Source of the DNA: Pontibacter sp. G13
GTDB taxonomy: Bacteria > Bacteroidota > Bacteroidia > J057
Direction of reading: 5' to 3'
Assembly: GCF_031851795.1 (NCBI RefSeq)
Contig: NZ_CP134697.1
Location: forward strand, 1 to 43,116
Length of the DNA: 43,116 nt
Part shown: positions 1 to 43,116 of the stretch, in pieces
How positions within the stretch are numbered: the stretch's first letter is position 1
Layout: the number at the start of each line of letters is the position of its first letter
Notes under the pieces: model-generated
What the model saw: the letters and a program-made list of their open reading frames with translations, nothing else
What the model was told of the DNA's origin: nothing
Database searches by the model: none
Translations under genes and position numbers: made by a program

Positions 1-136
1 GATATCCAGTGAATCAAACGAATCTGTAACGAAAGACTACTTTAATCCGAGATTCGTGATCGAATCTTTCAGGCGTATTTGTTAGTTTATAGTAATCTGC
101 TCTTCCCTTAGTTTATTCACCGGCAACCGTGTTCCC
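1..136. repeat. Terminal repeat unit, copy A (hairpin-bearing)
   Basis: This unit is a diverged copy of bases 42995-43116. Shared blocks occur in the same order: GATATCCAGT, TGTAACGAAA, ACTTTAA before the hairpin, ATCTGCTCTTCCC, TTCACCG and CAACC. Between the shared blocks lies a 7-bp stem (50-56 with 61-67, loop TGAT). Its bases differ from copy B, which folds a 9-bp stem at the same place, so structure is kept while sequence changes. If the molecule is circular the two units are adjacent in tandem. Function is unknown; a structured RNA or replicon-control element is an inference. Confidence 0.55.
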
Positions 137-676
137 GACAAGATATTTGCCATTATTCCAAAATATTCCCTTAAGTTTTAAGTCATCCAATCGAAAGATG
201 TCGTGAAGGCTTGATTGATCGTAGGGATTTCTCACCCCTACACATATTTTTCAATGTCGCCTAAAACGGTTGAACATCTGGGGTATTGGGATCTCGTTAC
301 AATTATTTTATCCAATGCAAACCCATCCCAATGGGGGCGCTATGGCTGGAAGTATCCCACACGATACATCTTCCCATTTACCAAACGCTTTTCAATCTCA
401 CGTTGGCCAATCCGAAGGCCAGACAACTTCCGCTAATTCTCAGGAGCTGATTGCATCCACACCAATTCCGATTACACAATCGGGGAAAAGTAACCATGCA
501 CCGCACCATTCCCTGAACTGGTCAGTTGGATGCGGGATGGTCAATCCCACAACATTGGAGAAAACACCCGACTTGCGCGACACTACAACAGCAGGAACTG
601 GAGGCCGAATCCGAGGAGCAACGTAAGAGGCAAAAAAGCTGAACAGCAGATATAAGTTCTATCTCCCCTCCCCCGT
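137..676. other. No intact gene; possible degraded coding sequence
   Basis: I see no convincing complete gene here. Short stretches of plausible protein appear in different frames, for instance a frame ending at 436 and another ending at 626. They do not join into one reading frame. Given the broken frames immediately downstream, this may be the far 5' part of the same decayed gene. Nothing else was recognised. Confidence 0.3.
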
Positions 677-1289
677 TTGTTTCTCCGCCCAGCTTCCAAT
701 TGGAATCACAGCTCGGACAGAGAAAGCCGGAACCATGACCTCGGACTTGTCATCATCGACATCGATGACGCCCATGAAATCCCGTGGAAGATCCGCGGAA
801 GTTTTCTGAGGACCCCCATACCGTCCTGTCAACATCTCCCATCCGGAACCGGGAACAAATCCTGTATTTTGTCGGGCCCTATGAGCGACACGATTGCACA
901 AGTCGGTCTTTGGCGAGAGTTGTGGAATATGCCCGGAAGATCTCCGGAAATGACATCGATGAAAGTGGATCCGATGTGGTACGTGGATGCCAATGGTCCG
1001 CATGATCCTGAAGTCCATTTCAATTCCTCCGCAGATATGCTGCTGAATTGGAATGGACAGACATCGTGCAGAGGGCAGAAGAGCTAGAAGCAGCTGAACT
1101 GGTCCAGATGCAGGCAGACGCCGCCAATCGCAAGCACTATGACGGAAAAGAAGCGGGGATCCTTCATTCCATCGTCCAACATCTGAATCTGGGAAACAAG
1201 CCAAGCGGGAAGCGACCGAGGGCAAGGCCACATTCCTTTCCCTCCTGAGGCGGGCAGAACAAACCGGATGGAGAAACGACCACAAATCC
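677..1289 (+). pseudogene. Degraded N-terminal part of the helicase gene, possibly a primase-polymerase domain
   Basis: Coding-like protein moves between frames. A frame from 677 reads through LVIIDIDDAHEIPW near 744-785, and later in the same frame LPSGTGNKSCIL. The frame opening at 784 contains ILYFVGPYERHD and SLARVVEYARKI. Frame 1 from about 1012 gives a helical segment (LEWTDIVQRAEELEAAEL) running to about 1200. The protein then continues in the helicase frame (ATEGKATFLSLLRRAEQ) directly into the gene starting at 1290. A DxD-type acidic motif followed by an SGxG motif suggests an archaeo-eukaryotic primase-type domain fused to the helicase; that is inference from two short motifs. At least two single-base frame changes and stops at 1003 and 1009 mean it cannot be translated whole as written. 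Confidence 0.35.
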
Positions 1290-3353
1290 TTGCTGGAACT
1301 CGATCCGTTTTCCATGGATTTCCAGGGACGTTCCATATACTTCCAGGGATATCTCTCCAATGACATGGAAGCATTGGCCGCATTCATGGAAGCATTCACC
1401 GATGAACGACAAAAGCGGTACATCCTTCAGGCACCCACCGGAGCGGGAAAGACCTACTCCGTCTTCCGAATCGTTGCGCAACAAGTCGCCACAGTGGAAA
1501 CGCCACTGGTGTTCTCCGCTCCCCTCACCCTTCAGCTGGAACAATTTTCCCAAACCTATAGCGCGCCAGTCGTCCATGCGGAATCCACCAGCGAGACGCT
1601 GAAATCCCTCCATGACCAATCCGTCATCCTGTGCACTTTCGATTCCCTCCATCGGGTTGAGGAAACACTTGGAACCCGAAAATGGCGAAGCTGTACAGTG
1701 TGCTTCGATGAAGGCCATCAGTTAGCCATGGCCGCTCAGGACAACTACAAACTCAGACCTTATACCCGGTCCTTTCAGACTGCGGAACGGGCAAATCGGA
1801 TTGTCATCATCTCCGCGACCCCACATCCCTATTTCGTAGACATGGACTTCCAGTATGTCCAGTTCATCCAGCGGGACACCACCCCCGTAGAAGTCATACC
1901 CGTCCAGCTCCCATCCAGTAACAAGCAACAGGTGGATGCAACTGCCATCCGGATGATTGCCCTACATGCATCCGAGCAGGACCAGATTCAGCTTGTATTT
2001 CTCGATAGTAATGATCGATTGGAGGGATACCGGGATCAATTAATTGCCTCCGGTGCATACACCCCAAAGGAGATTGCCTTGATTTCCCGACGGGCAAGAA
2101 AGGATGAGGGACTGGATGGAATCGTGTATCGGAGCATCGTCGAACAATCCGTCATCCCAGCAGGGATTCGGGTGATCCTCTGCACACGGATCCTATCCGA
2201 GGGCATCAGCCTGAACAATGAACATATCGGGGTGGTCCATCTGATCGAAGTGGACAATCAGGAACTATTTGCCCAGTTCCCTGCACGGGCTCGGAAAGTG
2301 GACAAAATAAGGGCCTACAGCTATCTCCCGGAACGGAAAGTCTTTACCCGATCTTCCGGCTATGCCGCCAATATGATCGAGTACAAGAAATTGGAGGCGG
2401 AATCTGTCGCCCAATCCTACAACCAGAAATATGATGATCGATCCTCCAGGCTACGGGGAATCTCGGAATACTACGACCGAAAGGTACGAAGGGACATCCT
2501 GCGGGACTCCGAGCCCAGCCTGCTCATTGCCCCCAACTACATGTCCGGCCGTCCGGAAACCAACCACCTGTTCATCTTCAACCAGCTGATCGAGCAACGG
2601 GACCTCGGTACAGACAGAAACACCTTCTACCGGATCCTGGACAAGCGATATCCACACATTTCCATCCTGCCGGAGCTCTCCCTCCCATCCGAGGATGAAC
2701 TCTCCGAAAACCTCAAGATCTCCAAGGAGCAGAAGCGGAAACTCAAACAAGACAGTCGGGAAGAACTGTACGATGCCTTGATCGAAAATCCCCAGGCGGT
2801 ATTCGCAGCAGTGGCCACCAGCGACCGCCGGTCCGATCTCGTGCAGCAATGCGACCGACTCTCCCGGGCGACTGCTCCAACACAAGATGCCACGACTGCA
2901 GTCAAATCCGCCATGCGGCATGGAGAAACCCGCCCCATCTGGCAGGCCCTGACGATCGAGCAACTCGGCATCCCGGAAGACGTCGGCAAAGCCCTTCTCT
3001 CCAAACGGTGGGACAACAAGAAGTTCTCCCAGATCCGAGAAGCCATCCGCACCCAGCAACTGATGATCACGGGCGAGGTGGAACCAGCCTCTTTCGAGGA
3101 ACATGAGACCCTGAGAGCCCACGCCTTGCTACTGGATTATTTTGAAGGACTCGAACAGGAAGCCATCCGGATCGATGCTCTGGAGGCGAAGACGCTCCTC
3201 AAGGAGATCACAGGGCACGACTATGGTCGCGGTGCGATAGCCTTCCTCCGGAGGTTCTTCAAGGTTGATACCCGAAAGGGGAGCTATCTGATCCATGGGC
3301 TGCTCTCCCTCGATGGGATTTATCAGGACCTCTCAGTAAGTTTCGAAAAGTGA
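1290..3353 (+). CDS. SF2 DEAD/DEAH-type helicase, probable replication protein
   Basis: A 687-residue ATP-dependent nucleic-acid helicase/translocase of superfamily 2. Visible motifs are Walker A APTGAGKT at residues 48-55, a DEGH box (140-143, a DEAH variant), motif III SAT (175-177), and a motif-VI-like QFPARARK near residue 325. The C-terminal 300 residues are helical and unrecognised. As written the frame opens with TTG at 1290, or ATG at 1314. However, it is open and protein-like back to 1143, so the present start is probably internal to a once longer protein broken by frameshifts. It lies next to repeats and opposite the ParA cassette across the presumed circle junction, which suggests plasmid replication. 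A restriction- or defence-type helicase is the alternative. Confidence 0.75.
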   Translation: MLELDPFSMDFQGRSIYFQGYLSNDMEALAAFMEAFTDERQKRYILQAPTGAGKTYSVFRIVAQQVATVETPLVFSAPLTLQLEQFSQTYSAPVVHAESTSETLKSLHDQSVILCTFDSLHRVEETLGTRKWRSCTVCFDEGHQLAMAAQDNYKLRPYTRSFQTAERANRIVIISATPHPYFVDMDFQYVQFIQRDTTPVEVIPVQLPSSNKQQVDATAIRMIALHASEQDQIQLVFLDSNDRLEGYRDQLIASGAYTPKEIALISRRARKDEGLDGIVYRSIVEQSVIPAGIRVILCTRILSEGISLNNEHIGVVHLIEVDNQELFAQFPARARKVDKIRAYSYLPERKVFTRSSGYAANMIEYKKLEAESVAQSYNQKYDDRSSRLRGISEYYDRKVRRDILRDSEPSLLIAPNYMSGRPETNHLFIFNQLIEQRDLGTDRNTFYRILDKRYPHISILPELSLPSEDELSENLKISKEQKRKLKQDSREELYDALIENPQAVFAAVATSDRRSDLVQQCDRLSRATAPTQDATTAVKSAMRHGETRPIWQALTIEQLGIPEDVGKALLSKRWDNKKFSQIREAIRTQQLMITGEVEPASFEEHETLRAHALLLDYFEGLEQEAIRIDALEAKTLLKEITGHDYGRGAIAFLRRFFKVDTRKGSYLIHGLLSLDGIYQDLSVSFEK

Positions 3354-3364
3354 AGGAAGTACCG

Positions 3365-3406
3365 TAACAGCTCCTATTAGGTTTAAAGACAAGAAAGGAG
3401 CTGTTA
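3365..3406 (+). terminator. Hairpin after helicase gene
   Basis: An 11-bp perfect stem (3365-3375 with 3396-3406) with a 20-base loop starts 12 bases after the helicase stop. No strong T run follows, so it may be an RNA-stabilising or weak termination structure. Confidence 0.5.
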
Positions 3407-4213
3407 GATCCCTATTCAGACAAGAGCCGAGGCGAGAACCATTCCAGCGGGATGCCTACAGAAATCCCGATCCCCTACTCGATCCGGAGCTTGTGAAAGC
3501 AATACCGGAGCTGGCTGCGGCACCATTTTGAAATGGCCTTGTTTATGAATAATCGGCTGTCCCATCCTTCAAACAGGAATTGGCTAATATTCAACGTTTT
3601 CCCTTCCAAAAAAGGAAATCGGCTGAATTAAGGGGCGCGAAACCGAGTGCACCCATTATCGGAATTAAGGCGATGAAGGTGATTTTCGGTGATATCTGAA
3701 AACGGACAAGAGGTTTGCTGTAGGGGATTTCGCCCTTTTAAGGAGTACTGATTTTCCAGACCCTTGAGGTAATAGCATGGGAATTACCAGAAAATACAGA
3801 TATGCGTCCCTAATGATTCCAGACTTATTCCAAGCTTATTTCAGACTTATTTCCGGCATGATTATCTGAGATAATCACAGATTTTCGACGATTTTCTGAG
3901 ATTTTTTCAATTTTTCAAAATCGTTGAAATTATTTCCACTCTTCCTCGAAGGTGTCAAAATCAAAGGCTTCTTTTTCTTTCATTTTATCGTGTCATCTCT
4001 AAATTTAAACTTTTAGAGTGACTCAGTTAATTGAACAGTCTTCTTTTTTGTATTGCCTTTCAAGGGAAATAAGAGTGGCAATAAATTATTAGAAGAATAG
4101 TTCTTGTTTGCTTTGGCTCTCCAATTCCTAACATAGTAAATCATCATTATTATGGTTAATCGTACATTTAATAATTACTTTGCCGTCAAAGTACAATAAT
4201 TAGTACTTGACTA
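3407..4213. other. Non-coding region, candidate origin
   Basis: About 800 bases without a credible gene. It holds three tandem 10-12-base repeats (3821-3854), a 7-bp hairpin (3860-3866 with 3870-3876) and then an AT-rich, repetitive stretch to about 3950 in which GATTTTC and GATTTT recur. Iteron-like repeats beside AT-rich DNA next to a helicase gene would suit a plasmid origin. This is inference only. Confidence 0.35.
3821..3854 (+). repeat. Three tandem iteron-like repeats
   Basis: AGACTTATTCCA (3821-3832), AGCTTATTTC (3833-3842) and AGACTTATTTCC (3843-3854) follow each other without spacers. An imperfect palindrome at 3860-3876 lies just downstream. Confidence 0.45.
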
Positions 4214-4261
4214 ATGAACAATCATTCTTTGTCTCTTGAAAGACCTTTTTATCATAGCACA

Positions 4262-5797
4262 ATGAAACATCTCTTTCTTACCGTCCTAGTAATAATGTTT
4301 GGCCGGATCGGCTTTGGTCAACAATTCAAGCCTACATCTCAGAGCAATAATAATTTAAAGTTTGAGGAATTCTTGGCTGGAGTAAAATACGCTGAAATAG
4401 TTAGCACACCAGAACTAGAACGAATCATATTGGATGATCCTATGGGTGGTGGAGCAATCTTTATGGGGATTGCTGATTATATATCAAGATTAGGATTTGA
4501 AAAATATGGCGCTACAAATAAGTTTAGAGGGGCAATTTTCACGAGTATATGTGATAAGGTATTGATTTACTTTGATTATAGTGTTCAAAGATCTCGGATA
4601 ACGGATTTAACAATTACGTTTGTTAGCTGCGATAATGAATGGTGGCAATTTAAAAGCAAGAATCAGGTGAAAATCACATTGTATTCAACGAGCAATAATA
4701 TAAGCAGGGAATTGGCTAAAATGTACGGATATAAAAAACGACCATTTAACAAGAAACATCGTCGGAAATTGCCGAGTGAAATGACCATATGGACGGAGGG
4801 AAAAATGAAAGCTTATTTCATATCCAGTGGAGCCTCAGCATTGGAGGGTATTTATGAAAAAGTCTCAGAAGAAAATGGAGCAAGATACAAGGTTGGTGTG
4901 ATAAGAGAAGATGGAAAGTATAAACTGGTGTATTTTGGTGGAGCAAATAATTATGAAGATTGGACAAATGGAGAAGTCAAGGCTAAGTTAATTGAGACTG
5001 CCACTCCTAACTTGTTTAAATCATCTTGGGTAATGGCGAATAAAACCTTAAGTGATAAACCATATATTACTTTTGAAACGGGATCAATGAATGTTGTTTG
5101 GCCCGATGGGATTACAAGTTTGTATTTAAAACTTTTTCCAACAGCAGCAGATAACTTATCAAAGTCTGATGACTCAAGGTCATCAGGAACTGGTTTTGCG
5201 ATAGCTCCAGACGGCTACATTATTACGAACCAACATGTAGTTGAAAGCTCACGAAGCATAGTTGTAAAAGGGATCAATGGCGACTTTTCTAGGTCTTACA
5301 ACGCAATAATATTAGCTGAGGATAAAAATAACGATCTAGCGATTCTTAAGATTGATCTTGGGAATAATGAATCTTTAGGTCTGATCCCCTATAGTTTTAA
5401 TTTCAACACTGAAGAAGTAGGAAGTGATGTATATTCCTTAGGTTTCCCACTTAGAGCAACTATGGGAGATGAAGTGAAGCTCACTAATGGAATTCTAAGC
5501 TCCAAAACAGGATTCAAAGGTGATATAACCACTTATCAAACTACAGTTGCAGTACAGCCAGGGAATAGTGGTGGTCCGCTTATCAATGAGAATGGAGAAG
5601 TGATAGGAATCATTAGTGCTAAGCATTCTGGAGCTGATAATGTGACTTATGCAGTGAAGGCTAGTTATCTAAAAAGCCTGATTCAAGTTCTGGATACTCC
5701 CCCCCAGCTTTCGCCCTCAAATAGAATTGCAGGCAAAAAACTTAGTGAACAGGTAGGACAGGTAAAAGACTTTGTCTACATATTGGAAGTGAATTAG
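4262..5797 (+). CDS. Secreted HtrA/trypsin-like serine protease
   Basis: An exported serine endopeptidase with a trypsin/HtrA fold in its C-terminal half. The catalytic triad is visible as His in TNQHVV (codon at 5234), Asp in NNDLAILKID (5333) and Ser in GNSGGPL (5567). The spacings of 33 and 78 residues are normal for HtrA proteases. The ATG at 4262 is preferred over an in-frame ATG at 4214, because it begins a signal peptide (MKHLFLTVLVIMFG, cleavage near GFGQ). The first 280 or so residues of the mature protein are not recognised. No PDZ domain follows the protease domain, unlike classical DegP. The gene is clearly more AT-rich than the helicase gene, suggesting separate acquisition. Paired hairpins follow it. 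Confidence 0.85.
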   Translation: MKHLFLTVLVIMFGRIGFGQQFKPTSQSNNNLKFEEFLAGVKYAEIVSTPELERIILDDPMGGGAIFMGIADYISRLGFEKYGATNKFRGAIFTSICDKVLIYFDYSVQRSRITDLTITFVSCDNEWWQFKSKNQVKITLYSTSNNISRELAKMYGYKKRPFNKKHRRKLPSEMTIWTEGKMKAYFISSGASALEGIYEKVSEENGARYKVGVIREDGKYKLVYFGGANNYEDWTNGEVKAKLIETATPNLFKSSWVMANKTLSDKPYITFETGSMNVVWPDGITSLYLKLFPTAADNLSKSDDSRSSGTGFAIAPDGYIITNQHVVESSRSIVVKGINGDFSRSYNAIILAEDKNNDLAILKIDLGNNESLGLIPYSFNFNTEEVGSDVYSLGFPLRATMGDEVKLTNGILSSKTGFKGDITTYQTTVAVQPGNSGGPLINENGEVIGIISAKHSGADNVTYAVKASYLKSLIQVLDTPPQLSPSNRIAGKKLSEQVGQVKDFVYILEVN

Positions 5798-5913
5798 AAT
5801 TGCTAGAAAGTTCAGTTTGATTGAAGAGTCTTGTTGATTGTTTTCAACCTTCTCAAAAACGGTAAATCTGCATGATTTGAGAAAGAGGTTTCGAGATACA
5901 GTTTAGAGAAGGA

Positions 5914-5982
5914 AAACCCGAGCGAAATCCCCGTTTCTGGGATCGCTCGGGTTTCTCTCAAAAACATCCGTTTTTGAGAGAA
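5914..5982 (+). terminator. Two tandem strong hairpins
   Basis: The first is a 12-bp perfect stem (5914-5925 with 5943-5954). The second is a 13-bp perfect stem (5953-5965 with 5970-5982) with a 4-base loop. They overlap by two bases, so they cannot both form fully. They separate the protease gene from the toxin-antitoxin pair. Confidence 0.7.
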
Positions 5983-6076
5983 ATAGGAGATATTGGGAAT
6001 GAGGCATCCAATAACATTTTCCTAGAACTGACGTTTTTTTTGGCTACGTTTACTGTACAATAACCCAATTGCCCCC

Positions 6077-6544
6077 ATGTATACTGCACATCAAATAGCC
6101 GATTGGATCCTGAGTAAAATAGACCTGGAGGCAGGAGATTCGATTACCCCCTTGAAACTCCAGAAATTACTTTATTACTGCCAAGCTTGGCACTTGACAG
6201 TATTTAAAAAACCCCTATTTGAAGAACGGATTCAAGCATGGGCGCATGGCCCAGTAGTGTACAGTCAGTTCGATAGATTTAGGGATAATACAATGTATGA
6301 TGGGATTCCCGTCAACACGATTGAGCTGGATGTCCCTCAGTTCCCCAAAGAAGTACAAGATCTGCTTGAGGAAGTCATGGAAATCTACGGGGAACATTCC
6401 GGAAGTTATCTTGAAGCACTTACCCACCAAGAATCCCCTTGGGTAGATGCTAGAGGAGATCTGGCCCCCCATGAGAGATCCCAAAATGTGATCTCCCACG
6501 AGGTTATGATAGCGTTTTATTCTCCCATGCTTATCAACGCCTGA
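6077..6544 (+). CDS. Panacea (SocA-like) domain antitoxin
   Basis: A 155-residue protein matching the Panacea/SocA-like family (formerly DUF4065). The hallmark segments are TPLKLQKLLYYCQAWHL (about residues 24-40) and a following WAHGPVVYSQFDRFR (about 55-69). Panacea proteins serve as antitoxins that neutralise many unrelated toxin types encoded next to them. The stop codon is 6 bases before the next gene, so the two are almost certainly co-transcribed and form an antitoxin-toxin pair. ATG start at 6077. Confidence 0.85.
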   Translation: MYTAHQIADWILSKIDLEAGDSITPLKLQKLLYYCQAWHLTVFKKPLFEERIQAWAHGPVVYSQFDRFRDNTMYDGIPVNTIELDVPQFPKEVQDLLEEVMEIYGEHSGSYLEALTHQESPWVDARGDLAPHERSQNVISHEVMIAFYSPMLINA

Positions 6545-6550
6545 TCTATA

Positions 6551-7033
6551 GTGGCCAAGAATAGGAAAAAGAGCAGGCGAATCTCGGCAGATGCGTCTCA
6601 GAAAAAATCGAATCAAGCTAGCTCAGTCCCCAAATTCATCAACAGAAAATTGGCAACAGCCCCGAGCCAGGATATGACGGGTAATCAAGCCAATGTTTTT
6701 GTCTCCTTGAGATACGTCCAGGACGAGTACGAATGTTTCTCCGATTGGGAAAAGGTGGAAATGAAGAATTTCTGGAATTTCCTTCGTAAGGTTCATGATT
6801 ACACGTGGCAGCAGGTTTATAATCAAGCAGGGAAAAGGAACAAGTCCGGATTGGCATATACTCCCCTAGATAGAGGGTTATTCAAATTTTCTTCTTTCTT
6901 AGAGAACCTGTCTGAAGACGTGCAGATTTTTGAGTTGAGGGTCTCGGGGAAAATCAGAGTACACGGATTCAGAGTCAAATCTGTGTTTTACATATGCTGG
7001 CTGGACCGAGAGCATAGGATAACAGGTAATTAG
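6551..7033 (+). CDS. Putative RelE/YoeB-like toxin partner of the Panacea antitoxin
   Basis: A 160-residue protein starting with GTG 6 bases after the antitoxin gene. The N-terminus (about 45 residues) is basic and low in complexity. The C-terminal half carries IFELRVSGKIRVHGFR and FYICWLDREHRI, the strand pattern typical of RelE/ParE-superfamily ribosome-dependent mRNA interferases and their relatives. An mRNA-cleaving role is inferred from this pattern and the partner gene. The length and the N-terminal extension are unusual for RelE toxins, which are usually about 90-100 residues. A transcription terminator follows directly. Confidence 0.6.
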   Translation: MAKNRKKSRRISADASQKKSNQASSVPKFINRKLATAPSQDMTGNQANVFVSLRYVQDEYECFSDWEKVEMKNFWNFLRKVHDYTWQQVYNQAGKRNKSGLAYTPLDRGLFKFSSFLENLSEDVQIFELRVSGKIRVHGFRVKSVFYICWLDREHRITGN

Positions 7034-7042
7034 AATGATAAT

Positions 7043-7086
7043 ATGGCCCCATTAATTTTTCAGTTTAGAAAAGCTAATGGGGCCAT
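7043..7086 (+). terminator. Rho-independent terminator of the TA pair
   Basis: A 12-bp perfect stem (7043-7054 with 7075-7086) is followed by TCGTTTTTATAC. It starts 9 bases after the toxin stop codon. Confidence 0.8.
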
Positions 7087-7160
7087 TCGTTTTTATACTT
7101 CTCCTAGTTGGACTTTATGCAAAAAATGCACAAATTGGACACTAAGATACGACACGCCGA

Positions 7161-7352
7161 ATGAATCAGTCAGATAGACTAACTGTAGCAGAGGTTTCTA
7201 AAATTGCATCGGAAAGGGCTGGATTTGAAGTACCTGAGAATACGGTGAGATCTTGGATAAAGCGGGGTCAATTGCCGGTAAAGAAGATCTTTGGGCGTGT
7301 ATTTGTAAGTAGGGAGGATTTGGAAAAGTTTCTCTCAGATAAAGTCGAATGA
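7161..7352 (+). CDS. Small excisionase/MerR-type helix-turn-helix protein
   Basis: A 63-residue DNA-binding protein of the excisionase/HTH_17 type. LTVAEVSKIASERAG is the first helix pair, NTVRSWIKRGQLP the recognition helix, and RVFVSREDLEKFL the wing and last helix. Such proteins bind DNA as architectural factors in excision, or as plasmid/phage regulators. It stands alone between a terminator and a 300-base gap, so its target is unknown. A related C-terminal fragment (DREELDQFIAENVE) lies at 12297-12362, suggesting a second copy was once present. Confidence 0.7.
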   Translation: MNQSDRLTVAEVSKIASERAGFEVPENTVRSWIKRGQLPVKKIFGRVFVSREDLEKFLSDKVE

Positions 7353-7645
7353 CAGAAAGGATCTCGGGACAAGGGCTCCCGATTGTCTTGAAACTTCACT
7401 ATAGACAAAAACCCCTACCCATCATTGTGTTGCAGCACTAGGGCAAGGGTTTACCAAATTAATGATATGCGAATATACACCTTATTCGCCTGTTTGCTCG
7501 GATCTCGGACAAACAGCAGGAGCGTACCCATCCGGGATCTCCGCTCCGTCATTCCCGATGTATGTGATATACGGCTCCCCTCAGGGGTTGATGCCGGCAG
7601 GGTGCGAGCATGGACCCTGTCAGGATTGTTCCACCTTTCATGGAG

Positions 7646-7653
7646 AAAGGAGG
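7646..7653 (+). promoter_or_regulatory. Strong Shine-Dalgarno site
   Basis: AAAGGAGG lies 6 bases upstream of the ATG at 7660. Strong Shine-Dalgarno sites are uncommon in Bacteroidota. This one selects the start at 7660 over the in-frame ATG at 7462, whose following 66 codons are not protein-like. Confidence 0.7.
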
Positions 7654-7659
7654 CCATCC

Positions 7660-9120
7660 ATGTTTGACCAGTTCAAGGCCATCCTCTACGCATTTAGCGG
7701 GAAATTCAAGGGACACAATTTCCTGAAGAAGGGATTCTGGTTCTTCGTGGCCGGGATCATGCTGGCCATGGTGATCCTCACCTACAATGCATTCATGTCC
7801 TTGCAGTTTTATGGCGATCTGTTGGAGAATCTGGCCGGCATCCGGTCCGAATGGATCCCCTATTTCGTGACCGTGAGCATTGCACTTGCGGCATACTGGG
7901 GCATCTCGTTTTTGGCGGGATCGCTATTGGACATGTGGCACGGGCGGCGTCATCGCGTCGAGGAACATATCAAGGTCATTTGCTTTGCCGGGGTCTTCCT
8001 GATCCTACTGGTGGCGTTGGATGTGTACGCCAACCTCAATGGAGTGAAGGTCGCAGCAGCATTGGCCACGGTTCCCCAGGCAGCGGACCGGACGACCGAG
8101 ATCATTGACCGATACGATGGCCAAGTCGCCAACCTCCAGCAGGAAATCAGGGACATCCAATCCTGCAAGATCAAGGGGTACTGTTGGCGGGGAGCCGTGA
8201 TCAAGGAGGGGCGTCAGCGGATTGCCTCGATCCAGCAGGAGATCAACGGACTCCGCAGGCAGCAGGAGGCGCAGCGAACCCACGCCGAGCGGGCCCATGA
8301 GAACGACCACGAGCGGTTTGTGATGGAGCGCAGCGAAAAAGAGGACGCCCATACTTCCCTGGTGTTCTTTGCCTATCCCCTTGCATTGTTGTTGTGCCTG
8401 TTTACCGGGCACTATGCGGATCGGGCGATCGCCTATGTCGAGGGGGAAGAGGAATTTCAGCCCAAACGGTATCACCCGGATTTGCACAAGGGAATAGGCT
8501 TTGATGCACCATCAGGCCAAAAGCCCTATGTCAATCCCGTGATGGGCTTCCAGACAAGAGCCAATGAGGATCCCAGAGATCGGGAAATCCGGGAGATGCG
8601 GAAGCAGATGGAGGAGCTACAACGGATGGTTAAGGCCAAGCAGGAACAAGCGACCCAATCGACGAATTCACCGGCAGGTGTTCCCCTTGAGAAAGGGAAC
8701 AACCCGAGGAAAAAGTCAGGTCTCTTGGGACGGGCTTTGGGGACCTTGGACCGGAAGTTGGATGCTGTGGAGCAAGGAAATCCGAAACCGGAAAAACCAC
8801 AAGATTCGAAGGAAAATTCGCCCAAAGTTTCGAGTCCATCGGCACAAGGAAATGTGCAGCATTTCGGGTCGAATATCTTCATCGGAGATCCCCCGGACAA
8901 CACTGGGAAGACCTACAACATGAGTCACAGCCAGGGCCGGAAATTGAAGAAAGTCGAGAAGGCCTATCACCAGCTGAGGCCAGATGAGAATCATCATCTC
9001 CCCAGCCAAAAGGAGGTTGCGTCCCGAGCGGGGATGACCTCCGAGACAGCGGCCAAATACCTCAAAATCCTGAATCTCCCCACGAGGGGAAAACGGGGTA
9101 GGGGAGGTGTGGTCCTGTAG
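7660..9120 (+). CDS. Four-helix membrane protein with periplasmic coiled coil and C-terminal HTH
   Basis: 486 residues from ATG 7660. Predicted order: TM1 about 25-47, TM2 about 66-90, TM3 about 104-124, a charged coiled coil about 140-235 with two cysteines (SCKIKGYC), TM4 about 236-256, then a long soluble tail. The tail has a second short coiled coil (REIREMRKQMEELQRMV), a low-complexity Pro/Ser/Lys linker, and at the end SQKEVASRAGMTSETAAKYL, a helix-turn-helix, followed by a basic tail. With the N-terminus inside, the coil falls outside and the HTH in the cytoplasm. It would therefore be a membrane-tethered DNA-binding protein. I do not recognise the family. A role in anchoring or sensing for plasmid replication or partition is inference; the repeated CTCACAA sites just downstream are candidate targets. 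Confidence 0.65.
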   Translation: MFDQFKAILYAFSGKFKGHNFLKKGFWFFVAGIMLAMVILTYNAFMSLQFYGDLLENLAGIRSEWIPYFVTVSIALAAYWGISFLAGSLLDMWHGRRHRVEEHIKVICFAGVFLILLVALDVYANLNGVKVAAALATVPQAADRTTEIIDRYDGQVANLQQEIRDIQSCKIKGYCWRGAVIKEGRQRIASIQQEINGLRRQQEAQRTHAERAHENDHERFVMERSEKEDAHTSLVFFAYPLALLLCLFTGHYADRAIAYVEGEEEFQPKRYHPDLHKGIGFDAPSGQKPYVNPVMGFQTRANEDPRDREIREMRKQMEELQRMVKAKQEQATQSTNSPAGVPLEKGNNPRKKSGLLGRALGTLDRKLDAVEQGNPKPEKPQDSKENSPKVSSPSAQGNVQHFGSNIFIGDPPDNTGKTYNMSHSQGRKLKKVEKAYHQLRPDENHHLPSQKEVASRAGMTSETAAKYLKILNLPTRGKRGRGGVVL

Positions 9121-9187
9121 CAATTTCCGAGCGAGATCATACTCCAGCTGCCGCGAGGCGGCTGGAGATTTTGAGGGCCAAAAGAAT

Positions 9188-9260
9188 TTTGTGAGTTTTT
9201 GAAAAACGTGTGAGACCCTCACAATACGGCTCACAATACGTTCATAAAACGCTCACAATT
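9188..9260. promoter_or_regulatory. Cluster of five CTCACAA-type sites
   Basis: Direct copies of CTCACAATACG lie at 9218-9228 and 9230-9240, with a third, CTCACAATT, at 9252-9260. Inverted copies (GTGAG cores) lie at 9188-9195 and 9207-9214. This is an operator or iteron-like array. A smaller set recurs at about 12400-12420 beside the KilA-N gene. Confidence 0.5.
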
Positions 9261-9371
9261 TGGTCAAAAAGCCGTCAAAAAGGCTTTTAGGGCCTTATTG
9301 ATAGAATGAGGCAAATAGCTGAACTGTACGCACTTTGCGTACAGTTTTTAAAACCCCTCGAATTCGAGGGG
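9250..9371. repeat. Direct repeat DR1 (122 bp), partner at 12410-12532
   Basis: Nearly identical to 12410-12532: four substitutions and one single-base gap by eye. It contains the CTCACAATT site, the terminator hairpin at 9322-9346 and the 18-bp palindrome CCCCTCGAATTCGAGGGG at 9354-9371. Beyond 9371 it continues to match a different place, the inside of the KilA-N gene (13150-13188), so DR1 is chimeric. Confidence 0.85.
9322..9346 (+). terminator. Rho-independent terminator in DR1
   Basis: A perfect 10-bp stem (9322-9331 with 9337-9346), 5-base loop, then TTTTAAAA. It is followed by the palindrome at 9354. It probably ends transcripts from the membrane-HTH gene. Confidence 0.7.
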
Positions 9372-9494
9372 ATTAAAATTGGGGTTTTTGAGTACCTATC
9401 TAACTGGTAAATACTGCAGTATATGTAGACTCTAAAAACTACATCAATTCTTAGAGTTGAGAAATCGAGTTAATAATCATTCTGGCCTTCAGAT

Positions 9495-9782
9495 TCATCT
9501 AACTCCCATCGGTCGACTTGAATTATGCCTCCATTGGGCATTCCCATTTTTTCGAGAATTATGGATGGAGAGCCACTTCCAATGTTTATCGATATATATT
9601 GAATAGATTCCAGTATCTTCTAGATTATCTGTGTCGATATCATAGACCAATTTTTCTAATTCCTCAGGTTCTATCCCAAGATCTGAAGCAAGCGTGCAAT
9701 CACAGACTGATTCTGCCTTAGCATACATTTGTTCTTTAGGGCTTTCGTATCCATACTTTTTAGGTAATTCAAATAGGTACAA
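9495..9782 (-). CDS. Small hypothetical protein
   Basis: A 95-residue frame opening with TTG at 9782, preceded at 5 bases by AGGGGG. The sequence is acidic in the middle (EPEELEKLVYDIDTDNLED) and has an aromatic IYIDKHWKWLSIH segment. No family is recognised. The composition looks like protein rather than chance, but the non-ATG start and its overlap with a hairpin (9782-9816) make it uncertain. It could also be the 3' part of a truncated gene. Confidence 0.4.
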   Translation of the reverse strand: MYLFELPKKYGYESPKEQMYAKAESVCDCTLASDLGIEPEELEKLVYDIDTDNLEDTGIYSIYIDKHWKWLSIHNSRKNGNAQWRHNSSRPMGVR

Positions 9783-9816
9783 TGTCCCCCTTCAAGAATA
9801 ACGAGAAGGGGGACAT
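9782..9816 (-). terminator. Hairpin downstream of small ORF A
   Basis: A 12-bp perfect stem (9782-9793 with 9805-9816), 11-base loop, 7 bases past the stop of the minus-strand ORF ending at 9824. Small ORF B has a hairpin at the equivalent place. Confidence 0.55.
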
Positions 9817-9823
9817 ATTGGTG

Positions 9824-10012
9824 CTACCAAGTGAATACAATCACCGGCCATTGAGGTTTCCAGACCTTCCACCGAATCTGGACTTTTTGACTCAACCATC
9901 GTATTTCCGATAGGAGTCTCAAAATTAATCGTACCAGCTCCAGCAGAAATGCTATATTGCTGGTCATTTTCCCTACGATGCTGGGAAAAGCAATCGGATA
10001 TGGTATTACCAT
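9824..10012 (-). CDS. Tiny hydrophobic protein A (paralogue of B at 10668-10853)
   Basis: 62 residues from ATG 10012 (an in-frame ATG at 10045 would add 11). It aligns along its length with protein B. Shared features are PSIVG near the start, a central hydrophobic helix (FLLELVRLILRLL here, LLDFILAILSLLGLL in B), then basic and Trp-rich, ending WKVWKPQWPVIVF against WRIWKPQRPEIVF. A single hydrophobic helix with a cationic tail resembles small membrane peptides of type I toxin-antitoxin modules. That role is inference; what is seen is a conserved pair. Each copy has two hairpins upstream and one downstream. Confidence 0.55.
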   Translation of the reverse strand: MVIPYPIAFPSIVGKMTSNIAFLLELVRLILRLLSEIRWLSQKVQIRWKVWKPQWPVIVFTW

Positions 10013-10027
10013 AATCATGAAAATTGT

Positions 10028-10091
10028 GGAGCGGCCGTAGTCCAATACATCCCGCTCCGGTTAAAAATAAGCTCATCCCACGTGGATGGGC
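10028..10091. promoter_or_regulatory. Structured leader or antisense terminator of module A
   Basis: Two hairpins lie upstream of small ORF A. One is a 7-bp stem (10028-10034 with 10052-10058). The other is an 8-bp stem with loop CACGT (10071-10078 with 10084-10091). On the plus strand the second is followed by six T (10092-10097), so it could end a plus-strand RNA running across the leader, antisense to the ORF. Module B has the same two-hairpin layout with the same spacing and with G-U/G-C exchanges that keep the pairs. Confidence 0.5.
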
Positions 10092-10097
10092 TTTTTT

Positions 10098-10629
10098 AGT
10101 TATAGCTATCCGGGAATGAAGCTCCTCGAGCCATCCTATGGATAAGTGACGTGATATCAGGGAGGGGATACCCTCAAAAAGGACCAGCTCTGGTCCTACC
10201 TTGATATTTCGTTTTGTGCAGGTTACCGTCTTGGACGGTCTAAAGTCTCCGGGCTGAAGACGATGAAGCATCAGACGCAATGCTTCCTGCGATTTTGATA
10301 TTGTATCAGACAATCAGGCGACTGTCATCTATTTGGGAATCCCTTGATTTCCTGCAAAGGTATGAAAATCCTGCAAATCATTACACCAATCATTGTTCAC
10401 AAGAATTGAGTCACCCTCAGATTCATGGAATGATAGTTGGTGAACCTTCTATAAATCCCCCATACAGGCGATTAGGTCAGATTTAGCTACATCAGGAATC
10501 TTATTCGTTTTTCCCAAGATCTAAATGCCTGCTTATACTTATCCACATCGAGGATTTAGCTGATTCATATATCATCCTCCTGTCAAATAGAGGCATGGCA
10601 AAGTATTCCCCGCCCGGATCAGTTGAAAG
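10098..10629. other. Non-coding stretch between the two small-ORF modules
   Basis: No credible gene. A long minus-strand frame crosses the left part (up to 10313), but it also runs through the leader hairpins of module A in a different frame from the conserved peptide and looks accidental. Small hairpins are present, for example AGGACCAG paired with CTGGTCCT at about 10178-10195 and GAAGCAT with ATGCTTC at about 10265-10290. Nothing else was recognised. Confidence 0.4.
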
Positions 10630-10660
10630 GTGCCGCCCCCGCATGGTGCAGGAGCGGCAC
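10630..10660 (-). terminator. Hairpin downstream of small ORF B
   Basis: On the minus strand this folds a 13-bp stem with two G-U pairs and a 5-base loop, 7 bases past the stop of small ORF B. The T run after it is weak (CACCTTTC). Confidence 0.55.
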
Positions 10661-10667
10661 GGGGTCG

Positions 10668-10853
10668 TTACCTAGCGAAGACAATTTCCGGGCGTTGTGG
10701 CTTCCAGATCCGCCACCAGATAAGCATCTCATTCCTCAGTCTTCGGAGGAGTCCCAGAAGGGAAAGGATAGCCAGAATAAAATCCAGCAATTCGGCTAAA
10801 TTGCCAGTCGTTTCCCCTACTATGCTGGGGAGAGCATTCAGGTAATTACTCAT
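10668..10853 (-). CDS. Tiny hydrophobic protein B (paralogue of A)
   Basis: 61 residues from ATG 10853. The sequence starts MSNYLNALPSIVG, continues with a hydrophobic helix LLDFILAILSLLGLLRRL, and ends with WWRIWKPQRPEIVFAR. It is clearly related to protein A at 9824-10012: identical PSIVG, conserved W-[RK]-[IV]-W-K-P-Q and IVF. The two genes share size, orientation, upstream paired hairpins and a downstream hairpin, so this is a duplicated unit. Both the reading frame and the hydrophobic pattern survive heavy DNA divergence, which argues that the peptide is translated. Its function is unknown; a membrane-active toxin or a small membrane regulator are candidates. Confidence 0.6.
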   Translation of the reverse strand: MSNYLNALPSIVGETTGNLAELLDFILAILSLLGLLRRLRNEMLIWWRIWKPQRPEIVFAR

Positions 10854-10870
10854 AATGAGTATTTATTATG

Positions 10871-10927
10871 CCAAGGCATCTGGATCATGCCTCGGTGTGA
10901 AACTTAGCCCATTCCACGTGGATGGGC
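10871..10927. promoter_or_regulatory. Structured leader of module B
   Basis: Two hairpins: an imperfect 9-bp stem (10871-10879 with 10887-10895, one mismatch) and an 8-bp stem with loop CACGT (10907-10914 with 10920-10927). The second matches the module A hairpin with compensating exchanges. The gap between the hairpins is 11 bases here and 12 in A. The distance from the second hairpin to the ATG is 54 bases here and 59 in A. Confidence 0.5.
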
Positions 10928-11171
10928 ATTTCTATATGTATCCCTGTCCCAAAATCAGGCTTGATGGCCTTTCCGGACAGCCGGACTTGGCAATCTTAGC
11001 GAAATAATCCATACACCCATTTTCGGACATTTAGGGTACCCGTCAAATGGAAGGAATTCTCCAGTTACTTGGTAGGACAGGGATAAAGGCAAGTCATGAA
11101 AAACGGGAGAAACTTGGTAGGACATCTTCTCAGTACTGACTCCAGAGCCTCAAAACGGAGATTTTGGGTAC
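10928..11171. other. Non-coding stretch
   Basis: No gene seen. The 12-mer ACTTGGTAGGAC occurs twice, about 60 bases apart (near 11067 and 11113), which could be an operator pair. Nothing else was recognised. Confidence 0.35.
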
Positions 11172-11203
11172 AAAAAAAAATGCTCCCCGCGATTGGGGGC
11201 ATT
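11172..11203 (-). terminator. Rho-independent terminator (minus strand)
   Basis: A 9-bp stem (11179-11187 with 11195-11203, one G-U pair) is followed on the minus strand by a T run from the nine A at 11172-11180. It probably ends the transcript of the membrane protein gene at 11403-12071. Confidence 0.7.
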
Positions 11204-11402
11204 TATGGCAGAGGAGGATCTTGACAATTTAGGGTACATATGTTACCTTTTCAGACATCCCGAAAGATTAATAATAGTTGACCGTCAGAACAGGCCCGAT
11301 GTAGGAAATGGCAGCTTCCTCAGAAAAGCATCGGATGGTCATAAGATTGAATTATTGTCCAAACAGGCAATTGAAGTAAAAAGAGATTATTTCTCTACTT
11401 CC

Positions 11403-12071
11403 TTAGTGGGTATTCATAATTTCCACCTGGGTTAATCCCTCGGTGCTTTCTATCATTATGCTGCCTGAACTTTTCTTGAAGAATAGATATTTTTCATTTC
11501 CGCCTTGATAATATAGACTATCGGATGTTTCAATATACCTTCCGTCATTAAAGTAGTAGGTTCTTTGTGGGAGAGGTCCAAAAAGAAATTTGAAGGGTAA
11601 ATGTGATGTTGCCCTCCAAATAGAAGAAAATAAGAATACCCAAATTAAAGTGTAGGAGGTGTGAGAGCGAATGACTCGGATGAATGAGGGATTTTCGGAT
11701 TGAGGAGTAAAAAAAAGTGGGCCTGCGATTGAAACAATTATCCCTAGTGGAATTAATAAATAGATAGCTCCCTCAAAACAGAGTGGAGTTATAATAGTAA
11801 CAAAAAGGAATAGAAGAATAATTATGCTAAGGGGTTTTTTGTAAAAATTGCCTCGCAATAGGTATCGGCAGGATAAACTAAGTATCATGGCCCAAAGGGA
11901 AAGTAGCAGGATGGGAATACTTGCAGATACAAAATCCATTGGACTGCCATATTCGACCCAGTCTACCCCTATGACTAAATAGTGTAAATAGGTGGAAAAG
12001 GCTCCTAATACGGGTACAATCGATGCTGCTATGGCTAAGTATGTAGTTAATTCTTTAGAAGGAGTATTCAT
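11403..12071 (-). CDS. Hypothetical integral membrane protein
   Basis: 222 residues from ATG 12071. There are about five hydrophobic segments: around residues 8-30, 47-70, 80-103, 104-120 and 137-155. The C-terminal 65 residues are soluble (from PLPQRTYYFNDGRYIET onward), rich in aromatic and Ser residues. No family is recognised. The gene is AT-rich and alone on its transcript, with an IS5-type remnant just upstream and a terminator about 200 bases downstream. It lies inside the segment bounded by the 122-bp direct repeats, so it may be cargo of a past rearrangement. Confidence 0.6.
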   Translation of the reverse strand: MNTPSKELTTYLAIAASIVPVLGAFSTYLHYLVIGVDWVEYGSPMDFVSASIPILLLSLWAMILSLSCRYLLRGNFYKKPLSIIILLFLFVTIITPLCFEGAIYLLIPLGIIVSIAGPLFFTPQSENPSFIRVIRSHTSYTLIWVFLFSSIWRATSHLPFKFLFGPLPQRTYYFNDGRYIETSDSLYYQGGNEKYLFFKKSSGSIMIESTEGLTQVEIMNTH

Positions 12072-12094
12072 TACTTTTGCTATGGGTTCTATCT

Positions 12095-12307
12095 AAGACC
12101 ATGTTTGAATGGTCTTGCGGAAAATTTTTATGATGTAGGAATCAAGGATCAAACTTTATGTATCCTAATCTTCAAGTATTCAGGCAATAGAAACTTCACG
12201 AGCTGACCGATTCCCAGTTGGAAATTATAGAAAAATTGCTAGAAGGTCATTACCCTCGTAAACGTGATTTGAGGGGCATCGTCAATGCCATCCTCTGGAG
12301 GGTTTAA
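12095..12307 (+). mobile_element. IS5-family transposase remnant (5' end only)
   Basis: The fragment 12200-12307 encodes ELTDSQLEIIEKLLEGHYP followed by RKRDLRGIVNAILWR and a stop. This matches the start of IS5-family (DUF4096-type) transposases. A perfect 8-bp inverted repeat (12095-12102 with 12109-12116) about 85 bases before it may be the left end. An in-frame TAG at 12188 interrupts the frame upstream. The rest of the transposase is missing, so the element is dead. Confidence 0.65.
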
Positions 12308-12362
12308 CATCGACCGGGAAGAATTGGATCAATTCATAGCCGAGAATGTGGAACAGCAATAA
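12297..12362 (+). pseudogene. 3' fragment of an excisionase-type HTH gene
   Basis: Reads GGFNIDREELDQFIAENVEQQ and stop. This resembles the C-terminus of the small HTH protein at 7161-7352 (RVFVSREDLEKFLSDKVE). It starts inside the IS5-type remnant in another frame, so the element or a deletion removed the 5' part. Confidence 0.45.
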
Positions 12363-12409
12363 GCCTAGCTATGCTACCCGCCCCTAAAAATTGTGAAACT
12401 CCCACAATA

Positions 12410-12532
12410 CGCTCACAATTTGGTTAAAAAACCGTCAAAAAGGCTTTTAGGGCCTTATTGATAGAATGAGCCCAAATAGCTGAACTGTACGCACTTTGCG
12501 TACGGTTTTTAAAACCCCTCGAATTCGAGGGG
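12410..12532. repeat. Direct repeat DR2, partner of DR1
   Basis: Copy of 9250-9371. It carries the CTCACAATT site, the terminator hairpin (12483-12492 with 12498-12507, one G-U pair) and the palindrome at 12515-12532. Together with DR1 it bounds about 3.0 kb holding the two small-ORF modules, the membrane gene and the IS remnant. Confidence 0.85.
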
Positions 12533-12536
12533 TTTT
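12483..12536. terminator. Bidirectional terminator pair beside KilA-N gene
   Basis: A 26-bp perfect palindrome (12511-12536, A-rich and T-rich flanks around CCCCTCGAATTCGAGGGG) starts within the KilA-N stop codon, and the GTACGC hairpin lies beyond it. Both can end transcription from either side. Confidence 0.65.
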
Positions 12537-13365
12537 AATTATCGAGCTTCTTGAGTTGCTCATCTTGGGCCAAACGGTTGTACTGGGATACAGCAGCTTT
12601 GGTAAGAATTTGGTATCTGGTTTCCTTATCCTTTCCATCCTCGATGAGAAAGGCATTTAGGCTCTCCAGATTGGCGAGTACGTTAAGTTGGAGTATATCG
12701 GCATTGTCACGAATGTTTCCTTGTTTGGCTAGATCTGGGTTTGTTTCCCGCCATTGTCTAGCTGTCATTCCGAATACTGCCAGATTCAGCAGATCGGCTT
12801 CATCCGCATAGATGATCCACTCCCTATTCTTTGGAGCTTGAATGGCTGGGATCAGCACGTCCCTTATTACTCCTGTATGTAGCCTGTAATTCACCTTAGA
12901 CAAAAATCTGCGGTGATCCCATTGGCCCTTGATGCGCTGGATCTCCTCAGTTTTGAGTCTGTCGAACTCAGAGATGAGCAATAGTTTAAACTCTGCAGAG
13001 ATGTGGCTACCAAACTCGAAAGCAATCAGCTTTTCAGCGTATGTTCCCCCATTCCTGCCCCGCTTTGTGGTAATTCCAATGGCTGCAGTCTTGGTAATCC
13101 ATTCAGAGGGAGAAATGGTAAATGCGTTTTCTCCTGCATGTTCCATAATCCCCTCGAATTCGAGGGGATTAAAATTGGGGTTGTTGAGACGCTCCCATGC
13201 AGCGAGGAATCTTAATGTATTTCGACCCCGCATCCAGTTGCCGATTACTTGATCCGGACGGGGAAGAGCCTTCACCATGTCCGTAAGGGATATGTAGTCG
13301 GAACCATCAACTTGCTTGAAATTGATGGAGATCCCCTGAACGCTGATTTCGTTGCGCTTTGCCAT
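12535..13365 (-). CDS. KilA-N domain protein
   Basis: 276 residues from ATG 13365 (an upstream in-frame TTG at 13395 is less likely). The KilA-N DNA-binding core spans about residues 8-110. Visible pieces are DYISLTDMVKAL, VIGNWMRGRNTLRFLAAWE, and later TYAEKLIAFEFGSHISAEFK. The C-terminal half is helical and unassigned. KilA-N proteins occur in phages and plasmids as DNA-binding regulators or accessory replication factors. The segment NPLEFEG is encoded by the same 18-bp palindrome found in DR1 and DR2. A fragment of this gene lies at 9354-9392, showing an earlier second copy. Confidence 0.8.
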   Translation of the reverse strand: MAKRNEISVQGISINFKQVDGSDYISLTDMVKALPRPDQVIGNWMRGRNTLRFLAAWERLNNPNFNPLEFEGIMEHAGENAFTISPSEWITKTAAIGITTKRGRNGGTYAEKLIAFEFGSHISAEFKLLLISEFDRLKTEEIQRIKGQWDHRRFLSKVNYRLHTGVIRDVLIPAIQAPKNREWIIYADEADLLNLAVFGMTARQWRETNPDLAKQGNIRDNADILQLNVLANLESLNAFLIEDGKDKETRYQILTKAAVSQYNRLAQDEQLKKLDN

Positions 13366-13486
13366 TTTGGGTTCAATTGAGTAGCAAGATTGCAATTAGA
13401 ATGCGAAAATTCCCAACCTGACGACGAATGGCGGTGGGGTTTCCGATTTCGCTGAAGAAGGTAGCTCAGTTGATTCATTAAAGCCA

Positions 13487-13521
13487 TCCCCAACCGTACA
13501 CAGCTTGTGTACGGTTGGGGA
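13487..13521 (-). terminator. Strong hairpin after the surface operon
   Basis: A 16-bp perfect stem (13487-13502 with 13506-13521) with a 3-base loop. It lies 70 bases beyond the stop of the 1166-residue gene on the minus strand and upstream of KilA-N. No T run directly follows. Confidence 0.65.
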
Positions 13522-13591
13522 AGAATTGTGAAAAATGCAGCCTGTTTTTAGGTAACAAGGAGAAATCGCCGGGGGATATTCCAAAATCTCC

Positions 13592-16500
13592 CTACCGAAT
13601 CAGAGTCATGACCCCGCCCATGCCCCGTGTGGTTCCATCTTCCAGCCCGAAATCGAGGGTCCAGGCATATGCGCCCTGGGGTAGGGGAGCACCGCGGTGG
13701 GTTCCATCCCAGACCGCCGAGGGATCCTGTGTGGAGAAGAGCAGCTGACCATTTCGAGCGAAGACCTGCCACCGGTACCGGGTGAAGGAGCATCCGCCGT
13801 GGATGGGGGAAATGGTCTCGTTGGGTCCGTCCCCATTGGGGGAGAAGGCATTTGGGACCGTGACGGGACAACCACATGGGATTCGTCGGATCAGGAGGGT
13901 GTCGGCATCGGTCCCGCATTCATTCCATGCACTGGCCCACACGGGTCCGGGCGCTTCCCAGAGGAAGTATTCGCCGCCCGATCCGTCCGGCCATGTGATG
14001 TCATCGGAGGACCATGCTCGTATGCGTACGGGTGTGCCCTCGCAGGCGACGGAATCGCCTTCCAGCCGGATCTCGGGTTGTACCCCGGGATGGAGGAAGC
14101 GTTCGTCCGAGGCAGATCCGCAAACCGAATGGAGGGTCACATGCAGATACCCCGGATTCCGGATGGTCCGGATCCCCCCGGAGAATCCATCGGCCCATTC
14201 GTAGGAGGCCCCTTCCATGCGGACATCGAAGCGGATGGAATCTCCCTGGCAGAGTACGGCATCGGGTCCGAGCTCGACCATCGGCCGGGGCAGTCCTTCC
14301 AGGATCAGGGTATCGGCGGCCGTTGCGCATGCGGTGGTAACGGCCACCCAGTAGGTTCCCCCCTCTGTGAATTCCCTTCGGGGGTCCGTCGTTCCGTCGT
14401 CCCATCGGTACGAGGCGGATGCCTGCGCGACATCCACGATCTTCACGCTCCCCCCGCAAATGGGTCTGTCGGGTCCGAGCTCCGCGACCGGGGCGGGAGC
14501 ATATCCGATGTCGATCCGTGCACTGTCCATGCAATGCAGGTTGGCGGTCGTGACGGAGTAGGTTCCGGCGGCGGCCACCCTGTATGAGCCTCCGCCGGAA
14601 CCGTCTCCCCAGCGGATGTCCTGTCCGGGAATGGCCGGAGCCAGTTCGAGTGTCTCGCCGAAGCAGAGGGTGGTGTCGTTTCCGAGGAAGGCCACCGGTA
14701 CGGGAACCCGGGTGATGTCCACCGAATCGTGGAAGTTCCCGCAGGCGTTGGAAACCGATACGGAGTATGTGCCTGTCGTCCCGACTTCGAGGGAGGTCAG
14801 GTCCGATCCATCTTGCCATCGGTACTCCCGAGCATCCACCATCGGGTCCAGGACCATCGGCTCCCCTTCGCAGGGGAGGCTGTCGGGCCCCAGATCGGGG
14901 GCAAGTGGGGTGTCGAATTCCAGGCGCACGGTGTCCGAGGCACTTCCGCAGAAGTTGGAGAGGGTGAGATGGAAGGTTCCGGTCCATGCCGCGGGGAACC
15001 TACTGCCGGTTGCGCCATTCTGCCAGGCGTATTGCGAGAAGCCGTTACTGGAGAATGCGGCTGCCAGCCAGAGGGTGTCCCCTTCGCAGAGGATGGAGTC
15101 CGGGCCGAGGTCCACCCAGGGGTCCTCCTCGAACAGGACGGTGAGGGTGTCGAGGAAGGTTCCGCAGAGATTGGCGGCCTCTACGATGTAGGTTCCCTGC
15201 TGGGTGACGGTGAGGGTGCTGTCGGAGGATCCGTCCGTCCAGAGGTAGGTCCCGAGATCGATGGATCCGTCCAGTACGATGGTATCCAAGGCGCAGAGCC
15301 ATCGATCCGGTCCGAGCTCTGGAGGGGCAGGATTGACGACCCTCAAGTGTACCGTGTCGCGCACTGCGCCGCATATTCCGTAAGTTTCCACCCAGTAGGT
15401 CCCTGTCTGTGATGCGGCGAAGGTGTCCGCGGAGGATCCATCCGACCATAGGTACTGGATGAGGGAGTCCTGTGTGACGGACCAGGTCATGGGGGCATCC
15501 CATTGGCAGAGGGAGGTGTCGATCCCGAGATCCGCCCTTGGGGTCGGGTCCACCCATATCGAGTCCCTGACCGTATCGGCCTCCGGACATCCGAGATACA
15601 CCCATGCCTCGATCTCGTGCCAACCGTGTTGCTGGAAGGCATACCGTGCGGTATCGGCGAGCATGGATACCATGTTTCCGTCGGTGATCCACCAGCGGAT
15701 GGAGTCGGGGGGACGCATGGTGTAGTCGAGGCTCATCGACACCGTGTCGCCATCGCAGATGGGGGCACCCGCGGAGTCAGGTTGAATCTGGACCACACGG
15801 GGCCGGAAGTACATGGCGGGAAAGAAGGGGAGGATGCCCCTGGAACCATATGGGCCGAACGTCATAGTGTCAGCAACGAATCCACATCCTGGGCCGACCA
15901 CATCGGGATTTGGGATGTGGGATACAGGAGAAAAGTGCAATGGAATAGGATCATTATGGGGATCGTACCATCCAAGGTACATCGATGCAAGATAGACATG
16001 CCCATCAGGACTTAATTGAATAGCCCAATATTTGTGATTGTGGGGAGTGAAAGGGGTATTGGTGATAAGCGTATCCACATGGATGACCTGGATGGAGTTC
16101 TGGATGGCGGTCTGGGTGGGGAGTTTCGCCTCCAGCTGGTGGACGACATTGTCAAACCAGGCAGTATAATAAAGTAGTTCCCCGTTCGGGGAGAATGCCA
16201 CATGCCAAATATTTGAGAGCGGATCGGATATGACGGGTACTATGTAAGTCGGAAGTCCGAAGGAACCGTTGGTATTGTCGAAATCCATCAAGTACAGTTC
16301 GTTGTTTGGGAATGCACAGGCCATCGCGACCCTGTCCCCCTGCGGATTTGCCCGCATGGTGTAATCCTTAACGTCATCGTAATTCAGACTAAAATTAGGA
16401 ATGGTTCCATTGGTGGGGGAGATGACCGGAGTCTGCGAAATTCCGGAAGCCGAGACTAGATATGAATGGAATTCCCCATTTCCGACATCGAAATTGACGA

Positions 16501-17092
16501 TCCAGAAGTCCGTCCCGTTGGCATGGCGTATGACTGTCGCGGCGTGCGATGATCGGTCATTTATATGGAAGGATCCTCCGGGCACAAGGCCTCCATTTCC
16601 GCCATTGAGGGACCTGTCGAAGATCTGGTATCTCAGATCAGGGAGGAGTTTGTCATACAAGAAGGGGACATAATAAGGGAGAGAATCTTTTGGTCTTTCC
16701 GCCCTGATGAGATAATACCGGTCAGGATTCCCGGGGTCCGGGCAGTTGAAGTAGGAATGGTTTTCCCCACCCGTAGGAGTTGTATAAGTTAGGACTTGGT
16801 GGCTTGCATTCCATAGGGTGTCCCTCCTCCAGTAGAGCATCAAATTCCCGCAGGGATCGGATAGGCTGAATCCTGAAAATCTCCCGATACTGTAGCTTGT
16901 CGTAGATCCAAAATAGGGAATGGGTATTGGAGCGGCCCCTTGTTGGAAGGACATGCCAGCCTTGGTAGGGAGAACCCAGTTCTGCACCTCCCCTTGGGCA
17001 TGAACCTGAAGTGGCCCAATCCCGGCTATGATGCAGATGAGGGTCAGGATGATTTGGGGTAATAGGCGCTGTGAAGTATGGTCGGTATGCAT
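13592..17092 (-). CDS. Secreted protein with eight Ig-like repeats and gliding-motility C-terminal sorting domain
   Basis: 1166 residues from ATG 17092. A signal peptide (IILTLICIIAGIGPLQVHA) ends near residue 33. Residues 34-430 look like a beta-propeller-type domain with SPNGELLYY and SPDGHVYLA blades. From about 519 to 1070 there are eight related Ig-like units. Each opens with a form of LGPDxxLCxGD and contains YxWxDGS, GTYxV and CG. The last 90 residues hold PNAFSPNGDGPNE, the start of the gliding-motility-associated C-terminal (CHU_C, type B) domain used for export by the type IX secretion system. It is likely a surface adhesin or structural protein. It sits 16 bases downstream of the barrel gene in one operon, and the high GC of the repeat section differs from its 5' half. 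Confidence 0.85.
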   Translation of the reverse strand: MHTDHTSQRLLPQIILTLICIIAGIGPLQVHAQGEVQNWVLPTKAGMSFQQGAAPIPIPYFGSTTSYSIGRFSGFSLSDPCGNLMLYWRRDTLWNASHQVLTYTTPTGGENHSYFNCPDPGNPDRYYLIRAERPKDSLPYYVPFLYDKLLPDLRYQIFDRSLNGGNGGLVPGGSFHINDRSSHAATVIRHANGTDFWIVNFDVGNGEFHSYLVSASGISQTPVISPTNGTIPNFSLNYDDVKDYTMRANPQGDRVAMACAFPNNELYLMDFDNTNGSFGLPTYIVPVISDPLSNIWHVAFSPNGELLYYTAWFDNVVHQLEAKLPTQTAIQNSIQVIHVDTLITNTPFTPHNHKYWAIQLSPDGHVYLASMYLGWYDPHNDPIPLHFSPVSHIPNPDVVGPGCGFVADTMTFGPYGSRGILPFFPAMYFRPRVVQIQPDSAGAPICDGDTVSMSLDYTMRPPDSIRWWITDGNMVSMLADTARYAFQQHGWHEIEAWVYLGCPEADTVRDSIWVDPTPRADLGIDTSLCQWDAPMTWSVTQDSLIQYLWSDGSSADTFAASQTGTYWVETYGICGAVRDTVHLRVVNPAPPELGPDRWLCALDTIVLDGSIDLGTYLWTDGSSDSTLTVTQQGTYIVEAANLCGTFLDTLTVLFEEDPWVDLGPDSILCEGDTLWLAAAFSSNGFSQYAWQNGATGSRFPAAWTGTFHLTLSNFCGSASDTVRLEFDTPLAPDLGPDSLPCEGEPMVLDPMVDAREYRWQDGSDLTSLEVGTTGTYSVSVSNACGNFHDSVDITRVPVPVAFLGNDTTLCFGETLELAPAIPGQDIRWGDGSGGGSYRVAAAGTYSVTTANLHCMDSARIDIGYAPAPVAELGPDRPICGGSVKIVDVAQASASYRWDDGTTDPRREFTEGGTYWVAVTTACATAADTLILEGLPRPMVELGPDAVLCQGDSIRFDVRMEGASYEWADGFSGGIRTIRNPGYLHVTLHSVCGSASDERFLHPGVQPEIRLEGDSVACEGTPVRIRAWSSDDITWPDGSGGEYFLWEAPGPVWASAWNECGTDADTLLIRRIPCGCPVTVPNAFSPNGDGPNETISPIHGGCSFTRYRWQVFARNGQLLFSTQDPSAVWDGTHRGAPLPQGAYAWTLDFGLEDGTTRGMGGVMTLIR

Positions 17093-17108
17093 ATTGGTTG
17101 AGGTTTGG

Positions 17109-19688
17109 TCAAAGTGTGATTCCCAGGGAGGTCCGGACCACCCATTCGGGAGTCCGATTCCATCCCATATCTGGAGAATTCGGTTGATGTATCTGATATC
17201 TTCCGGTCAGTTCCCAGTCTATTCGGTTCCCAATGGGAAGTTGCGCAGTGACCCATATACCATCCCGGGATTGGCGGACCATATCGTCCCGGTATCGCCA
17301 TCCTCCGGTAAAACTCCACCTGTTGGGAAGTACTCCCTGGAGGGACACCTGAATGTCCCTGATATCTTGTTGCTTCCCCTCCCTGATCACCTGCATCCAT
17401 GTTCCGTTGGCCTGAATACTGACCGGCCCGAGGGAAACGGTCTGGCTCAGGCCAGTCATCTGGGTTGTAAATCCAGTGGTGTCCCCATATCCGGGAACCT
17501 GCCTTGTCAGACTCATGGAGCTGGAGGCGATGAGCATTCCGATCCGCCATGGAGTTGAGATATTCCCGGAAATAAGGGATGTCCCCGATTCATGCACTCC
17601 GATGGAGTCGGCTTGCGGGCTTGAGATGAAGTACGGTGCATAATTTAGGGAAATGGATGTTCCCTTCGGCAGTTGTATTCCAAGTTGTCCTCCCGCGGAC
17701 CTGGCAACGGTCCGTTCAAATGTTCCGGGAATATTGAAAGGACTCAATTGATCCCTATAGTATGCTGAAATGGACAGTTTACCTGAAAGAAATTGCTGGT
17801 GTACCTGAATGGCCTTCTGGTTCCGTTGAATGAGGAATGGCGCACCAAGCGAGACATATCCGACATCCGAAAAAGTAAAATTTCCCAGGATTCTGGTGCC
17901 GGGCAGGGGCGAGATACCTCCTTTGATTCCCCAAGATAGGCCAGTTAGCCTGGGAGGGATTCCCCGATAGTATTCAGGGAATTCGTAGACGGGGTCTCCA
18001 TTTTCCAGGTTAGAGGTAAGCGACCTCATGCCGTTGGCAGAAATATGTACGCGCCCATCCCAGAAAGATCCCCCAATCTCAAGTCCAGAGACGATATTCA
18101 CGGGGCCAGCTCCGATTTCCGTTGATTCCTGCCATGGAAAAGGCCGGTGATTGGCATAGAGCCCAATCGCGTGAACGTGAAACTCATCCAGTGCACCATA
18201 TCCGACACGGATCGCTCCAATTTTAGGGGTTGGCTGGTTTATTGTACCGGTGTCGGGAAACATGGCCAGTGTCATCATCTCCCCCCCTGCAATGGAAAAA
18301 TACCAATTTCCGGGATTGAGTTCGATGTCTATGCCCGTTAGTCCAATCCCATCCAATGTATTGGCGGAAATGGATGGATAAACGGTTCCGACTCCCAATT
18401 TCTTGATGCTGGCGAGCATCCGTTCCCCTCTTGAAAGGACGGGAAGGGTAGCCAGAACCTTGGGATCGCTGACTATTTCAGTCAGACTGGAATTGTTGAT
18501 GGAATCATATTCCGCCAATCGCGCCGTTACATCCTGATACGGTTTAATTTCCTGCTCCAGCTTCTCAAGTCTTTGATATCGGGCCTCCATGGTATCCATT
18601 TGGGCACAATGTCGGCAGATCCTGTCCAGCGAATCCAATACCATCGATCGGGTATCGTCAGGTAGAGAGTCCAGGGTAGTCAGATAGTTCCGGACCTTGG
18701 CACAAGAATCCTGCATGGTCCGGTAGGAATCGGAAGATCGAAGTGATTTGATCCCCCTGAGTTGGCGGTATTGGACAAGTTTATCCTGAATGGAGGAGTC
18801 GTTCCGGAACTCATTTAAGTCTGAATACCCCAACTGACTAGAAATACGTGAGGCCTTCCTTAATCGGTCTTCATTCTCATGGGCTCTCATGTCGAGCATT
18901 TTGCTGTACCATTCCTGGGCGTTTGAATGGTTTCCGTGTAATCCGTTCGTACGCTGACCGGCAGAAAGTTCGGATAAGATTCGACTTTCTTCGGCTTTAA
19001 TCCGGTGCTCGGCCTTTTTCCTCAGAATGGTCATGATAGCGGCCCTGTCAAGATTAAGGCGAATTCGATTGAGATCATATCGTAGAGCCCGTGATTCGGT
19101 TGTGTAGAAAAATTGGGCACTTAGTGGAACCCCTGCAAGGGTGACTTTTGGAGCGGCCTCCAACCGAAGATATCTGTTCGGAGTGGGTTGAAGGCCCAAT
19201 TGTTGGCCGATAGGTTCCGGAAGTGTTGAATATTGCCCGGTTACCCTGAAGCTGCCTCCCAGGGAAAATTTCATGAAATGTTCAGGTAAATCCTGATCTA
19301 TTGATTCCTGAATCCGGGCAAATGCCTTAAGCCTGTACCAATGCACATTTCTACAGTTGGACCCCAGAATTTCATCGTTTTCGCGGTCGATCAATCTAAT
19401 GCAAAGGCGATATATTCCATTGTCAAGGGAATCGAGTCCTTCACGATCCGACGTCAATGGAAGTCCAGTGTTACGGAAGTCAAGATTCCCTCCTCCCTGA
19501 AAGACGGGGCTGGTCCATTCACATCTCAATTCTCCTTCAGGGTCAGAGAGCGTGGCATATAGGTATAGCCTATTGCCGGTTCCGGGAGACAATATCTGAA
19601 TCCGAAAGATATCCTGCTCCTGCAGTGATACAGGTACCTGAATCGGGAATCGAATAATCGCTTGTGCGATCCCTTCCATCTGAGTCAT
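17109..19688 (-). CDS. Outer-membrane beta-barrel-like protein
   Basis: 859 residues if started at ATG 19688. Residues 1-115 form a small domain (FRIQILSPGTGNRLYLYATL, then DNGIYRLCIRLID). About 210-430 is helical and charged. From 430 onward alternating amphipathic strands run to a C-terminus WVVRTSLGITL, typical of an outer-membrane barrel. No signal peptide fits the ATG at 19688. Upstream the same frame encodes KSIFPWARIICCCFPFFMTQ ending in GIAQA, a good signal peptide, but it lacks a start codon. An ATG at 19744 lies in the neighbouring frame, and adding one A to the AAA run at 19738-19740 would join them. The real start is therefore probably 19744, with a one-base deletion or sequencing error. 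It is first in the operon with the Ig-repeat protein and may help assemble it at the surface. Confidence 0.65.
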   Translation of the reverse strand: MTQMEGIAQAIIRFPIQVPVSLQEQDIFRIQILSPGTGNRLYLYATLSDPEGELRCEWTSPVFQGGGNLDFRNTGLPLTSDREGLDSLDNGIYRLCIRLIDRENDEILGSNCRNVHWYRLKAFARIQESIDQDLPEHFMKFSLGGSFRVTGQYSTLPEPIGQQLGLQPTPNRYLRLEAAPKVTLAGVPLSAQFFYTTESRALRYDLNRIRLNLDRAAIMTILRKKAEHRIKAEESRILSELSAGQRTNGLHGNHSNAQEWYSKMLDMRAHENEDRLRKASRISSQLGYSDLNEFRNDSSIQDKLVQYRQLRGIKSLRSSDSYRTMQDSCAKVRNYLTTLDSLPDDTRSMVLDSLDRICRHCAQMDTMEARYQRLEKLEQEIKPYQDVTARLAEYDSINNSSLTEIVSDPKVLATLPVLSRGERMLASIKKLGVGTVYPSISANTLDGIGLTGIDIELNPGNWYFSIAGGEMMTLAMFPDTGTINQPTPKIGAIRVGYGALDEFHVHAIGLYANHRPFPWQESTEIGAGPVNIVSGLEIGGSFWDGRVHISANGMRSLTSNLENGDPVYEFPEYYRGIPPRLTGLSWGIKGGISPLPGTRILGNFTFSDVGYVSLGAPFLIQRNQKAIQVHQQFLSGKLSISAYYRDQLSPFNIPGTFERTVARSAGGQLGIQLPKGTSISLNYAPYFISSPQADSIGVHESGTSLISGNISTPWRIGMLIASSSMSLTRQVPGYGDTTGFTTQMTGLSQTVSLGPVSIQANGTWMQVIREGKQQDIRDIQVSLQGVLPNRWSFTGGWRYRDDMVRQSRDGIWVTAQLPIGNRIDWELTGRYQIHQPNSPDMGWNRTPEWVVRTSLGITL

Positions 19689-19744
19689 AAAGAAAGGGAA
19701 ACAGCAACATATGATCCTAGCCCATGGGAATATACTCTTTCCAT

Positions 19745-20062
19745 TAAAAGTGTTTTGTTGTGCCTTTAACTCAGCAAAGCACGTTGGGAGAATCTGAAAC
19801 TTAAATTCGATTTAGCTAATGATATTACAAATTGTAATATATACCTGTTCGGCATATACTATTCATTCTTATGGTTGTAAATCATGTTCATCCTCAAAAG
19901 GAGACTGTCTGTATTTGACAACAATAAGCCATTTTATATTCACACTATCGTAATAAATCAAATTTCATTGAAAAACTTACACATAATTGAATTTTTTATG
20001 TTTTTACAGTTTTGCTTGTAAAATTTGCCTTTGATTCAGCATTCCAAAAGAATTAGAGGACC
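19745..20062. promoter_or_regulatory. Divergent intergenic region
   Basis: An AT-rich 318-base gap between two operons that point away from each other; it must hold both promoters. Near 20019-20028 GTAAAATTTG approximates the Bacteroidota -7 motif TAnnTTTG for the plus-strand operon. The match is imperfect and no -33 partner is clear. Confidence 0.4.
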
Positions 20063-21135
20063 ATGAAACACATTTCCCTTATATCGGGGGTCATCTATTC
20101 CCTCCTATTATGGACCCCATGTTTCTCCCAGGTTTCCATTCAGGCGAACCCTCATTCCCTTCCATTATCATCCTTTGGAAGCATCCTCAATACAGGATCC
20201 CCCACAAGCGGATCGGTTCGAGTCAAGATATCATCGAATCCGAAGTACATGGAACTGTATTTCAGGCTTCTCAAGATGGAATTGAGTTGGTGGCCGGATA
20301 TACGGAAATTGGGATACCTCGCGATATTCAGATAAACCGGCTTGGAGAAATGTCCGGGCAGGTAGGGTTGCTGATGGTCTGTGTGGAGTTCAGGCATTGG
20401 GAAGCCAACGACCCCATCGAGGATTGTCATCTGGAATCATTGGCGACCATGCCAAGTCCACAACCCCTTTTCCCCTCTCTTGATTTTCCGGGCTTAGGTT
20501 GCGCACCGATGTTCTCGTGGACTCCGGTTGTTCCTCCTTCCCCCGAAATAGCTGTCAACTACGATTTGAGGGTTGTCGAGCTGCTCCCTCATCAGGACCA
20601 TGGAACCGCCATGGGGGGAAATATTCCCGTTTTGCATCTATCGAACCTATCGGCTCCGATGGTTCCGTTTCCATCCAACATGGAAGATCTTGTTTCTGGG
20701 AGAAGCTATGTATGGCAGGTTCTCGCTTATGATGAAACCGGGTTGTTCCTGTCCCAAAGTGAGATAGCGGAGTTTATCCCCAACTGTAGAACAGAGGGGC
20801 TTGCTACAGGGGAATTGAAGCCTCCCTATATGCCTTTTGCAGATCTGGAACGGGGAGCGTTTACAGGTATGTTCCCGGCCTACGGGGAAATCAACTTCTC
20901 GGTGGATATGAAACGCCCCGGACGTCTTCCCTCGGTCTCCATCGAAGATCACGGCGGGAATATTTTGAAGGTACCCCAGGGGCAGGTATTGGCAAGAAAT
21001 GTGAGATCCTTCACACTCTACACATCCAATATACAAGGCCTTGAAATCGGGGAAGCCTATACACTTCATGTCATCGGATTTGGAGGGAAAAAGTACCAAT
21101 TACCTTTCCGTTTCCAGGGAAAAGCCTCTCGTTGA
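20063..21135 (+). pseudogene. TANFOR-like secreted protein, frame broken
   Basis: The gene opens at ATG 20063 with a signal peptide (MKHISLISGVIYSLLLWTPC, cut near CFSQ) and runs to SGSVRVKISSNP. It then reads nonsense to a stop at 20335. The continuation is in the next frame from about 20243 (EVHGTVFQASQDGIELVAG) to 21135, so one base appears to be missing near 20230-20245. The joined protein is about 357 residues. It has the layout of TANFOR-type proteins found next to RHS genes in Bacteroidota: an N-terminal strand domain, then NYDLRVVELLP and SGRSYVWQVLAYDETG. The assignment is from pattern memory. It heads the RHS operon. It is either a pseudogene or an assembly error. Confidence 0.6.
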
Positions 21136-21202
21136 GACCACCTGATATAAGTTGATTCACATTCAGTAGAGTGTGACGATTTCAGAATTACCTAGCTTGA
21201 AA

Positions 21203-21823
21203 ATGCCTAGAAAACTTGCAATACGATTTCTTCTTGGAATATGGTTTGGAGGCCTATCCCTGATGGGGTGTACCCCGGATAGTCTTGATTATGAATCCTA
21301 TCTGGATCACCTCCAGACACAAAGGGCGGTCCTATCCTCGGAAGAAACAGCCGGGAGTTATCGATTCTCCCTGACGGTGGAGCCGAGTGATCTCCATGCC
21401 TACCGAACGCTCCCTGATTCTGTGGATACCGATCAGAAGTGGCTGGAATGGTCCTCCCAAAAATCAAGATATCTCTATGCCAATCTTCGAATTTCGTCAC
21501 TTGATCCATCGAAGTCGGTCATGGATATCGATACGGAGTCACCCGGAGCCTATGGGGCAAGGGTGAGCTATCTGGCATTCATGGCACAACATGATCTCCG
21601 GCTGGTCACCGGTCAAGACACACTTGCCCCACAGCTATATCATTTTGAGCGGACTTTCGAGGCGGCACCTTTCGTGAACTGCCAGATACTATTTCCTGAG
21701 CCTCCGGGATCTGCCAATCCGGTCCTGCATTTCGATGGAGGCCATTTTGGAGTCGGTCCAATTCATCTGGAGGCAAAACTTGACGAACTGAAGAAACTAC
21801 CCACCCTGAACTTTCCTGAATAG
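21203..21823 (+). CDS. Hypothetical lipoprotein of the RHS operon
   Basis: 206 residues from ATG 21203. A GTG at 21173 would add ten residues before the signal and is rejected. The signal peptide RKLAIRFLLGIWFGGLSLMG ends in a lipobox LMGC, so the protein is lipid-anchored, probably in the outer membrane. The remaining 180 residues include YHFERTFEAAPFVNCQILFP and are not recognised. It is 68 bases after the TANFOR-like gene and 13 bases before the RHS-shell gene, on the same strand. This position suggests a helper of export or anchoring of the RHS proteins (inference). Confidence 0.65.
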   Translation: MPRKLAIRFLLGIWFGGLSLMGCTPDSLDYESYLDHLQTQRAVLSSEETAGSYRFSLTVEPSDLHAYRTLPDSVDTDQKWLEWSSQKSRYLYANLRISSLDPSKSVMDIDTESPGAYGARVSYLAFMAQHDLRLVTGQDTLAPQLYHFERTFEAAPFVNCQILFPEPPGSANPVLHFDGGHFGVGPIHLEAKLDELKKLPTLNFPE

Positions 21824-21835
21824 CCATGAATAGCC

Positions 21836-23887
21836 ATGATCAGACTATTTCGCCTGACGCCTGTACTGAAAACCTTCGTTGTCCTGACCTTGGGAGCAAT
21901 GGTAGGTCAATTGGTATTTCCCTCCATGGGGTTTGCCCTGACTGGAGGTCCCTCCTCTCCCGAGTTCAGCAGCTTTGAGCCTGTAGGGACCTCGAACATG
22001 GTGGATCTTTCAACGGGAGATTTCACCTACAATATCCCGTTGATGGACGTTGAGGGCTATCCAATCAACATATCGTACCATTCGGGGATTACCATGGATC
22101 AGGAAGCCACGGTAGTTGGATTGGGTTGGACCCTGAATACGGGTTCGCTGAACCGAAACAAACGTGGCTTGGCAGATGACTTTGATGGATCCGCGGCTGA
22201 TCCTGATATCATCGAGCGGGAAATGAATATCAGACCAAACCGTACAGTAGGGGGCAAATATGAGACATCCTTTGAACTTTTTGGAGGAAATACTGCTGAA
22301 TTGGGACTTGGATTTGGGGTATTCTACAACAACAACTACCAAGGTTGGGGCTACGAGTACAATGTTTCTCCCTCCTTGAATTTCAACAAGATGTCAAAAG
22401 AAGAGGGAGAGGAAGACATCGAAGATACCACGACTGTGTCATTGGGGGTCAATATAGGTTACAAGTCAGACACGGGATTCGGATTATCTCCTAGCCTAGG
22501 GATCGGTAACAAGATCAAAAAGACCAACAAGGCAGCAAAAGAGATTAGTAGCGTTTCCTGGAAAGGGGGAATTGGGGCATCATATAATTCTCGCGGAGGG
22601 ATTCAGGCGCTCACCTTTTCCGGATCCAATACTCAAGGAATTACGAAAGACGATAAGTCGACCAGTGATTATCGAGGATTCAATTCGGCTATTTCGTTCT
22701 CTACCCCGACCTATAATCCTTCGTCATCTTTCCCCTTCCTAAACGAATTCTACTCTTTTGGTGGAACTTTCGGCACCGAGTTTTTTGGGGGGAATCAGCA
22801 AGCGAGATTAACCGGATATATCGGCAGGCAGCAGAAATTGAAGACTAATCAGCTAAGTCATCCGGCCTTCGGGTACTTCAATTTGGATAAATCAGAATCT
22901 AGGAAATACGCCCTTCAGGATTTCAACCGGGAAAAAGATACACCTTTTATGAAGTGGGGGACCCGAAACCTGCCTTTGGCGAATTTGACCTATGATCTCT
23001 TTTCCGCAAGCGGGCATGGAATTGGGGGACAGTTCCGGGCCCATCGAGGGGATGTGGGAATGGTCCATGACCCACTGATTGCCAGCGAGTCTGTCAATGG
23101 ATCGCTAGGGGTGGATTTTGGTGGTGGGAATAGCTTCAAGTTTGGAGGGAGCATAAACCTAAATATAACGACTTCTCATACAGGAGGATGGAAATTCGGA
23201 AACAAGATATTCCGGACTGCCCGTTTTCTTGGGAAATCCCAAGATGATCCACTTTTCGAGCCTGTATACTTCAAGCGAGTAGGTGAATTGAATGGGGTAT
23301 CCGACAACGACTTCATTGCCAATCTAGGCGACGATGGAGCGGTTCGCCCAACTCTCGGCAATGTGGGAGGCAATGTGGGAGGAATACTTGCCCGTGAAGA
23401 TGGAAGTATTGCCGCGACATATTCTGGGGATGATTTCAAACGCTCATCGAGGAATCGGCGGTCTCAGGCATTCACAACACTTACCGCTGAGGAAGCGTCC
23501 ATATATGGATTGACCAAGAAGCTTAGGATGTTCTCCAACCAGGGGTTCAGGTATCATCATTCCGGAGCGGTGCTTCATCACCAGGAGTATGACCGGTATG
23601 CCATCGGATCATACCGGAAAGGCCATCATGTATCGGAGGTCCAGATCGTTTCAGGGGGAGGATCCAGATACGTGTATGGTCTTCCTGCTTATAACATCTC
23701 GACGGAGGAGGTGAGTTACAACACCTCGGATCTGACAGAGGACGGTTCAGGAATCATCAGCTATAATGCCCTGGATGCATCAATTTACAATAAGAGTGGG
23801 GTGGATCACTACTATAATCGGGAATCCACGGGGCTATACCTACAGCCATCTCCTGACGGCAGTCCTTTCACCGGACTATTCGGATAG
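21836..23887 (+). CDS. RHS-shell-like giant secreted protein, N-terminal part (frame broken)
   Basis: A 683-residue frame from ATG 21836 with a signal peptide (about residues 1-35). The Bacteroidota RHS-like opening follows: FEPVGTSNMVDLSTGDF, YNIPLMDVEGYPI, YHSGITMDQEA and VGLGWTLNTGSLNR. It ends prematurely. The protein is coherent up to about 23830 (DHYYNRESTG), then continues in the frame of the next feature as YTYSHLLTAVLSPDYSD. Removing one G from the GGGG run at 23830-23833 joins both seamlessly into about 2,080 residues. These shells enclose and deliver C-terminal cargo, but this one ends without a classical RHS core-toxin tip. Confidence 0.75.
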   Translation: MIRLFRLTPVLKTFVVLTLGAMVGQLVFPSMGFALTGGPSSPEFSSFEPVGTSNMVDLSTGDFTYNIPLMDVEGYPINISYHSGITMDQEATVVGLGWTLNTGSLNRNKRGLADDFDGSAADPDIIEREMNIRPNRTVGGKYETSFELFGGNTAELGLGFGVFYNNNYQGWGYEYNVSPSLNFNKMSKEEGEEDIEDTTTVSLGVNIGYKSDTGFGLSPSLGIGNKIKKTNKAAKEISSVSWKGGIGASYNSRGGIQALTFSGSNTQGITKDDKSTSDYRGFNSAISFSTPTYNPSSSFPFLNEFYSFGGTFGTEFFGGNQQARLTGYIGRQQKLKTNQLSHPAFGYFNLDKSESRKYALQDFNREKDTPFMKWGTRNLPLANLTYDLFSASGHGIGGQFRAHRGDVGMVHDPLIASESVNGSLGVDFGGGNSFKFGGSINLNITTSHTGGWKFGNKIFRTARFLGKSQDDPLFEPVYFKRVGELNGVSDNDFIANLGDDGAVRPTLGNVGGNVGGILAREDGSIAATYSGDDFKRSSRNRRSQAFTTLTAEEASIYGLTKKLRMFSNQGFRYHHSGAVLHHQEYDRYAIGSYRKGHHVSEVQIVSGGGSRYVYGLPAYNISTEEVSYNTSDLTEDGSGIISYNALDASIYNKSGVDHYYNRESTGLYLQPSPDGSPFTGLFG

Positions 23888-26800
23888 TGATGGAATTGAG
23901 GGTCCTTCGGCCGGAGATGTGGGAAATTGGCATAAGGTTAACTATTTGGAACGCCCCATTTACGGATGGAGAACACCCTTTGCAGGTGCGAGGCTCAATA
24001 GGGGGCTCCACTCTCTCAACTCAGAAGATAGGTCGGACAATAAAGGTTCCTTCGTGTATGGGACCAAGGAATTGTACTATATCCATTCCCTGGAGTCGAA
24101 GAACTATGTCGCTGAATTTCTATATACGGCGAATAGGGAGGATGCAGGACCTTCCCAAGGGGAAGAGGGGGGATTGGATTCGATTACCTCAAATCCCCAG
24201 ATGGCGCTTGATCGGATTTCCCTTTATTCCAAACAAGAACTCAAGGAAAATGGAACAGATCCGGTCCCGATCAAGGTGGTATTCTTCGAATATGAGGATG
24301 ATCCCGATAATCAATTATGCCGGAATGCTCCCAATAACTACAGTCCCAATGTTGGCAAGCTGACACTCAAGCGTATCTCTTTTCAATACGGGAATTCCCA
24401 TGAGGCAAGATTGAGCCCCTACGAGTTCACATATGCTAACCCATCCCATACGGGATCAGAGCCTGACGCGGATTTCAACCCAGAATACAGCTTATTGGAT
24501 CTTGATCGTTGGGGAAACTTCAAGCCCAACGATCCTGGACATCCCAATGAAGATTTCCCCTTTGCAGACCAGTCGAAAATTGATCCTACAGCGGTTGATC
24601 CGGACTCGGATCCATTTGGGGATCCAGACTGGCGTAAGGCGGATAACCATGCAATCGTCTGGGAACTGACTTCCATAAAAACCCCATCTGGGGCGGTGAT
24701 AGATATTGATTACGAGTCGGATGACTATGCCTTCGTACAGGACAAGCGGGCAATGCAGATGATTCCCATTGCCGGCATCTCCAAGACCGGAGATATTGCG
24801 GATTTGACTAAGTCCGATCTATTCCAATCCGGGACCAATGGCAAGGAAAGCAACCAACACAACAACTATGTATTGGTCAACTTGCCTATACCTTTGACTG
24901 CGGGAACTCCCTCCGAACAGTTGGATCAATTCAAGTGGACCTATCTTCGCGGGGTTGAGTATCTCTACGTCAATGCTTATACACTGCTGGGAGAAGGAAG
25001 GTATGAATACGTCCAGTCCTTTGTTGAAATAGAGTCCGTCAAGATCCTCGACCAGGAACATGTAGCCATCGAATTGAAACCGGTTTCGAGAAAGGATAGC
25101 GGTAAGGGCCCGACCATGAATCCGTTGGTAAAGTCGGCCATCAATTTTGTGAGGATCCATGCCCCCCAGTTGGTGTTCGAGAATGTGGAAGGGCCCGGAG
25201 ATGATGACGACAACGCCGTAAATGGGATAGGCGGTATGGGTATGGATGCCAAGATTCTATTCCAGGGATATTACAAAGCACTTATGTCAAAGGGATTTGG
25301 ACAGGCAGTAGACCTTTCCAAATCCTACTTGAGGTTGGTGGTTCCTGACGGGAAAAAGCATGGGGGGGGAGTCCGAGTCCGAAAAATCGCCATGTCTGAT
25401 AACTGGGCTGGAATGGTAGGATCGGGAAATACCTCCCGGCAATACGGCTCAACCTATACCTACACGACATTGGATGACACCGGAATGGAGATTTCAAGCG
25501 GTGTGGCTGCATACGAACCTCTGATTGGCGGGGTGGAGAATCCGCTGGCCCAACCCCGATTCTACCCCAAGCGGATACCGATGGCTCCCAACGAGGAGCA
25601 TATGACGATCCTTCCGATTGGGGAGTCATTCTACCCCAGTCCCAGAATCATATACAGTAGGGTTGAAACAAGACCTCTGGAGGACCCGAATATCCAGATG
25701 AATGGAGGAGGTTTCAGCGTAAGTGAATTCTATACGGCCAAGGATTTCCCCGTGATTGTGGATGAAACGAGCATATTGCCACAAAACAACAATCCAGCCA
25801 CCAATGTATTCAAGTTCCTCAAAATCATCGACATCGACTACATGAATGTCTCTCAGGGATATTCCATTGTGAGAAACGATATGCATGGAAAGCCCAAGGC
25901 TGAATGGCTATATGGTCAAGATCCTACCTCCCCGATCAGCGGCACCGAGTACATTTTCCGTACGAAAGCACCGTATCAATCCCATGCCCGGAATGAACTG
26001 AATAACGACATGGTATCTGTGGTAGGTCCGGACGGACAGGTGGTCCAGACAACTGTGGGCAGGGAAATGGAGATGGTTTTCGATGGTAGGGAATCGAATA
26101 CCGAGACAGAAGGAATCGAAGCACAAGCCAACCTGGATGCCTTTGCCCTGTTCGCCATTGTCATCCCTGTCCCATCCGGCTGGAAGCCTTCGACCAAGGT
26201 CCATAAACGCTTCCGCTCCATCACGGCGACAAAGGTCGTCGACTACCATGGAATTCTGGAGAAGACCGTCGCATATCAGGACGGTACCACAATTACATCC
26301 GAAAATCTCGCATTCGATGCCGAAACGGGAGCTCCGCTGTTGACACGGACCACGAATGTCTACGATGACCATGTATATAGCCTGAATTATCCTGGGTACT
26401 GGAATTACGAGGGACTCCAGCCGAGTTACCAGAACATTGGCCTTTGCATAGGAGATGAGCTTGGTACATCCCCGTTCAACCTCCCTTCTGTACCGCTTCC
26501 TGCCAACACCCTGGCATCCGATTTCTTTACGCAAGGAGACGAGCTGAGAATCAAATCCAATGGAACAGAACTCAAGGGATGGGTCCTTTCGGTGGATGAC
26601 AACCTGACAGAGGTGAATGTCATAGACGAAAATGGATTGCCCGTATCCGGGACTGTGGACATGCTTGAGGTGATCCGATCCGGGAGGCGAAATATGCAGG
26701 GGATGTCCATGGGATCCGCCACAACTCACCTGAATCCCATATCATCAGGTCAGATCGATATTGACGCGGCTACCGGAGTCCTGGCAGCCGGGGCCATAAG

Positions 26801-28076
26801 GTTCTCCGACCAAAGGGAGATGTGGGGCAGTGCAGCAGATCCGCAGTCCTGCTTCGACGCTGATTTCCCATGGCCCTATGATCCGTCTTGCATAGTGGAT
26901 CCCTCAACTCCCTTGAACCCATTCGTGAAAGGGATTAGGGGAAACTACCAACCGCTGGAGTCCTACACATACCTTTCAGACCGGGATCATGCAGGATATA
27001 CTTCGGGATCTGGTGCTGCCTCATGGTTTTCGTCATCGAATCTCAGGATCGATGGAGTATTCACGAACTTTAGTGAATTTTGGTCTACAAATGGGAACAA
27101 CTGGAACCAAGATCCGACTGGTTGGACATTTGTGGAAAAGGCCACACGGATTCAGGAGGATGGAGTACCCCTTGAAAGTGAGAATGCACTGGGGATTTCA
27201 AGCTCCGCCATTCCAGCCTTCAATGATCAGGTCCTATCTGCATCCATCGTCAATTCCAAAAGTCAAAACGCCTCCTATGAGGGATTCGAGGAACTGGCAT
27301 ATCTGGAATCCAGCGGTGTGGACTGTTACCCCAGACACCAGATTTACCAGTTGAAACCTGCAGGCCAGGCCGCGGCCCCTGTCCTATCTTCAGATTTGGT
27401 CCCGGAGGGGCACTCAGGAGCCTATTCCGTACAGATCTCCCAGGGAAATACCCTCGTTCTCCGAACGAGTTTCAGCGAAAACTCTTCCGTTTCGGGCACT
27501 CTTGCTGGAGGGACATTCCTTCCCGGACCAGGGGATTTGCGGAATATCTTCTCTCCGGAACCGACCTCCCAAGCTGGAAGTCCCGACAAGTACCTTCTCT
27601 CATTTTGGGTGAAGGACTCGGATGTCGGGGCGGATATTTCACCGAGTCCATGGGAATTTGCTGACAACCTCCTGCTGGAACCATTCACTTGTTCGGCATC
27701 TCACTCCATTACATTCGAGGATATTTCACGGAGCAATGTGATTGATGGATGGGTGAAGTTGGAATATGATTTAGAAATCCAGGGCACATCGTCCGATCAG
27801 GATCCCATAGCCATCACATTTGGAATATCAGGAAATCACCACATGCTCATCGATGATATCCGGATTCATCCGAAGGAAGCCATGATGACTACCGCCGTCT
27901 ATGATCCCCAAACCTTCCGGCTGCTATCTCAAGGAGACCAAAACGGTTACCATACATTCTACCAATACGACAAGTCAGGAAACCTCCAAAGCATCCAGGT
28001 CGAAACGGATGCAGGTATCCAGACCCTAAAAGAGGCCAGATCCAATAACCCGAAAACTTCCCAATCACAATTATGA
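23766..28076 (+). CDS. RHS-shell-like giant secreted protein, C-terminal part
   Basis: Continuation of the gene above in another frame. The nominal opening codons 23766-23833 are not protein-like; true sequence begins at about 23834 with YTYSHLLTAVLSPDYSD. It consists of long beta-rich shell sequence. Near 27420-27870 there is a probable carbohydrate-binding-type beta-sandwich (YSVQISQGNTLVL, YLLSFWVKDSD, WVKLEYDLEI, MLIDDIRI). At the very end there are YD-type motifs (HTFYQYDKSGNLQSI). The stop overlaps the ATG of the next gene (ATGA), so they are translationally coupled. If the break at 23830 is real, this half would need internal initiation and would lack a signal peptide. Confidence 0.75.
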   Translation: MPWMHQFTIRVGWITTIIGNPRGYTYSHLLTAVLSPDYSDSDGIEGPSAGDVGNWHKVNYLERPIYGWRTPFAGARLNRGLHSLNSEDRSDNKGSFVYGTKELYYIHSLESKNYVAEFLYTANREDAGPSQGEEGGLDSITSNPQMALDRISLYSKQELKENGTDPVPIKVVFFEYEDDPDNQLCRNAPNNYSPNVGKLTLKRISFQYGNSHEARLSPYEFTYANPSHTGSEPDADFNPEYSLLDLDRWGNFKPNDPGHPNEDFPFADQSKIDPTAVDPDSDPFGDPDWRKADNHAIVWELTSIKTPSGAVIDIDYESDDYAFVQDKRAMQMIPIAGISKTGDIADLTKSDLFQSGTNGKESNQHNNYVLVNLPIPLTAGTPSEQLDQFKWTYLRGVEYLYVNAYTLLGEGRYEYVQSFVEIESVKILDQEHVAIELKPVSRKDSGKGPTMNPLVKSAINFVRIHAPQLVFENVEGPGDDDDNAVNGIGGMGMDAKILFQGYYKALMSKGFGQAVDLSKSYLRLVVPDGKKHGGGVRVRKIAMSDNWAGMVGSGNTSRQYGSTYTYTTLDDTGMEISSGVAAYEPLIGGVENPLAQPRFYPKRIPMAPNEEHMTILPIGESFYPSPRIIYSRVETRPLEDPNIQMNGGGFSVSEFYTAKDFPVIVDETSILPQNNNPATNVFKFLKIIDIDYMNVSQGYSIVRNDMHGKPKAEWLYGQDPTSPISGTEYIFRTKAPYQSHARNELNNDMVSVVGPDGQVVQTTVGREMEMVFDGRESNTETEGIEAQANLDAFALFAIVIPVPSGWKPSTKVHKRFRSITATKVVDYHGILEKTVAYQDGTTITSENLAFDAETGAPLLTRTTNVYDDHVYSLNYPGYWNYEGLQPSYQNIGLCIGDELGTSPFNLPSVPLPANTLASDFFTQGDELRIKSNGTELKGWVLSVDDNLTEVNVIDENGLPVSGTVDMLEVIRSGRRNMQGMSMGSATTHLNPISSGQIDIDAATGVLAAGAIRFSDQREMWGSAADPQSCFDADFPWPYDPSCIVDPSTPLNPFVKGIRGNYQPLESYTYLSDRDHAGYTSGSGAASWFSSSNLRIDGVFTNFSEFWSTNGNNWNQDPTGWTFVEKATRIQEDGVPLESENALGISSSAIPAFNDQVLSASIVNSKSQNASYEGFEELAYLESSGVDCYPRHQIYQLKPAGQAAAPVLSSDLVPEGHSGAYSVQISQGNTLVLRTSFSENSSVSGTLAGGTFLPGPGDLRNIFSPEPTSQAGSPDKYLLSFWVKDSDVGADISPSPWEFADNLLLEPFTCSASHSITFEDISRSNVIDGWVKLEYDLEIQGTSSDQDPIAITFGISGNHHMLIDDIRIHPKEAMMTTAVYDPQTFRLLSQGDQNGYHTFYQYDKSGNLQSIQVETDAGIQTLKEARSNNPKTSQSQL

Positions 28077-28783
28077 GAAACGCACTGAAGATCAGTTGGA
28101 TCCTGTCTACCATCTGGATCGGAATGCCTTTCCATATACATGGACAGGGGATCGTCCGGCAACTGAAAAACGTGAGGGCACAATTCGAAAGGCTCGATCG
28201 ATACCAGATAACGGCCCGTTACAGGTGGTTCCCCGATCAGGAAGATTCGGGGAACTATTCCGACGAGACCCAGACGATCATTCACCAAGACGGGCGTACC
28301 CTGAATTCATTTGGGGATACAAAGGTCCTGCATACACCCAAAGCAACCATTTTGGTGGATGATGCCTCGGAACGGATGATCCTTCAACCCCCTTCAGACG
28401 AGTCCCCTATGCCATGGGACTCCCAGATACTCGATTCTGCCCTGACTTCCAGATTGATGGGTGAAGAACGGGATGGGGATCTGGTCTCCTTCGAACTGGA
28501 TATGAGTCAGGCCAATTCCAAATACAGATCCATCAAAATGGTGGTGGATACGCGTCTCGATAGACTCGTAAAGGTCATCTATCTATTTGGATCGCCTGTG
28601 TTGGATGAGGACACCGGGATATCGGCCATTCCAAGATTTGAAGTGGAATTCACCTATGGAGGACCACCCGGTCAGGCTATCGCGGACAGGCTCAAGATTT
28701 CCCATTACTGTATCCAGACTGGAGAAACCTGGGTTCCGACCCGGCAATTTTCCTCATACCGCCTATACACTTCCCTGAAGTAA
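28073..28783 (+). CDS. Small secreted protein coupled to the RHS genes
   Basis: 236 residues. The ATG overlaps the previous stop. A signal peptide (ISWILSTIWIGMPFHIHG) is followed by a 210-residue beta-rich mature protein with alternating strand pattern (YQITARYRWFPDQ, SIKMVVDTRLDRLVKVIYLF, RFEVEFTYGGPP). It looks like a LolA-like or similar curved-sheet fold, but no family is recognised with confidence. It lies between two giant RHS genes, 24 bases before the second, so it is probably a periplasmic chaperone or assembly factor for them (inference). Confidence 0.65.
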   Translation: MRNALKISWILSTIWIGMPFHIHGQGIVRQLKNVRAQFERLDRYQITARYRWFPDQEDSGNYSDETQTIIHQDGRTLNSFGDTKVLHTPKATILVDDASERMILQPPSDESPMPWDSQILDSALTSRLMGEERDGDLVSFELDMSQANSKYRSIKMVVDTRLDRLVKVIYLFGSPVLDEDTGISAIPRFEVEFTYGGPPGQAIADRLKISHYCIQTGETWVPTRQFSSYRLYTSLK

Positions 28784-28807
28784 AATATCCCCCAATCAGC
28801 TTCTGCT

Positions 28808-31800
28808 ATGAAATCTCCTCTCCAATCCATCATCTCGGCATTTATCTGGTGCCTCTCCATATCCTTCCTTTCAGCGGGCAGCCTGAGTGCCGCAAATGAA
28901 TCCTATGTCGAGGTGCTGCAGGGTTCCCAGATCGGAACGGGAGCTATCCTGAATTTCCAAGATGCCTACTTCGCGCAATTCGGGCCCAATTATTCCAGTT
29001 CCGGAGCCTTCTTCAATGATCAGATATGCCGCAACACCATTATGCTGAGACTAAACCTGAATGCTCCCGATTACATTCAGAACGAAGTCAAGGTCCGTGT
29101 CGTCTTCAATACGGATTTTCAGGATAACATGGGAGGAAGCTTCTCTCTCGGCCAGCAGTCGCTGGAGATATCCCATGATCCGGTTGCAGGTGGAGAATCG
29201 AGGGCCCGGGACTATATCCAGTTTCAGGGAGGATACTCGGGTGAAATTTCCATCGCCGAAATTCACCTATACATTGGAGGAATCTACCAGGGACAAATAA
29301 CCAACGCCCCAAGTTGGGTGGACATCGAAGTCAGAACCGATATCGAACGATATTACGATTTCGACAGAGAGGCGGTTCCCTCCGGACTTCAGGTGGTGGA
29401 TGATCCTGCCAATGGAGAATTGGTCGTTTCATGGGATGAACTCCAGGGGGCCGAGGACTATGATCTTGAATGGGTCTTCATCGATGACTACTCAATTGGG
29501 GGAAATGCTCCGGGGACGGCTTTTTCCTTTGACAGGGAAGCTGTACGGGTGAATGTAAGCTCCAATTCCTATCGGATCGACAATATCTTCAAGAGCGGGA
29601 ACGTCCTGTTTCGCGTCCGGGGGGTGGGACGATCCATAGATCGTCCCGGGCAGCCCATCACAGGATACTGGACCGTCGGTTCGGAAGGTGATTTGACACA
29701 ATCTCCGTCAGGTCTTGTGGCCCATCCGGTAGGAACAGGCTTCGAATCGAATTTAAATTGGCAATACCAGTCGACCTTTATTGAGGGGGGGAAACACAAG
29801 AATGTAATCAGCTATCATGATGGAACCCTCAGAAACCGTCAGTCCATTACCAAGTTGAATACTCCTGCCAATGGATCCCTTGGGCAGCAAGGTTATTCCA
29901 TCGTGCAAGAAACCATCTACGACTTTCAGGGCCGACCTGCGGTACAGGTTCTCCCTGTTCCAGGCCCAGTCAATCGTCTTGACTACCAGAATCTCTTCAA
30001 CAGATCTGCAGCGACTCCTACCGAGGCATATTCCTTCAAGGACTTTGAATACGAAAATACCCCAGGGGTAATTACGATCAATTCCATGGCGCCCGGTCAT
30101 GGAGCGGCGAATTACTATTCTTCCTCAAATCCGGATCAGGAGGGCGCCCAGGCATTTATCCCGGAATCAGGGGGCTTCCCATTCACTGTTACCCAATACA
30201 CTGCCGACCAGACCGGACGGGTCAGGTCCCAGTCAGGCGTGGGAGAAGATTTTCGGATCGGAAGCGGACACGAGACAAGCTATCTCTATGGAATCCCGTA
30301 TCAGGAAGAGCTGGATGCGCTATTTGGAACCAATGTCGGATATGCCAAAAGGTACCAGAAACAGGTGGTCGTGGATCCCAACGGGCAATCCACCATCTCC
30401 ATTCTCGATTATGCCGGAAAGACAATCGCCACCGCCCTATCCGGACAATCTCCGGACAATCTAGATGCCCTTGCATCCAATTCCAGTCAACCTATCGAGA
30501 TCAACCTTTCGGCATTCAACGACTACCAACTTTCGGGACAGGCCTGGGTTTCATCATTCACCCATATACAGGTAGCACCGGGAGATATCGAGTTGAACTA
30601 CGAACTGACCCCTGGAAGCCTTTCCGGGAGTTGCGGCGCCGGTACATATTGCTATGAGTGCGTCTACAATTTCAACCTGTCCATCACGGATCAGGAAACA
30701 GGAGAAGTGATATTCTCCCATGACGAACAGTTGGGACCTACCGTACTGGATGACCAGTGCAACTCCCCCTCTGTCATTTCGGTACTCAATGGGACAGTAG
30801 TCCCAAATCTTGAGCCGGGAAGATACCTGTTCAAGAAGAAACTTTCCGTCTACGACAATGCTCTATCTGAATATCTGGAACTGTACCTGACTTCATCTCC
30901 CTGCGTTGAAGGACCCGGATCCTTCAACCAAAATGCCTATGCATCGGTGGATGTAACGGGTTGCAATATCACTCCCTGCGAGGCCATCTGTCTTGCCACA
31001 CATGGAGAGACCCTTGAGGAATATCAAGTCGAGCATCCAGGGGCCACACATCTTGACTGGCAAAATGCACTCGCCCAATGTGAGGTGGAATGCGATGGTC
31101 CGCTAAACGAATGCGAGGCCATCTACCGTCAAATGCTTCTGGATGTCAGTCCCGGGGGGCAATATGCGCTATATACTGAACTGTCAGACGGCACATATGA
31201 AGCCACTGAATCCCTGTCGGTTCTCAATACCCAGACGAATATCCTGGGATCTCCCGGTGGGAACGATCATCATTACTCGGATCCGGGAATCTCCTACCTC
31301 AATTCGGACAACACACCGGCCCTGGTCAACGGGAACTCCCCAAACCAGCTTTCGCTGGAGGAATTCATCGACAACTGGGATCCCCACTGGGCGAGACAAC
31401 TCGTGGAGTTTCATCCTGAATTTTGTCTCGTGGAAGGCTGCATCGATCCCAGCGGAAGTGGGTCCATGGGAGCAAGTCAGATCTTTGACCAAGAGCTTCA
31501 GGATTACGACACTTATGATAATGCCTTTGGAGCCAATATATTCACCGGTTCGTCCTCAGACCTTGTCGCTAATCTGGTGAACAATGATCCCTATTTTCAG
31601 GATCCTGTCAATTCAGCTGCCAAAGCGGATATGTTGGCGATTGTCCACACTTTCATGGAGACCCTTGACAATGGAACCACATACTCATGGTCCATGGCGG
31701 AATTTGTAGCCAAGTATGTGGAATGCGGAGAGCCTGTCGATGTTCCGTCGTTTGACAGTTGTCCGGCAACATTATTTCAATACGATTGTGACCAGAACGC

Positions 31801-34800
31801 ACAATGGAATATGCTCCGGGGGCTATATCTTGGAGAAAAGGCCAAGATCGTCGAGGCTCAGCTTCAGCAGAACGGAGATTGCTCCGATCTGACCGATACC
31901 CAACTGGAAGGAAAGATCCGATATGGAATGGGGCTGGAAGCCACCTTCGGATCAGCCATCCTTCAGGATCTCATGTCGATGGGAACTCCAAATACCCCTC
32001 CTCCCTCGGTCGAAAATGCCATGACGGAACAATGCCAGAGTGTCTGCGACTCCTATGAGCCCTACTGGAGGGCCCAGTTGGAATCATGTGCCACCAATGG
32101 ATATGACATCGACGCGATCATCCAGGAGTTCAAGGATATCTGCATGTGCGGATGCGACAATCTCCATCCATTGGGAACCTCTTCCGTATCGCCTTCCCAG
32201 AACTGTAACCTTGACAACAACAATTTCAAGGAGGTACTGGCCTCACATGGGATTTCTGCGGATCCCCTAAACCAATTCGATCCCACCTGCAACGCCTTCC
32301 TCATATCCATGCCTCCTCCGCATGAGACGAATGGATATGGGGGGAACTCCCCTTTCCCAGTTCTGGATACCTGCAGCTGTGAAGCCATCTCTAGTTCCTA
32401 TGTAGACTATCAGGCCGCTGGCGGACAGGGAGGAACCGGAAAGACCGAGGAGGAATACTTCGAGGATATGACAGGGATATATGTCTCGGATATGGAAGGG
32501 AAACGCTGTAAGTGCGACGAGGCCTTCGCCGAGGACTATGGGACGCCCTACATGGATGGTGTCGCATGGGGAATCGGGGCGGACGCCTTTCTTTCCAACC
32601 TCGGAATTCCAGTGCCGGACGATATCGCCTGTTCCAGATGTATGGGGTGCGGGGATGTTGCCGGGGCCCTGCTCGGATACGAAACGCTGGTGGACGGCCC
32701 AAATGGGGATCTCATCCTGACAAATGCCATCAACCAGCAGTTGGGAATGAATTTGACCTGGGACCAATATGAAACCTTTCTGGAGGAATGTACCACCATC
32801 TCCGACTGCTCAGGGCTCCAGAAACTCGACGAGCTCCAACCCTTCCTAAACGCCGCGCTTTCGGCACCGGGGAATGATCTGATTGCGGAGGGTCTGAACC
32901 TGTCGGCCATGCCCTATAGCCAATATTTTACCGGACAGCTCGCAAGTAATCTTGTTTGCGGGACAGGAAATATCACCTATAGTTCCAATATCCTGTTCTC
33001 GCGGATCTACGACAAAAATGTAATCGATATCATCGCCACACAAGATGAGGGGTATCTCGTTCTGCTCGAAGGACAGAATTGGACCACCTTCGCCCAGAAG
33101 ATGAACAAAGAACATGAAGTCGAATGGACTGTAGAGATTGCATATCCTCTCCTGAGGGACTATACCAAGGTGATACAGACCTCCGACGGAGGGTACTTCA
33201 TCGCGGGAATTAGAAGCTACTCAGGAACCGCGGAACTTATATCTGCTAAGTTGGATAACTCCGGCGTCGTGATTGGAACAGATAAATTGATAGGTACATT
33301 TAATTTCATTGTTGGCCTTGATGAGTTGGTGGGGAGTGGACAAATATTTCTGGCAGCTCAGGAAGGAAGTACCACGCTTCTACTTGAGTATAACTTGAAT
33401 GCAAGTTATTCAGGGACATCATTCACCCGCATTTCGGGGACAAAGGCGATTGCAGGGGGAGGACAGGAACCGGAATCCGATCAGTTGGCGATCAATTCGG
33501 CTGGGCAAATTGCCCTCGCTACCCATGATGCGGCTTCCCAGAGGCTTACCATCCATTTTTTCGATTCCAGTCTGAGTCCACAGGGATCATCCCTGGAGTT
33601 TCCCGACAATCAGAATGTATCCATCCTATCCGATGCCAACACGTTTCATGTATTCTCCAACGGAAGGTATGGGCTGGAGATCATGTCTCTGGATTGGGGA
33701 GGAACCAACTGGGCCGTTACCCTGAACCGGCTCCTGACTATCCCCTCTCTATCCTCTGGAGGAAAATTTGGGGGGATCATCGACCGGATGCCAAATGGGG
33801 ATTTTTCCGTTGCCATGGTCCGTGGGGAAGTTATCACCCTGGTCAAGTTCGACCCAGGTTTCAGTCTCCAATGGGCCGAAATGTATACCATGTCGGGGAG
33901 TACGGAATACCCCTTGGTTTTCGACACCAATACGGAGGGGAGATTTCTGCTATCCGCGCCGGATGACCCTAGGAACCTATTCAATGTGATCGAATATCAG
34001 GGGAAACCGGAGGCCAGTTGCCTATCGTCGGAGACCGGAGCCTTTATCGATCCTGCTCTGAATCCTGTAGTCAATCTTCTGGTTACCCCCATCAGTACGA
34101 TCCCACCGACACCAGTAGGAACCTCGTTCTCATCATTCCCCTCCCAAATATCCATGACTCCGACCTGTAGTGAAATACTGATCGGGATGTTCACCAATGC
34201 ATGTGGGGATGAATGCGTCATGGAACTCTCCCTTCCGGGAACCGGGACCGATGAGACCTTCGACAACCTGGCCAGTGTGGGCAACATCGCCTTTACGGCC
34301 ACTGGAGAGATTTCCATGTCAGGCACGCTGGCAAATGGGTCCAATCTACTGGTCACGGGCACCCATTCCTGTATAGACAACTGCGACGAGTTCAGGCTTT
34401 GCAATGAAGCGATCTTCCCCGAGATTCCGGTTCCCGCAGATGACTGTGAAGGTTTTCTGCAGGCATCTGCACTCCAGAGTGCCCAACTGCAATTCCAGAA
34501 TTATGTAGATGGCCTCAAACTGGACTTCGTCAATGAATATCTGGATGCATGCCTCCTCAAGATCCCCTTCCAGGAGGTGTACAACATGTCCTACGAGAAT
34601 CATGAACACCATTTTACCCTATACCATTACGATCAGGCCGGAAATCTCGTGCAGACCGTGCCTCCCGAAGGAGTGGATAGGAACCTTTCGCCTTCATTCC
34701 TCACGCAGGTCGGTACGGCCCGTGACAATGGCACGGAACTGCTACCCGAACACACCCTGAAGACCCAATATCAATACAACTCCCTCAATCAGATGGTGAG

Positions 34801-37800
34801 AAAGATCACTCCAGATGAGGGAGATGTCTCCACGCCAGGCGTGACGGAGTTCTGGTATGATGCACTGGGGAGGCTGGTAGTCTCGCAAGATGCCGAGCAT
34901 CGGTCGAATGGTCTGTATTCCTATACCGTATATGACGATCTGGGACGGATTTCAGAAGCGGGATTGCTGAATCCTACCGGCACGATGACCAACGCCATCG
35001 CAGCGGATCAGGTGGCACTTTCAGCCTGGGTTTCCAGTGGGAGCAAACAGGAGGTGACCCGGACTCACTACGATAGCCATCCCGCAGGACTCAACCTTCC
35101 ATTCGCCTCCAATGATCACAACCTCCGTAACCGCATCGCGACTGTGGAATATGAATATCTTGCAGAAGGGGCCTACCTTTCCCGGATTCACTATTCCTAT
35201 GACAGCCGGGGAAATGTCAAGAGCTTGATCCGGGATTTCCCTGAATTGGCCGACATTGGCCATCAGTTCAAGCGGATCGACTACCACTATGACTTGCTGA
35301 GCGGAAATGTACTGCAGGTGGACTACCAGGATGGACATCCTGACTGCTTCTACCACAGGTACAAGTACGATGCGGACAACCGGATACAGGAGGTCTACAC
35401 GTCCACCGACAATGTGCACTTCGATCGGGAGGCCGGATACCAATACTACGCACATGGTCCGCTCGCGCGGCAGGAGATCGGTGCATGGGACGTACAGGGG
35501 ATGGACTACGCCTACACCATCCAGGGATGGCTCAAGGGTGTGAATGCTTCCACCCTCGACATGACCCGGGATATGGGAAAGGATGGTGCTTCCGGAAATG
35601 CCTACCACTCGGGAATGCCGGATGTACATTACCTGCATGGAAGAGACGCATTTGGGTTTTCGCTGGGATACTACGAGGGGGACTATGCCTCCATCTCGGC
35701 TCCAGCCACCGCGGACCGTTTCGAGGCATCGACAGCGACCATCTATGCCAATGTCAACGACCTTTCCCTCTACAATGGAAACATCGGATTGATGCAGACC
35801 GCACTCTCCGGACTTGACGCGGTTCCTCTTCCGGAACAGCTTACCCATTACCGGTACGACCAGCTCCAACGGATCAAGGCGATGAAGGCCGTCCAGGACC
35901 CCGGTCTCCCGGCTTCGAATGAATGGGCCACCGCTTCATCGCTCAATGGAGGGGACTATAGGACCTCCTATTCCTACGATGCCAACGGGAACCTCCTCTC
36001 GCTCGACCGCAATGCAGCGGGGGGATCTTCCGTCAACGGCATGGATGCCCTGACCTACAACTATGACCACGACCCCATCACCGGCAAGCTGAGGTCCAAC
36101 AGGCTGGGGAGCGTGGCAGATGCGCAGGGACAGGGTTGGCAGGTCGATATCGGGAATCAACCCGCCAACAACTATGCGTACGATCTCGCCGGCAACCTCG
36201 TCTTCGACCAGGCGGAGGGGATCGCCCAGATCAACTGGAATGCCGCCCGGAAGATCTCGTCGGTGCTTTTCGCGGACCCGACGCGCAGGGATCTGTGGTT
36301 CCAGTACGATCCGCTTGGAAACCGTATCCGCAAGCGGCAGCAGAGCAAGGACCTGCCACCCGAGGTCGGATCGGAAAGTTCATGGTACGTGCGCGATGCC
36401 CAGGGCAACAACATGGCCATCTACGAACGGTACATGATCCCGATCGGGGATCTGGAACCTCCAACATCGGATGATTTTCCGGAGGGATTCGACAATTGCA
36501 ACTGCGACCATGTCGAGGTGTTCGTGGCCGCGGAATACGAGCTGTACGGCTCCAAACGGCTGGGAAACTGGCTGGGCAGGCGCTTCCTGACGGGGCGGTT
36601 CTATGACTCGTCGGTGGGCACGACGGGGAGCTACACGGGGCCGATTTTCGACTTCCCGGAGGGATATCATCCGGATCGGAGCAACCCGACCGCTCCCGAG
36701 GCGACTGCATATGGAGGTCCGCTCTCGGCAGGGACCTTCTCGCTGGGGCACAAACGCTTCGAGGGCACCAACCACCTCGGCAATGTCCTCTCGGTCTTCT
36801 CCGACCGGAAGTTGCAGATCCCCGCTCCAGGCATGCAATATGTGGATGGGTACACGGCGGAGATCTATGGATATAGCGATTACTTTCCCTTCGGGATGCT
36901 CATGCCGGGTAGGAATGGGCAAAGGGATGGGTATCGGTATGGGTTCCAGGGGCAGGAGACGGATGATGAGGTGTATGGGAAGGGCAATGCCGTGAGCTAT
37001 AAGTATCGGGTGCATGATGCGCGGATTGGAAGGTTCTTGTCGATCGATCCACTGGCGCCGGAGTATCCGTTTTATAGTCCTTATGCTTTTTCTGGAAATC
37101 GGGTGATTGATGCAGTGGAGTTGGAGGGGTTAGAGCCTTCGTGTACTCAAGCTCCTATTGAGATTCGTCCAGAACTAGGCAAGACTTCAGTGGCTCCTGA
37201 TGGTACTTTAGTGGATAGTGATGGTGTTCCAGTCGCCTTTTACGATGTAGGGGATGAAGTTGAAGTCATAGCAGAAAGAACTAAACCCTCGTTTTCTCCG
37301 GGTTTTAGGATTCTTAGTATGTTTGCGTTCTTCATGTCCTTAGATATGTCTTCTAATAGCAGAGGAGCGACCACTAGAGAAAGACGGCGTATTGATGATG
37401 AGCGAAGGAGAGAAGAAGGGAGAGTTGACTTTGCTTTAGGGCTAGGTGGATTAAAAATGGAGGGCCGTAATAAGGCAGATCCAATGTCTAACTTGATGAT
37501 ATGGGCAGGCTATTTCTTAATGTCTGAAGGCGAAACTGCTGATACTTACTGGGATCGAGATGGATTTACTGGTGATCCAAGAGTCGATGTTTTGTATATG
37601 ATGAATGAGACAATTGCTAAGGGTAATAAGCTGCATTTCAGACTAGATGGACTAGGACTAACAGGTCTAGATGGTGCTCAAGAAGAGGACACATGGGATG
37701 ATTTACCCAAAACCATTCAAGGGCTTAGGGAAAGGTTAAATACACAAGGAAGAAGTGAGGGTTCATATACGATATATGAACTCCAACAAGTGATGAGCAA

Positions 37801-37903
37801 TCCTACATATTTGGAAAACACTCAGTTTTGGCTAAACAACCAAAGAATTTCAACGGAGCATGTGAAGGAACTTCTCGGAGAAATCGTACCACCAAGCGAA
37901 TAA
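28808..37903 (+). CDS. RHS-repeat polymorphic toxin, 3031 residues
   Basis: Signal peptide near residues 1-28, then an N-terminal RHS-associated region (NWQYQSTFIEGGKHKN, TIYDFQGRPAVQVLPVP). A long cysteine-rich middle section spans about 600-1900. YD/RHS repeats begin at about 1925 (LYHYDQAGNLVQTVPPEG). The RHS core ends near 2741-2774 (GRFLSIDPLAPEYPFYSPYAF, followed by LEGLEP). The last 257 residues are the variable toxin tip, encoded by visibly more AT-rich DNA from about 37140. This is the usual sign of exchanged toxin modules. The tip contains DTYWDRDGFTGDPRVDVLYM and LQQVMSNPTYLENTQFW; its activity is not recognised. The likely immunity gene follows 6 bases later. Bases 36452-36945 are repeated in the orphan tip at 39114-39595. 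Confidence 0.85.
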   Translation: MKSPLQSIISAFIWCLSISFLSAGSLSAANESYVEVLQGSQIGTGAILNFQDAYFAQFGPNYSSSGAFFNDQICRNTIMLRLNLNAPDYIQNEVKVRVVFNTDFQDNMGGSFSLGQQSLEISHDPVAGGESRARDYIQFQGGYSGEISIAEIHLYIGGIYQGQITNAPSWVDIEVRTDIERYYDFDREAVPSGLQVVDDPANGELVVSWDELQGAEDYDLEWVFIDDYSIGGNAPGTAFSFDREAVRVNVSSNSYRIDNIFKSGNVLFRVRGVGRSIDRPGQPITGYWTVGSEGDLTQSPSGLVAHPVGTGFESNLNWQYQSTFIEGGKHKNVISYHDGTLRNRQSITKLNTPANGSLGQQGYSIVQETIYDFQGRPAVQVLPVPGPVNRLDYQNLFNRSAATPTEAYSFKDFEYENTPGVITINSMAPGHGAANYYSSSNPDQEGAQAFIPESGGFPFTVTQYTADQTGRVRSQSGVGEDFRIGSGHETSYLYGIPYQEELDALFGTNVGYAKRYQKQVVVDPNGQSTISILDYAGKTIATALSGQSPDNLDALASNSSQPIEINLSAFNDYQLSGQAWVSSFTHIQVAPGDIELNYELTPGSLSGSCGAGTYCYECVYNFNLSITDQETGEVIFSHDEQLGPTVLDDQCNSPSVISVLNGTVVPNLEPGRYLFKKKLSVYDNALSEYLELYLTSSPCVEGPGSFNQNAYASVDVTGCNITPCEAICLATHGETLEEYQVEHPGATHLDWQNALAQCEVECDGPLNECEAIYRQMLLDVSPGGQYALYTELSDGTYEATESLSVLNTQTNILGSPGGNDHHYSDPGISYLNSDNTPALVNGNSPNQLSLEEFIDNWDPHWARQLVEFHPEFCLVEGCIDPSGSGSMGASQIFDQELQDYDTYDNAFGANIFTGSSSDLVANLVNNDPYFQDPVNSAAKADMLAIVHTFMETLDNGTTYSWSMAEFVAKYVECGEPVDVPSFDSCPATLFQYDCDQNAQWNMLRGLYLGEKAKIVEAQLQQNGDCSDLTDTQLEGKIRYGMGLEATFGSAILQDLMSMGTPNTPPPSVENAMTEQCQSVCDSYEPYWRAQLESCATNGYDIDAIIQEFKDICMCGCDNLHPLGTSSVSPSQNCNLDNNNFKEVLASHGISADPLNQFDPTCNAFLISMPPPHETNGYGGNSPFPVLDTCSCEAISSSYVDYQAAGGQGGTGKTEEEYFEDMTGIYVSDMEGKRCKCDEAFAEDYGTPYMDGVAWGIGADAFLSNLGIPVPDDIACSRCMGCGDVAGALLGYETLVDGPNGDLILTNAINQQLGMNLTWDQYETFLEECTTISDCSGLQKLDELQPFLNAALSAPGNDLIAEGLNLSAMPYSQYFTGQLASNLVCGTGNITYSSNILFSRIYDKNVIDIIATQDEGYLVLLEGQNWTTFAQKMNKEHEVEWTVEIAYPLLRDYTKVIQTSDGGYFIAGIRSYSGTAELISAKLDNSGVVIGTDKLIGTFNFIVGLDELVGSGQIFLAAQEGSTTLLLEYNLNASYSGTSFTRISGTKAIAGGGQEPESDQLAINSAGQIALATHDAASQRLTIHFFDSSLSPQGSSLEFPDNQNVSILSDANTFHVFSNGRYGLEIMSLDWGGTNWAVTLNRLLTIPSLSSGGKFGGIIDRMPNGDFSVAMVRGEVITLVKFDPGFSLQWAEMYTMSGSTEYPLVFDTNTEGRFLLSAPDDPRNLFNVIEYQGKPEASCLSSETGAFIDPALNPVVNLLVTPISTIPPTPVGTSFSSFPSQISMTPTCSEILIGMFTNACGDECVMELSLPGTGTDETFDNLASVGNIAFTATGEISMSGTLANGSNLLVTGTHSCIDNCDEFRLCNEAIFPEIPVPADDCEGFLQASALQSAQLQFQNYVDGLKLDFVNEYLDACLLKIPFQEVYNMSYENHEHHFTLYHYDQAGNLVQTVPPEGVDRNLSPSFLTQVGTARDNGTELLPEHTLKTQYQYNSLNQMVRKITPDEGDVSTPGVTEFWYDALGRLVVSQDAEHRSNGLYSYTVYDDLGRISEAGLLNPTGTMTNAIAADQVALSAWVSSGSKQEVTRTHYDSHPAGLNLPFASNDHNLRNRIATVEYEYLAEGAYLSRIHYSYDSRGNVKSLIRDFPELADIGHQFKRIDYHYDLLSGNVLQVDYQDGHPDCFYHRYKYDADNRIQEVYTSTDNVHFDREAGYQYYAHGPLARQEIGAWDVQGMDYAYTIQGWLKGVNASTLDMTRDMGKDGASGNAYHSGMPDVHYLHGRDAFGFSLGYYEGDYASISAPATADRFEASTATIYANVNDLSLYNGNIGLMQTALSGLDAVPLPEQLTHYRYDQLQRIKAMKAVQDPGLPASNEWATASSLNGGDYRTSYSYDANGNLLSLDRNAAGGSSVNGMDALTYNYDHDPITGKLRSNRLGSVADAQGQGWQVDIGNQPANNYAYDLAGNLVFDQAEGIAQINWNAARKISSVLFADPTRRDLWFQYDPLGNRIRKRQQSKDLPPEVGSESSWYVRDAQGNNMAIYERYMIPIGDLEPPTSDDFPEGFDNCNCDHVEVFVAAEYELYGSKRLGNWLGRRFLTGRFYDSSVGTTGSYTGPIFDFPEGYHPDRSNPTAPEATAYGGPLSAGTFSLGHKRFEGTNHLGNVLSVFSDRKLQIPAPGMQYVDGYTAEIYGYSDYFPFGMLMPGRNGQRDGYRYGFQGQETDDEVYGKGNAVSYKYRVHDARIGRFLSIDPLAPEYPFYSPYAFSGNRVIDAVELEGLEPSCTQAPIEIRPELGKTSVAPDGTLVDSDGVPVAFYDVGDEVEVIAERTKPSFSPGFRILSMFAFFMSLDMSSNSRGATTRERRRIDDERRREEGRVDFALGLGGLKMEGRNKADPMSNLMIWAGYFLMSEGETADTYWDRDGFTGDPRVDVLYMMNETIAKGNKLHFRLDGLGLTGLDGAQEEDTWDDLPKTIQGLRERLNTQGRSEGSYTIYELQQVMSNPTYLENTQFWLNNQRISTEHVKELLGEIVPPSE
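36452..36945 (+). repeat. RHS core segment duplicated in the orphan tip
   Basis: Nearly identical to 39114-39595, which lacks 12 in-frame bases near 36613-36625. Identity stops abruptly at TATGGGTT, where both genes switch to unrelated toxin-proximal sequence. This is long enough to support homologous recombination between the two tips. Confidence 0.9.
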
Positions 37904-37909
37904 GATAAC

Positions 37910-38473
37910 ATGGATGAAATCGGTAAAAGCTTTGAAGAGGATTTGGGTAAATTAATATCCAGATATAAGACGAGGGATTCAAGATTCCTTGAATCTGAAC
38001 TCGCAATACGTTATGACCCTAAATCTAACGATTTGGATGTCGCATTTTCTGATATTGGTATGTCGAAAATACTAAATACTAGATCCATGTTAGAGATATA
38101 TTTGAGCATTAGACATGACAATATGAATATCGACTCTCTTGATCATTTTGATAAATACATGGTTACGGGACTAACGATGCTGATAGAAAGAATTTTTTCT
38201 GATTTTATCTTTGAAATAAGAACTCCTATGGAGTTTTGTTTGTCTCTTCTGATTCTTTTAGAGGAAGAACTCAAGGAAAGTGAATCGTTACGCAGAAGTG
38301 ACTACTTGAATAAAGCGATGTCTAGGCTAGAATCGATAATATCATATATAAACGAGAAAAAACATATTCTGGAAGAGGGAAATAGCCGTGCAAATAAGAT
38401 AGGCTCAGAAGAATTTAGAAAAGAGTTAGAGGATTTTCAATACGCTATTTTCAAAAAATTAGAATCGTCCTGA
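37910..38473 (+). CDS. Putative immunity protein for the RHS toxin tip
   Basis: 187 residues from ATG 37910, 6 bases after the stop of the 3031-residue gene and with the same AT-rich composition as its toxin tip. The protein is mainly helical and acidic. It has no signal peptide, so it acts in the cytoplasm. It includes MVTGLTMLIERIFSDFIFEI and ELEDFQYAIFKKLE. No family is recognised. Position right after a polymorphic toxin tip is the standard place for the cognate immunity gene, which is the basis for the call. A cytoplasmic immunity protein implies that the toxin acts in the cytoplasm. Confidence 0.65.
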   Translation: MDEIGKSFEEDLGKLISRYKTRDSRFLESELAIRYDPKSNDLDVAFSDIGMSKILNTRSMLEIYLSIRHDNMNIDSLDHFDKYMVTGLTMLIERIFSDFIFEIRTPMEFCLSLLILLEEELKESESLRRSDYLNKAMSRLESIISYINEKKHILEEGNSRANKIGSEEFRKELEDFQYAIFKKLESS

Positions 38474-38514
38474 CCATTCCGTGTGGGAGTGTTAGATTAA
38501 CTGTGTCAACCGCT

Positions 38515-38640
38515 GGGAATGTTCAGAAAAGTGTGTCAACCACCCCTCGAACATGGGGCTGGGAAATGACCCCACAAAAAACTTCCTCCCCCAACAAGCC
38601 CGGATCTGACCCCCATCGAAACCAGATCCGGGCTTTTCCT
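38515..38640 (+). repeat. Post-cassette repeat 1 with terminator
   Basis: Starts with GGGAATGTTCAG, followed by AAAAGTGTGTCAAC (38515-38540), and ends with a perfect 13-bp terminator hairpin (38596-38608 with 38623-38635) followed by TT. The same arrangement recurs at 40938-41060. The two copies bracket the orphan RHS cassette. Confidence 0.75.
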
Positions 38641-39096
38641 ATGTAGCATGGTCGGGCATTGGAAATACTCGTGTGATCTTTCCTCCCTACAGGACTTGCC
38701 TATTGGTGGGCGGGAGTCGGATTGCCCACGGGGCGGCGCACAGGACGAAATCTGGCTCAACCAAAGGATCTCCTAGGCGCGAGGATGGATGCCGGACCTG
38801 CACATTTTCCTCCTTGGCGATCTCCCTTGGGTGCCAGGCAAGCTCGGGGAGATTCCGGATATGGTTTTGGGAACAAATATTTGAAATGTGCGGCTGGCCT
38901 GCGGCGGCGATAGGGATGGGAGGGGCGAGCCGTCAGGCGAGGTCCGAGGGCTCCAGCCTTTGATGGGGGCATGCTGAAATCTGGGATTTTCCACAAGGCC
39001 GAGAGGGAGACCCCGAGGACGGGAGCGACAGCGGACTCCCGGAACAGCCCGACCGGCGACTGATATGCCGAGGGAGGAATTCATGCCCAGCACGCC
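38641..39096. other. GC-rich spacer before the orphan RHS tip
   Basis: No credible gene. The right part is strongly GC-rich and purine-rich, unlike the AT-rich immunity gene before it. It looks like an intergenic repeat or debris from a chromosome. At 39097 it joins RHS core sequence abruptly. Confidence 0.4.
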
Positions 39097-39595
39097 GGGA
39101 TCGCCCAGATCAACTGGAACCTCCAACATCGGATGATTTTCCGGAGGGATTCGACAATTGCAACTGCGACCATGTCGAGGTGTTCGTGGCCGCGGAATAC
39201 GAGCTGTACGGCTCCAAACGGCTGGGAAACTGGCAGGGCAGGCGCTTCCTGACGGGGCGGTTCTATGACTCGTCGGGGAGCTACACGGGGCCGATTTTCG
39301 ACTTCCCGGAGGGATATCATCCGGATCGGAGCAACCCGACCGCTCCCGAGGCAACTGCATATGGAGGTCCGCTCTCGGCAGGAACCTTCTCGCTCGGTCA
39401 CAAGCGGTTCGAGGGCACCAACCACCTCGGCAATGTCCTATCGGTCTTCTCCGACCGGAAGTTGCAGATCCCCGCTCCAGGCATGCAATATGTGGATGGG
39501 TACACGGCGGAGATCTATGGATATAGCGATTACTTTCCCTTCGGGATGCTGATGCCGGGTAGGAATGGACAGCGGGATGGGTATCGGTATGGGTT
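39097..39595 (+). repeat. Rearranged copy of RHS core
   Basis: Bases 39097-39119 match 36218-36240 and bases 39114-39595 match 36452-36945. The junction falls on the shared CTGGAA, so 217 bases of the parent are missing. That deletion puts the left part out of frame with the rest. Confidence 0.85.
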
Positions 39596-40430
39596 TAATG
39601 GACAAGAAAAAGATGACGAAATAAAAGGAAGTGGAAATTCGGTGAACTTCAAGTTCAGAATGTATGACCCACGAATTGGAAGGTTCTTTGCTGTTGACCC
39701 GTTAGCTCCTGATTATCCTTGGTACACTCCGTATCAATTTGCGGGAAATACACCTATCATGGCAATGGATTTAGAAGGTTTAGAGCCTGCGTCAGTCGTA
39801 ACAAAGACATCAAATAATAGATATCAATTCACGGAACCTGCAATAAAATTGCTTAGCTGGGCATCAGGAGTAGACGAGCAATCAATTAGAGATGTTAGAG
39901 TTAAGAAACGAGCACCTATTCCTTTTGGAATTCCATGGTATCCTTCTAATGCTGGAGGCGGAGGGTTAACTACGAAAAAGATAATCCGTTTAACGCCAAA
40001 CTTTTTTGATAATACAGGGAAGTATAAGTTTAAAGACAGAAAAGGGAGGTATGGTCCAAAAGGAGCAGAGTACAATCAGAGTGTTGGAGATGACGTGATG
40101 TCTTGGTTAAGTCTAAATTCTCATGAAGTCGGTCATATTCCACAAGCTCAAGAATACAAGACGACAATGGGATATTTCATTTCATTTATTGTTGAGTATG
40201 CAAAAGCAGGAAGTCATGATGGAGCAGGGAGAGAACAAGAAGCTGATGAAGGGAGAAAGAAGTTTAATGATTTTGTTGATTTTACCAATAAAGAATATGG
40301 TCAAGATGCGATAAAGAACTTATTTGAGGGTGACCAAACAGATGAAGAAAAAAATAGCACTTTAGACACCTGGTTTAAATCTTATGAGGAAAATAAGCAA
40401 GGCGGAAATGAAGGAGGGGAAGATGAATAG
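39180..40430 (+). CDS. Orphan RHS tip with metallopeptidase-like toxin domain
   Basis: A 416-residue frame from GTG 39180, although as a silent cassette it may not be translated by itself. Residues 1-138 repeat the RHS core of the big gene. Residues 139-200 are a second version of the core end (GRFFAVDPLAPDYPWYTPYQF, then LEGLEP). The rest is a different toxin tip. It holds SHEVGHIPQAQE with HExxH at 315-319 and a downstream REQEADEG, with Glu354 a candidate third zinc ligand. This is the signature of a zincin-type metallopeptidase. No signal peptide or shell is present. It becomes the tip of the giant protein if recombination occurs across the shared core. A lipoprotein gene overlaps its end. 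Confidence 0.75.
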   Translation: MFVAAEYELYGSKRLGNWQGRRFLTGRFYDSSGSYTGPIFDFPEGYHPDRSNPTAPEATAYGGPLSAGTFSLGHKRFEGTNHLGNVLSVFSDRKLQIPAPGMQYVDGYTAEIYGYSDYFPFGMLMPGRNGQRDGYRYGFNGQEKDDEIKGSGNSVNFKFRMYDPRIGRFFAVDPLAPDYPWYTPYQFAGNTPIMAMDLEGLEPASVVTKTSNNRYQFTEPAIKLLSWASGVDEQSIRDVRVKKRAPIPFGIPWYPSNAGGGGLTTKKIIRLTPNFFDNTGKYKFKDRKGRYGPKGAEYNQSVGDDVMSWLSLNSHEVGHIPQAQEYKTTMGYFISFIVEYAKAGSHDGAGREQEADEGRKKFNDFVDFTNKEYGQDAIKNLFEGDQTDEEKNSTLDTWFKSYEENKQGGNEGGEDE

Positions 40431-40773
40431 ATTTTTTTTCATAATAATTGCTTCGTTTTTATTGACTTCATGTGGAGTATATAAATATACTTATGAAGCA
40501 GGTAGTCAACAGATCGTTTCGAAAAAGAATAATCCAATTAGCCATATAAGGATAAAAGATGAAAAAGGAGAGTTACTTGTTGTATTTACAGCAATTGAAA
40601 AAGGGAAAGATAGATTTTCACTTGTTGACTTTAGCCCTAATTTTTATAAGAGTTCTGTAACAGGTTTTAAGTTTAAACCTGATTCAAAATATATCGTTTC
40701 AGTATTGCCTCAAGGAGATAAGTTATTACCTGATATTGTTTTATTGACCGATAGTTTAGGTCGGTTTAAATAA
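40423..40773 (+). CDS. Lipoprotein, putative immunity to the orphan toxin
   Basis: 116 residues from ATG 40423, overlapping the toxin frame by 8 bases. The signal peptide FFFIIIASFLLTS is followed by the lipobox cysteine (LLTSCG), so it is membrane-anchored outside the cytoplasm. The mature part has ISHIRIKDEKGELLVVFTAIE and is beta-rich; no family is recognised. The overlap with the toxin gene supports an immunity role (inference). An exported immunity protein would mean the metallopeptidase-like toxin acts in the periplasm or at the surface. Low GC matches the toxin part. Confidence 0.65.
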   Translation: MNRFFFIIIASFLLTSCGVYKYTYEAGSQQIVSKKNNPISHIRIKDEKGELLVVFTAIEKGKDRFSLVDFSPNFYKSSVTGFKFKPDSKYIVSVLPQGDKLLPDIVLLTDSLGRFK

Positions 40774-40783
40774 TGAATTTTAC

Positions 40784-40811
40784 AAGCCTTGCAGAGATGC
40801 AGGGCTTTTTT
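40784..40811 (+). terminator. Rho-independent terminator of the orphan cassette
   Basis: A 10-bp stem with one G-U pair (40784-40793 with 40798-40807), loop GAGA, followed by TTTTTATTT. Confidence 0.8.
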
Positions 40812-40937
40812 ATTTGCTTACATTTTCTTGGAAGAACGTTTTAAACTTCTGATTAGTCAGGAGTTTTTCAATCATCTGAAACACCATTTTTTTATCATCG
40901 TCAGAGAGTTGAGAAATCAATCGCATTTGCTCCTGTA
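40810..40937 (-). pseudogene. C-terminal fragment of an XRE-type regulator
   Basis: On the minus strand this reads EQMRLISQLSDDDKKMVFQM, then LLTNQKFKTFFQENVSK and stop. That is the usual C-terminal tail of XRE-family HTH regulators in Bacteroidota. The N-terminal DNA-binding part is absent: the similarity stops where the repeat at 40938 begins, so the repeat boundary cut the gene. Confidence 0.5.
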
Positions 40938-41060
40938 GGGAATGTTCAGAAAAGTGTGTCAACTGCTCCTTGACCTGAACTAGGGATTGCCCCCACAGAA
41001 GCTGCCACTCACCAAAAAGCCCGGATCTGATCCCCATCGAAACCAGATCTGGGCTTTCAA
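40938..41060. repeat. Post-cassette repeat 2 with terminator
   Basis: Copy of 38515-38640. It starts with the same 26 bases (40938-40963), has a diverged middle, and ends with a 14-bp hairpin (41016-41029 with 41044-41057, one G-U pair). The hairpin also lies 20 bases past the stop of the minus-strand partition gene and can terminate it. Confidence 0.75.
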
Positions 41061-41076
41061 TTTTAGAATCAAACCC

Positions 41077-41493
41077 TTACTTCCCCTTCAACTTCGCAAT
41101 CTCCTCCTGCAGGCGGTTGAGGTCCTGTATCTTCTTGAGGACGTCGGTATTGACATTCTCCTGGAGGTAGGTCTCGATCGCCTCATTTATGATTTCTTTG
41201 ATCTTGAGGCCCTCCAGGGAGCTGTAGCTCTTTACGATGCTGTATAAGCCCGTGTCGATCAGGAAGGTGTAGGTACGGTCCTTGCCGGAGCGTTCGACCT
41301 TCTTGGATGCCTTGACGGGCTTGGGAACCACAACGGCTCGTTTGGCCTCCGGCTCGGGGGCTGGTTGAATAGATTCCGGCCCTGCTACCTCAGGATCGGA
41401 CTTGGGCGGCTCCACCTCCTTGGAGATCTTCGTGACCTTCGCCGCATTCCCCATTTTGCTGGGATCAATGATTAACGCTTTCCTTTTCGCCAT
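41077..41493 (-). CDS. Partner gene of ParA (small ParB-like/centromere-binding candidate)
   Basis: 138 residues from ATG 41493, overlapping the 3' end of parA by 29 bases. The N-terminal 75 residues are basic and Pro-rich, suggesting a flexible DNA- or ParA-contacting arm. The C-terminal part (TYTFLIDTGLYSIVKSYSSL, then EIINEAIETYL) resembles a small ribbon-helix-helix-like dimer domain and ends in a coiled coil (LNRLQEEIAKLKGK). It lacks the domains of a full ParB. Small RHH or coiled-coil adaptors with this gene order are typical centromere-binding partners of plasmid ParA. The assignment rests mainly on gene position. Confidence 0.6.
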   Translation of the reverse strand: MAKRKALIIDPSKMGNAAKVTKISKEVEPPKSDPEVAGPESIQPAPEPEAKRAVVVPKPVKASKKVERSGKDRTYTFLIDTGLYSIVKSYSSLEGLKIKEIINEAIETYLQENVNTDVLKKIQDLNRLQEEIAKLKGK

Positions 41494-42286
41494 TTTCTAC
41501 GCCTTCGTTGGTGAAACGCTTCAAGAATTCATCTGCCAGGGCCTCGAAGGCCTTAGCTCCCTTACTCTCTGGATTGTAGTCGTATACCGTCTGTCCCTGT
41601 GCCTGGGCTTCGGAGATGGCCACATTCACGGGGATCATGGACTCGAACACCAGCTCCCCCAATGGCCCGTCCTTGAGCAGGTTCACTAGCTCCCAGGTGA
41701 GGGAGCGGGACTTGTTGAGCATGTTGATGATGATCCCCCCAATCGCCAGATCCGAGTTCTCGATCTCTTCCACGAAATCTTGTACCCCCTGAATGAAGAT
41801 GTCCACGCCTTTCACTGGGAGGAACTCCGCAGTCGTCGGGATCAATACCATGTCCGAAATCGCCAGGGCATTCTGTGTGACCAGACCTAAGTTCGGTGGA
41901 CAATCGAGCAGCACGATGTCATACTCCCCTACCACATCCTTCAAAGCACGGGCAAGGAGGCGCTCACGATTCACCGCTCCGGAAAAGTCCAAATCCGCCC
42001 GGGCCAACAAGATCGAGGCCGGAATCAGATCGACATCCCCAAATCGGAAAATCGCATCCTCGGGCTTGAGTTGCTTATCTCCCTTTCCTGCTTTGGCCGC
42101 CATCAATTCATAGACTGATACATCCAGTTGGGAGAAGCCCACATTGCACGACATCGTCAAATTGGCCTGGGCATCCATGTCCACCATGAGGACACCGAAT
42201 CCGCGCCGAGCCAGGGCAAAGCCCAAGTTATGGGTGACGGTCGATTTACCGACTCCGCCCTTGAAGTTCGCGATGGAAATGATCAT
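41465..42286 (-). CDS. parA: ParA-family partition ATPase
   Basis: 273 residues from ATG 42286. The deviant Walker A KGGVGKST lies at residues 9-16 (FKGGVGKSTVTHNLGFALA), Walker A' MVDMDAQANLT near 34-44, and Walker B IVLLDCPPNLG near 124-134. The length fits the ParA/Soj type Ib, without an N-terminal HTH. The protein moves plasmid copies over the nucleoid by ATP-dependent DNA binding. It is first in the operon with the 138-residue partner, and the long AT-rich region upstream (42300-42550) is the likely parS/operator. Confidence 0.9.
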   Translation of the reverse strand: MIISIANFKGGVGKSTVTHNLGFALARRGFGVLMVDMDAQANLTMSCNVGFSQLDVSVYELMAAKAGKGDKQLKPEDAIFRFGDVDLIPASILLARADLDFSGAVNRERLLARALKDVVGEYDIVLLDCPPNLGLVTQNALAISDMVLIPTTAEFLPVKGVDIFIQGVQDFVEEIENSDLAIGGIIINMLNKSRSLTWELVNLLKDGPLGELVFESMIPVNVAISEAQAQGQTVYDYNPESKGAKAFEALADEFLKRFTNEGVENGEKESVNH

Positions 42287-42319
42287 GGGTTATCTGAGGT
42301 TTTGGGTGGTTCGAAACAA

Positions 42320-42545
42320 TAAATACTAGTTACTAAATAACAACTATAATTTCATATTCTAAAACATAAGAACTATAAACCTCTATTCTAGAAATAGATA
42401 ATAAATACTATAAACTTCTATTTATAAGTTAATAATCTTAAAACCAATAACTACTAGTTAATAACTGAGAACTAAAAATTTATAACCTATAAATAAATAT
42501 TACCAAATAATAACTAATAACCTATACATGGACAATATTTGTTAT
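42320..42545. promoter_or_regulatory. AT-rich degenerate repeats upstream of parA (candidate parS/operator)
   Basis: Short recurring words fill this region: ACTATAA (three times, near 42344, 42372 and 42409), ACTAGTTA (twice), ATAACCTATA (twice) and AATAAATACTA (twice). Type Ib partition centromeres often lie as repeats upstream of parA. Assignment is by position and repetition only. Confidence 0.4.
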
Positions 42546-42994
42546 TCTTTATTCTTTTATTTTTTATTTATTATTCTACGAATAGATGAACATAAATCAT
42601 CACTGCTAAATATTTATCGATAAATATGACCGAATACTCTCGGCAAAATCAGCAATAATATTGAAAATAAGCTGAGAAAAAATGGAACATTAAAACGGGA
42701 CTCCATGCTAAAAAAAGTGATTATATGCAATGTATGACACGATATTCGACAACGGTTACCCAATAGGGAGCAACCCTTGGTGGTACGATATATAATATAT
42801 TAACTAAATATGAACATTTCCATGTAGTGTTTTTTGAGCTTGGTTTATGCCTAAAAAAAGCTCCAAAGGGTGTTTTAGTACAAATTTTTATACTAAAACA
42901 ACTCTTATATAGTATAATTGCAGTGTAGTTGTTAAAGAGATTAACTTGATAATAGCTACCAATTCCAGGTAAAAGGATCCTTCCTTCCTATCTG
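42546..42994. other. Non-coding AT-rich region with palindrome and hairpin
   Basis: No gene. It contains the 18-bp perfect palindrome ATATTTATCGATAAATAT (42610-42627) and a 10-bp hairpin (42871-42880 with 42891-42900, loop of 10). These may be protein-binding sites or RNA structures of replicon control. Confidence 0.45.
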
Positions 42995-43116
42995 GATATC
43001 CAGTCAAACAAACTGATTGTAACGAAACAACTTTAAGCCGAAGCGTGAGAAACTTCGGCTTATTGTTTTTTAGAATCTGCTCTTCCCATAGGTTTTCACC
43101 GTCAACCTATTCCCCC
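42995..43116. repeat. Terminal repeat unit, copy B
   Basis: Partner of bases 1-136. It has a 9-bp perfect stem (43035-43043 with 43053-43061) followed by ATTGTTTTTT, so the plus strand has a good rho-independent terminator form. If the molecule closes at the window ends, copy A begins at the very next base. Confidence 0.55.

Follow-up and report, generated by a model that had tools for sequence, protein, structure and literature searches.

A membrane protein with a predicted DNA-binding end, and the repeat array beside its gene, on a probable plasmid of Pontibacter sp. G13

A gene for a protein that appears to cross the membrane four times and to end in a DNA-binding domain is followed, after a short gap, by a cluster of CTCACAA sites on the 43,116-base stretch of DNA analysed here as a whole (the window). 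Two questions arise: what might such a protein (P0001) do for the element that carries it, and is the cluster its binding site? An earlier note on this DNA had joined the two, proposing that gene and array together anchor a plasmid to the membrane or link an outside signal to its control.

The contig and its membrane protein

The genome measures 7.67 Mb and is assembled in three contigs; the window is contig 2 in full, and it is probably a plasmid. It carries a ParA gene with a small gene for a putative partner protein directly downstream (Table 1), and a CHU_C type IX secretion signal that points to a host in the Bacteroidota. AT-rich repeats lie upstream of the ParA gene at 42314-42636, in a segment of 29% GC (42287-43116), and the two genes and these repeats form a candidate partition locus (41077-42640). 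No exact terminal overlap of the contig was found; its ends, 1-136 and 42995-43114, match each other imperfectly in direct orientation (76% over 136 bases), and this repeat would be tandem if the contig were circular. A Rep3 initiator is absent from the contig, the genome's sole Rep3 match being on contig 3, and the scanned ORFs of the window held no relaxase, coupling protein or Rep3. The helicase gene at 1290-3353 had no relative in the plasmid collection, DnaA-box patterns showed no excess on the contig (4 found against 2.6 expected), and Rfam gave no match. Downstream of the helicase gene, 3801-3916 is AT-rich, contains 10- and 11-base tandem repeats and is the most periodic part of the contig; it is a candidate origin with iterons. 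Part of an RHS-repeat gene is duplicated at 86% (36452-37142 and 39114-39792), the copy forming the start of a second, shorter gene, and this duplication is flanked by a second intergenic repeat pair (38515-38636 and 40938-41057, 80%). On contig 1 (G000, L021-L027), two full 16S matches and five weaker, partial or split ones were seen.

The start site of the P0001 gene agrees with that of most relatives, five of six aligned rows beginning MFDQ, MFDN or MFDT, with a longer start in L007. A small excisionase-like HTH_17 gene some 300 bases upstream shares 36% identity with the HTH_17 gene upstream of the relative at L030. Hydropathy and the spread of K/R residues bear out the four transmembrane helices that had been claimed, and the K/R distribution is consistent with the N-terminus inside, the TM3-TM4 loop outside and the C-terminus inside. 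An AlphaFold2 model of P0001, built with seven family members, is a helical bundle with a long coil (mean pLDDT 71, pTM 0.44); its helices span residues 97-136, 145-167 and 182-261, with C-terminal helices at 423-438, 450-457 and 461-471, and pLDDT falls below 50 at 265-303 and 336-420, with a helix in between. The outside coiled coil with two cysteines was likewise recovered, the coil in this model and Cys169 and Cys175 in the TM3-TM4 loop. The topology and structure predictions that the earlier note had called for thus give an N-in, C-in membrane protein with a C-terminal three-helix HTH model. Comparison of the whole model against the PDB gave no match at E up to 0.001; against BFVD, four proteins were found at that threshold, the best (4.3e-6, TMq 0.34) being an uncultured marine phage protein.

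The C-terminal 72 residues, modelled with four relatives, form helices at 9-24, 36-43 and 47-57 in HTH order (mean pLDDT 73). A profile of the HTH of four relatives gave 15.6 bits with the C-terminal piece of P0001 and 11.7 with the whole protein. The highest score among 1000 shuffles was 8.6, and left-out relatives reached 55-92, so the end is likely an HTH, but a divergent one. The claimed cytoplasmic HTH therefore stands as far as the models go, with three helices in the right order, while the profile match is weak and P0001 stays below the cut-off of every Pfam and NCBIfam model. HTH_ParB (PF17762) matched residues 19-62 of the 72-residue piece below its curated cut-off (17.3 against 22.6 bits, E 0.0055). 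When the HTH model was compared with solved structures, Foldseek reached a best E of 0.26 and VIA a Z of at most 6.0; TetR-type DNA-binding domains occupied many of the rows listed, and ParB was absent among the listed matches. These middling scores fit the common HTH arrangement and prove no family. Together, the topology, the structure model and the relatives in which the membrane part is kept support a membrane-tethered architecture with a predicted DNA-binding end.

Table 1. Coordinates of the features discussed, in positions of the window
Feature	Position	Strand	Basis or remark
Small excisionase-like HTH_17 gene	7161-7352	+	Pfam HTH_17, E 4.9e-9
Likely ribosome-binding site of P0001 gene, AAAGGAGG	7646-7653	+	Read from sequence
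P0001, membrane protein gene	7660-9120	+	ATG at 7660, 486 residues
TM1-TM3 (residues 28-46, 72-90, 104-122)	7741-8025	+	Hydropathy, K/R spread, AlphaFold2
Outside coiled-coil loop (residues 145-231)	8092-8352	+	Hydropathy, AlphaFold2; holds Cys169 and Cys175
TM4 (residues 232-250)	8353-8409	+	Hydropathy
Long, mostly disordered cytoplasmic linker (residues 265-420)	8452-8919	+	pLDDT; helix 305-335 inside
Predicted C-terminal HTH (residues 423-471)	8926-9072	+	Models and weak profile match
Chain of about six stem-loops, array as nested imperfect palindrome	9121-9400		Single-strand fold
Hairpin just after gene	9142-9167	n/a
CTCACAA array	9189-9258		Sites 9189(-), 9208(-, one mismatch), 9218(+), 9230(+), 9252(+)
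Six 11-base units in near-register, array included	9218-9284	+	Starts 9218, 9230, 9241, 9252, 9263, 9274
Repeat copy 1	9243-9393	+	90% identical to copy 2
Repeat copy 2	12403-12556	+	About 150 bases; runs over KilA-N stop codon
KilA-N gene beside copy 2	12535-13395	-	Pfam KilA-N, E 3.6e-15
42 KilA-N coding bases	13147-13188	-	95% identical to 9351-9392 in the intergenic stretch
Small gene directly downstream of ParA gene	41077-41493		ParA partner protein
ParA gene	41465-42286		Pfam AAA_31, E 9.7e-47

Relatives and their neighbourhoods

Pfam, NCBIfam and PHROGs offer no clear match to the P0001 family. A search of 13 genomes of the host's family turned up members in seven (E up to 1e-3; five of 13 with P0001 as the single query), and one of nine genomes from other families of its order in none. 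Among 395 genomes drawn from the class, six matched, all from the host's family, and among 395 drawn from the phylum the sole match was the window's own genome, with at most four candidates scored per genome in both searches. Because known members would have matched, the phylum draw apparently did not contain them. P0001 had no tblastn match in a set of 72,556 plasmid records at E up to 0.01, nor among 50,697 phage records at E up to 0.1; the L006 query found none in either set, and the L007 query none in the plasmid records. The viral contig collection yielded no relative, and the genome contig collection gave no match with P0001 and a single locus with query A3, the already known contig G009:C66 (JAUIKF010000001.1). 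Two members matched SieB weakly (E 0.022), which was put down to chance. Among the papers listed by a literature search, none was by its title or opening abstract lines about such a protein family, and no paper of the library searched joined 'Saprospir', 'plasmid' and 'KilA-N'.

Ten loci were found in all. Seven are full-length (the window, three in G010, two in G009 and one in G006), and the remaining three (in G005, G008 and G002) are short or cut off and show no C-terminal domain. Identity to P0001 is 17-34% over alignments and 21-40% in local matches. Four helices with the K/R spread are seen in five of the seven full-length members, the helix scan giving three in L003 and five in L007. 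The C-terminal ends vary more in kind. One HTH type occurs in five of the seven (L006, L007, L009, L015 and, weakly, P0001, the most divergent), the end of L003 has a CxxC...CxxxC stretch with sub-threshold Pfam zinc-finger matches and is zinc-finger-like, and that of L002 has no Pfam match. With an HTH in some members and a zinc-finger-like end in L003, the membrane part is kept while the C-terminal end changes.

Replication, transfer or integration genes lie near all six full-length relatives, whose loci had their ORFs scanned in part. At L032, a coupling-protein gene (E 4e-29) ends 15 bases upstream of the family gene, and genes for DUF5712 (E 4e-86) and a TraG P-loop protein (E 4e-72) lie further upstream on the same strand. 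The 176-kb contig of L029 has a coupling protein, ParA and Rep3 within 7 kb and a KilA-N gene two genes off; its ParA and KilA-N share 39% and 45% identity with those of the window, and the coupling protein, 4.6 kb from the family gene, adjoins a protein whose start resembles, by eye, that of the DUF5712 protein of L032. DUF5906 genes stand next upstream, within 0.6 kb, at L031 and L033; DUF5906 and DUF5712 we take to be families of replication and mobilisation proteins. At L028 a tyrosine integrase lies 250 bases upstream, with an AAA_25 protein on the downstream side, and at L030 a phage replication O type gene about 0.5 kb upstream (E 6.7e-9). An HTH_17 gene is present within 1.5 kb at five of the ten loci (the window, L028, L029, L030 and L070); L028 holds two, the downstream one just below the cut-off.

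What the protein may do

Our tentative choice, by analogy with SpdB2 and p16.7, is that P0001 is an inner-membrane tether of a mobile element for the element's DNA or a DNA-protein complex. The four helices would fix the protein in the membrane, the outside coil would drive oligomerisation, and the long flexible linker inside would carry an exchangeable, presumably DNA-binding end that chooses the target site. In this way the element would keep its complexes for replication, segregation or transfer at the membrane. What is predicted or observed here is the topology, the disordered linker, the family, the mobile-element setting and the change of the C-terminal end.

The p16.7 protein of phage phi29 is small, with a single membrane segment and a homeodomain-like end. 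Acting through terminal protein and single-stranded DNA, this integral membrane protein organises the replication of phage DNA at the membrane (PMC4974454, PMC4446434), and it resembles P0001, by description only, as an integral membrane protein of a mobile element, although it belongs to a Bacillus host. SpdB2 of the Streptomyces plasmid pSVH1 has a role in plasmid spreading, and the spdB2 of SLP2 is reported as stabilising (PMC4170104). The likeness to P0001 is again one of description: DNA binding by SpdB2 is described as non-specific, and the description consulted makes no mention of an HTH end (PMC4170104). Like such anchors, P0001 is encoded by what appears to be a mobile element, a plasmid-like contig with ParA; its integral membrane part and its DNA binding are both predicted. 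RocS of Streptococcus pneumoniae, RacA and Par of pSK1 combine an HTH with a coiled coil in DNA segregation, and RocS is attached to the membrane (PMC11500499). In these three the HTH is N-terminal, and RocS has a C-terminal amphipathic helix where P0001 has four membrane helices. DUF4407 (PF14362) shows, by eye, the same order of parts (three membrane helices, an outside coil, one helix); homology to it was rejected (best E 0.11, 12.2 bits against a cut-off of 31.3, hhalign probability 3.9%). L052-L058 were aligned; L051 and L062, whose longest ORF is a different protein, were left out.

The tether is preferred over a transmembrane transcription regulator, which comes close behind. The same anatomy would suit the regulator equally well: in a ToxR/CadC-like protein, which we consider rather unlikely though well worth keeping in mind, the outside coil would sense an envelope signal and the C-terminal HTH would switch promoters of the element. 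Such proteins have one or more membrane segments and a cytoplasmic DNA-binding domain and are common and enriched in the Bacteroidota (PMC10269533). Hydropathy gives P0001 its membrane segments, the outside domain has its two cysteines and the cytoplasmic HTH is predicted, and the HTH_17 genes at half of the loci are regulator-like. However, P0001 departs from the ToxR/CadC pattern in its four helices, its TM3-TM4 coil, its long linker and its exchangeable end on mobile elements. A very long disordered linker would be superfluous in a regulator, the ends of the relatives differ in kind, and the neighbours are replication, integration and transfer genes that form no one constant operon. Moreover, no repeat cluster was found in the 500 bases upstream of the window gene, a test that a single operator would escape. 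In favour of the tether are the membrane part kept in most full-length members, the coil, linker and HTH of the P0001 model, the exchange of the C-terminal end, the mobile-element genes at every full-length relative and the occurrence of the array stretch elsewhere without a membrane gene (see below). Against it, DNA binding by P0001 is a prediction with a weak HTH match to the relatives, the end of the full-length L003 is no HTH and that of L002 has no Pfam match, three of the ten members show no C-terminal domain, and the scanned ORFs of the window include no relaxase, coupling protein or Rep3. It is improbable that P0001 serves type IV secretion as an accessory or in entry exclusion, with its DNA-binding end touching the relaxosome. 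The arrangements at L032 and L029, where coupling-protein genes and DUF5712 or a DUF5712-like protein accompany the family gene, would suit such a role, but the neighbours identified at L028, L031 and L033 are primase-like or integrase genes only, and the window shows no transfer gene in its scanned ORFs.

Beyond P0001 itself, the family may be an unnamed class of tethers, in which a conserved membrane-and-coil module has been joined, element by element, to a DNA-reading end of the HTH or the zinc-finger type; we regard this as an unlikely but attractive extension. If it were true, elements of very different kinds within one bacterial family would share one way of keeping their DNA at the membrane. 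To our knowledge, the use of the membrane by plasmids and other elements of the Bacteroidota in replication, segregation and transfer has been little studied, and a membrane module with exchangeable ends on different elements would offer a testable handle on it.

The CTCACAA array and its duplicated stretch

The array starts 69 bases after the last base of the gene, and thus lies downstream as the earlier note had it. The cluster it described as five sites is real, with the reservation that four are exact CTCACAA and the fifth, GTGTGAG at 9208-9214, has one mismatch. Taken singly, CTCACAA sites are no more frequent in the window than chance would allow (7 against an expected 4.8; 25 of 100 shuffles reach 7). 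It is the clustering that stands out: the densest 75 bases of the contig hold five sites with one mismatch allowed, a number that none of 60 Markov copies of the contig reached; nowhere else in the contig do four exact copies of a 7-mer fall within 80 bases (7-mers built from one or two letters being left out); and the 7.67-Mb genome has a single instance of three direct CTCACAA with gaps of 25 or less. Another CTCACAA-like cluster, at 5955-5980, was set aside as overlapping matches on one hairpin. The 10-12-base periodicity of the region of 11-base units is reached by five of 8613 overlapping 55-base windows, the other four at 3801-3861, and none of 500 Markov copies of the region was equally periodic.

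The pairing of gene and array, which the earlier note had wanted checked in other plasmids, was not found again among the relatives: none of the eight tested, of nine known (the G002 locus was left out), has such an array within 500 bases. On the terms that the note itself had set, the link thus fails in the relatives available. The best 7-mer cluster in 80 bases, over 500 bases on either side, numbers 2 or 3 in these eight against 4 in the window, and a single CTCACAA within 1 kb occurs at two of them (L029 at 10884, inside the HTH_17 gene, and L032 at 10275, inside the family gene) with no array. Downstream hairpin z values of the eight are -0.7 to -3.4 in seven and -6.4 in the short member L035, against -10.8 in the window; upstream values are -0.2 to -4.7. 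Since the relatives are all distant, at the local identities given above, the pairing could still have been acquired recently.

In the window the array belongs to a larger structure. As a single strand, the stretch 9121-9400 has an MFE of -111.7 kcal/mol, where shuffles give -67.0 +/- 4.1 (z -10.9); four further stem-loops come after the array palindrome. When 358 windows, each 240 bases long, were scanned, the strongest fold starts at 9121 (z -10.8) and the second at 12361 (z -8.7), over repeat copy 2. A DNA search of the 13 family genomes with 9121-9480 gave matches in its own contig only, this second copy included. Around copy 2 there are CTCACAA-like sites at 12391(-), 12401(+) and 12412(+), of which 12412 alone is exact. 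The membrane gene is absent from the copy 2 locus; before the copy lie an IS4/5 transposase fragment, with a sub-threshold DUF4096 match (E 5.9e-5), and a peptide without a Pfam match that looks by eye like the C-terminus of HTH_17.

Most likely, then, the CTCACAA array is no dedicated partner of P0001 but belongs to an intergenic stretch, rich in hairpins, that has been duplicated. A centromere-like or anchoring site bound by P0001 next to its own gene would accord with the short distance to the gene, the 11-base helical phasing, the genome-unique trio of direct sites and the presence of inverted and direct sites again in the second copy. Nevertheless we think it quite unlikely: no comparable cluster accompanies the relatives tested, the second copy adjoins KilA-N without a membrane gene, and KilA-N, HTH_17 and the ParA partner protein could bind it just as well. 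For the array taken alone, which is a different question from what the protein does, it is a serious possibility that it represents transcription terminators or a hairpin chain in RNA or DNA and binds no protein. The extreme folding of the region and of copy 2 argues for this, as does the position of the hairpin stretch after the membrane gene and of copy 2 after KilA-N. Yet inverted and direct sites are kept in both copies while the stems over them differ, a terminator would have no use for 11-base periodicity, and by eye the few differences between the copies include no compensatory pair change. As a corrective, then, the conspicuous repeat cluster beside this gene should be treated as part of a separate duplicated hairpin stretch and not be assumed, ahead of a test, to be the P0001 binding site.

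The intergenic stretch also contains a piece of KilA-N coding sequence. Besides the near-identical bases in the window's own KilA-N gene (Table 1), 9346-9386 matches, at 88-90%, coding sequence for KilA-N on a Parabacteroides plasmid and on two Aureispira plasmids. The segment encodes an NPxF...E motif; across six KilA-N proteins its N, P, F and E do not vary, and five retain EF. Because this motif is conserved in KilA-N proteins, the coding copy would be the original and the intergenic copy derived; the latter may be recombination debris or an antisense device. A perfect 18-base palindrome, CCCCTCGAATTCGAGGGG, occurs at 9354, 12515 and 13150, that is, in both repeat copies and in the KilA-N gene. 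It is present in the Parabacteroides plasmid stretch (L085) too, and the Aureispira stretches (L082 and L083) have a variant. On those two Aureispira plasmids the KilA-N genes adjoin a replication initiator, near ParA, and KilA-N may be a regular part of the replication regions of such plasmids.
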